Assembly (NCBI RefSeq): GCF_900186975.1 | Contig: NZ_LT906441.1 | Span: 744,001 to 808,000 of the forward strand | Length of the DNA: 64,000 bases | Source: Cutibacterium granulosum | Lineage (GTDB): Bacteria > Actinomycetota > Actinomycetes > Propionibacteriales > Propionibacteriaceae | Direction of reading: 5' to 3' | In this document: positions 1 to 64,000 of the stretch, piece by piece | How positions within the stretch are numbered: the first letter of the stretch is position 1 | Layout of the letters: every line of letters begins with the position of its first letter | Notes under the pieces: generated by a model | What the model was told of the DNA's origin: nothing | What the model saw: the letters and a program-made list of their open reading frames with translations, nothing else | The model's database searches: none | Position numbers and translations under genes: made by a program

Positions 1-1109
1 CCGCCGTCAAGACCGCTGATCTCGACCCTGAGACCACGCTGGTCATCATCGCCTCCAAGACCTTCACCACCTTGGAGACCCTCACCAATGCCCGCTGCGT
101 GCGCGCCTGGCTGCTTGATGGTTTGGTCGCCGCCGGTGCCATCGACGACACCGACGAGGCGCGCTCCCAGGCCGTCGCCAGGCATTTCGTCACCGTGTCC
201 ACCGCCTTGGACAAGGTGGCCGAGTTCGGCATCGACCCGGTCAACGCCTTCGGCTTCTGGAGTTGGGTCGGCGGACGCTACTCGGTCGACTCGGCCGTCG
301 GCACCTCGCTGGCCGTGGCCATCGGGCCGAAGGGATTCGAGGACTTCCTGGCCGGGTTCCACGCCATGGACGAGCACTTCGCCACCGCCGAGCCGGCCCG
401 GAACGTCCCACTGCTCATGGGCCTGCTCAACGTCTGGTACACGAACTTCCTGGGCGCCCACTCCCACGCGGTGCTGCCCTACGCCCAGTACCTGCACCGC
501 TTTCCGGCCTACCTGCAGCAGCTCACCATGGAGTCCAACGGCAAGTCGGTGCGCTGGGACGGCAGCCCCGTCACCTCCGACACCGGCGAGATCTTCTGGG
601 GTGAGCCCGGCACCAACGGCCAGCACGCCTTCTACCAGCTCATCCACCAGGGCACTCGCCTCATCCCGGCCGACTTCATCGCGGTGGCCAACCCGGCCCA
701 CCCCACCACCGACGGCGAGACCGACGTCCACGAGCTGTTCCTCAGCAACTTCTTCGCCCAGACCGCAGCCCTGGCCTTCGGCAAGACGGCCGACGAGGTG
801 CGTGCCGAGGGCACGGCCGAGGAGATCGTGCCGGCACGGGTGTTCGCCGGAGACCGTCCGACGACGTCGATCATGGCCGACGAACTCTCCCCGAAGGTGC
901 TCGGCGAGCTCATCGCCCTGTACGAGCACATCACCTTCGTCCAGGGTGTCGTCTGGGGCATTGATTCCTTCGACCAGTGGGGTGTGGAGCTCGGCAAGAA
1001 GCTCGCCCTGCAGATCGCCCCGGCGGTCAGCGGTGACGAGAAGGCCCTGGCCACCCAGGACCCGTCCACCCAGGGTCTGGTGACGTGGTATCGCGAGCAC
1101 CGCGGATGA
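1..1109 (+). CDS. pgi: Glucose-6-phosphate isomerase, C-terminal part (5' end outside window)
   Basis: Cytosolic enzyme interconverting glucose-6-phosphate and fructose-6-phosphate in glycolysis. The open frame enters the window at base 3 and reads through [14 protein letters not shown], the phosphosugar-binding segment of the family. It continues with the isomerase signature region near [20 protein letters not shown] and [20 protein letters not shown], then the [19 protein letters not shown] block and a GVELGKK motif near the C-terminus. About 368 residues are visible of a family that is usually about 550, so roughly the N-terminal third is missing. The stop overlaps the next start in an ATGA, so the two genes are probably co-transcribed. 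Family assignment is secure; nothing looks broken. Confidence 0.97.
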
Positions 1110-1798
1110 GGCGCTCAGCCCGGTCGCGAGGGCACCACTGGAGCAGGACGGTGGGGCGATTCCTCATCTGGGCGGGGCTCGCTGCCGTCGTCGTGGTGCT
1201 GCTGGTGCCGTGGGGCATCTCGGCTGCGCTCAGTCATGGCCGGGTTCACCCCGTCGACCAGACGCCGCCACGTGACGTCACCATCGTCTTCGGGGCGCAG
1301 GTGCTGCCTTCCGGCGAGCCCTCGCAGTACCTGCGTGCCCGTCTGGACCTGGCCGCCGATCTGTACCGGGCAGGCCGCACGAAGGTGATCCTCGTGTCGG
1401 GGGATGGCCAGTCGCCGTACTACGACGAACCCACCGCGATGCGCCGCTACCTCGTCAAGGAGCGAGGGATTCCCCAGCAGGCCATCGTGCGCGACGAGGC
1501 GGGTCTGCACTCCTACGACACCTGCGTACGCGCCCGGAAGGTGTTTGGGGTGAATTCGGCCACCGTCATCAGTCAGGACTACCACGAGCCACGCATCGTG
1601 ACGACGTGCCGGATGGTCGGGGTGGACGCCCACGGTGTGTCGGACGTCTCCCAGGTTCATGACTCGGTGTGGCGCAAGGGGTGGCTGCGTGAGTTCGGCT
1701 CCCGCGCCAAGATGATGTGGGACGTCACCACTCGACGAGACCCCATCCTCGGCCCACCGGACGACTCGGTGCACACCGCCGTGCAACGCCACGGGTGA
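1106..1798 (+). CDS. SanA/YdcF-like (DUF218) membrane-anchored protein
   Basis: A 230-aa protein of the ElyC/SanA/YdcF (DUF218) group; family members such as SanA and ElyC affect the envelope barrier or peptidoglycan, but their reactions are not settled. One N-terminal membrane segment (about residues 13-38, [20 protein letters not shown]) follows an Arg-rich start, giving a type II topology. The domain then shows [27 protein letters not shown], a [10 protein letters not shown] segment, and [15 protein letters not shown], all typical of the fold. I place the start at the ATG inside the ATGA overlap with pgi. An in-frame upstream start at 1085 would lie inside pgi and adds nothing recognisable. 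Confidence 0.85.
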
Positions 1799-1900
1799 CG
1801 TCTGCAGACACCGGGGCAGCACAGCCAGACCTGTGCGGGGCTGAGATTTAAGTATGTGTGTCGGGGATCCCCGTATGGTGTCGGGGCTGAGACCACGAGT

Positions 1901-1945
1901 CGGCACTTGGCTTGTCGACACTGGGCCTGGCGGTACTGGGTCCCC
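1901..1945. repeat. Degenerate 15-bp tandem repeat, three units
   Basis: Three consecutive 15-bp units begin cggcactt, cgacactg and cggtactg and share the core CACTGGG/TACTGGG. They lie in the 284-bp gap between the SanA-like gene and the ABC transporter. No gene is visible in the gap. Confidence 0.6.
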
Positions 1946-2082
1946 GCCTCATCGCCCGGCCCGATGACTCCTTGGTATCGGCAAGGACCGGGACACGCAG
2001 AGGCCAGTGTCCGAGGCAAGCCCAGTATGGGATATCCTCTATCTGCCAATCATGACGAAAATCGTCCGATCGGGAATGTCCC

Positions 2083-2784
2083 ATGCCACATTTGACCGTT
2101 TCCCACCTCACTGTCTCGTATGGAAAAACCTGTGCTGTCGATGACGTGTCGTGGTCGCTGGGTCCGGGATTCCATGCGCTTCTGGGGCCCAATGGTGCCG
2201 GGAAAACCTCTCTTCTGACTGCCTTGGCGACGCTCGTTCGACCGACCAAGGGGACGATCGCCCTCGATGGTCGTGAGGGAAAGGACATCCGGTCGTTCCT
2301 GGGCTACTGTCCCCAGGACAATCTCGGGAAGTCCTCCTTCACCGTCGCCCAACATCTGGAGTACATGTGTTGGCTTCGCAAGATACCGTCGGCCGACACC
2401 AAGGCTGAGGTGGCGAGGATCCTGTCCATCATCGATCTGGAGGATCGCGCCGGGCAACGCATTCGCGCCCTGTCCGGTGGTATGCGTCGACGTGTCGCCA
2501 TCGGTTCGGCCCTCGTCGGGGATCCCGCCCTCGTCGTCCTTGACGAGCCGTCGGCCGGTCTCGACATCGGTCAGCGTGAGGCCCTCACCAAAATTCTGGG
2601 TGCGGTGGCCGGCCACGCCATCACGATTGTCTCCACCCATCTGGTCGAGGACATCATCGATCACGCCCAGACCATCACCGTCATGAACTCCGGACGATTC
2701 GTCTTCGACGGGTCGTGTGAGGACTTCTCGGACACGCGATCCCTTGACGCCGTGCGTCGTACATATCTGAGGCTGGTCGCCTGA
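2083..2784 (+). CDS. ABC transporter ATP-binding protein
   Basis: A 233-aa nucleotide-binding subunit that powers transport through the membrane protein encoded immediately downstream. Walker A is GPNGAGKTS (near residue 40), the signature is LSGGMRRR (about 130), Walker B is LVVLDEPSAGLD (about 150), and the H-loop is STHLVED. The DEPSAGLD wording and lack of an N-terminal extension resemble exporter-type subunits (CcmA/NatA group). The stop overlaps the next start by one base (TGATG), indicating translational coupling. Substrate cannot be read from the sequence. The Shine-Dalgarno is weak. Confidence 0.93.
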   Translation: MPHLTVSHLTVSYGKTCAVDDVSWSLGPGFHALLGPNGAGKTSLLTALATLVRPTKGTIALDGREGKDIRSFLGYCPQDNLGKSSFTVAQHLEYMCWLRKIPSADTKAEVARILSIIDLEDRAGQRIRALSGGMRRRVAIGSALVGDPALVVLDEPSAGLDIGQREALTKILGAVAGHAITIVSTHLVEDIIDHAQTITVMNSGRFVFDGSCEDFSDTRSLDAVRRTYLRLVA

Positions 2785-4412
2785 TGCGAGGTGTCCTTCT
2801 GTGGCTGCGGCACCATCATGTTCCCCAGTGCGTGGTGGTGGCGGTCATCGGCACGCTGGTCTGCGGATTCCTCACCTCATCGGACGCCTTCATCGCCGAC
2901 GTTGCTCCTTTGTGGTGTGCAGCCTTGGCGACCATCCCCATGTTGTTCGTCGTCATCGGTGAGGACGACATGGATCGCACCTCTTCGCGATCCCTGGCAG
3001 CCAGGCGTGGTGTCCTCGTGGCCGTGGGGGCCGCGGTCATCATCTGCCTGGCCGTGGCCTGCTACCCCGATGGGGGAGAATTCGGCATGGAGACCATGCT
3101 GCGTGACAGCTTGGCCCTCGCCGGGCTGGGGGCGGCAAGCACCGTCTTCCTCCCGGTGACAGCCATCTGGGCCGTTCCCCTCCTGGTGGCCTTTGCATCA
3201 TCGCTGTTCGCATGGCCCCTGGACCCGACCATCATGCACGGGGTGTGGGGCTTTCTGCGTGCGCCGTCCGGGTGGCAGCTCACGCCGGGAGTACCGAATC
3301 TGGCATGGCTGGTCAGCGCCGTCATCGGGATCGGCGGGATCGCGCTGGGTGTGTTCCGGCGATCCGATTCATCATCAGGTGCTCGCCAAGGCTCGAGGCA
3401 CTGCGCCCCCGGTGGCTTGGCCCGTGGTCTGCGTCGGGCTCGGCTGTTCTGGCCGGTCATGGCCCTCAACGCCGTGATCGTGGCATGGATGTTGTTCTCC
3501 GCGTTGCCCTTCTGGGGCGGAAGCGTTCGACTGCTGCTGGCGTCCATTGCCGGTAGCGCCCCGTTCATCTATCTGACGTGTGCCGCAATCTCCGGGGCGG
3601 TTGCCTCGCAGGTTCGATGGCGTACCGGAGTCGTCGTGTGGGAGCGCGTCTCGCCACGGGATGCCACCGCACTGTTCTGGCGTTCCACGGTGACTGCCAT
3701 GATCCCCTGCATCATCGGGGTGCTGGTGGCAGTCGGCATCGCTGCCGGCGTGGCGGTGGGTGGCATGGCCCACGACGGGGTACCGGTTGCAATCATTGGA
3801 CGCGAGATCGGTGCAGGGCTCGGGTCCCTCGCCCTCATCCTGGTGTCAGTGGCGGTGACATGCGGGTGCGGGGCGACACTCGGGTGGTTCCTGTCCGGGC
3901 CGTGGGTTACCCCGGTGGCTGCCGTCCTCGCCCTGGGACTGGCCCTCGGCCTCCCCAAACCGGTACAGCCGGTCGGAGCCGACCACATTCGAGAATACGG
4001 GTACACGGTATGTACCGACACTCGCTACTCCCGGGTGTGTACGTCGGCACCGAACAGTGGCTACCTGCCGGCAGCTGCGACAATGGTCGATGAGATCTAT
4101 GCCGAGTCTGACCACCCCGGGGTGCTTCCCCGACGCGTCGTCGTCACCGATGGGCAGTACATGGGGATGCACGCCGTCCCGGAGACTCCTGCGACCATTC
4201 CGGTGACAGGGCTTGCCGTCTCGCGCGCCGTCACCGCACCGGAAACCCTTTCGTCATTCGACACCAGGGATTCCTTGGCCTACTCCATGCACGACTGGTG
4301 CCCAGGAACCGACCTCGGCGACGTCCAGACTCTTCTGGGGATCAACAGTCCCGACACCGAGTCTGCGACCATGCCGACGACGCTGCGGGCCCTCGGCCGC
4401 TGCCGGGGTTGA
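2784..4412 (+). CDS. ABC transporter membrane subunit (putative)
   Basis: A 542-aa polytopic membrane protein with roughly ten to twelve hydrophobic segments, for example CVVVAVIGTLVCGFL, VAVGAAVIICLAVAC, LALAGLGAASTVFLPV and AAVLALGLALGLPKPV. It is coupled to the ATPase by a one-base overlap and is probably its permease. The last ~145 residues after about position 395 are a soluble, predicted extracytoplasmic tail with cysteines (VCTDTRYSRVCTSAP, DWCPGTDL) that could form disulfides. I do not recognise a named family, so the role rests on context. The gene ends inside a hairpin shared with the convergent aldo/keto reductase gene. Confidence 0.7.
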   Translation: MRGVLLWLRHHHVPQCVVVAVIGTLVCGFLTSSDAFIADVAPLWCAALATIPMLFVVIGEDDMDRTSSRSLAARRGVLVAVGAAVIICLAVACYPDGGEFGMETMLRDSLALAGLGAASTVFLPVTAIWAVPLLVAFASSLFAWPLDPTIMHGVWGFLRAPSGWQLTPGVPNLAWLVSAVIGIGGIALGVFRRSDSSSGARQGSRHCAPGGLARGLRRARLFWPVMALNAVIVAWMLFSALPFWGGSVRLLLASIAGSAPFIYLTCAAISGAVASQVRWRTGVVVWERVSPRDATALFWRSTVTAMIPCIIGVLVAVGIAAGVAVGGMAHDGVPVAIIGREIGAGLGSLALILVSVAVTCGCGATLGWFLSGPWVTPVAAVLALGLALGLPKPVQPVGADHIREYGYTVCTDTRYSRVCTSAPNSGYLPAAATMVDEIYAESDHPGVLPRRVVVTDGQYMGMHAVPETPATIPVTGLAVSRAVTAPETLSSFDTRDSLAYSMHDWCPGTDLGDVQTLLGINSPDTESATMPTTLRALGRCRG

Positions 4413-4428
4413 GTTGCGGCCCCGGCAG
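4400..4428. terminator. Bidirectional hairpin between convergent genes
   Basis: A perfect 9-bp stem, ctgccgggg (4400-4408) pairing with ccccggcag (4420-4428), spans the stop codon of the ABC membrane subunit and sits 8 bp from the stop of the aldo/keto reductase. No T-tract, so termination strength is uncertain. Confidence 0.55.
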
Positions 4429-4435
4429 GGCAGGA

Positions 4436-5257
4436 TCAGAAGTCTGCGGTGTCCGGGTGCCCACCCAGCCGATTGTCCGCGTCGACGCCGTTGATGGCCT
4501 GGACCTGGGCGTCGGTGAGTTCGACGTTCGCGGAGGCGAGGTTCTGCTCGATGCGTGCGGGGGTCACCGACTTGGGGATGACGATGTTGCCGATCTGCAG
4601 GTGCCAGCGGATGATCGCCTGGGCCGGGGTCACGCCCAGCTCATCGGCGATCTTCGTGATCGTCGCATCCTGCAGGTCCTTTGACTGGCCCAGCGGACTC
4701 CATGCCTCGGGGGTGATGGAACGCTTGGCCAACTCGGCTCGCAGCTCGGCCTGGTTGAAGGTGGGGTGCATCTCCACCTGATCGACCACCGGGGTCTCAC
4801 CCTCCAGATGGTCCAGGTGCTCCGGCTGGAAGTTCGACACGCCGATGGAGCGCGTCAGCCCCTCCGACTTGAACTCTTGCAGGGCGTTCCATGCCTTGAC
4901 GTAGGCATCGCCGTACTTGACGGGGGCCGGCCAGTGGATGAGGTACAGGTCGACGTGGTCCAGACCGAGCTTCTCCAGACTCGTCTCGATGGCCTTGCGG
5001 GCATCCTCGGGCTCGTGGGCGTCGTTCCACAGCTTGGTGGTGACGAAGAGCTCGTCACGGGAGATGCCGGAGCTGGCGATGGCCCGCCCGACGCCTTCCT
5101 CGTTGCCATAGATGGCGGCGGTGTCGATGTGGCGGTAGCCCGCCTGAAGGGCGCTGGACACGGCCTTCTCGGCCTCGTCGTTCGACACCTGCCAGGTGCC
5201 GAATCCCAGCTGGGGGATGGTGGTGCCGTCATTGAGGGTGATGGTGGGAACGCTCAT
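4436..5257 (-). CDS. Aldo/keto reductase
   Basis: A 273-aa cytosolic NADPH-dependent oxidoreductase of the AKR superfamily, closest in style to 2,5-diketo-D-gluconate/methylglyoxal reductases. The catalytic tetrad is visible: Asp in GYRHIDTA, Tyr in AAIYGNEEGVG, Lys in VTTKLWN and His in LYLIHWP. The cofactor-binding C-terminus carries VIPKSVTPARIEQNL. Full length for the family. The start has a GAGGAT-like Shine-Dalgarno a few bases upstream. It stands alone, convergent with the ABC operon and divergent from argS. The physiological substrate is not determinable. Confidence 0.92.
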   Translation of the reverse strand: MSVPTITLNDGTTIPQLGFGTWQVSNDEAEKAVSSALQAGYRHIDTAAIYGNEEGVGRAIASSGISRDELFVTTKLWNDAHEPEDARKAIETSLEKLGLDHVDLYLIHWPAPVKYGDAYVKAWNALQEFKSEGLTRSIGVSNFQPEHLDHLEGETPVVDQVEMHPTFNQAELRAELAKRSITPEAWSPLGQSKDLQDATITKIADELGVTPAQAIIRWHLQIGNIVIPKSVTPARIEQNLASANVELTDAQVQAINGVDADNRLGGHPDTADF

Positions 5258-5428
5258 GGATCCTCCTCGTGGGTCGGTGATCGCGTGCGTGGTCGTTCAC
5301 AGGTGACAACGTGAGATCGGTCCTTCTTGTTCCCCGCCGGTGACATTGACCCAGCCTTCCACCCGGTTGGCGCGCCGCCGCTGTCCCACGACTGTGACGG
5401 TGACGGGACATCGTGGGAGAATGCAGTC

Positions 5429-7099
5429 ATGCCGTCACTGCCTTCCCAGCTCTCTGCCCGAATCGAGTCCGCAACCGGGGTCGACCCGCAACTTCGCCCC
5501 TCGACCAAACCTCAGTTCGGCCACTTCCAGTCCAACGTCGCCCTGCGACTGGCCAAGCAGGAAGGCCGCCCGCCCCGCGATGTCGCCGCCGACATCGTCG
5601 CCAAGCTCGACGTTGCAGACCTGTGCGAGACCCCCGAGGTCGCTGGCCCCGGATTCATCAACTTCCGGCTGCGCTCCGACGTCCTCGCCCAGGTGGCCTC
5701 CGACCTCGTCACCGACCCGCACGTCGGCATCGCCCAGGCCGACTCGCCACAGCGCGTCGTCATCGACTACTCGGCCCCCAACGTCGCCAAGCAGATGCAC
5801 GTGGGCCACCTGCGCTCCACGATCATCGGTGACTGCTTCAACCGGGTGCTCAGCGCCCAGGGGCACACCGTCATCCCGCAGAACCACATCGGCGACTGGG
5901 GCACCCAGTTCGGCATGCTCGTGCAGTACGTCGTCGAGCACCGGATCGACGTCATGGAAATGGACCTTCCCGAGGTGGAGCAGCTCTACAAGGACTCCAA
6001 GAAGGAGTTCGACGCCGACCCCGAGTTCGCCGACCGCGCCCGGCTGCGCGTCGTCAAGCTGCAGGGCGGTGACGAACGCACCCTGCAGATCTGGCACGCG
6101 CTCATCGACGTCTCCCTGGCCGGATTCAACGAGACCTACGCCCGGCTCGGGGTGCTACTCACCGACGACGACCTCGCCGGTGAGTCCACCTACAACGATG
6201 ACCTGCCGCGTGTCGTCGACGAGCTCGAGGCCGATGGGCTGGCCGTGGAGGACGGCGGTGCGCTGTGCGTGTTCGTCGAGGGCCAGGATGCCCCCATGAT
6301 CGTACGCAAACGAGACGGTGGGTACGGTTACGACGCCACCGACCTGGCCGCCATCCGCCGCCGAGTCGGCAAGCTCAAGGCCGACCGGATCGTCTACGTC
6401 ACCGATGTGCGCCAGGCGCACCACTTCGAGGTGCTCTTCCAGGTGGCCCGCAAGGCCGAGTTCCTTCCCGAATCCGTGGTGGCCGAGCACGTGGGGTACG
6501 GAATGGTGCTGGGACCCGACGGGCACCCGTTCAAGACCCGCGAGGGGGGTACGGTCTCGCTGTCCAGCCTGCTCGACGAGGCCGAGCAGCACGCCGCCCC
6601 GAACATCGCCCTGGCCGCCATCAAGTACGCCGACCTGTCCAACGGGCTGCAGAAGGACTACGTCTTCGACGCCGAGCGGATGGTGCAGACCACCGGGGAC
6701 ACCGGCCCCTACCTGCAGTACGCCCACGCCCGCGTCTGCCAGATCCTGCGCAAGGCGGCCGCCGAGGCCGATCCGCACGTCGATCCCGAGGCCGATCTGG
6801 GCGCCATGACCTGGGGTCGGGTGACGGTACTCGACGAGCCCGCCGAGCAGCAACTGGCCCTGTTGTTGTCCCGGTTCGGTGAGATCGTCGACGTCGTCGC
6901 CGCCGACCTCACCCCGCACAAGCTGTGCACCTACCTCTACGAGTTGGCCGGTGCCTACTCGAGTTTCTACGAGAAGTGCCCGGTGCTGCGCAGCGAAGGC
7001 CAGGTGCGCTCCTCCCGGCTCGCCCTGTGCGAGGCAGTGCGGCGCGTACTGGGGACGGGGCTGGGGCTGTTGGGCATTGACGCCCCCGACCGGATGTGA
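5429..7099 (+). CDS. argS: Arginyl-tRNA synthetase
   Basis: A 556-aa class I aminoacyl-tRNA synthetase that charges tRNA-Arg with arginine. The N-terminal tRNA-binding domain (residues ~1-100) precedes the HIGH-type motif MHVGHLRST (near 115). The family-typical PFKTREGGTVSLSSLLDE block replaces a standard KMSKS loop, and the C-terminal DALR anticodon-binding domain ends the protein. I chose the ATG at 5429 because GGAGA lies 8 nt upstream and the ArgS N-terminus MPSLPSQLSARIES begins there. The in-frame start at 5327 adds 34 residues with no homology. Divergently transcribed from the aldo/keto reductase. Confidence 0.97.
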   Translation: MPSLPSQLSARIESATGVDPQLRPSTKPQFGHFQSNVALRLAKQEGRPPRDVAADIVAKLDVADLCETPEVAGPGFINFRLRSDVLAQVASDLVTDPHVGIAQADSPQRVVIDYSAPNVAKQMHVGHLRSTIIGDCFNRVLSAQGHTVIPQNHIGDWGTQFGMLVQYVVEHRIDVMEMDLPEVEQLYKDSKKEFDADPEFADRARLRVVKLQGGDERTLQIWHALIDVSLAGFNETYARLGVLLTDDDLAGESTYNDDLPRVVDELEADGLAVEDGGALCVFVEGQDAPMIVRKRDGGYGYDATDLAAIRRRVGKLKADRIVYVTDVRQAHHFEVLFQVARKAEFLPESVVAEHVGYGMVLGPDGHPFKTREGGTVSLSSLLDEAEQHAAPNIALAAIKYADLSNGLQKDYVFDAERMVQTTGDTGPYLQYAHARVCQILRKAAAEADPHVDPEADLGAMTWGRVTVLDEPAEQQLALLLSRFGEIVDVVAADLTPHKLCTYLYELAGAYSSFYEKCPVLRSEGQVRSSRLALCEAVRRVLGTGLGLLGIDAPDRM

Positions 7100-7159
7100 C
7101 CCCGGCTGGGTGCGATCATGGGTGATCTGTGACAGCTGGTCCTGGCCCATCGCCGACGT

Positions 7160-7192
7160 GCCAGCCTTGCTCAGCTGCGCCAGCCTTGCTCA
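7160..7192. repeat. 19-bp direct repeat, two copies
   Basis: gccagccttgctca occurs at 7160-7173 and again at 7179-7192 (period 19) in the argS/VanZ-like intergenic gap. Confidence 0.6.
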
Positions 7193-7307
7193 CAGGTGCG
7201 GCACCGTACTGCTGACGGTGGGACAGCGCCCGCCCAGCCGGTATCATTCACCAGCTGGCATCACTCACCCGAGTGGGACGGTGGAGCTGGGTGAGGTGGA
7301 AACGCCC

Positions 7308-7340
7308 GTGAGGTGAACGAGCCAGGCTCGGTGGCCTCAC
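7308..7340. terminator. Nested hairpin between convergent argS and VanZ-like genes
   Basis: gtgagg (7308-7313) pairs with cctcac (7335-7340) around a second stem, cgagcc (7318-7323) with ggctcg (7325-7330). It sits between two convergent genes, 38 bp from the stop of the minus-strand gene. There is no obvious T-tract. Confidence 0.4.
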
Positions 7341-7377
7341 CGTGGATCACCGCCCTGCCACGCCCTCCTCGGTCCAG

Positions 7378-8481
7378 TCACGCCCTCCGCGGTGCTGGCT
7401 CGAGGGTTCGGGAGTCGACCAGCTGCAGGCCCATGAGCTTGCCAATGAGGCCACGCGGCGTGAAGAGCACCGACAGTGCCTCGAGGACCAGCATCGCGTC
7501 CCCGATGCTCGACCAGGAGTCCACCCTGCTTCCCCAGAGCTGAGCGATGATGAGGCACGCTCCCATGACGAAGCTGTGACGTCGGCCGGCAAGGTTGCCC
7601 GACGCGTCCACCCAGGCCAGGTGGGCTGTGCCGCTACCGGGGGACACGCCGAGTCTGCCCGACATGGCAACGATGACGTAGCAGATGGTCAGAGCGGTCA
7701 GAGTGATCGACCCGTAGGAGTTGAAGGCCTGCTCGACCCTCGGCTTCAGGCTGGGGTCCCCGGCCATGATGACCAAGGACACGGCGGTGATGAGTCCCAG
7801 TCCGATGAGGTTGATGAGGATCACCCACCACACGTCGATGAGCAGGGCCAGCAGTCGTCGGCCACGAGTCACCTCGCGAGGCTTGCCGGCCTGGGTCTCC
7901 AGCTTCTCGGGGCTGTCCGACAGGCGCGGGATGATGTTGGTGGCCAGGACGCCGAGGGCGGTTCCGAGGGTGTTGGTGAGCAGGTCGTTGACGTCGGCCA
8001 CCCGGTACTGGCAGCGGGCGAGGAACCAGTTGCCGGTGTACTGGGTGGTTTCGATGAGCAGGGAGGCACCGAATCCCAGCAGGATCGACGGCCAGGGGCG
8101 CAGCCGCAGCAGACGACGGGCGTAGAAGCCCAGCGGCACGAACAGGGCGATGTTGAGCAGCATCTGCAGCATCGCCCAGCTGGTGAGCACGGTGGTCACG
8201 GATTGCCCGGCGAACTGGTGGGCCATGTCGCGGAAGTACTCGGTGGGGTCGAGGACGAGCATGTGCGAGGTGTCGGCACAGTCCTCCCGCGACAATGACG
8301 GCACCGGGAAGATCGTGTAGGCGATGACCGCGGTGATGTACACGAAGTTCGTGAAGATCAGCGTCATCCGCCCCGGTGATGGTTTGCCGTAACGGCGAAA
8401 CTGATGGATGAGTATCGGTACGAAGGCGACGAGGCTGATGCCGGTGCCGATGAGGATCGAGATGAGCGCTTGGTGGAGCAT
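7378..8481 (-). CDS. VanZ-like / RDD domain fusion membrane protein
   Basis: A 367-aa integral membrane protein. Residues ~1-185 form a VanZ-like domain with several membrane segments and the hallmark RVADVNDLLTNTLGTALG. Residues ~205-360 form an RDD domain starting at RGRRLLALLIDVWWV and ending LIGKLMGLQLVD. VanZ was first linked to low-level teicoplanin resistance and RDD proteins to transport or ion homeostasis, but neither function can be assumed for this fusion. I chose the ATG at 8481, which has AAAGGA five bases upstream. A TTG at 8493 would itself contain that Shine-Dalgarno and is unlikely. Confidence 0.85.
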   Translation of the reverse strand: MLHQALISILIGTGISLVAFVPILIHQFRRYGKPSPGRMTLIFTNFVYITAVIAYTIFPVPSLSREDCADTSHMLVLDPTEYFRDMAHQFAGQSVTTVLTSWAMLQMLLNIALFVPLGFYARRLLRLRPWPSILLGFGASLLIETTQYTGNWFLARCQYRVADVNDLLTNTLGTALGVLATNIIPRLSDSPEKLETQAGKPREVTRGRRLLALLIDVWWVILINLIGLGLITAVSLVIMAGDPSLKPRVEQAFNSYGSITLTALTICYVIVAMSGRLGVSPGSGTAHLAWVDASGNLAGRRHSFVMGACLIIAQLWGSRVDSWSSIGDAMLVLEALSVLFTPRGLIGKLMGLQLVDSRTLEPAPRRA

Positions 8482-8629
8482 GGGTCCTTTCAAGGTTGTG
8501 TTCCTCGATCACTGTGCCACCGAGGTGAGACATGTCTCCTCATACCGGGACATGAAAACCATGTCATACCCAGGTGCGAGAGGGCGACTGGAGAGGTCGA
8601 TATCCATCCGCGGCTGGGGCAGGTGGGTG

Positions 8630-9445
8630 TCAGGAGGCGTTCTCGGCCTTCCTGGCTGCCTTGACAACCTGCTTCTCGGTGACGTCGGGGTGCTCCAGAC
8701 GCCACTGGGCCTGCCAGGCGGCTCCGATGATCCCGGCCCGGTTGAGCAGGGTGGCTGGCACGATCGGGGTCTGCAGGTCAAGGTACTTGAAGAACTTCTC
8801 GTGGTCCTTGGACACGCCGCCGCCCACGACGAGGAGGTCGGGGGAGAACAGCATCTCCACCACCTCGTAGTAGCGCTGCAGGCGTTTGGTGGCCCACTCC
8901 TTGTAGGACATGTGCTTGCGATCCTTGACCGACGAGGCAGCCCGCTTCTCGGCGTCGTGTCCGTCAATCTCCAGGTGCCCGAGCTCGGTGTTGGGCAGCA
9001 GGACCCCGTCGTTGATGATCGCCGATCCGATTCCGGTTCCCAAGGTGGTGAGGATGACCACACCGGGCACTCCGCTGGCGGCACCGAAGTGCACCTCGGC
9101 CACACCGGCGGCGTCGGCGTCGTTGAGTACGGTCACCGGACGCCCCAGCTTGTCGGAGAGGTATTCCTCGGCATTGAGCCCGGTCCATTTCTGATCGAGG
9201 TTGGCCATGAACGCCACCACGCCGTGGCGGATGGGTGCTGGCAACGAGATGCCGACCGGCCCGTCGCCGATGGTGTCTGCGTAGTTGGCCACGATCTCGC
9301 TGATGACGGCGGCAACGTTCTTGGGGGATGACGGATTGGGGGTGACGATGCGTAGGCGCGGCTCGGCGAAGTCGCCCGCCTCGAGGTCCACCGGCGCACC
9401 CTTGATCCCGGAGCCGCCGACGTCGATTCCCAGCACAGTGCTCAT
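8630..9445 (-). CDS. ppgK: Polyphosphate glucokinase (ROK family)
   Basis: A 271-aa cytosolic kinase that phosphorylates glucose using inorganic polyphosphate (and often ATP), feeding glycolysis. It opens with the phosphate-binding motif GIDVGGSGIKGAPVD and shows VLNDADAAGVAE with the catalytic Asp, TLGTGIGSAIINDG, and the ELGHLEIDG segment. The C-terminal VVGGGVSKDHEKFF is typical of actinobacterial PpgK rather than ATP-only ROK kinases. No Shine-Dalgarno precedes the ATG. Instead TAGGGT lies at 9452-9457, six bases before the start codon, so the transcript may be leaderless. Confidence 0.94.
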   Translation of the reverse strand: MSTVLGIDVGGSGIKGAPVDLEAGDFAEPRLRIVTPNPSSPKNVAAVISEIVANYADTIGDGPVGISLPAPIRHGVVAFMANLDQKWTGLNAEEYLSDKLGRPVTVLNDADAAGVAEVHFGAASGVPGVVILTTLGTGIGSAIINDGVLLPNTELGHLEIDGHDAEKRAASSVKDRKHMSYKEWATKRLQRYYEVVEMLFSPDLLVVGGGVSKDHEKFFKYLDLQTPIVPATLLNRAGIIGAAWQAQWRLEHPDVTEKQVVKAARKAENAS

Positions 9446-9542
9446 GGTGCAACCCTACTGGAGGTGGTGGGGTGAGGGAGGAGACTTGGTCATCGCTCCG
9501 GGTCGCGCACGGCAAGCATTTTGAGTGCCGACGGCGCGACGA

Positions 9543-9803
9543 TCACGCGGTGGCCCACTCGCGAACGGCGGTACGGATCGCCGTTGATCGGTCAAGTCCT
9601 TCCTGCTCAGCTCGTGCCATCAGGTCAGCAAGTTCTGCGTCCGAGAATCGTGTGGACACCACATGGGACGCTTGTTCGGCGCGAGGCGGACGTCCCCAAC
9701 GCTTCTTCAGCAGCTCCACGTCATAACCTGCCTCGGCCTCATCGGCCCAGCGCTGTACCTGGGCGTCCGAGACCTCAGCCCCATTGATGATGCGCTTGCT
9801 CAT
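9543..9803 (-). CDS. Small ribbon-helix-helix (CopG-like) protein
   Basis: An 86-aa basic/acidic protein whose C-terminal half, VVSTRFSDAELADLMARAE followed by DRSTAIRTAVREWA, has the pattern of a ribbon-helix-helix DNA-binding or antitoxin domain. The N-terminal half (VSDAQVQRWADEAEAGYDVE) is seen in CopG-like antitoxin-type proteins, where it may bind a partner. No toxin gene is visible on either side, so it may be an orphan antitoxin or a free regulator. A perfect palindrome, attacgtaat, overlaps its promoter and could be an autoregulatory site. Confidence 0.75.
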   Translation of the reverse strand: MSKRIINGAEVSDAQVQRWADEAEAGYDVELLKKRWGRPPRAEQASHVVSTRFSDAELADLMARAEQEGLDRSTAIRTAVREWATA

Positions 9804-9809
9804 ACCATT

Positions 9810-9824
9810 ATTGTATTACGTAAT
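9810..9824 (-). promoter_or_regulatory. Leaderless -10 box with overlapping palindromic operator
   Basis: On the minus strand TACAAT (complement of 9810-9815) ends six bases before the ATG at 9803. The self-complementary attacgtaat at 9815-9824 overlaps it, a natural place for repression by the ribbon-helix-helix protein itself. Confidence 0.5.
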
Positions 9825-9890
9825 TCGGAAGTGGCGCAGCTGCCGTGGCGCCTCTGGAGAATGGTGAGGATTCCATCTCGGTGCAGCCAT

Positions 9891-12074
9891 TCACTGCCCG
9901 GTGTCAGGAAGCTGGCGTGGCTGTTGATCGTCGGGTGTGCTCCCTTCGCTGGTGGTCGAGGATGATGTGGCGTTCCTCGCCCCTTGCGTGGGGTCTGTGG
10001 CGGGGGACGAGGCCTGTGGCAAGGCTGATGTTGTCGATTGTGACGACGTACGAGGAGACGGTGCGCCGGCCGAAGGGGATGGCGATGGCGAGGCACCTGT
10101 TGAGGGCGAGGGGGAGGCTGAACCACGTGCCGGCTGGGAGGGTGACGGTGAGCTCCCGGTGTCGACGCTGATGAAGATCGGGTTGGCGTAGAACCACAGA
10201 TCCTTCCACGGATCGGCTTCACGAGCCCGTTCCCCACCCATGACCGGCCCCCGTGGGTCGACCTGCGCGCCGTGGTAGCCCACACCGTTCTGTCGTCCGT
10301 CGGAGCCACGGAACCGCACGTAGAATGATTCGGTGACGTGGGCAAAGGTGTGGGTCAGCGTGAACCGACCAGTTCTGCCGCGAGTGTCGAAGGATTTCAG
10401 CACCGTGGTTCGGGGTGCGCGCAGCGTTTGTGGATCGGCGGCTGCCCCGGTGATGGGTCCGCCGATGATGTCGATGAACGCCACCTGCGGCACGGTGTCC
10501 ACCCCGACTCGGGGATCCGTCGACTCCGCAGTGGCAGGGTCCATCCTGATGTGGCGGGTCGGCTCGGTTGTCGGTGTCACGGTCATGGTGATGGTGACGT
10601 CGTCGCCGGGATGCACGACGAGTTCGCCGCCCAGAGTCACGGCGTCATCTTGCCCCGGGGCGGTTGCTCGCACATCGAAGCCTGCCAGCAGATGCCCGTG
10701 ATCGGCCCATACCCGACCCGATCGCAGGGCCTCCATGACGCCTCGGTAGCTGCGCTCGGTGACCCCAGTGTGGATTCTCGTGAACTGCCCGGGCCAGAAG
10801 TCTGACCCGCCCTGGGTGTCCATCGTGCTGCCCTGATCGCGCGTGGCGAGGGCTTGCGTCCAATCCCTGGCGGTCAGGTCGTTGCCGACGATGTCGCCGG
10901 CGATGGCGGGATGTCCGTGGGAGTCGCGCACCAGCAATGGGCCAGCCGTCTGCTCCGTCCTGGTGTCGATGGGGTCGGGACGTCGTCCGCCGAGTGCCGT
11001 CATCTTGACGTCCTCCTTGACGTTCTGGTTGAACGGTGCACGGTCGGGGTAGTCCCCCAGACGCCACGTGTGCCACACGTAGAGGTGGGCATCGGAGTTC
11101 GCCGTGATGAAGAACCGGCGCCCCTCGGCCAGCATGGAGTCCCAGAAACCGCCCACCGTCGCCGTCAACCAGTCCCAGCCACCGTAGGTGCGCATCATGT
11201 CGGTGGTGTACCCGGGCCAGGAATCGGCCTTGGGTTTGTTGACGTACTCACCGCGGCGGTCCCCGTCACCGACGTTGCGACCATAGCCGTATCCCTGCGC
11301 TCCCGGCGCACCCTCCATGCCGATCATGATGTCCGGGTCGGCGTCGTTCCACTGACGGATCTCGCCGGGGCCGTCGATACCCTTGCGCATCGGGTGGTTG
11401 GCCAGGACGAGGGCGTCGTCGATGTGTCCGTCCTTCTTCATCTGGCCGAGCCATGCAATGGCTGCGGCAGCCTTCCTGGTCTGCTCGGTCTGTTCCGGGG
11501 AGTTGGCCGGGGTGTCCTGCCAACCGTTGAGGTAGCCGTCGAACACCAACTCGAACTGACGAAGGATCTCCGCCTCGTCCTTGCCGTGGACGAGCACCGT
11601 GCCGTGTTCCGCCGCGGGGATGTACCACTCGATGCCTTGGAAGATGAGCATGTCGGGGCGGCGGCGACGTTCTGCGGCGATGAGATCGTGACTGGTGAGG
11701 ACGCCGGCGTCGGCATGGAAGTCGCGGGGATGTTCGGTGAAGGCGATCCAGTCGCAACCGTGGTGTTGGGCAGCGTCGAGTTGGTCGGCGATGCGGTACT
11801 TGGCGTCGTAGCTCCACTGGGTGTGGACGTGGTGGTCGCCGACCAGCCAGGTCAGCGAGTCCGGGCTCGGGTCAGCCGGGCCAGACTGCGGTACTGCCGC
11901 GTTGGCGGGTCGGCTCGGGGCGATCTCGGCGATTCCCGCCGCGGCAAGGGCAGCGAGCCCGGTCTGGAGGACGGTACGCCGGGTGATCCCCATCCCTGCG
12001 AGTTCGGCGTCCCCAACCTCCCTCTGAATCTGGAGGTCGTCGTCGGACAGGCGGATGTCGTCGTGGTGGTGCAT
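9891..12074 (-). CDS. Tat-exported PHP-domain phosphoesterase with C-terminal LPDTGQ
   Basis: A 727-aa predicted surface metallo-phosphoesterase. A twin-arginine signal (ITRRTVLQTGLAALAAAG, about residues 30-47) precedes a PHP domain with metal ligands in GDHHVHTQWSYD, AFTEHPRDFHAD and GIEWYIPA, then a large C-terminal domain. A Ser/Pro-rich linker of ~80 residues ends in the extreme C-terminal LPDTGQ, without the hydrophobic and charged tail of normal sortase substrates. I chose the ATG at 12074 because AGAGGA lies five bases upstream. The substrate is unknown; related proteins are annotated as CehA/McbA-type metallohydrolases. Confidence 0.85.
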   Translation of the reverse strand: MHHHDDIRLSDDDLQIQREVGDAELAGMGITRRTVLQTGLAALAAAGIAEIAPSRPANAAVPQSGPADPSPDSLTWLVGDHHVHTQWSYDAKYRIADQLDAAQHHGCDWIAFTEHPRDFHADAGVLTSHDLIAAERRRRPDMLIFQGIEWYIPAAEHGTVLVHGKDEAEILRQFELVFDGYLNGWQDTPANSPEQTEQTRKAAAAIAWLGQMKKDGHIDDALVLANHPMRKGIDGPGEIRQWNDADPDIMIGMEGAPGAQGYGYGRNVGDGDRRGEYVNKPKADSWPGYTTDMMRTYGGWDWLTATVGGFWDSMLAEGRRFFITANSDAHLYVWHTWRLGDYPDRAPFNQNVKEDVKMTALGGRRPDPIDTRTEQTAGPLLVRDSHGHPAIAGDIVGNDLTARDWTQALATRDQGSTMDTQGGSDFWPGQFTRIHTGVTERSYRGVMEALRSGRVWADHGHLLAGFDVRATAPGQDDAVTLGGELVVHPGDDVTITMTVTPTTEPTRHIRMDPATAESTDPRVGVDTVPQVAFIDIIGGPITGAAADPQTLRAPRTTVLKSFDTRGRTGRFTLTHTFAHVTESFYVRFRGSDGRQNGVGYHGAQVDPRGPVMGGERAREADPWKDLWFYANPIFISVDTGSSPSPSQPARGSASPSPSTGASPSPSPSAGAPSPRTSSQSTTSALPQASSPATDPTQGARNATSSSTTSEGSTPDDQQPRQLPDTGQ

Positions 12075-12213
12075 GGTCGTCCTCTCGTCATCGGAGAGGC
12101 TAGCCAGTCCAGGTGAACGCAATGCATCGGCAACGTGTCATGCAGAAGGAGTGCACGTGAGAGGGCGGGCGATTACAGTTTGGTCTCACAAGGCGGGGTG
12201 TGGGCTGCTACCG

Positions 12214-12567
12214 TCAACGCTCCTTGACCATCGCGGTGCCCAGCTCGAGCATTCGGATGGCCGTTCGCAGGTGGTCGCCGAAGAGGTCGAAGGCGGCGTC
12301 CTCGCTGAGCACCCCGCAGGGTACGTCGGTGGGGATCTGCCCTGCCTCCTGGGCCGCCACGTCGTCGAACCACTCCTGACTGCTGTAGTACGACGAGAGC
12401 TCACGACGGGCCGGCTCGTTGCGCTCGAACTCGTCGAGCAGCGCGTCGAGACGGTCGACGAGATCGCGAGTGCGATTGAGCCGCTGTTCCATCGTGGTGA
12501 CTCGGGTGATTCGGTCGTCCTGACCGGCTCCAGTGCCCTGACTGGTTCTGGCGTCCTCACGCGGCAT
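12214..12567 (-). CDS. DUF4298 domain protein
   Basis: A 117-aa soluble protein of the DUF4298 type. Helical heptads (MEQRLNRTRDLVDRLDALLDE) lead to the characteristic SYYSSQEWFDDVAAQE and the C-terminal GVLSEDAAFDLFGDH. The function of this domain is unknown. The ATG at 12567 has AGGAG five bases upstream; the longer in-frame start at 12651 lacks support. It lies between the PHP-domain gene and the PH-domain genes on the same strand but with gaps on both sides, so it is probably its own unit. Confidence 0.8.
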   Translation of the reverse strand: MPREDARTSQGTGAGQDDRITRVTTMEQRLNRTRDLVDRLDALLDEFERNEPARRELSSYYSSQEWFDDVAAQEAGQIPTDVPCGVLSEDAAFDLFGDHLRTAIRMLELGTAMVKER

Positions 12568-12690
12568 GACGTCTCCTGACAAGTGAATGCTGCTGAATCT
12601 GTGACGGGTGCCACGATACCCAGCCGCTGCACTGTGGGCTCCGTGCTGCAACCGCCTTGTGCAACCGTCTTGTCCCCACTGGTCGCGCGC

Positions 12691-14436
12691 TCACCGCACG
12701 TCGTGGTCTGCTCGGGGTGCGGCCGCACGTGGGGCCCTAATGGTGGGAGGAGCGGTTGTGGATGGGTCGGCGAGTTCGGCGCGCCGGGCCTGCGAGCTGC
12801 GATCCATTTCAGCGATGACGAGGTCCCGGGCCGTCCCTGCGTCCAGATCGGGGCAGACCAGGCCGATCCTCTTCTCCGCGATGGCGATTCCCACGTCGGC
12901 GAGCCGGAGCTTGCGTTGCAGGGGGCCTTGGGTCAGTGCGGTGGACTGCACCCGGGCGTGTGGCACGATCATGCGTTTGCGGGTGAGCAGTCCGCGTCGC
13001 ACGGTGATGACGTTCTCGTCGGCTCCCCAGGAGATGTACCGCTGGGTGAACCAGTGGAACCACCGGGCCCGGTTCGGAATCGGGTTGTGGGGGACGTCGT
13101 CCACGGCGAAACTGGGCCAGATCGCGTCAAGGACGAGGTCGAGATCCTTGCCGGTGCCGACCGGCAGCAGATCCGACTCGGTTTTCCCGTCATTGCCGAG
13201 CACGGTGACGTGGACGCTGTGGTATCCCCAGATGCGCCACAACAACGACTGGGTGATCTCGACGCCCTGGATGCGCTGGACCGGAATGGTTCTGGTCTCC
13301 AGACTCGTGAATCCGTGCACCGATTTCAACCCGTCACCTGAGCGGTACAAGGTGAGCCCCCAGCTTTTCGAGAGCTTGGTCCACAGGTATCCCACAATAC
13401 TGAGGACGTAGGCGAAGCACACCCCGAAAACCGATCCACCGCCTGCTGCGGTGAGGACGGTGCTGATGATGAACACCAGCACGAACATGAGGAAGGCAGA
13501 ACTCGTGACCTGGGAGAGGACGAAGCGTCCCTTCGGCACGGTGAGGATGACGTCCTCGTCCCGACGGCGGTCCAGCCACTGGGAACCACCCAGCGGTGAG
13601 GGAGACGTGCCCGGACGGGCCCCCACTCGTGGAGTGCTCGCAGGAGCTGGGGAGGTTGGTGTCGTGGCTGTGCCCACCGAGTGGTGCTCAAGCTGACTTT
13701 GTGGGGCAGGGGCGATCGGGGTGGCTGGTGTGATCGCGTCCGGCCTCGTGGGGGAGCCACCTGGTACGGCTGCCGCGCCTCGTCCGGATCGTGCGATGAG
13801 CCGGTCGCGGAAGCGATAGGCGTCACGGCGGGAAAGATATTCGATCTTCTTGTGCTGGGAGGCCCCCACGTCGATGGTGAGGGAGGCCAGCCCCAGAATG
13901 CGTGCCGCGAATGGTTGGGTGACGTCGACCGATTGTATCTTTCCGAACGGAATACGATCGGACCGTCGAGTGATGAAGGTGCGATTGATTCGTATTTCCG
14001 TGTCGTCAATACGAAATCGTGTGGTGCGCCATTCAAAGAATCCGACACCAATGCTGATGAGGAAAACACCGACGAAGATTGCCAGGAGAACAATCAGGTT
14101 CCTGGGGCGGAAAGTGTCGGCAGTGAGTTCGTTCTTGCTGGCCATGTCACCCATCTGCTTCACGACGAAGACGAGGACGGCAACGATGACGAGCCAGCCA
14201 CGCACCAGGGGAGTCGCCCAGTGCGGGCGCTGCTCGACGTCAGTGCGTTCGGAGCTTGCTGGAGACGTCTGTGCTGTGTGGGCTCCTGGGGACGTACTGG
14301 TGGCACTGGTGGGTTCGACGTTCGGGGCCGCCTGACTCGAGCAGGTGGGCTGCTCGGGGTGGGTGCGTTGTGGCACGGTGTGCTCGCCTCGCTGGTCAGA
14401 TTCTGCCTGTTCGGAGGTGAATGGTTCCGGGTTCAC
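12691..14436 (-). CDS. Multi-domain bacterial PH (YdbT-like) membrane protein
   Basis: A 581-aa membrane protein related to Bacillus YdbT. After a Ser/Thr/Pro-rich cytoplasmic N-terminus (~1-70) come membrane segments near 78-93 and 112-133, then a first bacterial-PH domain (FRIDDTEIRINRTFITRRSD). A Pro-rich linker (~210-290) leads to two more membrane segments (~312-350) and further PH-type domains (TLYRSGDGLKSVHGFTS; NVITVRRGLLTRKRM). The GTG start overlaps the stop of the upstream gene by GTGA, so the two are translated together. YdbS/YdbT pairs have been linked to bacteriocin resistance in Bacillus; that role is not assumed here. Confidence 0.85.
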   Translation of the reverse strand: MNPEPFTSEQAESDQRGEHTVPQRTHPEQPTCSSQAAPNVEPTSATSTSPGAHTAQTSPASSERTDVEQRPHWATPLVRGWLVIVAVLVFVVKQMGDMASKNELTADTFRPRNLIVLLAIFVGVFLISIGVGFFEWRTTRFRIDDTEIRINRTFITRRSDRIPFGKIQSVDVTQPFAARILGLASLTIDVGASQHKKIEYLSRRDAYRFRDRLIARSGRGAAAVPGGSPTRPDAITPATPIAPAPQSQLEHHSVGTATTPTSPAPASTPRVGARPGTSPSPLGGSQWLDRRRDEDVILTVPKGRFVLSQVTSSAFLMFVLVFIISTVLTAAGGGSVFGVCFAYVLSIVGYLWTKLSKSWGLTLYRSGDGLKSVHGFTSLETRTIPVQRIQGVEITQSLLWRIWGYHSVHVTVLGNDGKTESDLLPVGTGKDLDLVLDAIWPSFAVDDVPHNPIPNRARWFHWFTQRYISWGADENVITVRRGLLTRKRMIVPHARVQSTALTQGPLQRKLRLADVGIAIAEKRIGLVCPDLDAGTARDLVIAEMDRSSQARRAELADPSTTAPPTIRAPRAAAPRADHDVR

Positions 14437-14921
14437 AGTGCCGCGTCCCGAGTCTGCGCCATCTCGGTGATCCGGTCACGGATGACCACGGCCTCCTCGG
14501 CGTCCAGGCCGTCAATGGTGGCATCGGTGCCTGACGAGGCGGTCACGAGCTCCACCGAGGCCAGCCCGTAGTGCCGATTGATCGGTCCGGCGTTGATCTC
14601 CACCGACTGCATCCGCCCATAGGGCACGATCGTCATGGAGCGGAACATGAGCCCCGAGCGTACGCACAGGTCGTCGCCGCGTTCGCACCATCCCATCGCG
14701 GCCACGAGGGCAGGCATGCGCAGCCACCGCCAGATCGTCACGCCCAGTCCCACGACTGCGGCTGCCAGGGTGGCCCACCACGTCCAGAAGGCCAGTCCGG
14801 CGCAGACGACCACGGTGAGCAGCCCCCACGTCAGCACGACCGAGAGCCGCTTGACCCTGACGTATCTTTCTGAGACGGGACGCCACGTGCCACCGGGCGG
14901 GTCGAAGAGCTCGTCGTGCAT
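14433..14921 (-). CDS. Bacterial PH domain (YdbS-like) membrane protein
   Basis: A 162-aa partner of the preceding YdbT-like protein. Two adjacent membrane helices (about residues 30-70) are followed by a single PH domain, including the family motifs WCERGDDLCVRSG, TIVPYGRMQSVEINAGPINR and LVTASSGTDATIDGL. It is the upstream gene of a two-gene operon, with a GTGA overlap. The start at 14921 is chosen because TACAGT lies seven bases upstream with no Shine-Dalgarno, pointing to a leaderless transcript. The 60-residue in-frame extension to 15101 has no family similarity. Confidence 0.85.
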   Translation of the reverse strand: MHDELFDPPGGTWRPVSERYVRVKRLSVVLTWGLLTVVVCAGLAFWTWWATLAAAVVGLGVTIWRWLRMPALVAAMGWCERGDDLCVRSGLMFRSMTIVPYGRMQSVEINAGPINRHYGLASVELVTASSGTDATIDGLDAEEAVVIRDRITEMAQTRDAAL

Positions 14922-15054
14922 GGGAACGACTGTATGAGTACACACTGCGTACTGTCCAGCATTGAGCCAGTGACGGATGACCCGAGACAACTTCATTGAG
15001 GCGCACATCCGAAATATGCTCGGATGTGGTTGTTTTCCCCAAGGGTGCGTCAAT

Positions 15055-15465
15055 TCAGACGGTGATGACCTCGACCAGATCGTCCAGGCCGACGAAATCA
15101 TCCGGGTTTCGTGTGATCAATGGCAGCTCCTCAGCCAGGGCAATCGATGCGATCAACAGGTCGGCAAAGCGCTTGCGAGGCTGACGTCGGCAGCTTCTGA
15201 CGGCGGCGAAGATCTGTCCGTAGGCACGGGCCGCGGAGATTCCGAAGGGTATGGGCTCGAAGGTTGCCTCGACTCGCTGGAGCCGATCCTGTCGGCGAGC
15301 CCGTTCACGGGGATCGTCGGTTGCAGCAGGGCCAGCCGTCAGTTCGGCCATGGTGATCGAGGAAATGGCGAGACTACCGGGCAGGCATCCTCTTTTCAGG
15401 AGTACTGGCAGATCAATGACGACGGACGTGTCGAGCAACGCTGTTTCGCGGACTGTGTCAGTCAC
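15055..15465 (-). CDS. VapC-type PIN-domain toxin
   Basis: A 136-aa PIN-domain ribonuclease, the toxin of a type II toxin-antitoxin pair; VapC toxins usually cleave tRNA or rRNA. Acidic active-site residues are visible: Asp in ALLDTSVVIDL, Glu in TMAELTAG, Asp in RFADLLIASIA and Asp in TRNPDDFVGL. The GTG start overlaps the antitoxin stop by eight bases, the usual order antitoxin-toxin. The long upstream extension of this frame to 15819 is antisense-frame noise over the antitoxin. Confidence 0.9.
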   Translation of the reverse strand: MTDTVRETALLDTSVVIDLPVLLKRGCLPGSLAISSITMAELTAGPAATDDPRERARRQDRLQRVEATFEPIPFGISAARAYGQIFAAVRSCRRQPRKRFADLLIASIALAEELPLITRNPDDFVGLDDLVEVITV

Positions 15466-15712
15466 GGGGCTCAATTCCTTGGTCAACAGCACCGTCAACG
15501 TCGCGGAGGAAGGATTCCCGATCGATTGTGGGGGAGACAGCAAATACTCGTTCCACGACATGTCGATCCACGAACCGGTCACGGTGCAACGGGATGAGCT
15601 CTCCGACTGGCTTTTCGCAACGAGTGATGACGAAAGACTGCCCCTCATCCACGGCGCGGAGAACCCGCGCACTGTCGTTGCGCAACTCCCGCTGGCTGAT
15701 GATGCGACCCAT
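15458..15712 (-). CDS. Phd/YefM-type antitoxin
   Basis: An 84-aa antitoxin that should bind and neutralise the PIN-domain toxin encoded immediately downstream and repress the operon. The N-terminal MGRIISQRELRNDSARVL and FVITRCEKPVGELIPL are the prevent-host-death fold; the C-terminal ~25 residues are the toxin-binding tail. The start at 15712 is supported by TACACT (complement of 15719-15724), six bases upstream, without Shine-Dalgarno, and by a palindromic operator over the promoter. The longer frame to 15943 has no similarity. Confidence 0.9.
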   Translation of the reverse strand: MGRIISQRELRNDSARVLRAVDEGQSFVITRCEKPVGELIPLHRDRFVDRHVVERVFAVSPTIDRESFLRDVDGAVDQGIEPRD

Positions 15713-15721
15713 GACCCCAGT

Positions 15722-15738
15722 GTAGCAACGTGTGCTAC
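15722..15738 (-). promoter_or_regulatory. Palindromic operator over the toxin-antitoxin promoter
   Basis: gtagca and tgctac (6-bp perfect inverted repeat, 5-bp centre) overlap the -10 box TACACT of the antitoxin gene. This is the expected position for autorepression by the antitoxin or toxin-antitoxin complex. Confidence 0.55.
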
Positions 15739-15828
15739 GGACGTGGAGGTGATGCCCCCTGAACGCTTGGACAAGGCCTCCATCCAGCAAAGCCCCTGCC
15801 CAGCCAGCCGCCGTGCCATACTGGCCCG

Positions 15829-15900
15829 TGGACACGGGGTGCGCGAGAGCGCTGAGATGACACTCGTGGAACCTGGTCATGAATCCAGCTGACGAAGGGA
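15829..15900 (+). ncRNA. TPP riboswitch (THI element)
   Basis: The conserved thiamine pyrophosphate aptamer blocks are present in order: acggggtgc (15834-15842), gctgaga (15851-15857), and tggaacctggtcatg (15867-15881), followed by a closing gacgaaggga. The aptamer 3' side contains the Shine-Dalgarno GAAGGGA (15894-15900) of the downstream thiD-tenA fusion. TPP binding would therefore hide the ribosome site and shut translation off when thiamine is plentiful. Confidence 0.9.
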
Positions 15901-15909
15901 ATGTCCACC

Positions 15910-17610
15910 ATGACGACGCCGTCACACCACGATGACTCTGCACACCTGCACCACGGCACCAAGCCTGATTACGGTATGGGGTCCGATCGCGGCATGGGGT
16001 TTGATCACGGCACGCAATCGCATCACGACACGGGCGAGCTGCGCGTGCCGCGGGTGCTGTCGATCGCGGGAACCGATCCCAGTGGCGGCGCCGGTACCGC
16101 CGCCGACATGAAGTCGATCACTGCTGCGGGCGGCTACGGGATGACGGTGGTCACCTCGCTGGTCGCCCAGAACACGACGGGAGTACGCAGCATCCACGTC
16201 CCGCCGGTGGAGTTTCTGCGCGACCAACTCGCAGCCGTGGCCGACGACGTCCACCTCGATGCCGTCAAGACCGGAATGCTCGCCGACGTGGCAATCATCG
16301 AGACGGTCCACAGCTGGCTGGCGGAGCACCGCCCTGCCACGCTCGTCGTCGACCCTGTCATGGTGGCCACCAGCGGTGACCGGCTGCTGGCCCCCGAGGC
16401 CGAACAGGCCATGTGCGAGTACTGCGCCACCGCCGACGTCGTCACCCCGAACATTCCCGAACTCGCCGTCCTCGTCGGCACCGAACCGGCCGAGGACGTG
16501 ACCGAGGCCATCGCCCAGGCCACCGACTGGGCCCGGCGCACCAAGACGGCCGTCATCGTCAAGACCGGGCACCTGGACGGGGCATCGGCTGCCAACATCT
16601 GGGTGGCTGCCGACGGTCACACCATCACCGTGCCCAGCACGCGCATCGACACCACCAACACCCACGGCACCGGCTGCTCCCTGTCCTCGGCCCTGGCCAC
16701 CCGGCTGGGCGCTGGCGACGCCCCCGGCAAGGCCCTGGCGTGGACCACCGCCTGGCTGCACGAGTCCATCGCCCACGGTGCCGACCTGCAGGTGGGCACC
16801 GGTCACGGCCCCGTCGACCACGGTCACCGGACGCGTCGCCTGGCCCGCGCCGGCATGGCGACGCCGTGGCTCGCCGAGGACTGCCTGCCCGGGCACCTCG
16901 ACTCCCCCGACCAACTTGCCCCCACCGCCAAACCCGTCCAGGCTGCGATCCCGGCTCCCGGCCCGTGGACCCAGGCCCTGTGGCGGGCAGGTTCGGCACT
17001 CACCCGCCAGGTGGCGAGCAACGACTTCGTCACCCAGCTGGTCGGTGGAACGCTGCCGGACCACGCCTTCCGGCTCTACCTCGGCCAGGACGCCCGTTAC
17101 CTCCAGGACTACGCCAAGGCGCTGGCCGGACTGGCGGCGCGCACCGATGCCGTCGACGAGACGACGTACTGGTCGTACTCGGCCTACAGCAGCCAGGTCG
17201 AGGAGGCCGAGCTGCACCGCACCTGGCTGGCCGGGGAACCAGCCATCGCGCCGAGCCCGGTGACCCAGGCCTACACAAATTTCCTGCTGGCAAGTGTTTT
17301 CGTCGATGACTACGTTGTCGGTGCGGCAGCCGTGCTGCCCTGCTACTGGCTCTACGCCCAGACCGGGGCGCAGATCACACGGATTCCCGACGAGCACCCC
17401 TATGCCGCCTGGCTGCACACCTACCATGACGACGAATTCGTCCAGGCCACCGCCCAGGCCCTGGCCATCGTGGAGCGTGCCTTTGCGCTCGCTGCTCCCC
17501 AGGCGCGCTCCCGGGCGGCTCGGGCCTATCTCACCGCCTGTCGGCACGAGATGGAGTTCTTCGACCAGGCGCTGCGCGTCGACCCGGACGATCCCGGGTG
17601 CGACGAGTGA
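15910..17610 (+). CDS. thiD: ThiD-TenA fusion: HMP(-P) kinase with thiaminase II domain
   Basis: A 566-aa bifunctional thiamine-salvage enzyme. The N-terminal ~40 residues are His-rich and repetitive. Residues ~45-300 are ThiD (AGTDPSGGAGTAADMKS, VDPVMVATSGDRLL, THGTGCSLSSALA), phosphorylating hydroxymethylpyrimidine (phosphate). Residues ~345-560 are TenA, which salvages aminopyrimidine precursors, with the catalytic-Cys motif VLPCYWLYAQTG and the C-terminal HEMEFFDQAL carrying the Glu. A TPP riboswitch lies directly upstream. The ATG at 15910 is preferred because the riboswitch-embedded AAGGGA is nine bases upstream; the ATG at 15901 abuts it. Confidence 0.93.
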   Translation: MTTPSHHDDSAHLHHGTKPDYGMGSDRGMGFDHGTQSHHDTGELRVPRVLSIAGTDPSGGAGTAADMKSITAAGGYGMTVVTSLVAQNTTGVRSIHVPPVEFLRDQLAAVADDVHLDAVKTGMLADVAIIETVHSWLAEHRPATLVVDPVMVATSGDRLLAPEAEQAMCEYCATADVVTPNIPELAVLVGTEPAEDVTEAIAQATDWARRTKTAVIVKTGHLDGASAANIWVAADGHTITVPSTRIDTTNTHGTGCSLSSALATRLGAGDAPGKALAWTTAWLHESIAHGADLQVGTGHGPVDHGHRTRRLARAGMATPWLAEDCLPGHLDSPDQLAPTAKPVQAAIPAPGPWTQALWRAGSALTRQVASNDFVTQLVGGTLPDHAFRLYLGQDARYLQDYAKALAGLAARTDAVDETTYWSYSAYSSQVEEAELHRTWLAGEPAIAPSPVTQAYTNFLLASVFVDDYVVGAAAVLPCYWLYAQTGAQITRIPDEHPYAAWLHTYHDDEFVQATAQALAIVERAFALAAPQARSRAARAYLTACRHEMEFFDQALRVDPDDPGCDE

Positions 17611-17922
17611 CTCCGCGCTGGGACTCGGCCGTGGGGTGCAACTGACACGCCTCCCGCCGGATTGGCACGCCCAGCCCCGGCATCATGACGACCCATCCCG
17701 TGACGATCACCCAGCCGCGGCATGACATGGCTGGCCTGGGAAGACCCGTGACGGACGTTCCCGCGGACCCACTCAACAAAACTCGCGGACCTGCTCAACA
17801 GGGGTTGAGTTCAGGGGTGTCGTTGTGACGGAGCCCCCGCAGCCCCACTGGTAGCGTCTGGTCTGTCATGTCGACGCCGCTGTGTCGGCATGCCCGGTGC
17901 TTTTTGCGGTCAGGAGCTGACG
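17611..17922. other. Intergenic gap with a 22-bp direct repeat
   Basis: No convincing gene in 312 bp. cgcggaccyrctcaaca occurs at 17762 and again at 17784 (period 22). The short ORFs on the minus strand here have no recognisable features. The Shine-Dalgarno of the glycosyltransferase is at 17912-17916. Confidence 0.6.
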
Positions 17923-19104
17923 GTGCGAGTTGTCTTCGTCGTGGACACGGTTCAACCGACGAATGGAGTGGCCACCTCGGCCCAACGCGCTGCTGCAACC
18001 CTGCGTGGCCGCGGCCACGAGGTCGTCGTCGTGGCCACCGACGGATCGGTGCGGCGTCCACATCGAGGCTGGATCGACGCAGCAGCTCCCAGTGAGGTGG
18101 ATCGGTACGTGGCCCAGCCGTGGCACATCCCGGTGGTCTCGCTGTTCGCCCAGGCCCAACGCTTCACCTTCGCCACGCCGAGCCGCGAGCTGCTGGAGCG
18201 CGCCTACCGTGGCGCCGACGTCGTCCACATCTGGTTGGCCACCCCGATGGGCAGAATGGCACTGCAGGTGGCCCAAAAGATGGGCATCCCCGTCTCGGCC
18301 GGGTTCCACGTCCAACCCGAGAACATCACCTACAACATCGGCCTCGGCAGGTTCCGTTCGACGACGTCCGCGGTGTACACCGCGCTGCGGGAGTACTTCT
18401 ACGAAGAGATCGGCCACATCCACTGCCCCTCACAGTTCATCGCCGACCAGCTCGTCGACCACGGTTACCGCGCCTGGACCCACGTCATCTCCAACGGTGT
18501 CACCGACGTGTTCACCCCCGGTGAGCCCAGACCGGTGTGGACGCTGGACTCCGATCGACCACTGCGCATCATGAGCGTCGGGCGACTGAGCCCGGAGAAA
18601 CGTCATGAATTGCTCATCGACGCGGTGAAGCATTCCCGGTATCGGGATCGAATCGATCTGCAGATTGCTGGCAAGGGACCACGCAGGACGATCCTGCAGG
18701 CTCACGGCGTCGGCCTGGCCCATCCCCTGCGTCTCACCTACCACAGCCAGGAGCGGTTGGGGGACGAGCTGCGTGCCGCCGACCTCTACGTCCACCCGGC
18801 AGACGCCGAGATCGAGGCAGTCGCGTGTCTTGAGGCGGTGGCCTGCGGGCTGGTCCCAGTGATCGCGCGGTCCCCACGCAGTGCAGCCAGCCAGTTCGCC
18901 CTCGACCCACGCAGCCTGTTCCCCACCAGCGACCGTGATGCGCTCACCCGTCGTCTCGACTGGTGGATCGAGCACCCGCAGGAACGAGCCCGAATGGGGG
19001 CACGATACGCCGAGTCGGCCCGGCAGTACTCGATTCACCGATCCGGCCAACTGCTGGAACAGATGTTTCAGCAGACCATCACCGACGCCGGGACGAGGCG
19101 ATGA
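17923..19104 (+). CDS. Glycosyltransferase, GT-B fold (GT4-like)
   Basis: A 393-aa cytosolic or membrane-associated glycosyltransferase that would move a sugar from a nucleotide-sugar donor to a lipid or glycan acceptor. It starts VRVVFVVDTVQPTNGVATS with the Gly-containing N-terminal loop, has the inter-domain GRLSPEKRHELLIDAV, and the C-terminal donor-binding EIEAVACLEAVACGLVPV region. The GTG at 17923 has AGGAG six bases upstream; the ATG at 17890 lacks one. The stop overlaps the acyltransferase start (ATGA), so the two probably act in one glycolipid or lipoglycan pathway. Acceptor unknown. Confidence 0.88.
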   Translation: MRVVFVVDTVQPTNGVATSAQRAAATLRGRGHEVVVVATDGSVRRPHRGWIDAAAPSEVDRYVAQPWHIPVVSLFAQAQRFTFATPSRELLERAYRGADVVHIWLATPMGRMALQVAQKMGIPVSAGFHVQPENITYNIGLGRFRSTTSAVYTALREYFYEEIGHIHCPSQFIADQLVDHGYRAWTHVISNGVTDVFTPGEPRPVWTLDSDRPLRIMSVGRLSPEKRHELLIDAVKHSRYRDRIDLQIAGKGPRRTILQAHGVGLAHPLRLTYHSQERLGDELRAADLYVHPADAEIEAVACLEAVACGLVPVIARSPRSAASQFALDPRSLFPTSDRDALTRRLDWWIEHPQERARMGARYAESARQYSIHRSGQLLEQMFQQTITDAGTRR

Positions 19105-19952
19105 TGGCACGACTCCAAACACTTCGGTCCCAACCGTCCCGCCTGCGCAGGCAGTATCACCGTCTGCGCCAGTGTCGTCCCTGGCGTCGGGTGCGAAGCA
19201 CTCATGATCGTCACCCCTGGAACCCGCGGGGCGGTGTGAGCGCAGGAGGTGGAGAACGTCGCGCTGGGAATGACCGAGCCATATCCCCTCACCGCACGAC
19301 AGGTGGTGCTGGGGATGGTCGAGCCATCCTGCACCGGGTGGCCAGGCAGGTGGGTTGGCACATGCTGATCCTCCCCGCGAGCCAGGTACTCACCGTGGTG
19401 GGCATGGGTACCAACGTCCACCAGAAGAAGCCGATCCAGGGTCCGGCGGTCATCGTCTCGAACCACGTCCACCCCTTCGACGAGCTGGCCCTCGTGCGAG
19501 CCATGTGGCCGCGAATCACCTACTTCGTTTCCATGGACGCCAATTTCGACATTCCCGTTGCCGGGAAGATCCTGTCATTCTTCGGCACCATTCCGGTGGG
19601 CTCGGACGCGGCCGGCCTGCGGGAGTTCCACCGGCAGACGCGTCGGCACCTGGCTGCTGGCGACCTCGTCGGCATCTTCCCGGAGGGGGAGCGTGGCCAT
19701 GATCCCCGACGGATGGCGCCGCTGCGTCCCGGTGCCTTTGAACTCGCCGTCGGAGCGGGGGTTCCGGTGATTCCGTGTCGGCTGGTCGGGACGGGCCACG
19801 TCTTCGGCCTGCTGTGGCGGCGGGAACGGCTCGACGTGTGGGTCGGTGACCCCATCGTCCCCGATCCGGCGATGACGCGTCATCACGCTGCTCGGGCCAT
19901 GATGGCCCAGGCCAGCGCGCAGTTCGAGGAACTCAGTCGTCGCCATCCGTAG
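19101..19952 (+). CDS. 1-acyl-glycerol-3-phosphate acyltransferase-like protein (PlsC family)
   Basis: A membrane-associated acyltransferase of about 283 aa that transfers acyl chains to a lysophosphatidate-like or glycolipid acceptor. The catalytic HX4D motif is NHVHPFDEL, the acceptor motif is FPEGERGHDPRRM, and the C-terminal VPVIPCRLVGTG is the family's fourth block. The first ~75 residues are Arg-rich and not conserved, so the true start is uncertain. I use the ATG in the ATGA overlap with the glycosyltransferase; ATG 19104 is equally possible. Its last 20 bases overlap the convergent membrane-protein gene. Confidence 0.85.
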   Translation: MMARLQTLRSQPSRLRRQYHRLRQCRPWRRVRSTHDRHPWNPRGGVSAGGGERRAGNDRAISPHRTTGGAGDGRAILHRVARQVGWHMLILPASQVLTVVGMGTNVHQKKPIQGPAVIVSNHVHPFDELALVRAMWPRITYFVSMDANFDIPVAGKILSFFGTIPVGSDAAGLREFHRQTRRHLAAGDLVGIFPEGERGHDPRRMAPLRPGAFELAVGAGVPVIPCRLVGTGHVFGLLWRRERLDVWVGDPIVPDPAMTRHHAARAMMAQASAQFEELSRRHP

Positions 19953-20694
19953 GAGCCGTGAGCGTGTGCATGGGAAAGACGAGGCACACCGTCCAGCACA
20001 ACAGTGATATCGACGAGATGAGCATCTCCTGAAAGTGGCTCATGTACGCGATACCGTCGACCACTCCGGTCGTCAGTACGGTCACGGCAGCCGCCACGGG
20101 CCACCAGGCAGGACGTGTCACGTGCGAACGTCCCTGAGAACGTCGCAGGCTGGTTCCGACCCACGCCGAGATGATGATGAGCCAGATTCCGATGAACTCG
20201 ACGGTTCCGGAGAAGCTGTGCACGTACTGCTGCCACGGCAGTTCCCACGCCCACTGGCGCTTTCGACATCCCGGGGTCGTCGACTCCGCACAGACGAACG
20301 GGAACGTCCCGGCGCTGAGCACGGCAACCCCCACGACGATGAGTCCGCTGGTGAGAGCTCGGTCGGCGTGCCTCGTCGTGACTGGGCGTTCCCCTGCCTG
20401 CCCTGAAACGGCTGCCGTCCCCGCCGCGAGTGCTGGCCCGGCGTTGCGCAGTCGGCTGGTGAGGATCGTACCGACGACGATGAGGATCGCTCCGGCCATC
20501 TGGTCGCACCCCTGGAGGAGTCGGGCGTGTGGTGCACCGTCGACCTGCAGGTCGGAATACATCTGGTGCGGGCTCAGCACAAAGACGTCGGGCAGGAACA
20601 GCACGGCGATCCACCAGTTGTAGAAGAGCAGTCCCACGCCGAGCAGCGCCCAGATCCAGCTCTGGTGACGGGCGCGGGCGGTGAGGCTGGGCAC
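19933..20694 (-). CDS. DUF998-like polytopic membrane protein
   Basis: A protein of about 253 aa with six predicted membrane segments, e.g. WIWALLGVGLLFYNWW, MAGAILIVVGTILTS, ALTSGLIVVGVAVLSAGTFP, FIGIWLIIISAWVG and the C-terminal ISSISLLCWTVCLVF. The pattern resembles DUF998 proteins (function unknown). A periplasmic CAESTTPGC pair could form a disulfide. I prefer the GTG at 20694 because TATTCT lies exactly six bases upstream, the leaderless arrangement seen elsewhere here. ATG 20742 would add 16 polar residues. Convergent with the PlsC-like gene. Confidence 0.65.
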   Translation of the reverse strand: MPSLTARARHQSWIWALLGVGLLFYNWWIAVLFLPDVFVLSPHQMYSDLQVDGAPHARLLQGCDQMAGAILIVVGTILTSRLRNAGPALAAGTAAVSGQAGERPVTTRHADRALTSGLIVVGVAVLSAGTFPFVCAESTTPGCRKRQWAWELPWQQYVHSFSGTVEFIGIWLIIISAWVGTSLRRSQGRSHVTRPAWWPVAAAVTVLTTGVVDGIAYMSHFQEMLISSISLLCWTVCLVFPMHTLTAPTDGDD

Positions 20695-20860
20695 GTGGCA
20701 AGAATACCGCCACGGTTTTGGGAAGGGCATGGCGGCTGCCATGACGCCCTGGCCGGCCGGGTGGTGAGCCCTGGGTCTCGGCGGCCGTCCGCGTCAACCC
20801 TGCATCCTGGCTGCCCTCGAATCCTCCTCATTCCGACACCCCGCGAATCCCCGGACCCTG

Positions 20861-20900
20861 ACTGCCCACCAAATCCCCCCACTGCACACCAAATTCTTGG
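20861..20900. repeat. 20-bp tandem repeat, two units
   Basis: actgcccaccaaatcccccc (20861-20880) is followed directly by actgcacaccaaattcttgg (20881-20900) in the 300-bp gap before the DsbA-like gene. Confidence 0.6.
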
Positions 20901-21003
20901 TATGCAGTTGGTGGCCCGGGACACCGGGTGTTAGGTTCACAGGCAGGGTCGGGAGACTTCTCGCCCCACCCGTCCGTCCCACATGCCATGTCAGGAGTTC
21001 TCG

Positions 21004-21789
21004 GTGGTGCAGTCAAGCAACCATCCCCAGCCCAAGTCTCGCCGGGTGTCGGTGGCCGTCATCGTCGCCGTCCTGCTCATCGCCCTGGCCGTGGTGGGGG
21101 TGTTCGTCGCCCCGGACGGTTCCAAGGGTGGCTCCGACGTGGCTGGCCCCGCCCCCTCGGGAGCTGGCCAGTCCAGTGGCGCGCGGGCGGGGCGTCACGA
21201 CAAGGGCGACATCTCGGCGATGAAGCGCAGTGACGCCCACGGTCTGGCCCGCCGTGACGCCAAGGATCCCTACGCCCTGGGAGACGTCAACGCCCCACTG
21301 GTGATGATCGAGTACGCCGACTTCCGCTGCCCGTTCTGCACCGTCTTCGCCGGTGACGTGCTGCCACAGATCAAGAAGGAGTACATCGACACCGGATACC
21401 TGCGCCTGGAATGGCGCGACCTGCCGCTGTTCGGCAAGGAGTCGATCGACGCCGCCGTCGGTGGCAAGGCAGCCGGTCGACAGGGCAGGTTCTGGGAGTA
21501 CTACCGCGACGTCTTCGCCAATTCGGACGGCAACGGTCATCAGTCCCTGCCGCGCAACACCATCACCGACCTCGCCAAGAAGGCCGGGGTGAGGGACGTC
21601 AAGACCTTCCAGGCTGGCTTCGACGACAAGCAGCTCGCCGAGCTCGTCGCCAAGGACGCCTCGGAGGCCAACCAGATCGGCTTCACCTCCACGCCGAGCT
21701 TCATTGTCGGTCAGACGGCGGTGGTGGGCGCCCAGCCGATCGACCAGTTCCGCGAGGCCATCGACTCCGAACTCGACAAGCTGCGCTGA
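21004..21789 (+). CDS. Membrane-anchored DsbA-family thioredoxin-like protein
   Basis: A 261-aa extracytoplasmic thiol oxidoreductase. After a short basic N-terminus there is one membrane anchor (VSVAVIVAVLLIALAVVGVF, about residues 14-33), a Gly/Ser-rich linker, and a DsbA/DsbG-type thioredoxin domain. The active site CPFC sits in MIEYADFRCPFCTVFAGD and the cis-Pro loop is FTSTPSFIVG. The GTG at 21004 has AGGAG six bases upstream; the ATG at 20983 precedes that ribosome site. Two bases separate it from a CcdA-like gene, which should supply or remove reducing power. It probably acts on disulfides of exported proteins. Confidence 0.9.
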   Translation: MVQSSNHPQPKSRRVSVAVIVAVLLIALAVVGVFVAPDGSKGGSDVAGPAPSGAGQSSGARAGRHDKGDISAMKRSDAHGLARRDAKDPYALGDVNAPLVMIEYADFRCPFCTVFAGDVLPQIKKEYIDTGYLRLEWRDLPLFGKESIDAAVGGKAAGRQGRFWEYYRDVFANSDGNGHQSLPRNTITDLAKKAGVRDVKTFQAGFDDKQLAELVAKDASEANQIGFTSTPSFIVGQTAVVGAQPIDQFREAIDSELDKLR

Positions 21790-21791
21790 CG

Positions 21792-22607
21792 ATGGACATC
21801 GGATACCTGAGCGCATTCCTGGGCGGTTTGCTGTCGCTGTTGAGCCCGTGCTCCATCATGCTGCTGCCGGCATTCTTCGCCTACGCCTTCAACTCCCCGG
21901 GCAAGCTCATCAGCCGTACCTGGATGTTCTTCCTCGGGCTGCTCGTCACCTTGGTGCCGCTCGGGGTGTTTTCGGGGACGGTGGGCTCCCTGCTGGGGCG
22001 CAACCGGCACGTCCTCATCACGGTGGTGGCCGCCATCGTCATCGTCATCGGGGTGATCCAGCTCCTCGGGATTCCCATCCCCGGTCTGTCACGCAGCGCC
22101 GAGGTCGACACGAGCCGCGGATCGGCCATCTCGGTGTTCTTCCTGGGCAGCGTCTACGCCGTGGCTGGGATCTGTGCCGGCCCCATCCTCGGGGCGATCC
22201 TCGTCATGGCCTCCTTGGGTGGTAGCGCGATCTACGGGGCGATCACCCTGGCCATCTATGCCCTGGGCATGGTGGTGCCGCTGCTCGTCCTTGCCCTGGT
22301 GTGGCAGAAGTGCGGATCGGGGGCCATGAACTGGCTGCGACCTCGCACGGTGTCCATCGGGGGCTGGCACAACTCGGTCGTCATGGTCATCTCCGGCCTG
22401 CTCTCGGTGGCGATCGGGGTGTTCCTGCTGCTCACCAGTGGCACTGCCGACATTGGTGGCGCGGTCGGGGTCCGCACCCAGTTCGCCATGGAGAACTGGG
22501 CCGGTCGTGTCGGACGGCGAGTGCCCGACTACGTCGTCGTCATCGCTGCGGTGGTGCTGCTCGTGGCGGTACAGGCAGTGCGACGTCTGCGGCGCAGCGG
22601 GTCCTGA
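21792..22607 (+). CDS. CcdA/DsbD-type transmembrane thiol-reductant protein
   Basis: A 271-aa polytopic protein with six to seven membrane segments that should pass electrons between cytoplasmic thioredoxin and the DsbA-like protein encoded two bases upstream. The family's first redox Cys is in the N-terminal helix (LSLLSPCSIMLLPAFFAYAF) and the second is in VYAVAGICAGPILGAIL. The start is fixed by position directly after the preceding stop. The same frame is open upstream to 21411, but that region is the DsbA-like gene. No cytochrome c genes are nearby, so the role is probably general extracytoplasmic thiol balance. Confidence 0.88.
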   Translation: MDIGYLSAFLGGLLSLLSPCSIMLLPAFFAYAFNSPGKLISRTWMFFLGLLVTLVPLGVFSGTVGSLLGRNRHVLITVVAAIVIVIGVIQLLGIPIPGLSRSAEVDTSRGSAISVFFLGSVYAVAGICAGPILGAILVMASLGGSAIYGAITLAIYALGMVVPLLVLALVWQKCGSGAMNWLRPRTVSIGGWHNSVVMVISGLLSVAIGVFLLLTSGTADIGGAVGVRTQFAMENWAGRVGRRVPDYVVVIAAVVLLVAVQAVRRLRRSGS

Positions 22608-22868
22608 TCCGAACCATCATCTCACCGGCCCCAGATCATCACCCCACCTGCCCCAGACCAGCACGTTTCATCACGACCATGCCAGGGGTCTGCCCTGATG
22701 CCCGAGTGCAGCTGACCCAGCAATGCAGTTGACTCGGTCGGTGTGCCACGGGCACGCCTCCTGATCGCCCGACGGGATGCACACCGGGAACTTACCGGCT
22801 GGGCCGTCCTGCTGTGCTGCATGGGTGCCCACCGAGCAGGATCCGTGTGCGTGTGCCCCGCGGGGGAG
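22608..22868. other. Intergenic gap, 5' part
   Basis: No gene seen. Near 22613-22660 the phrases accatcatctcaccggcccc and agatcatcaccccacctgcc form a degenerate ~20-bp tandem pair. The promoter of the repeat-protein gene follows. Confidence 0.5.
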
Positions 22869-22915
22869 TGGACTGACAATCGCCCATCCAATAATATTGA
22901 GATCCATTATCACTA
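22869..22915 (+). promoter_or_regulatory. Promoter and operator half-site of the 1120-aa repeat-protein gene
   Basis: TGGACT (22869-22874) and TAATAT (22892-22897) are spaced 17 bp, a good sigma-A-type promoter. Just downstream of the -10, attatcacta (22906-22915) is identical to half of the palindrome in front of the oppositely oriented operon (34955-34971). This suggests one repressor controls both. GGAAGG precedes the ATG at 22932. Confidence 0.55.
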
Positions 22916-22931
22916 AGGGTGGAAGGCGATC

Positions 22932-25900
22932 ATGGTTCAGATGCGACGGATGCTGGGGAGCGTGCTGGCGGCTGGCATGCTGGCTGCTGGTGGGGTGAAT
23001 CCGACGTTGGCGAGCGCCGGCCCGGATGACTCCAAGACCATCGCGACCCAGGAACATGTCGACTCACCGAAGGTGTTCTGGGACGAGTCGGCCGGAAACT
23101 TCGTCCTGCGCACCAACGTGGGTCAGAACCCTCCGCCCATCGAGACGACGGCGTTGTGGGTCGGCAAGGGCTACAACGACGCTGGTCACCAGCAGTACAT
23201 CCATCCGATCACCAAGGACAATGCGCCGGAGCTTGGCTTTGCTGGCAAACCCGGCGATCTGCTCTACCGGGCTCCGGCCCAGCCTGGTTTCTCCCGCTCA
23301 CCGATCTGGGCCGGGTTCGGTGCCGACACCAACGTGCCCATCGAACGGTTCCGCGACCAGTCATTCACCCTCGACATGGTGGGATTCGACGGGCCGGGTC
23401 GCATGGAGATGTTCAACAACTACGGCACCGAGCACAAGGAGTCCGCCTCGCGTCTGCTCTCCAGCCATGACGTCGGCCTGCGATCCGCCTTCCTCACCGC
23501 TGGTTCCCACACCCACAACGACACCACCTTCACCCGCCCCGGCCGCTACGAGATGACGTATCGCGCCAGCGCCCGCGACACCAACGGCACACTCATTCAC
23601 TCCGCCCCCCAGACCCTCGTCTGGCAGGTCGGTGGCACCAAGCCCAGCGCCGAGGGCCTGGGTGACGTCGCCAAGGCCTACCAGGCGTCGTTGACGACGA
23701 CCTCGCCGTCCTTCGCCCCCAAACTCAGCCTTGCACCCCATGCGGGGCGTGACAAGGATGGTGACGAACATCTGAGCCAGCTGGAGTTCACCACGGGCGA
23801 CTCGGCCGATCAGGGTACGGCCATCTTCTACATCGACGGCTACCACCTGGCGGAGGTGCCGGTGAGCAGCGGTCACGCCACTTGGACCGAGATGGTGGGG
23901 TCACAGTCGTCGAACTTCCAGGTGGTCTACGTGCCCAGGTCGGGCCACAGCCCACGATGGGTGAGCGCCCCGATCGCCTACACCACCGGCCAGCAGCGGG
24001 CACAGACCTCCCAGCCCGGCCAGTTCCCCACCAAGGCCAGCCAGGACCCGGCCCCGGCCTTCGACACCAACGAGCTCACCGATGGATCCGACGAGGCGAC
24101 GGTCACCTCGAGCGTCAAGGACGGATCGGCCACCGTCACGGTCACTCCGGCCGATCCGCGCATGATCGCCCATGTCAAGGGCGGATTCATCACCAACCCC
24201 AAGGACGACATCCCCGACTGTGACGTGGACTTCGTCTCCGGCCCCAACACTCGCAGTGTCCGTGCCGACGTGAGGTACTGCGGTGGCGATGCGACGAGCC
24301 TCAAGCTCGACATCACCCCGCTGCCACGCGATCACCGCTCAGCAGCGCACATGGAGGTCTCCGGTGGCCTCAACTCCACGACCCAGGTGCGATGGGGCGA
24401 GAACACCGGCGACGTGAGCCCCACATCGGCCCCACCTGCGCCGACCACTCCAGCCCAGCCCGGCCCGACGGATCCCGACGGTCACACGGGTCCTGCGCTG
24501 CCCGGCCCGACGGATCCCGCGCGGCCTGCTCCAACGGTTCCCGCACCCACTGGATTCCAGCCCGGTGCCCCCACCGAGCCGGGGCAGGGTGTCAATCCGT
24601 CGGACACCAGTCCGGTGACCATCGACCGTGGCCACGTCGACGTCGGGCCCGTCAGCTCCGACGGTGGAGCAACCATGGCCTTGGTCGACGACTCACGAAC
24701 CCATGCCAGGCAGACCGTCCTGCGTGATCCCGAATCGGTGAGGCTCAGTGTGCCCGATCATGCCAAGCATGTGCGAGGCGATGTGAGCGCAGCTGAGGTG
24801 AGGAAGGCTGGACTGTCCGGTCGGCCGGTGTTCCCCGACCACGCATACGACTTCCTCGGTGCAAAGGGCACCCCGGTGTGGGTGCTGCCCCAGAACCAGA
24901 CCGACGGACTGGTCTGGCCCGGGTTCTCCACCGAGCGGATGCCCACCGAGGACTACCCCGATGGCGTCAATCTCACCCTGACCCCCATCTCGGCTCCGGA
25001 CAAGGGGGCCTGGTGGGCGTTCACCGCTGGTCTCAGCAACGACGTCACCATGCTCGGATCGTCGGAGAAACCCCACGAGATCGTCAACAAGGCCCCGGCG
25101 CACATCCACAACAACTGGGTGTTCACCAAACCCGGCACGTACGTCATCGGGGTGTCGGCCTCCGGCAAGAACGCCTCCGGCCAGTTCAACGTCACACAGA
25201 AGAAGATGACGTTCGTCGTGGGTGACGAGGCAGCCACGGCACTGCCAACCCCCGGTGGGGACGCCGCCACGCCGGGTCGGCCGGCCGAGCCGACCCCACC
25301 CAGTGCATCGGGCCCCACCGCCTCGGCCCACCCCTCACCGGAGGCGAGTGCCCCCTCGGCCAGCCCCTCGAACCAGTCGAGCAACCCTGCCACACCTGAT
25401 GGACAGAGCACGCCTGCCACACCCCACGGGCCGAGCACGCCTGCCCCCAGCTCCTCGACGAACACCAAGGTCGTCCTCGACCACGGCCACGTGGACGTCT
25501 TCCATGTCGGTTTCACCGGGGGCAAGCTCGACCTCAAGCTCAAGGAGGATGTCACCGGCTCCGGCGTGATCCATGAACCGCAGGATGTCGACCTGCAGGT
25601 GAAGGATTCCGCATTCGTCGACGTTCCCCGACAGTTCCCGGGGGCTCCCAGGGCCTACGTGCTTCCCATGACGCAGAATCAGGATCTGCTGTGGCCCGGG
25701 TGGGACACCATGAGTACCGGCAAACCGGTCGACCTCGTCGTCGACTCGGTGCAGGGCCCCGGGAAGGTGCACCTGTTCACCACCGACATCTCGGGTACGG
25801 CCGTCTCCCAGCTCACCTCGGGAGGCACGGCGCTGCCCGGCACCATCTCCGTGCCGTCGCCGACGCACGTGCACGCCAACTGGGTCTTCACCAAACCCGG

Positions 25901-26294
25901 CGTCTACACGATGACCGTCCACGCCGCGTCCGGTGTGATGCGATCGGCCACCAAGACCTACACGTGGCGGGTCGGCGGGGACGCCACCGCTGCCCCGTCG
26001 TCTGCTTCCGTTGAGCCGTCCGAGTCGGCCAGCCCCTCCGAAGAGCCGTCGACACCTGCCGGTGATGACACGGTGACCCCACTCCCCGATCCGTCGGTGG
26101 ACCCGGAGGACACCCCCTCGGCCGCCCCGAGCGCCACCCCGAGTGACGAGAAGTCCACTGACCCGGACAACACTGGTGATGAGGCCACGATTCCCGCCAC
26201 CTCGGAGGCCACGCAGGCTGCCGACAACGCTCCTGCCGCCTCCCACGGCGGTGCCTCTGTCGGCACCGTCGCCCTGCCGCGCACCGGCAACTGA
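22932..26294 (+). CDS. Secreted anchored-repeat surface protein (1120 aa) ending LPRTGN
   Basis: A secreted wall-associated protein of the actinobacterial 'anchored repeat' family, expected to bind a ligand for the ABC importer encoded opposite. The signal peptide is about residues 1-29 (ending TLASA). Three repeat modules each start with (D)xGHxD and end with HxHxxW/F..PGxY. Their landmarks are HTHND at residue 193, DRGHVDV 565 / HIHNNW 724, and DHGHVDV 850 / HVHANW 979. A different beta-rich segment with two Cys lies at about 375-480. Pro/Ser/Thr-rich linkers separate the modules. The protein stops at LPRTGN with no membrane tail. Transcription converges with the transporter operon. Confidence 0.85.
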   Translation: MVQMRRMLGSVLAAGMLAAGGVNPTLASAGPDDSKTIATQEHVDSPKVFWDESAGNFVLRTNVGQNPPPIETTALWVGKGYNDAGHQQYIHPITKDNAPELGFAGKPGDLLYRAPAQPGFSRSPIWAGFGADTNVPIERFRDQSFTLDMVGFDGPGRMEMFNNYGTEHKESASRLLSSHDVGLRSAFLTAGSHTHNDTTFTRPGRYEMTYRASARDTNGTLIHSAPQTLVWQVGGTKPSAEGLGDVAKAYQASLTTTSPSFAPKLSLAPHAGRDKDGDEHLSQLEFTTGDSADQGTAIFYIDGYHLAEVPVSSGHATWTEMVGSQSSNFQVVYVPRSGHSPRWVSAPIAYTTGQQRAQTSQPGQFPTKASQDPAPAFDTNELTDGSDEATVTSSVKDGSATVTVTPADPRMIAHVKGGFITNPKDDIPDCDVDFVSGPNTRSVRADVRYCGGDATSLKLDITPLPRDHRSAAHMEVSGGLNSTTQVRWGENTGDVSPTSAPPAPTTPAQPGPTDPDGHTGPALPGPTDPARPAPTVPAPTGFQPGAPTEPGQGVNPSDTSPVTIDRGHVDVGPVSSDGGATMALVDDSRTHARQTVLRDPESVRLSVPDHAKHVRGDVSAAEVRKAGLSGRPVFPDHAYDFLGAKGTPVWVLPQNQTDGLVWPGFSTERMPTEDYPDGVNLTLTPISAPDKGAWWAFTAGLSNDVTMLGSSEKPHEIVNKAPAHIHNNWVFTKPGTYVIGVSASGKNASGQFNVTQKKMTFVVGDEAATALPTPGGDAATPGRPAEPTPPSASGPTASAHPSPEASAPSASPSNQSSNPATPDGQSTPATPHGPSTPAPSSSTNTKVVLDHGHVDVFHVGFTGGKLDLKLKEDVTGSGVIHEPQDVDLQVKDSAFVDVPRQFPGAPRAYVLPMTQNQDLLWPGWDTMSTGKPVDLVVDSVQGPGKVHLFTTDISGTAVSQLTSGGTALPGTISVPSPTHVHANWVFTKPGVYTMTVHAASGVMRSATKTYTWRVGGDATAAPSSASVEPSESASPSEEPSTPAGDDTVTPLPDPSVDPEDTPSAAPSATPSDEKSTDPDNTGDEATIPATSEATQAADNAPAASHGGASVGTVALPRTGN

Positions 26295-26322
26295 TCTTCC
26301 TCGCGTTCCCACCTGACGCGGC

Positions 26323-26349
26323 GAGCCCCAGCCATGTTGGCTGGGGCTC
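26323..26349. terminator. Bidirectional terminator hairpin
   Basis: A perfect 11-bp stem, gagccccagcc with ggctggggctc around the loop atgtt, followed by tcttcc on the plus strand. It lies between the plus-strand surface-protein gene and the minus-strand permease gene and should terminate both. Confidence 0.8.
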
Positions 26350-26452
26350 TTCCATGTCTTGCATGTCTGCACCGCCGGACGAGCACGGTTCCGACGCCGG
26401 TCTTCATCACCAGGGCTGGCCGGAGCCGGCCCGGCAGAACATGGTGGCTGGT

Positions 26453-27334
26453 TCAGGAGGCAGCCACCGGGGAGTCCGCGCGACGTCGCAGCCAGGCACC
26501 CAGCAGGCCGTGCCTGGGGGCCAGCAGCCAGCTGAGCAGGAACACCACCGTCGCGACGAGGACGATCGTCCCACCGGCCGGCAGGTCGATCGACCACGAC
26601 AGGTACAGGCCGACGAGGGCACAGACGGCGCCAATGACCGGTGCCAGCACCATCATCGTCGACAACCGATTGGTGAACAGACGAGCCGTGGACGCCGGGG
26701 TCACCAGCAGCGCGAGCACCAGAATGTTTCCAATCACCTGCACCGAGATGACGACGGTGAGGGTCACCAGCACGTAGAGCACCAGATCGAGTGCGAAGAC
26801 CGGCATGTGACTGGCGCGCGCCGTCTCACGGTCCAGGCCGACGGTCACCAGCTCCTTGTGCAGGGCACGCTCGGCGGCGAGGATCAGCGCACCTGCGACG
26901 CACACGATGACGATGTCGTCATTGCTGATGCCGGTGATCGACCCGAAGAGGAACTGCTGCAGCGACCCCGAGTACCCAGGGGCTCGGGAGATGATGACGA
27001 TGCCCAGCGCGAAGGCGCCGGCGAAGAGGATCCCGATGACGGAGTCCTCCTTGAGCCGTCGATTCTGTGAGACGACGGCCACCAGGATCGCGGTCACCAG
27101 GCCAGCCACGGCACCTCCCACCAGCAGGGACCCCTGCAGCAGGAAGGCCACCGCCAGGCCGGGGAACACCGAGTGGGCCACCGCGTCACCGATGAAGGCC
27201 ATGCCACGCAGCACGACGTGCGACCCGATGACTCCGGCAACCATGGAGCAGACCACGGCAACCAGCAGGGCCTTCGGCAGGAAGACCAGCAGTGGGTTGG
27301 TGAGGTCGGTGAAAAACTCCCAGGGAGTGAGCAT
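26453..27334 (-). CDS. Anchored repeat-type ABC transporter, permease subunit (ABC-3 family)
   Basis: A 293-aa membrane subunit of a metal-type ABC importer (ZnuB/MntB/TroC class). About eight membrane helices are visible, e.g. LVFLPKALLVAVVCSMVAG, IGDAVAHSVFPGLAVAFLL and VIGNILVLALLVTPASTARL. The last holds the ALLVTPA motif typical of this permease class. It is the final gene of the minus-strand operon, 18 bp after the ATPase gene and upstream of the shared terminator. The class imports Zn, Mn or Fe ions, but which substrate applies here is not known. Confidence 0.93.
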   Translation of the reverse strand: MLTPWEFFTDLTNPLLVFLPKALLVAVVCSMVAGVIGSHVVLRGMAFIGDAVAHSVFPGLAVAFLLQGSLLVGGAVAGLVTAILVAVVSQNRRLKEDSVIGILFAGAFALGIVIISRAPGYSGSLQQFLFGSITGISNDDIVIVCVAGALILAAERALHKELVTVGLDRETARASHMPVFALDLVLYVLVTLTVVISVQVIGNILVLALLVTPASTARLFTNRLSTMMVLAPVIGAVCALVGLYLSWSIDLPAGGTIVLVATVVFLLSWLLAPRHGLLGAWLRRRADSPVAAS

Positions 27335-27352
27335 TGATGATTCCTCGTTCTC

Positions 27353-28180
27353 TCAGGCGGACGTGGCGACGGGTGCCTCCGGTGAGCTGGCGGCACGTCC
27401 AGCATGGGAGGGGGCGACGGGTCCGGCGGCGCCAACCGTGGTGAGCAGAGGAGAGTTCTCCGAGATGCCGAAGGTTCTCATCCACATCGCCGGGTCGCGC
27501 AACTCCTCGGGGGTGGAGTCGGCGATGACGGTGCGGTTGATGAGACACACCCGGTCGGCGGTGGCCATGGCCTGCACGAGGTCGTGGGTCGTCATGACGA
27601 GGGTGGTGCCTTCGCTGGCGAGTCGGCAGAACAGCTCGGTGAGCATCTCCTGGGTGGGCATGTCCACCCCGGTGAACGGCTCGTCAAGCAACAACACCGA
27701 GGGGCGGGTCGCCAGGGCACGGGCGATGAGCACCCGCTGCCGCTGACCCCCCGACAACTCCCCGACGGTGCGATCGGCCAGATCGGCCATGTCGGCGATC
27801 CGCAGTGCGTCACGCACCGCGACGTGGTCGTCCTTGCCGGGATGACGCAGCCATCCGATGTGGTGGGTGCGTCCACTCATGACGACGTCGGCCACGCTGA
27901 TCGGGAAGTCCCAGGCGAACTCGTGGCGCTGCGGCACGTAGCCGACGTGACGCCAGCCACGCCCCGGGGCCGCCCCGGCCACCGTGACGGATCCCCTGGC
28001 CGGGCGGACGAGCCCCAGCATGGTGCGCAGGATCGTCGTCTTGCCCGCCCCATTGGGCCCCAGCAGGGCCAGCAGGTCGCCCTTGCTGGCGGTGAGGTTG
28101 ACGTCATGGAGCACCTGCAGGCCGCCCAGGTTGACCGCGAGATTGGTGATCCTGATGGATCCGAGATCGCTGTCACTCAT
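27353..28180 (-). CDS. Anchored repeat-type ABC transporter, ATP-binding subunit
   Basis: A 275-aa ATPase of the metal importer. Walker A is LLGPNGAGKTTIL, the signature is ELSGGQRQRVLIARALA, Walker B is VLLLDEPFTGVD and the switch His is in VMTTHDLVQAM. The Ala/Pro-rich C-terminal tail after about residue 240 is dispensable-looking. The start chosen (28180) lies inside the end of the upstream surface-protein gene with an 8-base overlap (ATGAGTGA), indicating translational coupling. The 18-residue extension to 28234 would lie fully inside that gene. Confidence 0.93.
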   Translation of the reverse strand: MSDSDLGSIRITNLAVNLGGLQVLHDVNLTASKGDLLALLGPNGAGKTTILRTMLGLVRPARGSVTVAGAAPGRGWRHVGYVPQRHEFAWDFPISVADVVMSGRTHHIGWLRHPGKDDHVAVRDALRIADMADLADRTVGELSGGQRQRVLIARALATRPSVLLLDEPFTGVDMPTQEMLTELFCRLASEGTTLVMTTHDLVQAMATADRVCLINRTVIADSTPEELRDPAMWMRTFGISENSPLLTTVGAAGPVAPSHAGRAASSPEAPVATSA

Positions 28181-29186
28181 GCGGATTGGCCCCGTTCCCC
28201 TTGCTGGCCCCGCCGTCCTGCCACACCTCGTCACGCATTGCGCGGGAACGAGACCGACCGATCAACGCTGCAACGACGATGGCGACGATGACCACTCCGG
28301 CGATGATCGCGATGATCGCGCCATGCGACGAGCTGCCGTGTGAGGCGTCGGAGGATGCCGCCGTCGAGTCGGAGCTGGCCGTGGCCGTCGGGGAGTCGGC
28401 GATGGTGGCCGAGGCGGAGGCGCCCATCGACCTGGCATCCTGCGCCGAACCCTTGTCGCCGATGACGAACCTCAGCTTGGTGGGGTAGGAGTGCTTGACA
28501 CCCTTGGCATCCGTGCCACATACCTCCATCGAGATCGTCTGCGCTCCGGGCTCGGAGAACACCCAGTTGGCGTGCACATGGGTGTTGGCTTCCATGTGGA
28601 CCGGCTGCTGCTCGGACTTCGTGGAGTCGTAGAGCGACATCGGGGCCTCGAACCCATTCTCGATGAACATGTGGGCCTCGCCCGGGCCTTCGTGTCCGGT
28701 GAAGACCAGCTTGGCACCGCGGGGGAAGTTCTTGACGATCTCCGGGGCCTGGGTGTTCCATCCCAGCCACACGACCTTCTGGTCCTGGGTCTGCGGAATG
28801 ACGTAGGCCTTCCTGCCGCGCATGCCACCCAGGAAGGAGTAGGCATCATCGTTCGGTACGTCGATCCGGGACGCGTCGACGACCCTCAGCACCGCGTCGT
28901 CGGTGCTGCGCCACACCGGCGGATTGGCGGAGTCGTCACGGGCCAGCAGGACGAACTTGCCGTCGATGAGCCGGGGCCCCACGTCGACATGGCCACGTGT
29001 GATCTCGGCAGGGCCCTGGGCCACCTGCTCGTCCTCGGTGACGGTCTGCTTGAGAGCCGGGTCCGGCGGCGGGGTGCCGCCAGACGCCTGGGCAGGTGCA
29101 GGTGCGAGGCCGCCGCTCAGGGCGAGGGTCAGGGCAGACAGGGCGGCTGCGCATCGAGCTGCCAACGGGCGATGTTTCTTGGTCAT
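28173..29186 (-). CDS. Anchored-repeat protein with C-terminal membrane helix (337 aa)
   Basis: A small surface protein with one repeat module, probably the membrane-proximal relay between the wall proteins and the importer. A signal peptide (residues 1-~35, ending APAQA) leads to the module: TRGHVDVGP, then FLGGMRGRKAYVIPQ, VVWLGWNT, and THVHANWVFSEPG. A Ser/Ala-rich stretch precedes one membrane helix (GAIIAIIAGVVIVAIVVAAL) and a basic cytoplasmic tail (RSRSRAMRD). There is no LPxTG. The start at 29186 has GGAGGA four bases upstream; it follows the binding-protein stop by 20 bp and overlaps the ATPase gene. Confidence 0.88.
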   Translation of the reverse strand: MTKKHRPLAARCAAALSALTLALSGGLAPAPAQASGGTPPPDPALKQTVTEDEQVAQGPAEITRGHVDVGPRLIDGKFVLLARDDSANPPVWRSTDDAVLRVVDASRIDVPNDDAYSFLGGMRGRKAYVIPQTQDQKVVWLGWNTQAPEIVKNFPRGAKLVFTGHEGPGEAHMFIENGFEAPMSLYDSTKSEQQPVHMEANTHVHANWVFSEPGAQTISMEVCGTDAKGVKHSYPTKLRFVIGDKGSAQDARSMGASASATIADSPTATASSDSTAASSDASHGSSSHGAIIAIIAGVVIVAIVVAALIGRSRSRAMRDEVWQDGGASKGNGANPHE

Positions 29187-29206
29187 GGATTCCTCCGATG
29201 TGAACC

Positions 29207-30733
29207 TCATCCCAGGCACCGGGCCAGGGAGTCGGCGTCGAATTTCATGAGGTCGATGTAGGTGGTGACGCGATCATCGAAGGTGTCACCGTAGATCGTG
29301 CAGACCTGCACGTCGTTCTCGTGCGCCATGGCCACCAGCACCGACGAGGCGCGCAGCACGTTGGGCTCGAGGAACACCGCCGGCACCTTGAGGTCGGAAA
29401 TGGTCTGGTTGAGCTTGCGACGTTGGGCCATCGACGGCTCCACCCCCGGGTTCGCGGTGACGAATCCGGCGACGTGCATGCCATGTGCCTGGGCCAGGTA
29501 GCCGTAGGCGTCGTGACTGGTGATGAGCTGACGATTCCCCTTGGGAATACCCGCGATCCGGCTGTCGACGTAGTGCGAGGTCTGCTCGAGTTTGGCCAGG
29601 TAGGCCTTGGTGTTGTCCCGGTAGGTCTGCGCCCCGTCGGGGTCGGCCTTGATGAGGGCGTCACGAATCACCTGAACGTAGGCCTTGGTGTTCTTGATGC
29701 TCATCCACAGGTGGGGGTCGATCTCACCGTGGACGTGGGCACCGAGCACCGCCTGGGGCAACTGGTGTATGGAGGCGCCGGGACGTCCCAGGAATCGGAA
29801 TGCCGGTGAGGGAGGTATCTCGGTGAGTGCTTTCGGCGGCACCCAGATCACCGATTTCTCCGGATCCAGACGTTTCTGGGTACGCACCCCGCCACCCGTC
29901 GGGTCGGAGAGGATGAGCATCCTGTCCTGGTCGATGTCGGCCGAGAAGTCGGCGTGCCCCTTGTCGACGACGGTGCGGTCGGCGAGTTCGGGAATGGTGC
30001 GTGGATCGGCGCCGACGGCGATCGTCAGGGTCTGCGAACCGATCGAGGTCTCACCCCGGGAAGTCGTGAGGGTGGCAGCGAACCTGGCCCGGTACACGCC
30101 GGGCTTGCTGAATGCCCAGGACATGTGGGTGTGGGCGTCGGCGGGAAGCTCCACGTCGTCGCGTTCGTCGACGCCATCGGTGGTCGAGTAGTAGATCTGG
30201 GGACGTCCGAAGGTGCCCGTGATGTAGGCAGTGAGATCTCCGGGGCCATCCACCGACTCCAGCCTGAGGTGCACCGAGGAGGAACGGTCGGCCCCATGCG
30301 CGGTGCCCTTGCCGATGACGCGCAGACCCAGCCAGACCGTGTCGAGGTTCGCATTCTCGACCAGCGGGATGACCTCGGCCCCGTACTTCTGGGCCTCCTC
30401 GGCCAAGGACATGTTGATGGCCCCCTTGGGCAGGGAGGCGTCGATGGTCTTGATGACCGAGTGCGGTTCGAGCATGAGGTAGTTCGACAACGCGACCTTC
30501 GAGTACACGACGGTACGTACGTCACGCAGGGATGGTTCGTAGGTGTGCGGGTCGGCGCCGGAGGGAACCAGGGAGGTGACGTCGGCCCGGTCGCCGGCCA
30601 CATTGCGGGTGAGGTCGGCGAGGATGGGCGTGGTCGTCACCACGGAGAGCTTGTCTTCTTGGGCAGCGGGGGCATGACCGCACCCAGCCAGCAGGCTGAG
30701 TGCGGTCATGGCGGCCAACAGGCGTTTTCTCAC
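29207..30733 (-). CDS. Metal-binding lipoprotein (TroA/ZnuA-like) with inserted repeat domain
   Basis: A 508-aa substrate-binding lipoprotein of the importer, tethered by Cys18 (LLAGC lipobox). The TroA-type fold supplies all four expected metal ligands: His63 (GADPHTYEPS), His341 (DPHLW), His407 (SHDAYGY) and Asp483 (GDTF). Between residues ~122 and ~330 an anchored-repeat module is inserted. Its parts are in permuted order: WLG (134) and HTHMSWAFSKPGVY (201-214) come before DKGHADF (258) and FLGRPG/LPQ (314-327). The GTG start overlaps the upstream stop (GTGA). It should take cargo from the repeat proteins and pass it to the permease. Confidence 0.9.
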   Translation of the reverse strand: MRKRLLAAMTALSLLAGCGHAPAAQEDKLSVVTTTPILADLTRNVAGDRADVTSLVPSGADPHTYEPSLRDVRTVVYSKVALSNYLMLEPHSVIKTIDASLPKGAINMSLAEEAQKYGAEVIPLVENANLDTVWLGLRVIGKGTAHGADRSSSVHLRLESVDGPGDLTAYITGTFGRPQIYYSTTDGVDERDDVELPADAHTHMSWAFSKPGVYRARFAATLTTSRGETSIGSQTLTIAVGADPRTIPELADRTVVDKGHADFSADIDQDRMLILSDPTGGGVRTQKRLDPEKSVIWVPPKALTEIPPSPAFRFLGRPGASIHQLPQAVLGAHVHGEIDPHLWMSIKNTKAYVQVIRDALIKADPDGAQTYRDNTKAYLAKLEQTSHYVDSRIAGIPKGNRQLITSHDAYGYLAQAHGMHVAGFVTANPGVEPSMAQRRKLNQTISDLKVPAVFLEPNVLRASSVLVAMAHENDVQVCTIYGDTFDDRVTTYIDLMKFDADSLARCLG

Positions 30734-33700
30734 CCGTGCCGTCTCCTCGCCACCACGGAGGTACCGAGCAGCAGACCGAATCCGCCGAGGGCGACGCCAC
30801 AGCCCAGGGCCTTGTTGGACCTGGCGGCAATGGTGGCCTCGCGCACCTGGCCGTCCGCGCCGGTTCCGGGCAGACCGTTGAGGTCACACGGCTTGCCGTC
30901 CGGGGTGCGCCCCACGACGGTGTAGGCCGGGCTGTCACCCTGTGCCGCATCGCCGTTCTGGGCGGCATCGTCGGCCTTGCCGGAATCACTGGACGGGGCT
31001 GCATCTGCCGAGGCGGGGGTCGCTCCCACCGAGGAGGCGACCGCCTTGGCGTCAGTGCCCACCGCGAAGTGCAGGGTGCCAGTGGCGCTGACCTTCTTGC
31101 CGGCCTTGGTGGTGGCCGTCTGGGTGACGGTCACGGCGTAGTGACCCGGCTTGGTGAACACCCAGTTCGGGTGGGCGTGGGTGTTCGCCGCAACGGTGTA
31201 GCTGGTGGGGCCACCGACGTTGTCGAAGACCCGCTGGCCCACGCCGCCACCGAAGGTGCCAGACATGAACACGGCCATCTTGCCGGGGCCATCCACCTTG
31301 TCGAGGTGCATCTGCACCGGGCCGGTGGTGCCGTTGATGATGGACGGATGCATCGTGTTGACGCCGAGCCACGGCACGCCGGGCACCTGGGTGGCGCCGA
31401 TGAGCCACACCTTGGCACCACTCTTGGCAATGAACTCCATGCCGCCAGGGGCCGTGGTGTTGGCCTTGTCGCCGACCGACATCACGATGCTGGACGGGTT
31501 GATCCACTTCGCCGGGGCGGAACGGTCGTCCTTGAGGGCGGAGATGAGCTTGCCCGACTCCAGCTGGACACCCCAGTCGAAGTGACCTTCAGTGGCGATC
31601 GAGGCGGCCTGACCAGCCGGAGCGGCCGCCTTGGCAGCCGGGGTGGCGGACTTCTTGGCACCATCACTGGACGCGGGCGAAGCCTTCTTCGTCGCGATCT
31701 TCACCGGACGGCAGACTTCCTTCTTCGCAGCCGCGGCTGCGCCGGATGCTGCCTCTGCGGCATCCTGGGAACCATTGGCCGTCTCGCCGTCAGCAGCCGC
31801 ACCCTCGCCACTGGCCTCGGGTGCGCCGTCCAGCGAGGTGCCCACGGTGTTCAGACCACCCAGTGCTGCGCCACCGGTGTCACCAGCGGACTGGTCCGCA
31901 GCCGGTGTCGCGGCCGTGTCACTGGCTGCAGTGCAGCTCTTGGCCTGGGCGATGGCCTTGGACCCCACGGCCCAGGTGTAGGCGTGGGTGGCGGTCTTGA
32001 CCGTCTTGCCGTAGCGCACCGAGGTGGCGTCGACCGTCATCTCGTAGCGGCCCGGTTTGGTGAACACCCAGTTGGCGTGCACGTGCGAGGGTTCCTTGAC
32101 CGTGATGGTGCCCGGCAGGGCGGTGGAGCCGCCGTCGAGCAGGGCCTTGGTGCCTGCGAAGGAGTTCTGCGTGAACAGGTGCACCTTGCCCGGGCCCTTG
32201 ACGTCACGGACGTTGATCTTCACCTCGCTGAAGCCATTGCGCTTGACGTCGAAGGTCTCCCAACCCGGCCACAGCAGGTCGGGGTTCTGCGTGATGGGCA
32301 GGACGTATCCCTTGGGGGTACCGGGGTAGCCCTTGGGGATGCTCATGAGTGCGGAGTCCTTGACGGCCAGCAGTACATCCTCGGGGGTGTGAAGCACACC
32401 CTCACCGGTGACGTCCTCCTTGACCTTGAGGCTGAGGCCGTTCCTGTCGGCCGAACCGACCTGGAAGACGTCGGAATGCCCGTGGTCGAGCACCAATTTC
32501 TTGGAGCAGGGGTTCTTCTTGTCGGCAGGCTTCTTGTCGGCACCGGGCTTGGCGCCGCCGTTCGACTTGCCGTCGGTTCCGGGCTTCTTGTCAGAGTCCC
32601 GCTTGGCAGTGGGCTCAGTGCTCGGCTCGGGGGCTGAGTCCTGGCTTGGTCGCGTGGTGGGTGCAGGGCTGGGCCTGGTGCCATCTGTTGGTGATGGGCT
32701 CGGTTTGGCAGTCTCGGGCGCAGCTGCCGTGCCCCACGGGGCGGGCAGCTCGGTCTTGTCGCCGACGACCCAGGTGTAGGTGTGCGGCTTGCTCTGGAAG
32801 GCCTTGCCATCCTTCTCGGCGCTGGCCTGGACGGTCATGGTGTACACGCCCGGCTTGTTGAACACCCAGTTGGCGTGTTCGTGGGTTGGCTGTTTGACGG
32901 TGATGGTACCTGGCAGGGTGGTGGAGTCACCGTCGAGCAAGGAACGCACGTCACCGAGAGTGCCCTGGGAGAACAGGTTGACCGTTCCAGGACCCTTGAC
33001 GTCACGAACGTTGATCTTGACCTCGCTGAAACCGTTGCGCTTGACGTCGAAGGTCTCCCAGCCCGGCCACAGCAGCCCGGACTTCTGGGTCAACGGCAAC
33101 ACGTAGCCCTTGGGGGCGCCGGGCAGCCCGGAGGGGATGTCGGTCAGTGCGGAGTCCCGTACCTTGAGCAGTACGTTCTCCGGTTCGCGGAGCACACCCT
33201 CACCGGTGACGCCCTCCTTGAGCTTGAGGTCGATGCCGCCGTCGGCGGAGGAACCGACTCGGAAGGCATCCAGATGTCCGCGGTCAAGGACGACGTTGCT
33301 GCTGTTGGTGCGGGAGTTGTCGGGAACCGGATCAGACTTCGGGGTCGGATCAGGTGTGGGGGCCGGGTCAGCTGGCTTGCTGGGCTCGGGACTCGACTTC
33401 GGGTCGGCCGGCTTGCCCTGGTCGGGGTTTGACGAGCCGTTCAGCACATCTCCCTTGCCCTGGCAGGCGTTGGCCACCGCGGCGTCACCGACGGCGTACT
33501 GCATCGTGAATGGGACGTAGCGATGCTGTTTCCTGCCATTGGCGTCGGGCTTGCCGTGGATGGTGTAGTAGCCGCTGATTCGGTAGAACCCCGGCTTGGA
33601 GAACCACATCTCCATGGGGGTCTTCTCGGCCTTGTTGACGCGCATCACGGTACGCAGACTCGACTCACTGGACGACAGGACGGTCCGGGTCTGCCCATTG

Positions 33701-34908
33701 GTGGTGTCGACGACGGACACCTTGCCGTCCTGCGGTCCCTCGATCGGGTCCCAGGTGATGTCGGCCTCGCGGAGGTTCGCGAAATCGGTGCCGGTGGTGT
33801 CGAGCACCTGGCTCGGCTGGCCGTTCTGCGCCGATGCGGGGATGCGGTGGAACTGGATTCCAGCGGCGAAGATGCCGTTGAACTCGTCGGCTCCGGCCTG
33901 CGGGGCTGCTGCCTTGAGGGAGTCGGGCACGTTGATGACGCCGACCTCTCCGTCGATCTGCTTGCCGGAGTCACCCGAGGTGACGCTCATCTTCGGACGA
34001 GCGGGCTTCTGCGGGTTGTCGGACTTCCAGTCGGCCTGCCATTCGGCCTTCAAGGTGACGGGACCGCTGGCATGGTGCAGGCACCCTGCCATGGTCGCGG
34101 TGGGGTCGAATGCCAGTGGATCGTCGGATCCGGTGTCCTGACCCTTGGCGATGGGGAACTGTTCGGCCGGGGTGGTGATCTCGTGGGCGGGCTGCGTGGA
34201 GCCCTTGTCGAGGCCCACCTGCTCGTCGGTGCCGACCAGCCACGAGACGACGGTGGGGTCGGACTCGATGGTCTTTCCGTCGCGGGTCTCCACGGCTGCC
34301 TGCCACGTCAGGTTGTAGCGGCCGGGTTGGGAGAAGGCCCAGCTGGTGTGGGTGTGGCTTCCGGGGTGCACGACCTGCCGACGGTGATCGGTGCCGGTCG
34401 AGGAGAACAGGTGTGAGACACCGAGGGGATTGACGGTGAAGGCGTTGAACTCGCCGGGACCGTCGACGTCGACCAGGTCCAGGTGCAGCGTCTCGGGCTT
34501 GATGCGGTCCATGAGCTCGTCGGGGAAGCTGTGACCGGCACCGAATGCAGCTGCCACCGGGGCCCACTTGTCGCTCTCCCTCTGCGGAGCAGTCCACACG
34601 ATGTCGCCGGGTTTGCCGAGGAAACCAAATCGGTGATCGTCGGGAACCTTGAGGCGAGATGTCTCCCGGCCGGTCGCGTCGGCGTCTGGCCCGAGGCGGA
34701 TGTAGACGTCCTTGGCCTCCTTGAGCTCGCTCTCGTTCCACAGGATCTTGATGGTTGGTCTGCCGCTCGCCTGGTCCCACTCCACGTGGGCGACGTCGGC
34801 GTGGCCATTGTGCAGGAGCTCCCGATCCGGTGCTGACGCGTTCGCCAGTGACGGGTTGACCGTCATGAACGTCAGCAGGATGGCCAGGAGCGATGCTAAC
34901 CGCTTCAC
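30730..34908 (-). CDS. Sortase-anchored repeat surface protein (1392 aa)
   Basis: First gene of the importer operon, a large wall-anchored protein. The signal peptide is residues 1-~25 (LASLLAILLTFMTVNPSLANA). Repeat modules end at HTHTSW (~185), HEHANW (~676), HVHANW (~942) and HAHPNW (~1244), with one degenerate module near 440-460 (WFSKPGFYRI). Pro/Ser/Lys-rich linkers separate them. LPGTG begins at residue 1346; then ~20 polar residues, a hydrophobic helix (GVALGGFGLLLGTSVVA) and RRRHG, so sortase attachment is plausible although the spacer is unusually long. The GTG at 34908 has GGGAGG four bases upstream; the frame to 34968 runs through the promoter. Confidence 0.88.
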   Translation of the reverse strand: MKRLASLLAILLTFMTVNPSLANASAPDRELLHNGHADVAHVEWDQASGRPTIKILWNESELKEAKDVYIRLGPDADATGRETSRLKVPDDHRFGFLGKPGDIVWTAPQRESDKWAPVAAAFGAGHSFPDELMDRIKPETLHLDLVDVDGPGEFNAFTVNPLGVSHLFSSTGTDHRRQVVHPGSHTHTSWAFSQPGRYNLTWQAAVETRDGKTIESDPTVVSWLVGTDEQVGLDKGSTQPAHEITTPAEQFPIAKGQDTGSDDPLAFDPTATMAGCLHHASGPVTLKAEWQADWKSDNPQKPARPKMSVTSGDSGKQIDGEVGVINVPDSLKAAAPQAGADEFNGIFAAGIQFHRIPASAQNGQPSQVLDTTGTDFANLREADITWDPIEGPQDGKVSVVDTTNGQTRTVLSSSESSLRTVMRVNKAEKTPMEMWFSKPGFYRISGYYTIHGKPDANGRKQHRYVPFTMQYAVGDAAVANACQGKGDVLNGSSNPDQGKPADPKSSPEPSKPADPAPTPDPTPKSDPVPDNSRTNSSNVVLDRGHLDAFRVGSSADGGIDLKLKEGVTGEGVLREPENVLLKVRDSALTDIPSGLPGAPKGYVLPLTQKSGLLWPGWETFDVKRNGFSEVKINVRDVKGPGTVNLFSQGTLGDVRSLLDGDSTTLPGTITVKQPTHEHANWVFNKPGVYTMTVQASAEKDGKAFQSKPHTYTWVVGDKTELPAPWGTAAAPETAKPSPSPTDGTRPSPAPTTRPSQDSAPEPSTEPTAKRDSDKKPGTDGKSNGGAKPGADKKPADKKNPCSKKLVLDHGHSDVFQVGSADRNGLSLKVKEDVTGEGVLHTPEDVLLAVKDSALMSIPKGYPGTPKGYVLPITQNPDLLWPGWETFDVKRNGFSEVKINVRDVKGPGKVHLFTQNSFAGTKALLDGGSTALPGTITVKEPSHVHANWVFTKPGRYEMTVDATSVRYGKTVKTATHAYTWAVGSKAIAQAKSCTAASDTAATPAADQSAGDTGGAALGGLNTVGTSLDGAPEASGEGAAADGETANGSQDAAEAASGAAAAAKKEVCRPVKIATKKASPASSDGAKKSATPAAKAAAPAGQAASIATEGHFDWGVQLESGKLISALKDDRSAPAKWINPSSIVMSVGDKANTTAPGGMEFIAKSGAKVWLIGATQVPGVPWLGVNTMHPSIINGTTGPVQMHLDKVDGPGKMAVFMSGTFGGGVGQRVFDNVGGPTSYTVAANTHAHPNWVFTKPGHYAVTVTQTATTKAGKKVSATGTLHFAVGTDAKAVASSVGATPASADAAPSSDSGKADDAAQNGDAAQGDSPAYTVVGRTPDGKPCDLNGLPGTGADGQVREATIAARSNKALGCGVALGGFGLLLGTSVVARRRHG

Positions 34909-34940
34909 GGTGCCTCCCTTGTTTTGGCTGGTGACAGCCA

Positions 34941-34971
34941 CATAGTACTGTTCGATAGTGATTATCACTAT
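34941..34971 (-). promoter_or_regulatory. Promoter with Fur-like palindromic operator
   Basis: A perfect 8-1-8 palindrome, atagtgat-t-atcactat (34955-34971), resembles the Fur box: 15 of 19 positions match GATAATGATAATCATTATC as I align it by eye. A -10-like TACTAT (complement of 34942-34947) lies just downstream on the minus strand, so the site overlaps the -35 region. Repression by a Fur/Zur-type metal regulator is the natural reading; the identity of the regulator is inferred. Confidence 0.6.
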
Positions 34972-35070
34972 TGAGTGCGTACCTCACGTACTTTGAGCGC
35001 GAGAATGTCCTGCGCCTCGCGCATTTTGAGCTGATCTGGTGGTGTCATGGGAACGAAGGTGTGATGCCGA

Positions 35071-36225
35071 ATGGGCGAACGTGTCGAGGTGACCAGACGA
35101 CTCCGCCAGGCCTATCGAGGGGCGGCCAAGGCCGAGAAGACGGCGATACTGGACGAGTTCTGCAACCTCACGGGGTTGGCGCGGTCCACGGCCCGGCGTT
35201 GCCTGACCGGCCCCGAGGACTCCAAACGCATAGATCATCGCTCCACCCGGGAGCCGAAGTATTCAGCGCAGGCTGCCACCGTGCTGGCCAGGGTGTGGAA
35301 GCTCATGGGGTGCCCGTCGGGCAAGTACATGGCTGCCGCGATGGGCCAGTGGTTGGACGCCTTGACTCGGCATGGCGAACTCATCGAGGGACGCCTGGGA
35401 TACAGCCAAGCGGTCCGCGCCGAACTCGAGCACATGAGTCCGGCCACGATCGACCGCTACCTCAAGGTCGAGCGATCCTGTGTGCGGCTCGAGGGCGGCC
35501 CGGCCATCTGCCACGGGAACCTGCTGCGCAACTCGATCACCACTCGTACTGCTGCTGACAAGGCCGAGGGGTACCCGGGATTCTTCGAGATCGACACCGT
35601 CGCCCACTGTGGTTCCTCCGTGGCCGGACGTTTTGCCCACACGGTGATCCTCACCGACGTTCACACCGGTTGGGTCCATCTGGAGGTCATGGAAGACGAC
35701 ACGCACGCTCAGATGGTTGCTGGGCTGCAACGAGCCGTTGAGGCCATCCCATTCACCATCTGTGGCCTGGACTGCAGCGCTGCTCCCGGCTTTCCCAACG
35801 GGGAGGTCACCGCGTGGGCGAGGAGCCAGGACATTCTTCTCACTCACTCCCGAGCCGGTGCGAGGAACGATCGGCCAACTGCGGATTCCTGGAACGGCCA
35901 TGCCCTGCGCCGCTGCGGATTCGCCCAACGATGCGACACCGCCTGGCAACGACACACCCTCGCCCAGCTCTGGAAGGCCGTGCGGCTGAAGCTCAACTAT
36001 TTCACTCCCACCCGCAAGCCCATCGGATGGAGCGATACCGCCGATGGACGACGTCGACGTCGCTACGACACCCCCACCGCGCCTCTTGACCGGCTGCTGG
36101 AATCGGGGACGCTCTCCCCGGCACAGCAGGATGAACTCATCACCCATCGCAACGGCATCAATCCTGCGAACCTGACCCGGGAGATTCTGCGCTGCCAGGA
36201 CCTCCTCCTCAACTCGGCCAGGTGA
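35071..36225 (+). CDS. Transposase/integrase-like protein (DDE, rve type) with degraded catalytic motifs
   Basis: A 384-aa protein of the IS-transposase family that carries the EIDTVAHCG signature. An N-terminal helix-turn-helix region (NLTGLARSTARRCL) precedes the catalytic core. The first Asp is present in FFEIDTVAHCG and the second in CGLDCSAAPGF. However, the usual DNGSEF wording after the second Asp is replaced by CSAAPGF, and the position of the usual Glu in NDNxFVEQKN reads NDRPTADSWN (Asp). The reading frame is nevertheless intact. I could not find flanking inverted repeats or target duplications. It lies divergent from the importer operon, ~100 bp from its operator. Confidence 0.8.
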   Translation: MGERVEVTRRLRQAYRGAAKAEKTAILDEFCNLTGLARSTARRCLTGPEDSKRIDHRSTREPKYSAQAATVLARVWKLMGCPSGKYMAAAMGQWLDALTRHGELIEGRLGYSQAVRAELEHMSPATIDRYLKVERSCVRLEGGPAICHGNLLRNSITTRTAADKAEGYPGFFEIDTVAHCGSSVAGRFAHTVILTDVHTGWVHLEVMEDDTHAQMVAGLQRAVEAIPFTICGLDCSAAPGFPNGEVTAWARSQDILLTHSRAGARNDRPTADSWNGHALRRCGFAQRCDTAWQRHTLAQLWKAVRLKLNYFTPTRKPIGWSDTADGRRRRRYDTPTAPLDRLLESGTLSPAQQDELITHRNGINPANLTREILRCQDLLLNSAR

Positions 36226-36283
36226 TCTGCCGAGGCTGGCAAGGTTCTCACTGGTGTCGAGGCCTTGGTCGCGGGCACACTGG

Positions 36284-36339
36284 ACCTGGCGACGTGTTCA
36301 CTTGGCGACTACGTGGATGCTTGGTGACGCGTTGGTACG
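36284..36339. repeat. Degenerate ~20-bp tandem repeat
   Basis: acctggcgacgtgttca, cttggcgactacgtggatg and cttggtgacgcgttggtacg follow one another, sharing CTTGGYGAC. They sit in the gap between the transposase and ThiF-like genes. Confidence 0.5.
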
Positions 36340-36509
36340 CCGGGATGGCCGGAAGATGGCCAGAGATTGCGCAATCCTGAGAAGCCGATTCCCGCACGAC
36401 AATGATCCGCACCAACGATCATCGGCGGGTTCGGGACGTGAGGGGTTCGGGGCATGAGGCTGTGTCGGCATCATCGAGTGGTTGCTGGATCGTGCGAGGG
36501 GAGCAGCTT

Positions 36510-37373
36510 GTGGGCGAGGACAGGTTTTCGGGCGAGGAGCGGCCGACTGGAACGCCAAGCCCGAACATCACTGGTGAGGGCAGCACAGCCTCGGATCGGG
36601 GCGAAACCGTCCTCAGCGAGCGGGACCAGGCACGGTATGCCCGACACATCGTGCTGCCCGGGTTCGGGGAGGAGGCACAGCGCAAGCTGCGGGGGAGTCG
36701 GGTGCTCGTCGTCGGAGCCGGTGGGCTCGGCTCACCGGTGCTGCTGTATCTGGCTGCCGCCGGGATCGGCCACCTCACCATCATCGACGACGACGTCGTG
36801 GACGAGTCGAATTTGCAGCGGCAGGTGATTCATCGTCAGGCCGATGTGGGGCGCCCCAAGGCGTTGTCGGCCAGGGAGGCTGTGCAGCGGCTGGACCCGC
36901 AGCTGTCGGCAGAGGCCATGGTGGCTCGTCTGACGGCTGACAATGCGCTCGAGTTGTATGGTGACCATGATCTGGTGCTCGACTGCACCGACAATTTCGC
37001 CACGCGATACTTGGCCTCCGACGCTGCCGAGATCACCGGTACGCCGTTGGTCTGGGGCACGATCCTGCAGTACCAGGGGCAGCTCTCGGTGTTCTGGCCG
37101 GGGCGCGGGCCGATGCTGCGTGACCTCTTCCCCGAGGTTCCGGCTGCCGACTCGGTGCCATCAGCCGTTGTCGGCGGCACATTCGGGCCAGTCGTCGGTC
37201 AGACCGGGTCGATGATGGCCACCGAGGCCGTCAAGGTGCTCACCGGTATCGGAACTCCCGCCGTGGGCAGGCTCGTGCTCCTTGACGCGCTGGGCGTTGG
37301 CACTCGAACCCTCAGTTTCGCTCCCGATCCGGATCGGGCACCGGTGACCCGGCTCGTGGACGGTGGCCGGTGA
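36510..37373 (+). CDS. ThiF/MoeB-family adenylyltransferase-like protein
   Basis: A 287-aa E1-like enzyme expected to adenylate the C-terminus of a ubiquitin-like sulfur carrier (ThiS or MoaD). The nucleotide-binding GAGGLGSPVLLYLAAAG, acidic IIDDDVVDESNLQRQVIHR and DCTDNFATRYLASD are clear. The usual zinc CxxC and the PSC catalytic cysteine are absent (here MLRDLFPE and VPSAVVGGTFG), and there is no C-terminal rhodanese domain. It may therefore only adenylate, or act on an unusual partner. No sulfur-carrier gene is adjacent. The GTG at 36510 has GAGGGGAG six bases upstream; the longer frame from 36402 is less likely. Confidence 0.83.
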   Translation: MGEDRFSGEERPTGTPSPNITGEGSTASDRGETVLSERDQARYARHIVLPGFGEEAQRKLRGSRVLVVGAGGLGSPVLLYLAAAGIGHLTIIDDDVVDESNLQRQVIHRQADVGRPKALSAREAVQRLDPQLSAEAMVARLTADNALELYGDHDLVLDCTDNFATRYLASDAAEITGTPLVWGTILQYQGQLSVFWPGRGPMLRDLFPEVPAADSVPSAVVGGTFGPVVGQTGSMMATEAVKVLTGIGTPAVGRLVLLDALGVGTRTLSFAPDPDRAPVTRLVDGGR

Positions 37374-37391
37374 GGGGCGGGGAGATGAACA

Positions 37392-37646
37392 TCAACCCTC
37401 GATGAGGTCGTGGGCAATGCCGTGCCCCGATTCGAGTCGCTCGGTGGCATCCAGGAGATGACGGGCATTGGCAGGGGACCGTAGCAGTTCGGCAGTCTCA
37501 CGTAGGGATTGGTAGCCGGACAGGGAGACGATGACCACTGGCTCGTGGCCGGCACGTGTGATGACGGTCTCCGCATGATTGGTCACGACGTCGTCGAGCA
37601 CCGCGGCGTCCTGGTTGCAGAAATCAGTGAAACTGAGTGTTTTCAT
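37392..37646 (-). CDS. YefM/RelB-type antitoxin, no toxin visible
   Basis: An 84-aa antitoxin of the Phd/YefM fold: VLDDVVTNHAETVITRAG followed by EPVVIVSLSGYQSLRETAELL. A GGAGG Shine-Dalgarno lies five bases before the ATG. In a YefM-YoeB pair the toxin would follow directly, but the downstream side runs into the convergent ThiF-like gene after 18 bp. It is therefore an orphan antitoxin or the remnant of a lost pair. Confidence 0.85.
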   Translation of the reverse strand: MKTLSFTDFCNQDAAVLDDVVTNHAETVITRAGHEPVVIVSLSGYQSLRETAELLRSPANARHLLDATERLESGHGIAHDLIEG

Positions 37647-37781
37647 GGATGCCTCCGGCTGCCAATTCTACGGGTGAAGAGGACATCCCTCCAGCCGTTC
37701 AAATGGATGTTCATCGCTTGTCACCTGTTGTTCGCTCCTGGCCACTAGGGTAAATCCGCTCGACCATGCGAAGGGGTAGTG

Positions 37782-39431
37782 ATGCGCGTCCCACCGGTTC
37801 GGAAATTGCTCATTGGCTCACTGGGAGCGGTACTGGGACTTTCCGCCGTGCCAGCCCAGGCCGTCGACGTGGACAATTCCATGTCGACGAAGACTCCCTA
37901 TGCGGCTGAGGGGAGCCACTACACGGTTCCGCCGGAGGGTTTCCATGCCGTCAACACCCAGATCGTCGCTCGGCACGGATCGCGTGGCCTGTCCGGTTTC
38001 AAGTACGACGCGCTCACCATGAAGGTGTGGCAGAAGGCCCACGAGCTGGGGGCCGGCAAGCCTGCTGGCAAGAACCTCCACCAGCAGACCGAGGCGATGC
38101 ACGAGGCCAACGAAACCTTGGGGGACGAGGCCACCTGGGCACAGATGGCGGGCCGGGCGCAGCTCACCGACGACGATTTCAAGCGTGGCTACGGCAACCT
38201 CACCCCGCTCGGGGCACGCGAACACGAGCAGATGGGCGAGCGACTGGCCCACCGCATGCCCGAGCTCTTCGACGGTGGATCGGGGACGACGGTCGATCTG
38301 GTGTCCTCCGGCGAACCGCGGGCCGCCGAGTCCGGTTGGCACTTCCGCTCCGGGCTGCTCAAGGCAGCTCCCCAGGCAGCTGGCAACGTCTCGGAGACGA
38401 TACGATCCGACACCGCCACCTTGTACTTCCACAAGGACAAGAACAATGCCGACTACAAGACATACAAGAAATACCTCAGCGGCGACCGGGTGAAGAACTA
38501 CGTCGACTCCGTCTGGAACCAACCGAAATCCAAGAAGTACGCTCGTAGTGTTCTCACCAGGATCTACTCCGAAGATTTCGTCGATCGTCTTGCCGCTGGG
38601 GAATGGACCTTTGAAATCCCCTCCGGGAAGAAGATCGACAATGAGGTCGACGCTGCCGTTCAGCTCTACAACCTCTACATCGTGGCCCCGGCCCTGGGCA
38701 TGGACTTCTCGCAGTACTTCACGCCCGAGGAGGCCAACTGGTTCGCCATGCTCCTGGACGCCGAGGACTACGTCCAGAAAGGCCCCGGATTCACCGGCAG
38801 CGACATCTCCTACCGCAACTCCCGTCCGTTGCTCGACGACTTCTTCGCAAGCATCGACCGTCAGAGCGCTGAGCACCCCGATGGTTCGGCAACCCTGCGG
38901 TTCGCCCACGCCGAGACGCTGATCCCCTTCGAAGCCCTCATCAAGGCCCCGGGCAGTCAGACGCAGATCACCGCCGGTGACCTTGATTTCTGGAAGGCGA
39001 CCGACTGGCGCGGTGCCTCGCAGGGGCGAATGGCCGCCAACGTCCAGTGGGACGTCTTCGCCAACGATCAGGGGCAGCAGGTGGTACGGATGCTCCTCAA
39101 CGAACGCGAAGTGCCGTTCGGCGGAACCTGTCGTGCCATCGGTGACGGATCGGTCTTCTACACTGTGCCCGAACTCAAACGTTGCCTCACCGGGGCGAGT
39201 GTCCCGGCCGACTCCTGGCAGGTCGCCACGCCGCAGCAGTCCGGCACCTCCAGCCCGTGGTCCGACGCCAGCACACCCAACAGCCATGCGACGACCTCCC
39301 CGGGGCTTCGGGGAGGTACTGCCGGATCCAACGCCCTCGGTTCACGTGGAGCCGAGTCCAGCGTGGTGTCAGGTGGGGCCGCAAGTTCTGCGGATGCTGG
39401 ACGTCCCGGACTGCCGGCCACGGGAGGCTGA
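37782..39431 (+). CDS. Secreted histidine acid phosphatase (MINPP-like) ending LPATGG
   Basis: A 549-aa secreted phosphatase of the histidine phosphatase superfamily, branch 2 (multiple inositol polyphosphate phosphatase/phytase-like). A signal peptide (residues 1-~24, ending AQA) precedes the catalytic NTQIVARHGSRGLSG, and the second active-site motif is ATLRFAHAETLIPFEAL (HAE). Two Cys near the C-terminus probably form a disulfide (GGTCRAIG, LKRCLTG). A Ser/Gly-rich tail ends exactly at LPATGG with no membrane segment. The ATG at 37782 has AAGGGG five bases upstream; the GTG at 37779 is too close. It may release phosphate or inositol outside the cell. Confidence 0.88.
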   Translation: MRVPPVRKLLIGSLGAVLGLSAVPAQAVDVDNSMSTKTPYAAEGSHYTVPPEGFHAVNTQIVARHGSRGLSGFKYDALTMKVWQKAHELGAGKPAGKNLHQQTEAMHEANETLGDEATWAQMAGRAQLTDDDFKRGYGNLTPLGAREHEQMGERLAHRMPELFDGGSGTTVDLVSSGEPRAAESGWHFRSGLLKAAPQAAGNVSETIRSDTATLYFHKDKNNADYKTYKKYLSGDRVKNYVDSVWNQPKSKKYARSVLTRIYSEDFVDRLAAGEWTFEIPSGKKIDNEVDAAVQLYNLYIVAPALGMDFSQYFTPEEANWFAMLLDAEDYVQKGPGFTGSDISYRNSRPLLDDFFASIDRQSAEHPDGSATLRFAHAETLIPFEALIKAPGSQTQITAGDLDFWKATDWRGASQGRMAANVQWDVFANDQGQQVVRMLLNEREVPFGGTCRAIGDGSVFYTVPELKRCLTGASVPADSWQVATPQQSGTSSPWSDASTPNSHATTSPGLRGGTAGSNALGSRGAESSVVSGGAASSADAGRPGLPATGG

Positions 39432-39461
39432 GCCGGTTGTCCTCCCCGACCATGACATCAT

Positions 39462-39489
39462 CTCCGACTCCGAACCGTCGGGGTCGGAG
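39462..39489. terminator. Hairpin between convergent genes
   Basis: ctccgactccga (39462-39473) pairs with tcggggtcggag (39478-39489), 12 bp with one G-T pair, loop accg. It lies between the phosphatase gene and the convergent 309-aa membrane-protein gene. Confidence 0.6.
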
Positions 39490-39540
39490 CCGGGGATGCC
39501 CCCCGAGACGGAGGAAACTCACGGCGTGGTCGATGCGGTC

Positions 39541-40470
39541 TTAGCGCACCTCAATGGCCCACGTGAGTGGTTCGGCTTTCTTGACATCGGTCCCGGTGGG
39601 GTCTTCGGTGTGTGAGTAGGCGACGACGTATTTCCCCGGGTCGAGATGGTCGTTGAGGGGCAGGTTGTAGTCAATCAGGCACAGTGACACCTGGGCCGAC
39701 GTCTGCGGTGCGAGACCACCTTGTATCTGAGAACCACCCATCGAGAGGGTGACCCCCTTGAACGTCTCTGAGGTGTCACCTTCGGGGTGGATGGTGAACT
39801 CTTCACTGCGTGGTGCAAAAGTCCAGATCGACGTGTTCGAGATCTTCACGGGCAGGCATGTTTCGTTCCCGTTCTTGATCCTTCCATCGCCAAGAGTGAA
39901 CTCAATGCCGGGGTATCCCAGAGTGTCTCCGCTCTCTCCCTTGGTGGGGGGAAGTTCGGAGGGTTTCAGGTGCAGATTGGAGACGATGGGGGTCGGTTCG
40001 GGAGGCTTCTGCATGCCAAGTTCGGTATCGGTGTTTTTCTGGAGACCACCACCGATGAACATTCCTCCGATGAGGGACAAAATGAGGAGCAACGCGTATG
40101 CGAGGATCCGTAGGCCCGGCTTGCGGTACCACGGTTGCCCTTGCTGATGGTTGTCCTCCAGCTTGGGGAGCCTGAGCCTCCATTCCGACGTTGACATGGG
40201 GATGGTGCTCGCCGGTGACCACTGGGAACCGTTCGGACTTTCCCATCCGTTTCCGGATGGGGTGTTCCACGGTTGGTCCTGGGATGACTGGCTGGGATAT
40301 GGGTCGCGGCTCCTGGCAGACTGACCATTTGTGTGTTCTTCGCCCCGACGCGAGTCAAGGACGAACGGGTTGTTGGTGTAGGGGGACTGTGGTGACGAGT
40401 AGTCCTCTGGACGCCACGTCGGTTGCCATCTGTTGCTGTCATCTGGTTCGGGCCAGTCGTCGTCAGTCAC
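39541..40470 (-). CDS. Hypothetical single-pass membrane protein with extracytoplasmic beta domain
   Basis: A 309-aa protein not assigned to a family. Residues ~1-120 are polar, Pro/Ser/Asn-rich and presumably cytoplasmic. One membrane helix follows (LRILAYALLLILSLIGGMFIG), then a ~165-residue extracytoplasmic domain with alternating beta-type sequence and two Cys (NETCLPVKISN, SLCLIDYNLPL). The extracytoplasmic part resembles DUF4352-like immunoglobulin-type domains in style only. I prefer the GTG at 40470 because AAGGGG lies five bases upstream; an ATG at 40485 would contain that ribosome site. It stands alone between divergent and convergent neighbours. Confidence 0.7.
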   Translation of the reverse strand: MTDDDWPEPDDSNRWQPTWRPEDYSSPQSPYTNNPFVLDSRRGEEHTNGQSARSRDPYPSQSSQDQPWNTPSGNGWESPNGSQWSPASTIPMSTSEWRLRLPKLEDNHQQGQPWYRKPGLRILAYALLLILSLIGGMFIGGGLQKNTDTELGMQKPPEPTPIVSNLHLKPSELPPTKGESGDTLGYPGIEFTLGDGRIKNGNETCLPVKISNTSIWTFAPRSEEFTIHPEGDTSETFKGVTLSMGGSQIQGGLAPQTSAQVSLCLIDYNLPLNDHLDPGKYVVAYSHTEDPTGTDVKKAEPLTWAIEVR

Positions 40471-40682
40471 GTGGTCCCCTTCCATGGGTCAGTTCGGCAA
40501 CATCTTAGCGGTGCATCATGAGTGGTCCATCGCAGGATGTTCGTGTGCTGAGTTGGGTGAGATGACTCCTTGAGGTCACCGGCGGTTCACTCGTGGGGGC
40601 TACCCTGCAAAAGGCCTGTGGCTACGGATGGTGGTTGTCGAGCCGTCAATGTCACCGGTCTCGTCGTCGAAAGGTGCTGCCC

Positions 40683-42119
40683 ATGTCCCATGACCACACG
40701 TCTTTGCCAGCACGTCTTGCAGCCGTCTCACTGGCTGCCGTGGCGTTCGCCGTGCCCCAGTTCATCTCCGTGTCGAGCTGGGCCGTCTCCTCGCCCGCTC
40801 CTGCGGCGACCGCGTCCCCCAGTGAGTCGACCAGCCAGTCCGCCAGCCCGGCATCGGACGCGGTGGCCGAGGCCCAGGCGCAGCTTGATGCCGCGAATGC
40901 CAAGCTCGACGAGGCCACGAAGAATCTCACCGCGGCACAGGCCGCTCGTGACAAGGCCGCTGCGCAGAGCGATGCATCGGCCCGGGGCTTCTTCACCTGG
41001 CTCGCCATCGATGCCAAGCAGGACGCGGACGCGGTCGTCGACGCCAAGCAGGCCGTGCGGGTGCTCAACGGTGAGGTCGACGGCATCGAGAATACGTACT
41101 CGGCGACCGAGATCGGCGCCAGGAACGACGCCACCTCGATCGACAACGTCAAGTCGGCCGTGAAGCTCATCCGCACTGCCAACACGCTGCGTGCCGCCGA
41201 CGGCCTGGACCCCCTCAAGATCAACAGCGCGCTCATGGCTTCCGCGCAGGTCAACGCCAACGCCCGTCAGGACAATCCGACCCAGGAGATCGACGACTAC
41301 CTCGGCCTCGGCTGGAAGGAGAACGCGAGCTCCGGGCAGTCCGATCCGCTCGACGGCTGGTACACCCAGCAGAAGAAGCTGTGGGACGCCGGTGACAAGA
41401 GCTCCGAGAAGACGGTCAACTACCGCAACCTCAGCGATCCCACGTTGACGCTCACCGGTCTTGGCCTCAACACCGCCGGTGACAAGGCTCCCAGCGCCGA
41501 TCAGCTCCTCATCCACGCAACGACCCTGCAGTACGGCTACGACGTCGACGCCTACCAGGGCCTCCTGGATCAGTACCTTGCCCAGGCAGTGCCGCAGCTT
41601 GCCGATCTGCAGGCCAAGGTCGACGCTGCCCAGGCCGCCGTCGCTGCTGCCAAGAAGGACGTCGCAGACGCCGAGAAGGCCTTGGAGGACGCCCGGCGCG
41701 ATGCCGACGCGAAGCCCGGTGCGGACGAATCGCCCTCCGCCTCCCCCTCGGCTGCGAGCGAGTCCCCGACCCCGGACCAGACACCCACGCCCGATCAGAC
41801 CCCGACCCCGGGTGAGCCGTCCGTGACACCCTCGGCAGACGTCACCCCGGGTGAAGACACGCCGTCGGCGCTCCCGTCGACTCCCAGTGCAGGAACCACG
41901 TCGGCCGATGTGACGCCCGGCCAGGATGCGGCCTCCCCGTCGGCCTCGAACCAGGCTTCCACCGACGCCACCCCTGGCCAGCAGCCGTCCTCACCCTCTG
42001 CTGCCACCGAGAGCGCCTCGTCGGATGACGGCACGGTGCCGCAGGGTGCTGAGAATCCCCGCGAAACCGAGGTGTCGGAAAGCACCGGAACCCCGCGTCT
42101 GCCGGCAACGGGCGCGTGA
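40683..42119 (+). CDS. Secreted CAP-like protein flanked by coiled coils, ending LPATGA
   Basis: A 478-aa secreted protein. A signal peptide (~1-40) is followed by a coiled coil (DAVAEAQAQLDAANAKLDEA), a CAP/SCP-like domain (ANTLRAADGLDPLKINSALM, KENASSG, LGLNTAGDKAPS), a second coiled coil (QAKVDAAQAAVAAAKKDV) and a long Pro/Ser/Thr-rich stalk with TPDQ and DVTPG repeats. It ends at LPATGA without a membrane tail. The CAP active-site His are not obvious, so it may be structural. The ATG at 40683 has GAAAGG eight bases upstream; 30 extra residues from 40593 are not signal-like. It may be a wall or adhesion protein. Confidence 0.8.
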   Translation: MSHDHTSLPARLAAVSLAAVAFAVPQFISVSSWAVSSPAPAATASPSESTSQSASPASDAVAEAQAQLDAANAKLDEATKNLTAAQAARDKAAAQSDASARGFFTWLAIDAKQDADAVVDAKQAVRVLNGEVDGIENTYSATEIGARNDATSIDNVKSAVKLIRTANTLRAADGLDPLKINSALMASAQVNANARQDNPTQEIDDYLGLGWKENASSGQSDPLDGWYTQQKKLWDAGDKSSEKTVNYRNLSDPTLTLTGLGLNTAGDKAPSADQLLIHATTLQYGYDVDAYQGLLDQYLAQAVPQLADLQAKVDAAQAAVAAAKKDVADAEKALEDARRDADAKPGADESPSASPSAASESPTPDQTPTPDQTPTPGEPSVTPSADVTPGEDTPSALPSTPSAGTTSADVTPGQDAASPSASNQASTDATPGQQPSSPSAATESASSDDGTVPQGAENPRETEVSESTGTPRLPATGA

Positions 42120-42125
42120 TTCACC

Positions 42126-42142
42126 GGCACGATGATCGTGCC
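42126..42142 (+). terminator. Short hairpin after the CAP-like gene
   Basis: ggcacga pairs with tcgtgcc around tga, seven bases after the stop codon. No T-tract; weak or attenuating terminator. Confidence 0.4.
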
Positions 42143-42327
42143 AGCGCAGAGTTCTCTGATCGGTGGGGCACATCTGCCGGATGGTGAAGTGGGGGGTGGT
42201 TGCGGGTGACTCGCAGTCGCCCCGCACCGCCGAAACAATGGCTTGGTTGCGCGATGAGCGGGGTCGCGAATCACTGCGTGCTCGTGTTGCGAGGCGAATC
42301 CCGTGAATGCACGAATCAGGTGAAAGA

Positions 42328-42401
42328 TGGAGCGGGCGACGGGAATCGAACCCGCGTATCCAGCTTGGGAAGCTGGCGCTCTACCATTGAGCTACGCCCG
42401 C
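42328..42401 (-). tRNA. tRNA-Gly (anticodon CCC)
   Basis: The minus strand reads gcgggcgtagctcaatgg at the 5' end, an anticodon arm ccagc-ttcccaa-gctgg with anticodon CCC, the T-loop gttcgattc, and a 7-bp acceptor stem (gcgggcg/cgcccgc). The discriminator is T and CCA is encoded (complement of 42328-42330). All arms of the cloverleaf can be paired. Confidence 0.95.
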
Positions 42402-42556
42402 ATGTCCCCGCGAGGAGACTCGTCACATCATAGCGCATCGTGACTCGTGGGTCACCTCGGATCCCGAGCGCATGATTGTGGCCCCCGGGCAGCGATGGAG
42501 CTGGTCGAGGGCCACGTCACAGGCTGGGGGCAGCGTGAGGACTGCCACCAGCGGAC

Positions 42557-43222
42557 TCAGGCGCTGAAGGCCTCGCGGATCGGCGTCTCACCATCGGCGA
42601 AGTCGAGCTTGCGACCGATGGTCGAATCCAGCTCCAGGGCAGCCACGATGGCACGGGCCACGTTTCCTCGCGCGGTCCTGCGGTCACCGGTCACCTCTTC
42701 GTCCTCCTTGCGCAGGGTGATCCTGCCGCTGGGGTCGTCCAGGGTGAGCGTGCCCGGCCCCAGAATGGTCCAGTCCAGGTCCGACGTGCGAAGGTGCTCA
42801 TCGGCATGGGCCTTGGCCTCGGCATATGCGAAGAACGAGTCGTCCTCCGGCACACCGTGGTCCAGCTTGGCGCGGTCGTAGGACACCATGACGTAGCGCT
42901 TCACCCCAGCCTCGGCAGCCGCCTGCATCGACAGGATCGCCGCGTCCCGGTCGACGGCGTAGGTGCGCTCGGGGGTGGTGCCGCCACCAGCACCGGCGGA
43001 CCAGACGATGGCGTCCATCCCGGTGAAGGCATCCACGAGCTGCTCGCGGGTGGCGTGCTCGATGTCCAGGACGAGGGGAGTGGCCCCGGCAGCCTGGACG
43101 TCCTCCTGCTGCTGCGGGTTGCGAATCATTGCCGTGACGTGGTGGCCGGCGTCGGCCAGCAGCGGCTCTGCACGGAGGGCAACCTTGCCGTGGCCTCCAA
43201 TGATCATGATGTTCTCAGTCAT
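42557..43222 (-). CDS. NAD(P)-binding (atypical SDR) protein
   Basis: A 221-aa Rossmann-fold protein of the NmrA/atypical SDR type (SDR_a5-like, YwnB/YhfK style). The dinucleotide motif is MIIGGHGKVALRAEPLL, followed by TAMIRNPQQQEDV, DAIVWSAGAGGG and the substrate-side DLDWTILGPGTLT. The usual YxxxK catalytic pair appears as AYAEAKAHAD. It may reduce or isomerise a small substrate, or sense redox state. The ATG at 43222 has AAAGGA six bases upstream. It is divergent from the MetE-like gene, sharing a ~230-bp regulatory gap with short inverted repeats (gagaa..ttctc at 43376-43391). Confidence 0.85.
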   Translation of the reverse strand: MTENIMIIGGHGKVALRAEPLLADAGHHVTAMIRNPQQQEDVQAAGATPLVLDIEHATREQLVDAFTGMDAIVWSAGAGGGTTPERTYAVDRDAAILSMQAAAEAGVKRYVMVSYDRAKLDHGVPEDDSFFAYAEAKAHADEHLRTSDLDWTILGPGTLTLDDPSGRITLRKEDEEVTGDRRTARGNVARAIVAALELDSTIGRKLDFADGETPIREAFSA

Positions 43223-43455
43223 CTGGAATCCTTTCCGTCTTGATGCCTTCACCCATCTGAACGCGAATGGCTGGACAGATGTTCCCGGAACCAGGTGGCT
43301 CTTGGTGCAGGATTCCTCAGCGTCATCGACTCCCATGCTGCTGGCGGCACATGCCTGCCCGGAAATGTCACATGGTGAGAAAAAGATTCTCGCAAAATTC
43401 TGTTGTCCATAGAATCAGTTTCACCCAATTCGTACACCCATTGAAGGAGGGCAAA

Positions 43456-44661
43456 ATGGCGATTCGCACCACCCATGTCGGCTCACTGCCGCGCACTGCT
43501 GAACTGCTCGATGCAAACTCGAGGAGAAAGGACATGGGGGAGCAGATGTTCGCCCAGGTCCTCCAGAAATCGGTGAATGACGTCGTCTCCCGTCAGCACG
43601 AGATCGGAATTGACTGGGTCAATGACGGTGAATACGGCCACGCCATGACGGAATCGCTGGATTTCGGTTCTTGGTGGAGCTACTCGTTCAGCCGCTTCGG
43701 CGGCATCGAACTCACCGATGAGCCGTCTGAGTTGGCGCCGCCAGCACCGGGATCCAAGATCACACTCGTCGATTTCGAGGATCGTCGTGACTGGCAGGAC
43801 TTCTCCGACGTCTATGCGGATCCATCATCTGCAGTTCTGCCACATTCCTGGAAGAGGAACGCTGATGACGGAGGCTCCATCGCACCAGTCCTCCCCGTCA
43901 TCACCGGGCCGCTCACCTACACAGGCGCTGAGGCGGTACGTCAGGACATCGACGGCCTGGTCACTGCCCTGGACGCCAACGGAATCGATCGTCGGGACGG
44001 ATTCATCGCCGCGGTCTCGCCCGGCTCGGCAGCCCGTCTGCACAATGCCTACTACGCCAATGACGAGGAGGTCGTGCAGGCCTGTGCCCAGGTGCTTCGC
44101 GAGGAGTACCTGGCGATCACCCAGGCCGGGCTGACCGTCCAGATCGACGATCCCTCCCTGGCGGAGTCCTGGGACCAGATCAACCCTGCCCCGAGTGTCG
44201 AGGACTATCGGCGGTACATCCAGGTGCGCTGTGACGCGATCAACGCCGCGCTCGAGGGCATCGACCCGGCACAGGTGCGCCTTCACCTGTGTTGGGGTTC
44301 GTGGCACGGTCCCCACATCACGGACATCCCGCTGCGGGAGATCGTCGACAATGTGCTCACCGTCAATGCGAAATACCTGTCGTTCGAGGCGGCCAATGCC
44401 CGTCACGAGCACGAGTGGACGGTGTGGGACGAGGTGGACCTGCCCAAGGACCGTGTGCTGATACCCGGAGTCGTGGGGCATTCGACCAATGTCGTCGAAC
44501 ACCCCGAGCTCGTTGCCCAGCGGATCGGCCGGTTCGTGCAGATCGTCGGCGCCGATCGGGTCATCGCCTCCACCGACTGTGGTCTCGGCGGTCGGATCCA
44601 CCCGTCCCTGGCCTGGGCCAAGTTGAATTCCCTGGCACAGGGGGCGCGTCTGGTCGACTGA
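43456..44661 (+). CDS. MetE C-terminal-like zinc methyltransferase (cobalamin-independent methionine synthase family)
   Basis: A 401-aa cytosolic enzyme with the fold of the catalytic half of MetE. It starts MAIRTTHVGSLPR, the family's N-terminal mark. The zinc site can be read: His and Cys in VRLHLCWGSWHGPH, Glu in YLSFEAANARHEHEW, and the distal Cys in VIASTDCGLGGR. Stand-alone proteins of this length include core methionine synthases and alkyl-coenzyme transferases, so the methyl donor and acceptor are uncertain. AAGGAGG lies five bases before the ATG. The upstream frame from 43267 is noncoding. A hairpin spans its stop codon. Confidence 0.85.
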   Translation: MAIRTTHVGSLPRTAELLDANSRRKDMGEQMFAQVLQKSVNDVVSRQHEIGIDWVNDGEYGHAMTESLDFGSWWSYSFSRFGGIELTDEPSELAPPAPGSKITLVDFEDRRDWQDFSDVYADPSSAVLPHSWKRNADDGGSIAPVLPVITGPLTYTGAEAVRQDIDGLVTALDANGIDRRDGFIAAVSPGSAARLHNAYYANDEEVVQACAQVLREEYLAITQAGLTVQIDDPSLAESWDQINPAPSVEDYRRYIQVRCDAINAALEGIDPAQVRLHLCWGSWHGPHITDIPLREIVDNVLTVNAKYLSFEAANARHEHEWTVWDEVDLPKDRVLIPGVVGHSTNVVEHPELVAQRIGRFVQIVGADRVIASTDCGLGGRIHPSLAWAKLNSLAQGARLVD

Positions 44662-44669
44662 GACCAGAC
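44648..44669 (+). terminator. Hairpin across the MetE-like stop codon
   Basis: gtctggtc (44648-44655) and gaccagac (44662-44669) form a perfect 8-bp stem around gactga, which includes the stop codon. The downstream T-content is low. Confidence 0.4.
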
Positions 44670-44871
44670 CACCGCACGAGACCTGAAAACCCGTGCGACG
44701 ACAGACACCGCTGTCGAGGTTCAGAACCGTCGAGTCCAGAGGTGATACCTCGGGGTGTCGGCGGTTCTGCGCCCCGGCACGGCCGCAGGAGGTGAGTCAC
44801 GGTAGCGGTGATCCTCTCGTTCCTGCTCCCCGCCGTCATGGGACAGCCCCGGCTCGTGGTACAACCAAGCC

Positions 44872-46248
44872 ATGACCCAGATGAGTGCCCTGGAAACCGC
44901 ATCGGCCATCCGCACCGGCCAGACGAGCGTGATCGAGGTCGTCGAGGACGCCCTGGACCGGGCCCACGCCGACGAATGCCACGCCTGGAGTTGGATCGAC
45001 GACGAGGGGGCCCGCCACACCGCACACGAACTGCAACGCAAGCTCGACGCGGGCGAGGTGGAGCCCGGGCCGCTGTTCGGGGTGCCCTGCCCGATCAAGG
45101 ATCTCAACGCCCTGGCCGGAGCGCCGCGCCACCTTGGCAGCCGCGCCATCGGCGGACACCCCAGCGAGACCGACGATGGCATCGTCGCCCTGCTCAAGGC
45201 TGCCGGGACCGTGCCGATCGGCACCACCACCGCCCCGGAGTTCGGCCTGCCCTGCTACACCGAACCTGCTGGACGCGCGCCCACAGCCACCCCGTGGGAC
45301 CTCGCACGCATGTCCGGCGGATCCTCCGGCGGGGCGGCCGCCGCCGTCGGTGACGGCCAGGTCCCGATCGCCCAGGGCTCCGACGGGGGCGGCTCGATTC
45401 GCATTCCTGCCTCGTGCTGCGGGGTCGTCGGCCTCAAACCCAGCCGGGGACGGGTCTCGGCCGGCCCATTCGGGGTGGATGGCCCCGGCCTGGTGAGTGG
45501 GGGAGTGATCACCCGTACCGTGCGCGACACCGCAGCAGCCCTGGACGTCATCAGCACGCCCATGCCCGGCGACCCGTTCAGTGCGCCGCCAGCACGAACC
45601 AGCTTCCTGACAGCATGCGACCACGAGGTGCCGCGGCTACGCATCGGCGTGTTGACCGAGCCAGTGATTGCCGAGGCCGACGTGCACCCGGCCTGCCTGG
45701 ACGCCGTCACCCAGGCGGCCACGGCCCTGGAGGGCATGGGCCACGTCGTCGAACCCACGACGGCGCCGTTCGGTGCCCAGGAATGGTCCTCCTTCCAGTG
45801 CGTGTGGGAGGTCGGCGCAGCAAGCATTCCGTTGCCCGAGGGGTGTGAGAGGAACGCCATGCCGATGACGCGGTGGCTGCGCAGGGAGGGCCGACGCCGC
45901 ACCGGCGTGGAACTTGCCGAAGGCCTTGCTGGTATTCAGATGATTTCGCGCACGGTCGGTCAGCACTGGGCAGACTATGACCTCATCGTCAGCCCCACTC
46001 TGGCCCAGCCGCCGCTGCCACACGGTCAGCTGCACGATGACGACGACCCGGCAGCCGACTTCGCGGCCCAGTGCCGATTCACGCCGTGGACCAGTCTGTG
46101 GAACATCACGGGCCGGCCAGCCATGAGCCTGCCGCTGCACACCAGCATCATCGACGGCATGGAACTGCCGATCGGCGTCATGATCGGTGGGCCACAGTAC
46201 AGCGAGGAGCGGCTGCTCGCCCTGGGGTGTGCGCTACTGGGACGGTGA
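44872..46248 (+). CDS. Amidase (amidase signature family)
   Basis: A 458-aa hydrolase of the amidase signature family. The Ser-cisSer-Lys triad is visible: Lys in PCPIKDLNALAG, cis-Ser in MSGGSSGGAAAAVG, and the nucleophile Ser in GSDGGGSIRIPASCCG. Full length for the family. It cleaves an amide bond of an unknown small substrate; it is not GatA on context, since gatB/gatC are absent nearby. No Shine-Dalgarno is visible. TACAAC lies six bases before the ATG, so translation may be leaderless. It is convergent with the next gene, with stops seven bases apart. Confidence 0.93.
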   Translation: MTQMSALETASAIRTGQTSVIEVVEDALDRAHADECHAWSWIDDEGARHTAHELQRKLDAGEVEPGPLFGVPCPIKDLNALAGAPRHLGSRAIGGHPSETDDGIVALLKAAGTVPIGTTTAPEFGLPCYTEPAGRAPTATPWDLARMSGGSSGGAAAAVGDGQVPIAQGSDGGGSIRIPASCCGVVGLKPSRGRVSAGPFGVDGPGLVSGGVITRTVRDTAAALDVISTPMPGDPFSAPPARTSFLTACDHEVPRLRIGVLTEPVIAEADVHPACLDAVTQAATALEGMGHVVEPTTAPFGAQEWSSFQCVWEVGAASIPLPEGCERNAMPMTRWLRREGRRRTGVELAEGLAGIQMISRTVGQHWADYDLIVSPTLAQPPLPHGQLHDDDDPAADFAAQCRFTPWTSLWNITGRPAMSLPLHTSIIDGMELPIGVMIGGPQYSEERLLALGCALLGR

Positions 46249-46255
46249 CGACACG

Positions 46256-47020
46256 TCAGCGGGGCGTGGAGCGCTGCCGTGCTGTGGAGAGGTCGAGCCA
46301 ACGCCTGCTCACCGGCAGCCACGCGAGCACCAGCCCTGCGACGGCGAACGGTGCGCTCGCCCAGGCCACGGTGTTGAGTGTGACGGCCAGCGAGGCTGCG
46401 GCCAGCCCGCCGATGGCACCCCAGCGCACCCACCGGTGCCCCAACCAGCCGTTGACAGCCAGCAGGGCCGGCATCGCCGTCATGACCACCCCGATGAGCA
46501 CCATCGCCGTGGCCCACAGCACCGAGGCCAGCGAACCCGGTCGAGGATCGGTCCATCTCATGAGGCGGGTCGCGGTGCGGAAAGTGGTCATGTTGATCGA
46601 GCCCCACCACGCCCAGGCCAGGGCCACCGCAGCCGACACCGCCGCCAACGCGAAACACACGGTGGCGGCAACGACGGCGCCCGGACGCGCCCCCGGTGTG
46701 GCCTCGGCGGGCCTGGGCAGGGGAGGCAGGGTGCGGATGTTCCGGGGATCGTCGGGGCCCCACACTGCTCGCTGTGCGTCTGGCCCCTGTGGGGGCTCCG
46801 CCGGTGGACCATCTTGGTTCACCTCGGCTTGGTAGCCAGATGGGGCCAGTTCGGGGGGCGCCAGCTCACTGCGAGGCGGGGAGGCGCCTTCCTCGGCGCT
46901 GGAAGGGGTTGCGATCCCGGGGGGACGCGTCGTCTCGGTGCGCCTACTCGTCGAGGACGTGGTCCCGACGTCTTCGGGTGCCTCGTCGATGGCGCGCCGG
47001 GGCTGGGATGATGGGAACAC
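46256..47020 (-). CDS. Hypothetical multi-pass membrane protein
   Basis: A 254-aa protein without a recognised family. The N-terminal ~115 residues are Pro/Ser/Arg-rich and disordered-looking. Four membrane segments follow (VVAATVCFALAAVSAAVALAW, LASVLWATAMVLIGVVMTAM, WGAIGGLAAASLAVTLNTV, FAVAGLVLAWLPV). The GTG at 47020 has AGGAG five bases upstream; the open frame continues to 47413 but that part covers a tandem repeat and has no coding features. Single gene, convergent with the amidase. Confidence 0.7.
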   Translation of the reverse strand: MFPSSQPRRAIDEAPEDVGTTSSTSRRTETTRPPGIATPSSAEEGASPPRSELAPPELAPSGYQAEVNQDGPPAEPPQGPDAQRAVWGPDDPRNIRTLPPLPRPAEATPGARPGAVVAATVCFALAAVSAAVALAWAWWGSINMTTFRTATRLMRWTDPRPGSLASVLWATAMVLIGVVMTAMPALLAVNGWLGHRWVRWGAIGGLAAASLAVTLNTVAWASAPFAVAGLVLAWLPVSRRWLDLSTARQRSTPR

Positions 47021-47463
47021 GGCTCTCCTGGTGTCGACGCGACGGGACTCAACCCAGCTTACGGCGTGGGACGGGGAGGGGCGAAGGACGAGGAACGAGG
47101 CCACTGTTCTGTGGGTGCCCATGTTCTGGGGGTGCCCATGTTCTGAGGGTGCCCATCGGCTGTTCTCACAGCATCGGCTCGTCGCGCAGGGTGCTGGGCG
47201 TGTCGTCCTCGAGACCGGTACCCTCGACTGCGCCCACCCAGCCGGATGACGGCTCCTCGGCTTTGTCCTTCCCCGATTGGGGCCAGCTTCTGTCTCTGCC
47301 CCGTACGGGTTGCTGACGAGACACCCGCCCCACCCCTGTGCCTCGTGGCTGAGGTGGGGCAAGGTCTGTTTTCGGTGAGGCCTGCCGTTGTGGACAGACC
47401 CCAACCGGGGCAATGGGAATCGGCACTTACCACCGAGTTCGCCGCGTAGGGAGTCTCAACGCC
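47021..47463. other. Intergenic gap with three-unit tandem repeat
   Basis: No gene is supported here. The gap holds the 17-bp tandem repeat at 47106-47156 and runs into the CoA-transferase terminator. Minus-strand open frames through it (to 47413 and 47481) show no domain and change reading across the repeats. Confidence 0.5.
47106..47156. repeat. Near-perfect 17-bp tandem repeat, three units
   Basis: gttctgNgggtgcccat is repeated three times head to tail; the only difference is one base (T, G, A at the seventh position). Such arrays are prone to copy-number change. Confidence 0.9.
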
Positions 47464-47498
47464 CAAGTGCTCCCGGACCATCGGTCCGGGAGCACTTG
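47464..47498 (-). terminator. Strong hairpin after the CoA transferase
   Basis: caagtgctcccggacc and its exact complement form a 16-bp perfect stem with a 3-base loop, 33 bp past the stop of the minus-strand CoA transferase. The T-tract is poor (TTGGGCG). Confidence 0.7.
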
Positions 47499-47530
47499 TT
47501 CAATGTGGCTGGGAATCAACCCTGGCGGGT

Positions 47531-49045
47531 TCAGCCCTGCTGCATGGTGCCGGTCTCGAGGAACCGGGTGTGCCAGTTGTAGGCCTCGCCGAGCAGGTGC
47601 GGGGTGTGCTTGAACTTGCAGTCACGCAGCGCACGCTCGTAGTAGTCCTGCAGCATCGGACGGAAGTCCGGGTGGGCGCAGTTCTCGATGATCTTCGGGG
47701 CACGCTGACGCGGGGCCAGGCCACGCAGATCGGCGATACCCTGCTCGGTGATGATGACCATGGCGTCGTGCTCGGTGTGGTCCACGTGGGAGACCATCGG
47801 CACGATCGCCGAAATGGCGCCGTTCTTGGCCGTCGACGGGGAGACGAAGGCCGAGATGTAGGCATTGCGGGTGAAGTCGCCGGAGCCGCCGATGCCGTTC
47901 ATCATGCGCGAGCCCATGACGTGGGTCGAGTTGACGTTGCCGTAGATGTCGGCCTCGATCATGCCGTTGGCGCCAATGACGCCCAGACGACGGATCACCT
48001 CGGGGTGGTTCGAGATCTCCTGGGGACGCAGGATGATGTGGTCGCGGTAGAAGGCCGCGTTCTCGTTCATCTTGTGGGCGTAGTCCGGCGACAGCGAGAA
48101 GGCCGTCGCGGAGGCCACGTCGAGCTTGCCGGCGTCGATGAGGTCGATCATGCCGTCCTGGATCACCTCGGTGTAGGAGGTGAGGTGCTCCAGGTCGGAG
48201 TGCAGCAGGCCGTCGAGCACGGCGTTGGGGATGTTGCCCACACCCGACTGCAGCGGCAGCAGATTCTTGGGCATGCGTCCCTGCTTCACCTCGTTGCCGT
48301 AGAAGTCGAGCAGGAAGCCGGCAATCTTGCGGGAGTTGTCGTCGATCGGCTTGAACGGCGAGTTGCGGTCGGGGCCGTCGGTCTCGACGATCGCAACGAC
48401 CTTGCTGGCGTCGATCTCCAGGAACGGGGTGCCGATGCGGTCACCGGGGTGGGTGATCGGGATGGGCTTGCGGTTGGGGGGCAGCGCGAATCCCTGGTAG
48501 ACGTCGTGCATGCCCTCGAGATCCTCGGACTGCCACGAGTTGACCTCGATGATGATCTTGTCGGCGACCTCGCAGTAGGCGGAGTTGTTGCCCACCGACG
48601 AGGTGGGGACGATCTTGCCGTCCTCGGTGATACGGGTGGCCTCGATGACGGCGAAGTCAACCTTGCCGAAGAATCCCTGACGCACCATCATGCCGGACTC
48701 CGACAGGTGGATGTCGGTGTAGTAGCTGGTGCCGTCGTTGATCTTGGAACGCATCGTCGGGTCGGACTGGTAGGGCATGCGCCAACCGATGCCGTCCACA
48801 CCGGCCAGGGCACCATCCAGCTCGGGAGCCGTCGAGGCTCCGGTGAGGGTGTTGACAGTGAACTTTTCGCCGCGCTGATGGGCAGCCTCGATGCGCTTGG
48901 CGAGTGCGCCCGGGAACACCTTGGGGTAGCCCGACCCGGTGAATCCACCGAATCCGATCTGGTCGCCATCCTTGATGAGGCCGGCAGCGTCGTCTGCGCT
49001 CATCACTTTCTGACGCAGGGCTGCATTGGCAATCCGCTCTGACAT
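47531..49045 (-). CDS. Succinyl-CoA:acetate/propionate CoA-transferase
   Basis: A 504-aa acetyl-CoA hydrolase/transferase-family enzyme (Cat1-like). In propionibacteria this type exchanges CoA between propionyl-CoA and succinate in the Wood-Werkman cycle, or between succinyl-CoA and acetate. N-terminal CoA-transferase half: IGFGGFTGSGYPKVFPGAL. The C-terminal half includes GVGNIPNAVLDGL, GMIEADIYGNVNSTHVMG and GSGDFTRNAYIS, with ITEQGIADLRGL near the end. The active-site Glu lies in the C-terminal half and is not pinned here. The ATG at 49045 has an AGGAGG ribosome site; the 30-residue upstream extension is not conserved. A central fermentation gene. Confidence 0.92.
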   Translation of the reverse strand: MSERIANAALRQKVMSADDAAGLIKDGDQIGFGGFTGSGYPKVFPGALAKRIEAAHQRGEKFTVNTLTGASTAPELDGALAGVDGIGWRMPYQSDPTMRSKINDGTSYYTDIHLSESGMMVRQGFFGKVDFAVIEATRITEDGKIVPTSSVGNNSAYCEVADKIIIEVNSWQSEDLEGMHDVYQGFALPPNRKPIPITHPGDRIGTPFLEIDASKVVAIVETDGPDRNSPFKPIDDNSRKIAGFLLDFYGNEVKQGRMPKNLLPLQSGVGNIPNAVLDGLLHSDLEHLTSYTEVIQDGMIDLIDAGKLDVASATAFSLSPDYAHKMNENAAFYRDHIILRPQEISNHPEVIRRLGVIGANGMIEADIYGNVNSTHVMGSRMMNGIGGSGDFTRNAYISAFVSPSTAKNGAISAIVPMVSHVDHTEHDAMVIITEQGIADLRGLAPRQRAPKIIENCAHPDFRPMLQDYYERALRDCKFKHTPHLLGEAYNWHTRFLETGTMQQG

Positions 49046-49382
49046 CTGTCCTCCTGCCGTCGTGCGGCTGGTCGTCGATGACGGCACGCGGAACGCTCCG
49101 CGAGTCGCCGAGAAACACACTGTTCCGGGGCCCATTCCAGATGGGCCCGAAACCTTGGTATCACTTTATATCCACAGCCTCGGATGGCGTGCGGAACCCC
49201 TGTTCTTCAGCGGTCGGAATCGGCATGGTGCCCGTCCAGCATGGGAATGTGTGCATGTTTCTCACGTCGAGCAGGGTGAATTCTCGCGACCGGTTCGATC
49301 TGCAGCCATGACCAGGTGCTCGGACGGGCCACGACCCCTCGGCCGATGGCAGCGTGTCGGCACCGATGGGGCGAAACGGGGA
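49046..49382. other. Intergenic gap upstream of the CoA transferase
   Basis: No gene seen in 337 bp. On the minus strand an AT-rich patch (tggatataaagtgatacc, near 49146-49163) is the best promoter candidate for the CoA transferase. gggcccattc..gatgggccc (49127-49147) is an inverted repeat in its leader. Confidence 0.45.
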
Positions 49383-50240
49383 TCACCGGCACCACACTGC
49401 CGACACCGCGTCAAGACGCTCAAAACTCACGGTGTTGCGGGCGGCCTCCACGGCCACCGGCTTGGCGCAGAATGCAATGGCCAGTCCGGCCGCGTCGAAC
49501 ATGTCGAGGTCGTTGGCACCATCACCGATGGCGATCACTCGCTCGGCCTCGACGATGGCCTGCGCGGCCCACCTGCGCAGCCAGGACGCCTTGGCGGCCC
49601 GGTCGACGATCTCGCCAGTGAGCCGCCCCGTGAGGTGCCCATCGGCCACCTCCAACTCGTTGGCCACGGCATGATCTGCTCCGAGCTCGGCTGCCAACGG
49701 TTCCACCATCGACGTGAATCCACCTGACACCAGGCCCACGGTGGCACCGGCCTCGTGGGCAGCCGCAATCAGCTCCTTGGCGCCGGGGGTGACGACGACG
49801 GCGCGGCGAGCCTCCTCCACGGCACCGACCGGCAACCCTGCCAAGCATTCGACCCGGGCCCGCAACGACTCGGCGAAGTCCATCTCACCGGCCATCGCTC
49901 GAGCGGTGACGTCGGCCACCTCGTCCGCCCGCCCAGCACATTGCGCCAACAGGTCGATCGCCTCGGTGCGGGTGAGGGTGGAGTCGACGTCGCTCACCAA
50001 CAGTCCGGGTGGTTGGGTGGCGAGCGCCCCGTGTGGATGGATGACGTCCGCGCCACTGGCCGAAGCCAACTCGCGCACCTCACGCATGTCTGCCTCGACG
50101 GTGGTGGTGTAGTCGAAGATCTGTGCCGTCCAGCCGTCGGTGTGGGTGCCGCGCATGTGGGCGGCCTGCGGCCACAGTGCGGTGCCGGGGGAGCGCAGAC
50201 TGGAGCGGTCGTCGCTGACGAGGATGACGCGAGAACTCAT
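49383..50240 (-). CDS. serB: Phosphoserine phosphatase
   Basis: A 285-aa HAD-superfamily enzyme catalysing the last step of serine synthesis. An N-terminal ~75-residue domain (start MSSRVILVSDDRSSLRS) precedes the catalytic DVDSTLTRTEAIDLLA (DxDxT), the cap region, SGGFTSMVEPLA, and the C-terminal GDGANDLDMFDAAG. Full length for the actinobacterial form. No Shine-Dalgarno precedes the ATG at 50240; TACCGT lies seven bases upstream, again a leaderless arrangement. The frame continues to 50615 without conserved sequence. Confidence 0.93.
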   Translation of the reverse strand: MSSRVILVSDDRSSLRSPGTALWPQAAHMRGTHTDGWTAQIFDYTTTVEADMREVRELASASGADVIHPHGALATQPPGLLVSDVDSTLTRTEAIDLLAQCAGRADEVADVTARAMAGEMDFAESLRARVECLAGLPVGAVEEARRAVVVTPGAKELIAAAHEAGATVGLVSGGFTSMVEPLAAELGADHAVANELEVADGHLTGRLTGEIVDRAAKASWLRRWAAQAIVEAERVIAIGDGANDLDMFDAAGLAIAFCAKPVAVEAARNTVSFERLDAVSAVWCR

Positions 50241-50313
50241 GACACCAACGGTAGACGCGGCGGGACGACATCGGTACCCCGTTCCGCCCCCATCCGGCCT
50301 GGGCCCGCTTGCC

Positions 50314-50360
50314 ATCTGAATTTCCTCACGTGACGGCTCCCCGATCTGGCTCTCCTCGCG
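50314..50360. repeat. 30-bp-period direct repeat
   Basis: atctgaatttcctcacg (50314-50330) and atctggctctcctcgcg (50344-50360) lie in the 257-bp gap upstream of serB, which holds no visible gene. Confidence 0.5.
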
Positions 50361-50497
50361 CCTGAGTGGTACCGCCGTACGGACAGAGTTGGGAAACCAG
50401 TCACCGCAGGATTGGTCTCGTGGGCATCGTGATGTGGCCGTGACGGCCGGAACCCAGACCGTGGAGGTGGGGCCGCGACGACACGGCGTGGGGGCGC

Positions 50498-51718
50498 TCA
50501 CTTCCGCACGGTTCGCGTGACCGTGTAGTGACGATTGCGCGTGACCTGGCGCGTCTGACCGACGAAGCGTCGCAGATGTGCGGCCCACGGCAGGTGGTTG
50601 TTGTACACGCACCACAGCGCCCCGCCCGGGCGCAGTACCCGTGCGGCGTCGGTGAGCATCGCGAAGGTGGGAGCGTGATCCTGGGCAGTACCCCGATGGA
50701 AGGGCGGATTGGTGACGACGACGTCCATGCTGGCGTCGGGCAGATCGGCCAGTCCGTCACACCAGTGGGTGATGACGTCCAGACCATTCGCCGCGGCGGT
50801 GCGCCGGGTGGAGTCGACGGCCTGCCACGACACATCTGTGGCGTGCACCCGTGCCGTGGGCAGTCGACGTGCCAGCTGGGCAGCGATGATGCCGTTGCCA
50901 CATCCCAGGTCGACGACGTCGGTGCGCACGTCTGCAGCAATGTCGTCCAGGTGGGAGAGCAGCAGCGCGGTTCCGGCGTCCAAGCCGGTGGTGTGGAACA
51001 CGCCACCGTGGGCGTGAATCGTCAACCCATCCACGGTGTTGCTGCGTGGCCACGTGCCGGTGATCGCCGGGCGTTCCCGCGGCCGTGAGATGTGCAGTAC
51101 GCGGGCCTTGCGCACCCCGAGGCTTGCATGGACCTCGTCGAACCACCGCGCGGCAACGTCGTTCATCGACCGGGTCATGTGTTTGATCCGTCCGCCGGCG
51201 ATGATGTGGGCGTCGGGACCCAGCACGTGCCACAGACAGCCGAGCAGCTCGTCCAGGGCGTCGATCGACTGGGGAAGATCGAGCCAGACCAACTGGCGAT
51301 CGGTGCTTGGATGGTCGGCGGCTCGGTGCTGCCTGGGCGAAGGACCGGGACGGCGTTCCCTGGACTTCTCGGACGGTGGTGTGTCGGTCAGGGATTCGGC
51401 TGGTGGGGACGCAGTAGGTGTCGATGTGGTGGTCGGGGAATCAAGGTTCTGGGGCGAAGCCGTCAGAGGGTTGAGCCGGATCGTGCTGGGGATTCCAGCG
51501 AGGTCACGGCAGTCGTCGGCCCACGCCGTGACTCGGTGCCCGGCGAATGGGACCAGCCGCGGTCGGTTCAGCACCCAGACGGCGCTGCCCAGTGGCGATT
51601 GTGTTCGCGTCGAGCCGGCGTCGGGCGTGGCATGCGCTGAATCCTGCTGTGGTGGATCAATCTGTGGTGATTCAGCGACGATGAGGGCGTCAACGGGGTC
51701 GAGCTCGGCAGCATCCAT
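50498..51718 (-). CDS. RsmC/RlmG-like class I SAM-dependent methyltransferase
   Basis: A 406-aa protein with an N-terminal RsmC/RlmG-type pseudo-methyltransferase half, interrupted by a Pro/Ser/Thr-rich insert (~70-140), and a C-terminal catalytic half. Motif I is VVDLGCGNGIIAAQLA and the catalytic N2-guanine motif is VVTNPPFHRG, as in 16S/23S rRNA (guanine-N2) methyltransferases. GGGAGA lies about eight bases before the ATG at 51718. A C7 tract sits ~100 bp upstream. The frame is open to 51937 but that part lies over the tract and is not conserved. The exact rRNA target is unknown. Confidence 0.9.
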   Translation of the reverse strand: MDAAELDPVDALIVAESPQIDPPQQDSAHATPDAGSTRTQSPLGSAVWVLNRPRLVPFAGHRVTAWADDCRDLAGIPSTIRLNPLTASPQNLDSPTTTSTPTASPPAESLTDTPPSEKSRERRPGPSPRQHRAADHPSTDRQLVWLDLPQSIDALDELLGCLWHVLGPDAHIIAGGRIKHMTRSMNDVAARWFDEVHASLGVRKARVLHISRPRERPAITGTWPRSNTVDGLTIHAHGGVFHTTGLDAGTALLLSHLDDIAADVRTDVVDLGCGNGIIAAQLARRLPTARVHATDVSWQAVDSTRRTAAANGLDVITHWCDGLADLPDASMDVVVTNPPFHRGTAQDHAPTFAMLTDAARVLRPGGALWCVYNNHLPWAAHLRRFVGQTRQVTRNRHYTVTRTVRK

Positions 51719-51936
51719 GATGGCAGTCTCCCAGAACGAGGTGCAGGTGTCGCCTCGTGTTCGTGATGTCGATTCTCGTGCCGTCAATGCAGTCCAATGA
51801 AAGTTCTGGCAGGAAAGCTCCCCCCCGTTTTTGCAGCCTTCTGGCAGGAATGCTCTCGCCCCGCCTCGATCCTCAAGACGACGGTAGAGGAATGGGCCAG
51901 GACCCTTTGCCCTGATGTTCCCGTTCTGTCGAGGCA
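51719..51936. other. Gap with C7 homopolymer (promoter side of the methyltransferase)
   Basis: No gene seen. Seven consecutive C (51820-51826) followed by gttttt lie ~100 bp upstream of the methyltransferase start, where length change could affect transcription. Confidence 0.4.
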
Positions 51937-52124
51937 TTCCCCGTCCTGTGTCAGAACCTTCCCTGCCCCGTACGAAACTTCTCGATTCTGTGTGGGCCTT
52001 CCCGGCCCGGTGCGGACTTTCTCAATCTCGGGGCGAACCTTCCTGACCTCGTGCGAGCCTTCTCCCCTCCACCCCTCACAAGCACTCCTGATTCCGTGCG
52101 AACCTCCCCCTATTCCGGGCGGCC
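51937..52124. repeat. Degenerate 20-bp tandem array, about nine units
   Basis: Units begin at 51937, 51959, 51979, 51999, 52019, 52040, 52060, 52085 and 52105, nearly all 20 bp. Consensus by eye: TTCYC, five variable bases, then GTGCGRRCC. Each unit differs at several positions. The period is not a multiple of three, so it is not a coding repeat. Confidence 0.8.
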
Positions 52125-52146
52125 CCTCCCCACCCTGGCCGTCTCG

Positions 52147-52508
52147 CGTGACATTTTTGTCACGTCGAGCCCATGAGGGTCATGGGAACGTCAGGATGCT
52201 CGAGGTACTGACATTTTTGTCAGGGCATCTTCCTTCGGGTCACACGAGTGCCGGGACTCTTCGGGGGATGACAATTTTTGTCACGTCGGGCGTGGACTGG
52301 GCAGGTGGAAGTCCGGGCGGAGCAGACATGGCGGGGGCTCGGGTGGAGCTGGCGTGGCCGGGTCCGGGTGGAGTAGGTGTGGTCGAGACCAGGCGTGATT
52401 CAGGGCAGGGGAGCGTCGCTCGTTCGCGGTGATGACATTTTTGTCATGAGACCGATGGTGCCGTCACGTGAGTGCGATGGGTTCGTGGCAAGTGACATTT
52501 TTGTGCAC
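52147..52508. repeat. Phased palindrome array: five copies of TGACA-TTTT-TGTCA
   Basis: tgacatttttgtca occurs at 52149, 52209 and 52433, with a one-base-longer copy at 52269 and a variant right arm at 52493. The gaps between copies are 46, 46, 149 and 46 bp, so starts are 60 bp apart except once. Flanking bases co-vary to extend the stem (G-C, C-G, A-T). The spacers are unrelated. The array ends ~90 bp before the PPDK regulatory gene. Confidence 0.9.
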
Positions 52509-52583
52509 ACGATTGTGTCATCAGTATCTTTGGTGTCCTCGACCAGGGTTTGCCTTGAGCCCCGCTGCAGATCTCTCGCTCGG

Positions 52584-52589
52584 TACAAT
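52584..52589 (+). promoter_or_regulatory. Leaderless -10 box of the PPDK regulatory gene
   Basis: TACAAT ends exactly six bases before the ATG at 52596, so transcription should start at or next to the start codon. No Shine-Dalgarno is present. Confidence 0.55.
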
Positions 52590-52595
52590 GCCGTC

Positions 52596-53480
52596 ATGGC
52601 AGAGTCGCCCTTGGAAATTCACGTCATCGCCGATTCGACGGGTGAGACCGCCGTCCGTCTGGCACGGGCCGCCCGCAGCCAGTTCGAAGGAGTCCACTGG
52701 CACATAGTGCGTCACCCGATGATCGGCACCGTTGCGGAGATGATGGCCGCTCTGGAGGCCGTCATGGCGGCCCACGAGGCAGGTCAGTGGGTGTGCGTGG
52801 TCCACACCCTGGTGCTGCCGGACATGCGCCGGATGGTCGCCGACGCCTGCGAGGAGATGGGGATACGTGAGGTCAACCTCATGGGTCCGATGCTCGCGGC
52901 GATGGAGGAAGCCTCCGGTCTGGACGCCGATGCCGTTCCGCGTCGTCCGGTGGGGGTGGAGGCCGACTACTTCACCCGTATCTCGGCGATGGAGTTCGCG
53001 GTGCGCAACGACGACGGTGCCATTCCCGACCGTCTCACCGAGGCAGACATCTGCCTGGTGGGGGTGAGCCGCTCGGGCAAGACGCCGCTGTCGATCTATC
53101 TGGGCTATCTCGGCTACAAGACCGTCAACGTACCGTTGGTACCCGGTATCGCTCCGCCTGCCGAGCTGGCCGCCGTGGATCGGTGGCGCATCGTTGGCCT
53201 GACGATCGATGCCCAGAAGTTGTTGGAGATTCGAGGTCGACGTGTGCGCGGGCTTGGTGGGTACGGCAATGAGGACGGATACGCAGATCTCGCCGCCATC
53301 TATGACGAGCTGGACGAGGTGGGCAAGATCCAGCGTCGACTGGGCTGTCCGATCATCGACACGACTGGCCTGGCCCTCGAGGAGTCTGCCACCAAGGTCA
53401 TCGATATTGTCGATCAGCGGGCGAAGACGGCTGGCACTCGGCTACGCAAGCCGGCGGGATCGTACCGGACGATTCCGTGA
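52596..53480 (+). CDS. Pyruvate, phosphate dikinase regulatory protein (kinase/pyrophosphorylase, DUF299)
   Basis: A 294-aa bifunctional regulator that inactivates PPDK (or PEP synthase) by ADP-dependent phosphorylation of an active-site Thr and reactivates it by phosphorolysis. It begins with IHVIADSTGETAVRLARA, has the P-loop GVSRSGKTPLS at 156-166, and the conserved YLGYLGYKTVNVPLVPG. The C-terminal IDTTGLALEESATKVI is also typical. The likely target, PPDK, is encoded 9 kb downstream with the GGMTSHAA motif intact. The upstream open frame to 52377 crosses the palindrome array and is not part of the protein. Confidence 0.93.
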   Translation: MAESPLEIHVIADSTGETAVRLARAARSQFEGVHWHIVRHPMIGTVAEMMAALEAVMAAHEAGQWVCVVHTLVLPDMRRMVADACEEMGIREVNLMGPMLAAMEEASGLDADAVPRRPVGVEADYFTRISAMEFAVRNDDGAIPDRLTEADICLVGVSRSGKTPLSIYLGYLGYKTVNVPLVPGIAPPAELAAVDRWRIVGLTIDAQKLLEIRGRRVRGLGGYGNEDGYADLAAIYDELDEVGKIQRRLGCPIIDTTGLALEESATKVIDIVDQRAKTAGTRLRKPAGSYRTIP

Positions 53481-53487
53481 AACGTCA

Positions 53488-53509
53488 GATCGTCCGCTGT
53501 GGGACGATC
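53488..53509. terminator. Hairpin between convergent genes
   Basis: gatcgtcc and ggacgatc form a perfect 8-bp stem, eight bases after the PPDK-regulator stop. It may also serve the convergent secreted-protein gene. Confidence 0.5.
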
Positions 53510-53578
53510 CGACGCCTGCGATCCCCAGTGCCTGTCAGTGCCGGCAGTGCGGTGACTGCCTATGTGACAGGTTGGGAA

Positions 53579-55243
53579 TCATGAGTTCGGGACCCGCTTC
53601 ATGGTGCTGACGTCTCTGCCAGTTCGCAACGATATTCCGGGGTGGGAATTGTTGATGATCTTCAGCTGGGAATCCGTTGCTGCTAGGTACAGCTCATGCA
53701 CCCTTTCGCCGTGCAGATAGGTGCGTGCAAAAGAGGCGAAGGTGGGATCACTCAGGTATTTCTGAGGCACCTCGATGGCGGCATCGTAGTATCGCGGAGT
53801 CGAGCTGAGGCCACGCTCACGATGTGCGAGCATCGAGATGGTCGAATCGAGACGGCCGTCAATACTGTGCAACGTGACGGGGTACTTCTTGCCCTGAATG
53901 GTGAGGTCGACTGTGCGAGACGTGGTCTGGTAGGCGAAATCGCGAACATCGAGTCGCACGCCACCAGGCAGGTGTCCCGAGTAGTTCACACCGGAGGCTG
54001 GTGCCAGATCGACCGCAGAGGTGTCCTGCTGCGGGTTGTCGAGTGGTTTGCCCTTGAGGGTCTGGTCCGTGACGATGAACTTCCAGCTCTTGTCATTGAG
54101 CATCTTGGTCCAGTAGCCGGTGTGTCCGCCCCTACGACCCTCAACACGCAGCTCGCGGTTCTGTGATCCCGGAGCGGTGGAAAGGATGGTGAGACGATCC
54201 GTGATCTCACCGGGAACCTTGGGCTGATGCTGCCATGGTGCCGGTGGAAGCTTGATCGCGGCATAGTTCGGATTGATCTTGCCCTGTGCCCACGTCCCGG
54301 CGTCAGGCAGATTGCCCTGATCCTTCCATGTGTAGCGGAACTGCGCGGGATCGGTTCCGGCAATGTCGTAGTCCCACAGCCGAGTGAACATGTCGCCGTG
54401 GCTGTTGGTGATGAACGCCACCGAGCCGGAGGCCGACATGGTGTGAATCCGGAACTGCGAGTTGTACGGGGTGGACGCTTCGAAGGAGTAGTCGTTGGCC
54501 AGCCACGGATCGTGCTGGTACAGGTGGGTGCCGTCGGGGGAGGCCATCATGATCTCGGTGCACATGGCCAACGAGATCGGGTGATCATGCCCATCCACTC
54601 CGCGGTAAGTGCGGTCAGTCTGGTTGTCGATGAGGGAGAGCGCCCATTCACCGTTGGTCTGATTCTCCAACTGCAGGCCGTGACCGAACCAGAATGGGGT
54701 GCCCCACGCGCGGAACCAGCCCCAGTCCTTGGGCGAGGAGAGCAGGTTGTTGAGGGTGTAGACCCAGCCGTTGGCGTCCACCGCGGCGAGCATGGCGTCA
54801 TTGGCGGAGATTGCCGTGATCTGCCCGTCAAGGCAGGACGGGGTGGCAATGTGACGCCACTGCTTCTCGGATTGGAGACGTCCGTACACCTTGCCGTCGC
54901 GCAGGGCAAAGTCCATGCGCTGGTTGAAGCTCTCGTGATTGTCTCGCATGACGACTTTTGCGGGAAGGTCGGTGCGGTTGGTGGAGGCCATCTGTTGCCA
55001 TCCCTCGGTTCCCCAGCTCGGTGGGATGACTCCCAGGGGGAGCTGCCCTGAGCTACCAGGACGTCCGACAAAGGGTACGCAGTTTTTGGGGCCGGTGGAT
55101 GAGGAGCCCCGGTGTGCAGAGGCAGGGACGGAGGACTGATGTGTCGGTGCTGCCTGAGCAGGTTGTACCAGTGGGGTGGCACCGAACCCGGTGGTGGCGA
55201 TGACCGCTGCCACCGCCGTGGTGAAGATTTTCGGTGATTTCAT
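53579..55243 (-). CDS. Secreted protein of unknown function (554 aa)
   Basis: A predicted secreted protein. The signal peptide covers about residues 1-32 (TTAVAAVIATTGFGATPLV, cleavage after AQA). The mature part is rich in Trp, Tyr and short beta-type blocks (GKVYGRLQSEKQWRHIATPS, NGWVYTLNNLL, FITNSHGDMFTRLWDYDIAG), suggesting a beta-propeller in the N-terminal two thirds. The C-terminal third contains YLHGERVHELYLAATDSQ. I do not recognise a family. It lies 43 bp downstream of the lipase gene on the same strand, so the two may be co-expressed. The ATG at 55243 is preferred: AGGAG abuts the ATG at 55252. Confidence 0.75.
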   Translation of the reverse strand: MKSPKIFTTAVAAVIATTGFGATPLVQPAQAAPTHQSSVPASAHRGSSSTGPKNCVPFVGRPGSSGQLPLGVIPPSWGTEGWQQMASTNRTDLPAKVVMRDNHESFNQRMDFALRDGKVYGRLQSEKQWRHIATPSCLDGQITAISANDAMLAAVDANGWVYTLNNLLSSPKDWGWFRAWGTPFWFGHGLQLENQTNGEWALSLIDNQTDRTYRGVDGHDHPISLAMCTEIMMASPDGTHLYQHDPWLANDYSFEASTPYNSQFRIHTMSASGSVAFITNSHGDMFTRLWDYDIAGTDPAQFRYTWKDQGNLPDAGTWAQGKINPNYAAIKLPPAPWQHQPKVPGEITDRLTILSTAPGSQNRELRVEGRRGGHTGYWTKMLNDKSWKFIVTDQTLKGKPLDNPQQDTSAVDLAPASGVNYSGHLPGGVRLDVRDFAYQTTSRTVDLTIQGKKYPVTLHSIDGRLDSTISMLAHRERGLSSTPRYYDAAIEVPQKYLSDPTFASFARTYLHGERVHELYLAATDSQLKIINNSHPGISLRTGRDVSTMKRVPNS

Positions 55244-55286
55244 GGGGATCATCTCCTCGTGAGTGGTTCAGATCGTTTTGGTGCAG

Positions 55287-56321
55287 TCATCCGATGAATT
55301 TCATGGGTGTGCACTGGACAGCGTGCGCATGAGCCGAATCGAGTTCGTTGTCAACCATTTGGATGACGTTGGGGTCGTAGGTGATGTTGCCGTGGCCAGT
55401 CTTGTCGGTCGGACAGATGTTCTGCAGCAACACGTTCTTCACCCCCGGCTCGTGGAGGTAGGCGTTCGTGTAGGGCACGACGACATGGTCATGGGTGCTG
55501 GTGATGATGGTGTACTTCACACCGGGCTGAGTGACAGGCGTGTCGTAGAGGGTCTTGTTGAAATCCGATCCTTGCAATTGTTGCGGAGCTGACATTCCGT
55601 TGAGCAGTGCCATGCTGTCGTCGAAGTGAGCTCCGAGTTTGCTTGTCGTCGAATTGAGGAAAAGGTTGAGACCGTATGCGGTCGTGCCGTGGTTGGAGGG
55701 GACCAGGCCGATGAAGTGGTCCACCCTGCTCGCTCCATTTTCGAACTTGAGATATTGGTTGGGGAGAGGCCCAGCTCCTTGGGACCATCCGACCAAATCA
55801 ACCTTGTCGGTGTGGGTGCGGGTCAACACCATGGTGATGAAAGCTCCAAGTCCCTTGGCCGACTTTCTCATGTCTCCGGTGAGGGAGATGAAGCTGCTGT
55901 GCGGCACTCCGTTTAGATTGAAGGTGTAGGTGCAGTATCCGCGTCGGGTCAGCTCCTCCGACATCATTGACCACGAGGAGTAGGCATTCGTTGCGGTTCC
56001 CGGGATGAGAACTACTGGATTCTGGCCTGCTCTTGGTCGACAACGGAAGTTGTTGGCACCAGCTGGGGATGGAGCCATGTGGTGCGCAGAATATTCGACG
56101 GCCCGCCAGTAATTGGGCTGTGCCGGGCCAGTGGCTCCAGAAGGTATGCCCAGCGGGCTTCCCGGCATTTGCTGGTCGGTGAGGACGGTCTCGTCCTGCG
56201 GGGAAAGAGCTGTGTGATCGGCTGCTGATGCCGCTGAAGCGGTTGGAATCGACATGGCTGCGGCGGTGATGAGCGACACGACGGCGGCAGCTATTTTCAT
56301 GGATCGTGTGGTGGTCAACAT
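55287..56321 (-). CDS. Secreted triacylglycerol lipase (GehA-like)
   Basis: A 344-aa secreted alpha/beta-hydrolase lipase that should release fatty acids from sebum triglycerides. A signal peptide (residues ~1-32, ASAASA) precedes NPVVLIPGTATNAYSSWSMM (oxyanion region), the nucleophile elbow LVGWSQGAG, an Asp in ITSTHDHVVVPY and the catalytic His in DKTGHGNITYDP. Length and architecture fit the Cutibacterium GehA lipase (also near 340 aa). GGAG lies nine bases before the ATG at 56321. No LPxTG end, so it is probably released. Confidence 0.9.
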   Translation of the reverse strand: MLTTTRSMKIAAAVVSLITAAAMSIPTASAASAADHTALSPQDETVLTDQQMPGSPLGIPSGATGPAQPNYWRAVEYSAHHMAPSPAGANNFRCRPRAGQNPVVLIPGTATNAYSSWSMMSEELTRRGYCTYTFNLNGVPHSSFISLTGDMRKSAKGLGAFITMVLTRTHTDKVDLVGWSQGAGPLPNQYLKFENGASRVDHFIGLVPSNHGTTAYGLNLFLNSTTSKLGAHFDDSMALLNGMSAPQQLQGSDFNKTLYDTPVTQPGVKYTIITSTHDHVVVPYTNAYLHEPGVKNVLLQNICPTDKTGHGNITYDPNVIQMVDNELDSAHAHAVQCTPMKFIG

Positions 56322-56884
56322 TGTTGGTGTCTCCTTTGTCACCGAACAGATGAACGACATGTATTTCTGATTGGGCTCTCCATGGGATGGGAGCAACTGG
56401 TCGGGATGTGCTCTCATGAGGGCGCATCGTAGGCAGCCTTGTGGGAATCTACGGTGGATGCTGTGATGGGTGAATCACGGCGCCTCCTCCACAACGCCAT
56501 TCGTCGTCGAGGTGTCCCTGACGGGGGAGCATCTACCGCTCATCGTTGAGCAGCGCGAAGATTTTATCATGTGAGTGATCATCAGATCACGGAGTTGTGA
56601 AGCTCAGCCTGGGGGGAGAGATGTCTCATCAGTATTGAGGCAGTGTCGACATCTGAATACTGATCCAGATGCAGAGATGTGCAGTGACTGCCCTCCGAGA
56701 AACCACGTCAGATCATGCCCAGCACAGGTGGACAGCGGGGGCACACCAGGACGAACTGTGTCGACCCCGATGACTCATCTGCAGTGAGTGGGAGAGAGCT
56801 GCAGAAACGGTGGTGGGCCCGGCCATCAGATGGCCAGGCCCACACATTTTTCAGTTGTCAGATGTGTTCAGTTGTCCGCCGGGA
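56322..56884. other. Intergenic gap between lipase and coiled-coil genes
   Basis: No gene supported in 563 bp. It contains the lipase promoter region (AT-rich aagattttatcatg near 56560-56575) and a large hairpin at 56813-56843 (14-bp stem with one mismatch, loop cag, then acattttt on the plus strand). That hairpin lies 42-72 bp past the coiled-coil gene stop. Confidence 0.5.
56813..56843. terminator. GC-rich hairpin downstream of coiled-coil gene 1
   Basis: gtgggcccggccat pairs with atggccaggcccac (one mismatch). On the plus strand it is followed by acattttt, a proper T-tract. On the minus strand, the direction of the neighbouring gene, the tract is weak. Confidence 0.55.
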
Positions 56885-57768
56885 TCAGACACCAGTGCTC
56901 GGCAGGGCCGGGGCAGCGACGTGGGTGGGGGTGTCGTTGCTGACAGTCGTCGCGGTCACGGCGCTACCCTTGTCGGTGCTGATGACGACCTTCTTGGCCA
57001 GGTCATCCTTCTTGTCCTCGGAGGGCTTCTGCTCGTCGGCGGTGCAGTTGCCGGTCTTGCCCTGGGCTGCGTTGAGGGCAGCCTCACGGCCCTTGACGAT
57101 GGCCTCCGCCTCGAGGATTGCCTCCTCGTCAGTGGTTACCTTGTTCTCGGCAGCCTTGAGGGCGGCGGAAGCGTCATGGAGCTCAGTCTCGGCCTTCGCG
57201 ACCTTTGAGCTGGGCTCATCAGCGGCCTCAAGCTGCCTCTGGACCTCGTCGCGCAGCTGTTCTGGGCCTTGATGTCAGCTGCGATGTCAGCGATGTGGGC
57301 CTGCAGCTTGGCAACCCGCTCGTTGGCCTCAGCGGCGCGAGACTCCTGGGCGGCGATGTCGTCGAGGATCTTGTCACGTGCGTCCTTGTCGGCGGCGATC
57401 TGGGCATCGAGGTCAGCCAGGGCGTCCTTGAGCTCGGCGACGTGCTTGTCAGTGGTGGCATCGTCAAGAGCATTCTTGGCGTCGGAGAGGGCAGACTGCT
57501 TCTCGTCGACGACCTTCTTGGCGGCCTTGACCTTGTCCTTGTCAGCCTTGTGGTTTGCCCGGAGCTCGGCGAGGTTGTCCTGAGCAGCCTTGAGATCGGC
57601 CTGGGCCTTGTCGACAGCTGCCTGAGCCTCGGTGCAGCTGATCTTGGCGTCGTTCTTCTGGTCGATGTTGTCCCCTGCCTGAGCTGGGGCGGCGAGAATC
57701 TGGGCGCCACTCCCCATGACGGCGAGGGCGGTCAAAGCGCTGGCGAAGCGCCGGTTCACATTGGTCAT
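56885..57768 (-). pseudogene. Secreted coiled-coil protein, paralogue 1, broken by a one-base frameshift; would end LPSTGV
   Basis: The open frame starts with a signal peptide (MTNVNRRFASALTALAVMG..AQAG) and a long heptad-repeat coiled coil (KKVVDEKQSALSDAKNALDD). It loses frame at about 57254-57259, after residues IKAQN. In the other frame the same protein continues as LRDEVQRQLEAADEPSSKVAK, then ALKAAENKVTTDEEAI, and ends APALPSTGV at 56885. It aligns with the C-terminus of the paralogue at 58799. One missing base explains everything (884 bp; 885 would give 294 aa). There is no homopolymer at the site, so this looks like a simple mutation or a sequencing error. Confidence 0.8.
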
Positions 57769-58798
57769 GGACCTTGTCTCCTTGTGCTAGCTGGCTTGCG
57801 AAGAATCGCCATCGCTTTTGTATCGCTTTTGTGCCGATTCTCGCTCGAGTCCCACCTAGAGGCTGCAATTGATTGTGAACTTGCCCCCGTGGCCTGTCAA
57901 CTGGAAAACAAAGCAGTCATGCCGGGTGTTCGTGAAGTTCGCAAAGGACATTCGAAATCCACTTTGGCTAGGGGTTCTGCGGTCTTTTTTTGGGGGGTTT
58001 GCTCGCATTGTTCGACTGTCCCGTGTGGTTGGATTCCTGCGGCTGTGCGAGCGAACAAATGACGGAGATCTTTGTGTGTCGAGTGTATGTCGAACCATAA
58101 ATCTTGCTCGTTTTGAGTCTTTCTCTGTGGGGATAAACCCAGTGATGGGACGGATTTTTTCGGTTTGAAGCCATATGGAAACAGGAAAGACTCTGCATGA
58201 ATATATGAGATCTGTATATTCTGGATTCATGGGTTTGGCTACTTTTGGTCCTCTGGAGTCTGCTGAGAGAGGTTGTCACGCATTGTGTGTGTGTCATTTG
58301 ATGCATTCGACTGCTGCTGTCTTGGAGGTCGTCCTAGCTGACGTGTATGCCGGTGTGCGCGTGATAAGAGGATCACTCGCATGATCGGTCTCATGATTCG
58401 CCTCATTGCTGTGGTTTCCATCTCGGGGACCTTCCGAGCGGGGCTCATCGGCGCGTGACGGCAGGGATGAAAAGTTCACCTGTCATTCATGCAGGACCGC
58501 AAGCCGTGGATCAGGTGGGAAATCTGTGCCAGATCTACGTCTGATGAGGCAAATCGTCGGCGTGTCGTGTGAAGATCTGCAACGAGTGGTGGACAATACG
58601 GCGTCAAGTACAGGTTGAGAGTTTCATCGGGAAGGCGGAGCTGGCCCACCTGCGGGCCTATGGGTCATTGGGCGTTGTGGGCTGTTTCGGACATGAGGCG
58701 TCCGTGGGCTCGGAAGGGTCAACCTTCCGGGCGTGAAAAATGGTCTCGACCATCCGCAGATGGCCGAGACCGTGGTGATGGAGGAGTCAGATCAGTGC
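57769..58798. other. AT-richer intergenic region between the two coiled-coil genes
   Basis: About 1 kb with lower GC than its surroundings and no convincing gene; small open frames here lack domains. A T7G6 run (57985-57997) lies ~220 bp upstream of coiled-coil gene 1, and a terminator hairpin (58742-58771) follows coiled-coil gene 2. It is probably a long regulatory leader. Confidence 0.5.
58742..58771 (-). terminator. Rho-independent terminator of coiled-coil gene 2
   Basis: ggtctcgaccatc and gatggccgagacc form a 13-bp stem with one mismatch and loop cgca. On the minus strand it is followed by ATTTTTC, 28 bp after the stop codon. Confidence 0.85.
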
Positions 58799-60488
58799 TC
58801 AGACGCCGGTACCGGGCAGCGCAATGCGCTTGCCATGGGCGAGTGTGCCTTGGCGAGCATTGCTGACGGTCAGGGACACAGAGTTGCCCTCATCGTCTGC
58901 GTCGCACAGCCCGGCTGCCCTGGCACGGGCGAGGGAGTCCTGCTTCTCCTTGACAATTCGCTCTGCCTCGGCGACAGCCTCCTCATCGGCGGCAAGTTTG
59001 TCCTCGGCAGCCTTGAGGGCGTCCTGGGCCTCCTTGAGCTGCTTCTCGGCCTCAGCGACCTTTGCCTTTGCCTTGTCGATCTGCGTGGTGACGGAGACGA
59101 GCTCGGCCTTGGCGTCGTTGAGCTGACGCTCCTCGTCCTCGATCTGTGTGGAGATCTTGGTGATCTCCTTCTTGAGCTCCGCAATGCGCTTGGTGGCCTC
59201 GGCGATCGTGGTGCGCTGCTCGGCGATGCTGTCGAGAATGTGCTGACGCTCCGTCTTCTTGGCCGTGATCTGCTCATCGAGATCGCTGATGGCCTTCTTG
59301 AGCTCGCTGACGCGCTGCTGATTCCTGGTCAGCTCGTCTTGGGCGGCGTCACGGTCCTTGGTCAGTTCGGCGATTTTCTCATCGATCGTGGTGATCTGGG
59401 TCTTGAGCTCCTCGATCTTTTTCTCGGCGGCGTTGATCCGGTCGTTCTGCTCAGCGATGCTGGCATCGATCTTGTCGCGCTGCTGGGTCAGCTCGTCCAG
59501 GCGGGACGAGATTTCGGCCTCGCTCTTCTTGAGCTCATCAAGCTTCTTCGTGGCCTCGTCGAGCTCGGTCTGCTTGCCCGGCAGGGAGTTCTTGAGCTCC
59601 TCGATCTTCTTGGTGATCACGGTGGTCTCGGCCGTCTTCACGGCAATGACCTTGTTGGCGTCAGCGATGTTCTTGACGTTCTTGGCGATGATGGCTTCGT
59701 TGGTCACCTTGACAGCCGTGAGCGCCTTGATCTCCCTCTCGGTGTGGGTGATCGACTTGGCGATGCCGTCAACGTTTCCGGTCTGCTCAACGACCTTGCT
59801 GTGCAGCTCGTCCAGGGAGGTCTGGGTGGTGGTGATCTTCTCGGAGATCTTGTCGCGTTGGACGCGCAGCTTCTCGATGGTGGTCTTGGCATCCTTGATT
59901 TCGTGCTGGGCACTCTGGATGGCGGTGACGTACTCGTCGCGCTGCTTCTGCTGCTTGATGATCTCGGTGTTGAGGTCGTCGATCTTCTTCTGCAGCTGCT
60001 CACCGTCGGTGATGGTGGTGTCCAACTCCTTCTGGAGCTCGGCACGTTTGGTGGTGGACGAGGTGATCTCCTCGTCGATCTTCTGCACATCGACCGTGAG
60101 ACGATCGATGGTCTCGTTGGCCTTCGTGATGGTCTTCTCGTGATCGGCGATCGACGACTCCAGCTCGGCAGCGCGCTTCTCAGCTGCGGCAAGGGTGGCT
60201 TTCGCCTCGTCGAGAGCAGCCTGCTTCTCGACGACATTCTTCTTGGCGGCGTCGACCGCACCGCGGTCGTTCTGGCGGTTGGCCTGTGCCGATGCCAGAG
60301 CCCGCTGGGCAATCTTGAGCGCAGCATCGGCCTTGTCCACGGCCTTGCGGGCGTCTGCGCAGGTGATGTTGCTGTCCTGCTCGGTGGACGACACGGCATT
60401 GGCGGCTGGGCCGAAGAACTGGGCTCCGCCCCCCCATGACGGCTGGGGCGGTCAGGGCGCTGGTGAAGCGCCGGGTGGTAGTGGCCAT
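58799..60488 (-). CDS. Secreted coiled-coil surface protein, paralogue 2, switched out of frame at a G7 tract; ends LPGTGV
   Basis: The signal peptide (MATTTRRFTSALTAPAVMG, ATG 60488, AGGAG upstream) and the ~530-residue coiled coil (58799-60394) are in different frames. The break is at seven consecutive G (complement of 60429-60435). With six G the frame is continuous: MGGGAQFFGPAANAVSSTEQ, matching MGSGAQILAAPAQAG in paralogue 1. The corrected protein is 562 aa, almost entirely charged heptads (TKKLDELKKSEAEISSRLDE), and ends LPGTGV without membrane tail. The tract length suggests phase variation by slippage, here in the OFF state. It may be a filamentous adhesin or wall stalk. Confidence 0.82.
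60429..60435 (-). repeat. G7 homopolymer in the signal-peptide region (candidate phase switch)
   Basis: Seven G on the coding (minus) strand, directly after ATG codon 18 of the coiled-coil gene. Six or nine G would restore the reading frame. Confidence 0.8.
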
Positions 60489-61482
60489 GTGGGTTTATCT
60501 CCTCGTGTAACCAGGATGCGAAGAGACACCGTCAAGTATGGGTCAGATCTTCGCACAAGTTCCATCTCGGGAACTCGCGGATAATCCTGCATCGGTTTTC
60601 ATGTGGTGTCAATCCGATATGGTATTGCTCATGAAGAAATATGGATCAGCACATGATCTGGTGATTTTCAGCTGAGTGAAATGTCAATCTGACTAGGTAA
60701 AATATCTGTCATTCCCTCATCTTGTACTGGGATGTCCAGAGCCTACCGACGCTGGTTCAGCCCTCGTGTGTCGTTCGGGTTCCTGCGTCACAGGTGCATC
60801 GGACAGGTCCGCCGGATGGCATGGGGAGAGGATACTGAGCGATGGAAGCAACAAGGATGCCCCCGGTGGCGAGCCACCTTGGGGGAGGTGGCACAATGTG
60901 GTGGTGTGCTGGAAGTGAGGCGGCATTGACGAACCTGAACTTGGGGTATCCCATTTACGGACCTACTACGTCATAAGGTTGTGCATGCAGGTCATCTTTC
61001 GGCTGGAAGATGATGACACCATACTGTGTTGGTGATCCAGAAAGGCCAAGTAGCTGGTGCTCATTCCCTACCGCACTTCCGCTGTGGGCGTAGGGCTCTC
61101 TGTCAAGAAGATGCTCACCCAGCTGTCCATGTCCCACTACCGTGGTGACAACTCTTGGTAATAGTGAACAATCAATGAACCTGCTCCTTGTGTGGGTGAA
61201 GCCAGCCTGATCCTGACCGCGTTCCATGAACAAGATGACGGGCAAGGTCATCTGTCGCGGTGCTCCCACAGCATGCTGGCTGATCCATGTGGCAGGACCG
61301 TCTCCCGTGTTCCGACACACAGGACCCGTGAATATGGAACCCGTGAAAATACGGCGTACCCGTGCCACAATGACTCACAGCGGCCCAATGGTGGGTCGCA
61401 CTCGCGGTGCCGATGCGCAAACGCACGGGACCGAGCGCCGTCAATCGATGAGCAGACTGGCAAAGGTCGAAGGAGATCCGTC
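60489..61482. other. Intergenic region upstream of PPDK and coiled-coil gene 2
   Basis: About 1 kb without a convincing gene. The region 60540-60720 is AT-rich and probably holds promoters for coiled-coil gene 2. A 137-codon minus-strand frame (60955-61368) uses codons unlike the neighbours and shows no motif. AAGGAGAT at 61470-61477 is the PPDK ribosome site. Confidence 0.5.
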
Positions 61483-64000
61483 ATGACTGACCGTTACGTG
61501 TACGACCTGTCCGAGGGCAGTGCCGAGATGAAGCCCCTGCTGGGTGGCAAGGGAGCTGGCGTTGCCGAGATGATGCGGGTGGGGGTTCCCGTACCAGACG
61601 GTTTCACCATCACCACCCAGGCTTGCGTGGAGACCATGAATCGCAAGGGTGAGTGGCCCGACGGTCTTGACGAGCAGGCCTGGGCCGGCCTGCAGCGTCT
61701 GGAGGAGCGTACCGGTCGTAAACTGGGTGATCCCGGCAAGCCGCTGCTGGTCTCGGTGCGTTCCGGCGCCATCATCTCCATGCCGGGCATGATGGACACC
61801 ATCCTCAACCTCGGCATCTCCGACGAGACGGTCCCTGCGATTGCCCGTGAGTCGGGCAACGAACGGTTCGCCTGGGACTGCTACCGCCGATTCATCCAGA
61901 TGTACGGCGAGGTCGTCGAGGGAATCGACGCCCACGTCTACGAGGACGCCCTCACCGCCCTCAAGGAGAGCAAGGGTGTGGAGTCTGACACCGACCTGTC
62001 CGCCGATGATCTCAAGGGCCTGGTCGACACCTTCAAGAAGCTCTCCAACGAACAACTCGGCGGCAATTGGACCACCGATCCGCGTGAGCAGCTCATGCGC
62101 GCCGTCGACGCCGTCTTCCGTTCCTGGCTCAACCCGCGCGCCTTCGTCTACCGCAAGGCCAACAAGATCTCCGACGATCTCGGCACCGCCGTCAACGTCA
62201 TGCAGATGGTCTTCGGCAACCGTGGTGACGACTCCGCCACCGGCGTGTGCTTCACCCGCAATCCCGCCACCGGAGCCAACGAGCTCTACGGTGAGTTCCT
62301 GCAGAACGCCCAGGGTGAGGACGTCGTCGCCGGCATCCGTACCCCCAAGCCGCTGGCGCAGATGCAGGAGATCCTTCCGGACGCCTACGAACAGCTCACC
62401 GCCACCATGAAGAAGATGGAGGCGCACTACCGCGACATGCAGGACATGGAGTTCACCGTCGAGAACGGCAAGCTCTACCTGCTGCAGACCCGCAACGGCA
62501 AGCGCACCGCCGCTGCCGCCCTCAAGGTGGCCCGCGACCTCGTAGACGAGGGGGTCATCTCCAAGGAGGAAGCCCTCATGCGCATCGAGCCCGGCCAGCT
62601 CGACCAGCTGCTGCACGAGGCCATCGACCCCGACCACAGCGAACAGCCGGTTGCCGAAGGTCTGCCGGCCTCCCCGGGTGCTGCCGTCGGTGAGGCCGTC
62701 TTCGACGCCGACATCGCTGCCGAGCGGGGCGCAGCCGGTGATCGCGTCGTCCTCATCCGTTTCGAGACGACTCCCGACGACATCCACGGCGTGCTGCAGT
62801 CCCAGGGCGTACTCACCGCCCACGGCGGCATGACCTCGCACGCAGCCGTCGTCGCCCGTGGCATGGGCAAACCGTGCGTCGCCGGGGCACGCGGCATCAA
62901 GATCGACTACGAGGCCAGGACCCTCACGGTTGGCGACACCGTCATCGAGGAGGGCGACCCCATCACCTTGGACGGCTCCACCGGCGAGGTGTTCGCTGCT
63001 GCCCTGCCGCTCATCCCCCCGCAGATCAACGCGGACTTCCAGGAGGTGCTCTCCTGGGCCGACGAGACCCGACGCCTGGGTGTGTGGGCCAATGCCGACA
63101 ACGCCACCGACGCCGCCAAGGCACGTGAACTTGGCGCCGAGGGAATCGGTCTGTGCCGCACCGAGCACATGTTCTTCGGCGCGGACCGACTACCCGCCAT
63201 GCACGAGATGATCACCGCCGAGACTCCCGAGGAACGCAAGACGGCCGTCGACAAGATCCTGCCGATGCAGCAGGAGGACTTCGAGGGCGTCTTCACGGCG
63301 ATGAAGGGGCTGCCGGTCACCGTGCGGCTGCTCGACCCACCGCTGCACGAGTTCCTGCCGAGCCTCGTCGAGCAGTCCCTCAAGGTGCAGGAGATGGAAC
63401 TCACCTCGGCCGATCCGGTGCACACCGACAAGGAACGTCGCCTGCTGGCCCAGGTGAAGAAACTGCACGAGCAGAACCCGATGCTCGGCACCCGTGGTGT
63501 GCGCCTGGCCATGCTCTACCCGGAGATTCCCGACATGCAGGCCCGTGCCATCATCCGCGCCGCCCTGGCCGTCCTGGAACGTGAGGGCGAGACGGTGGAC
63601 CTGCACATCATGATTCCGCTGGTCTTCACCCCGGTGGAGCTTGCCACTCAGCGCAAGATCGTCGAGGACTGCCTGGCCGAGGAGTTCGATCGCGCCGGAC
63701 GTCGGATCGACGTCGAGATCGGCACCATGATCGAGCTGCCGCGTGCTGCCCTCACCGCCGACCGGATCGCCGAGGTGGCCGACTTCTTCAGCTTCGGCAC
63801 CAACGACCTCACCCAGACCACCTTGGGCATCAGCCGCGACGATGCCGAGAACGGCTTCCTCACCGAGTACCTGCGCACCAAGGTGCTCAAGCAGAACCCG
63901 TTCGCCTCGATCGACGTGGACGGTGTGGGTCAGCTGGTTTCCGGGGCCGTCGAGAAGGGACGAGCCGCCAAGTCGAGTCTGGGGCTCGGTGTGTGCGGTG
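61483..64000 (+). CDS. ppdK: Pyruvate, phosphate dikinase (3' end outside window)
   Basis: Interconverts pyruvate + ATP + Pi with PEP + AMP + PPi; in propionibacteria it works in both glycolytic and gluconeogenic directions. 839 of about 880 residues are present. The N-terminal ATP-grasp domain starts YDLSEGSAEMKPLLGGKGAG and contains SVRSGAIISMPGMMDTILNLG. The swivelling domain has GGMTSHAAVVARGMGKPCV with catalytic His453 and the regulatory Thr451. The PEP/pyruvate barrel includes GIGLCRTEHMFF, GTRGVRLAMLYPEI and FFSFGTNDLTQTTLG. AAGGAGAT precedes the ATG. Its Thr451 is the expected target of the regulatory protein encoded at 52596-53480. Confidence 0.97.
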   Translation, partial: MTDRYVYDLSEGSAEMKPLLGGKGAGVAEMMRVGVPVPDGFTITTQACVETMNRKGEWPDGLDEQAWAGLQRLEERTGRKLGDPGKPLLVSVRSGAIISMPGMMDTILNLGISDETVPAIARESGNERFAWDCYRRFIQMYGEVVEGIDAHVYEDALTALKESKGVESDTDLSADDLKGLVDTFKKLSNEQLGGNWTTDPREQLMRAVDAVFRSWLNPRAFVYRKANKISDDLGTAVNVMQMVFGNRGDDSATGVCFTRNPATGANELYGEFLQNAQGEDVVAGIRTPKPLAQMQEILPDAYEQLTATMKKMEAHYRDMQDMEFTVENGKLYLLQTRNGKRTAAAALKVARDLVDEGVISKEEALMRIEPGQLDQLLHEAIDPDHSEQPVAEGLPASPGAAVGEAVFDADIAAERGAAGDRVVLIRFETTPDDIHGVLQSQGVLTAHGGMTSHAAVVARGMGKPCVAGARGIKIDYEARTLTVGDTVIEEGDPITLDGSTGEVFAAALPLIPPQINADFQEVLSWADETRRLGVWANADNATDAAKARELGAEGIGLCRTEHMFFGADRLPAMHEMITAETPEERKTAVDKILPMQQEDFEGVFTAMKGLPVTVRLLDPPLHEFLPSLVEQSLKVQEMELTSADPVHTDKERRLLAQVKKLHEQNPMLGTRGVRLAMLYPEIPDMQARAIIRAALAVLEREGETVDLHIMIPLVFTPVELATQRKIVEDCLAEEFDRAGRRIDVEIGTMIELPRAALTADRIAEVADFFSFGTNDLTQTTLGISRDDAENGFLTEYLRTKVLKQNPFASIDVDGVGQLVSGAVEKGRAAKSSLGLGVCG

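Follow-up and report, generated by a model that had tools for sequence, protein, structure and literature searches.

A 30-bp-phased tripartite palindromic element concentrated left of the replication origin in Cutibacterium granulosum and its relatives

Introduction

Why should a row of evenly spaced palindromes stand in front of the gene for a kinase-PPPase of the PPDK regulator family? The question is raised by a 64,000-nucleotide stretch of the Cutibacterium granulosum chromosome (NZ_LT906441.1, positions 744,001 to 808,000), called the window here. A first-pass annotation of it had noted five palindromes of the form TGACA-N4/5-TGTCA ahead of the regulator gene. Short palindromes that recur along a chromosome may serve as operators, as repeats or as marks of a chromosome region. 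RacA, which acts in sporulation in Bacillus subtilis and is recruited by DivIVA, binds ram, a single GC-rich inverted repeat of the TGAC-N6-GTCA type. The ram sites lie mainly within 250 kb left of oriC (PMC4949633). In Escherichia coli, the 23 copies of matS, GTGAC(A/G)N(T/C)GTCAC, were found in silico through their restriction to one region (PMC3116907), and the NBS and SBS sites of Noc and SlmA are palindromes present in dozens of copies with a non-uniform chromosomal distribution (PMC4726725). Only a small number of sequence elements are known to define domains of the bacterial chromosome, and those confined to one flank of the origin are rarer still.

Results

The array consists of four exact palindromes and a fifth, damaged one (Table 1), so that the count of five given in the first-pass annotation holds for four sites; the last retains one intact half, has an altered right arm and does not fit TGACA-N4/5-TGTCA. 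Four exact motifs in the window compare with 0.16 expected, and none of 100 shuffles reached four. The reported geometry agrees exactly with the coordinates: the sites start 60, 60, 164 and 60 bp apart, and three spacers measure exactly 46 bp. Other properties first ascribed to the array fared less well. Compensated change of the outer base pair, taken as a sign of selection on the dyad, is not supported, since that position pairs in 7 of 14 perfect-core sites against 4.6 by permutation (p = 0.11) and is unpaired in the third site of the window. Nor are the spacers fully unrelated in sequence, for a second palindrome, B, is conserved at their midpoint. Finally, with 10.5 bp to the turn, 60 bp makes up about 5.7 turns of the helix, not a whole number, which leaves the argument from helical phase weak.

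Table 1. Coordinates of the array components and of the neighbouring gene in the window
Feature	Position	Strand	Evidence
A palindrome 1, TGACATTTTTGTCA	52149..52162	+	exact match; profile R1 match 52148-52218, 29.6 bits, outside training set
B at the centre of unit 1 (degenerate), GTCATGGGAACGTC	52179..52192	+	weak match; fixed 30 bp from both A sites
A palindrome 2, TGACATTTTTGTCA	52209..52222	+	exact match
B palindrome at the centre of unit 2, GTCACACGAGTGCC	52239..52252	+	site averaging; profile R1; clear B
A palindrome 3, TGACAATTTTTGTCA	52269..52283	+	exact match; centre one base longer
Degenerate 25/26-bp tandem repeat in the 164-bp gap	52311..52382	+	TRF period 26, 2.8 copies; find_repeats
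A palindrome 4, TGACATTTTTGTCA	52433..52446	+	exact match; opens the best complete element of the window, 52433-52507
Midpoint palindrome B of element 52433-52507, GTCACGTGAGTGCG	52463..52476	+	profile R1; clear B
A' site 5, TGACATTTTTGTGCA	52493..52507	+	degenerate right arm
Kinase-PPPase (PPDK regulator family), neighbour gene	52596..53480	+	PF03618, E = 1.2e-79

The array is one instance of a larger family. Many copies of its palindrome occur on the 2.175-Mb chromosome, and around 52 sites in this genome partner hits were counted 27 times at 60-61 bp and about once at most other distances (z of about 14 at lag 60), with a secondary peak at 120 bp. When the sites were averaged, B (CAC-N4-GTG) fell exactly midway between A sites. 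The unit is thus an element of about 77 bp, A-30-B-30-A', in which A reads yTGAC-n-ATTTTyG-TCA, B reads gCAC-n4-GTGc and the third block is A'. Its form in relatives is TGACnATTTTyGTCAGC, about 30 bp, GGCACnnCAGTGC, about 30 bp and TGACAnTTTTCGCCA. The 60-bp preference is genome-wide and is found in the sister species as well; the random scatter that would have spoken against a phased array is not what the relatives show, where the spacing is strongly preferred. In seven element groups compared between species, with flanking genes that match in most groups, not all, identity was 87% in A, 71% in B and 75% in A', against 57% and 52% in the two spacers. These comparisons show that A, B and A' are preferentially conserved at fixed 30-bp intervals.

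Copies across genomes were sought with a sequence-only profile, R1, built from 23 training copies, nine of them from relatives and two from the window (the element at 52433-52507, which scores 43.7 bits, belonged to this set). R1 matched 82 sites in the C. granulosum genome and 17-31 in each of seven congeners, although its E-values are rough and the training copies from the own genome and the nine from relatives inflate their own scores. In the ninth member of the genus, the divergent G053, there was one marginal match, essentially none. In a search of 67 genomes, R1 matched nothing in those from outside the genus, 63 other members of the family. That the exact 12-mer TGACATTTTTGT is missing from the other members of the genus had first suggested a species-specific motif; the relaxed pattern TGACN{0,1}ATTTTNGTCA has copies in eight of the nine, and its reversed control had zero copies. 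The papers in the library that we searched include no description of the element. We take it to be previously unrecognised; eight of the nine species of the genus carry it, with about 17 to 82 copies each.

Such numbers invite the explanation that the elements are an expanded family of intergenic repeats, REP/MITE-like or satellite-like with tandem 60-bp units, which has no selected function and was amplified in this species. The strong expansion here would suit it, as would the head-to-tail arrays elsewhere in the genome, such as that at 331901-332277, which keeps a 60/61-bp step and carries a locus-specific variant, TGACRATTTTCGTCA. So would the long intergenic DNA of the own genome, whose coding fraction, from simple ORF calls, is 0.75 against 0.81-0.87 in relatives. 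The 82 copies and this long intergenic DNA indicate that the family can expand. A repeat without function nevertheless accounts poorly for the conservation of A, B and A' alone, with spacers that differ in sequence and keep their length, for the syntenic copies found in several species and for a one-sided location throughout the genus (see below); in addition, neither ends nor a transposase were identified, the ends having been looked for without a systematic survey. We regard this explanation as quite unlikely.

With dnaA located in all nine genomes, and element positions in the drafts only partly known, R1 matches (E up to 1e-3) lay left of dnaA in 13 of 13, 9 of 9 and 10 of 10 cases in the three relatives with usable maps (G083, G035 and G094, respectively) and in 42 of 45 cases in C. 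granulosum, mostly 15-200 kb from the gene. The three right-side matches of the own genome all belong to the array of the window. Twenty control stretches of 20 kb from the own genome (400 kb) contained zero R1 matches. Exceptions were found in G013, where one match (C9:8115) and a lone A site (C9:41310) lie on the opposite side of dnaA. Two exact copies of parS, TGTTTCACGTGAAACA, at 487092 and 488585, lie 7-9 kb left of dnaA, and the elements are therefore on the parS side. The PPDK regulator gene is left of dnaA and on the minus strand in the mappable relatives, and right of it and on the plus strand here, a swap of side and strand that an inversion around the origin, moving the region across, would produce. 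The neighbourhood of the array thus appears to have been carried over the origin by inversion.

A tie to the PPDK regulator did not survive comparison. The regulator protein is 94-96% identical in seven relatives and 83% identical in G053; in the relatives the intergenic region at this gene is short, with at most a half-site match, and little or no element is found at the same gene pair. The array accordingly has no specific tie to the regulator, and it does not represent an operator conserved at this gene. The absence from relatives of the same gene order that the first-pass annotation had named as grounds for doubt is thus real at the regulator site, and only there: elsewhere these genomes do carry members of the family.

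The elements could still be operators of one transcription regulator whose regulon happens to cluster left of the origin. Palindromic half-sites at fixed spacing are typical of operators, the array of the window stops about 90 bp ahead of a start codon, and some flanking genes have roles in iron, metal or sugar metabolism (an ABC-3 transporter, a siderophore-interacting protein, ferritin, a CsoR-like repressor and the PTS). The flanks as a whole are functionally mixed and also include citrate synthase, adenosine deaminase, fumarase, DnaB, pseudouridine synthase and others. The elements are almost all intergenic and their gene-orientation classes match background, which speaks against operators; some conserved placements are convergent, where no promoter would be expected, as between a conserved 105-aa ORF and the Fe-S protein gene that faces it and between a pyridine-nucleotide oxidoreductase gene and a pseudouridine synthase gene. 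A regulon would also have to be reconciled with the essentially zero copies in the remaining chromosome, and on balance we hold it to be unlikely, though deserving of serious weight. One match lies inside a gene, the NAD synthase ORF, and is shared by three species; the region is well conserved over its whole length, so that a coincidence of coding may account for the match.

It is highly improbable that the elements act as transcribed RNA, be it a chain of small hairpins, a terminator or a sponge for an RNA-binding protein. Short hairpins can be drawn for A and for B, and at the copy at 150231 the palindrome is extended by 11 bp, A being placed in a much larger palindrome, GTGTCTGGCGACATTTTTGTCACCAGACAC (L028, chromosome 150223-150252). 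In five species (L186, L191, L194, L197 and L198), the arms that flank B in the PTS EIIA-rhodanese intergenic region look complementary by eye and have changed on either side, perhaps the mark of a superimposed terminator. Across the family, however, flank complementarity did not exceed permutation (p = 0.63 for energy, 0.13 for stem length), RNAalifold returned a consensus structure of 0 pairs, and a hairpin with an extended, compensated stem was abandoned on these grounds. In addition, the T-tract of A is found on either strand, the centre lengths and arms vary without compensation, and an Rfam search produced no known RNA family near the gathering score.

Other candidate identities were considered as well. 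A coding repeat is disfavoured by N6/N7 centre variants and by 58/61-bp steps, which shift the frame. The true parS was found separately and is unrelated in sequence. A CRISPR array is made less likely by the conserved B at the spacer midpoints and by the spread of copies through many separate intergenic stretches. Related arrays in other phyla were sought among 84,980 species genomes as two TGACA-N4-TGTCA copies 31-61 bp apart. The matches listed include many such pairs, with different centres and no preference for 46 bp, and only two of the matches listed carry the T4/A4 core in both copies, with spacers of 31-32 bp.

Discussion

What, then, are these elements for? The reading that we favour, tentatively and at somewhat less than even confidence, is that a putative DNA-binding protein docks on them and so marks or organises the domain left of the origin. 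A dimer of such a lineage-specific protein would sit on each palindrome, three dimers per element could form a nucleoprotein unit, and some 20-80 units might mark the origin-left region for compaction, for anchoring at the pole or membrane or for being tracked during the cell cycle, in a manner resembling the action of RacA on ram or of MatP on matS. The earlier proposal of a protein that oligomerises along the DNA is in part retained: a protein that binds double-stranded DNA on phased palindromes remains the best reading of the pattern, and the argument from helical phase carries little weight. We know of no sporulation in this lineage. The elements may, as a more speculative though plausible extension, form part of a second system of the centromere-like or macrodomain kind, peculiar to this lineage, in an actinobacterium that does not sporulate, based on a 30-bp-phased tripartite element, on one origin flank beside parS, and on a putative undescribed protein.

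Several observations count against docking sites. Several of the elements are close enough to metal, iron and sugar genes to fall in the range of their promoters, a difference as large as 82 against 17-31 copies between species would be uncommon in a segregation element that is essential, and one congener, G053, does without the element. The match and the lone A site across dnaA in G013 also weigh against it. In addition, the one-sidedness could mirror the gene content of the region and not the organisation of the chromosome.

Comparison with the known systems is instructive on both sides. Like ram, the elements are numerous short sites concentrated left of the origin; ram is a single GC-rich palindrome, whereas A has a T-rich centre (ATTTT), and B and the 60-bp unit are additional. 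Like matS, they are domain-restricted palindromes, and the outer GTGAC/GTCAC of matS resembles A. However, matS (GTGACRNYGTCAC) is a single 13-bp site with 3 bp between TGAC and GTCA and belongs to the terminus macrodomain, while the elements described here are origin-proximal, with 6-7 bp, T-rich, between these arms and with three palindromes each. The sites of Noc and SlmA are also palindromic, unevenly distributed and counted in dozens, but they are spread widely, depleted at the terminus and different in sequence, in contrast to a location on one origin flank. With parS, the target of ParB, the elements share an origin-proximal place on the same side of dnaA, and they are unrelated to the canonical sequence, which is present separately in its two copies. 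Since defining features of sequence or position are missing in each case, the element was not filed under ram, matS or parS; it may work like RacA/ram or MatP/matS, by analogy, and membership in either is not claimed.

If the element is the docking site of a domain-organising protein, a 77-bp probe could find that protein, and the positioning of the origin in this genus would become directly testable. Even if it marks a regulon, it would point to a regulator not yet described, in a genus whose members appear to include bacteria common on human skin.

Some further observations were made on the way. The intergenic region ahead of the regulator gene is about 870 bp long here; where relatives have the same genes on both sides, it measures about 60-250 bp. 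The regulator is separated from ppdK (about 61534-62538) by some 8 kb in which a lipase gene and a secreted-type gene are found; in several relatives ppdK appears to come directly after the regulator. Three degenerate C/T-rich direct repeats of about 40 bp, GAACCTTCCCTGCCCCGTACGAAACTTCTC-like, occupy 51954-52064, immediately ahead of the array, and a run of seven C at 51820-51826, upstream of a methyltransferase gene, is a possible phase-variable tract. In Lactococcus nasutitermitis, pairs of TGACA-N4-TGTCA with TGACAGAACTGTCA-like centres are unusually many, on several contigs of one genome (L068, L091, L097, L098, L102, L112, L126, L131 and L141). Finally, a 17-bp tandem repeat, TGTTCTGAGGGTGCCCA, in 3.1 copies lies at 47105-47156 near the 3' end of an acetyl-CoA hydrolase gene, a neighbourhood which in relatives contains an A-B-A' element (L188:1988-2064).
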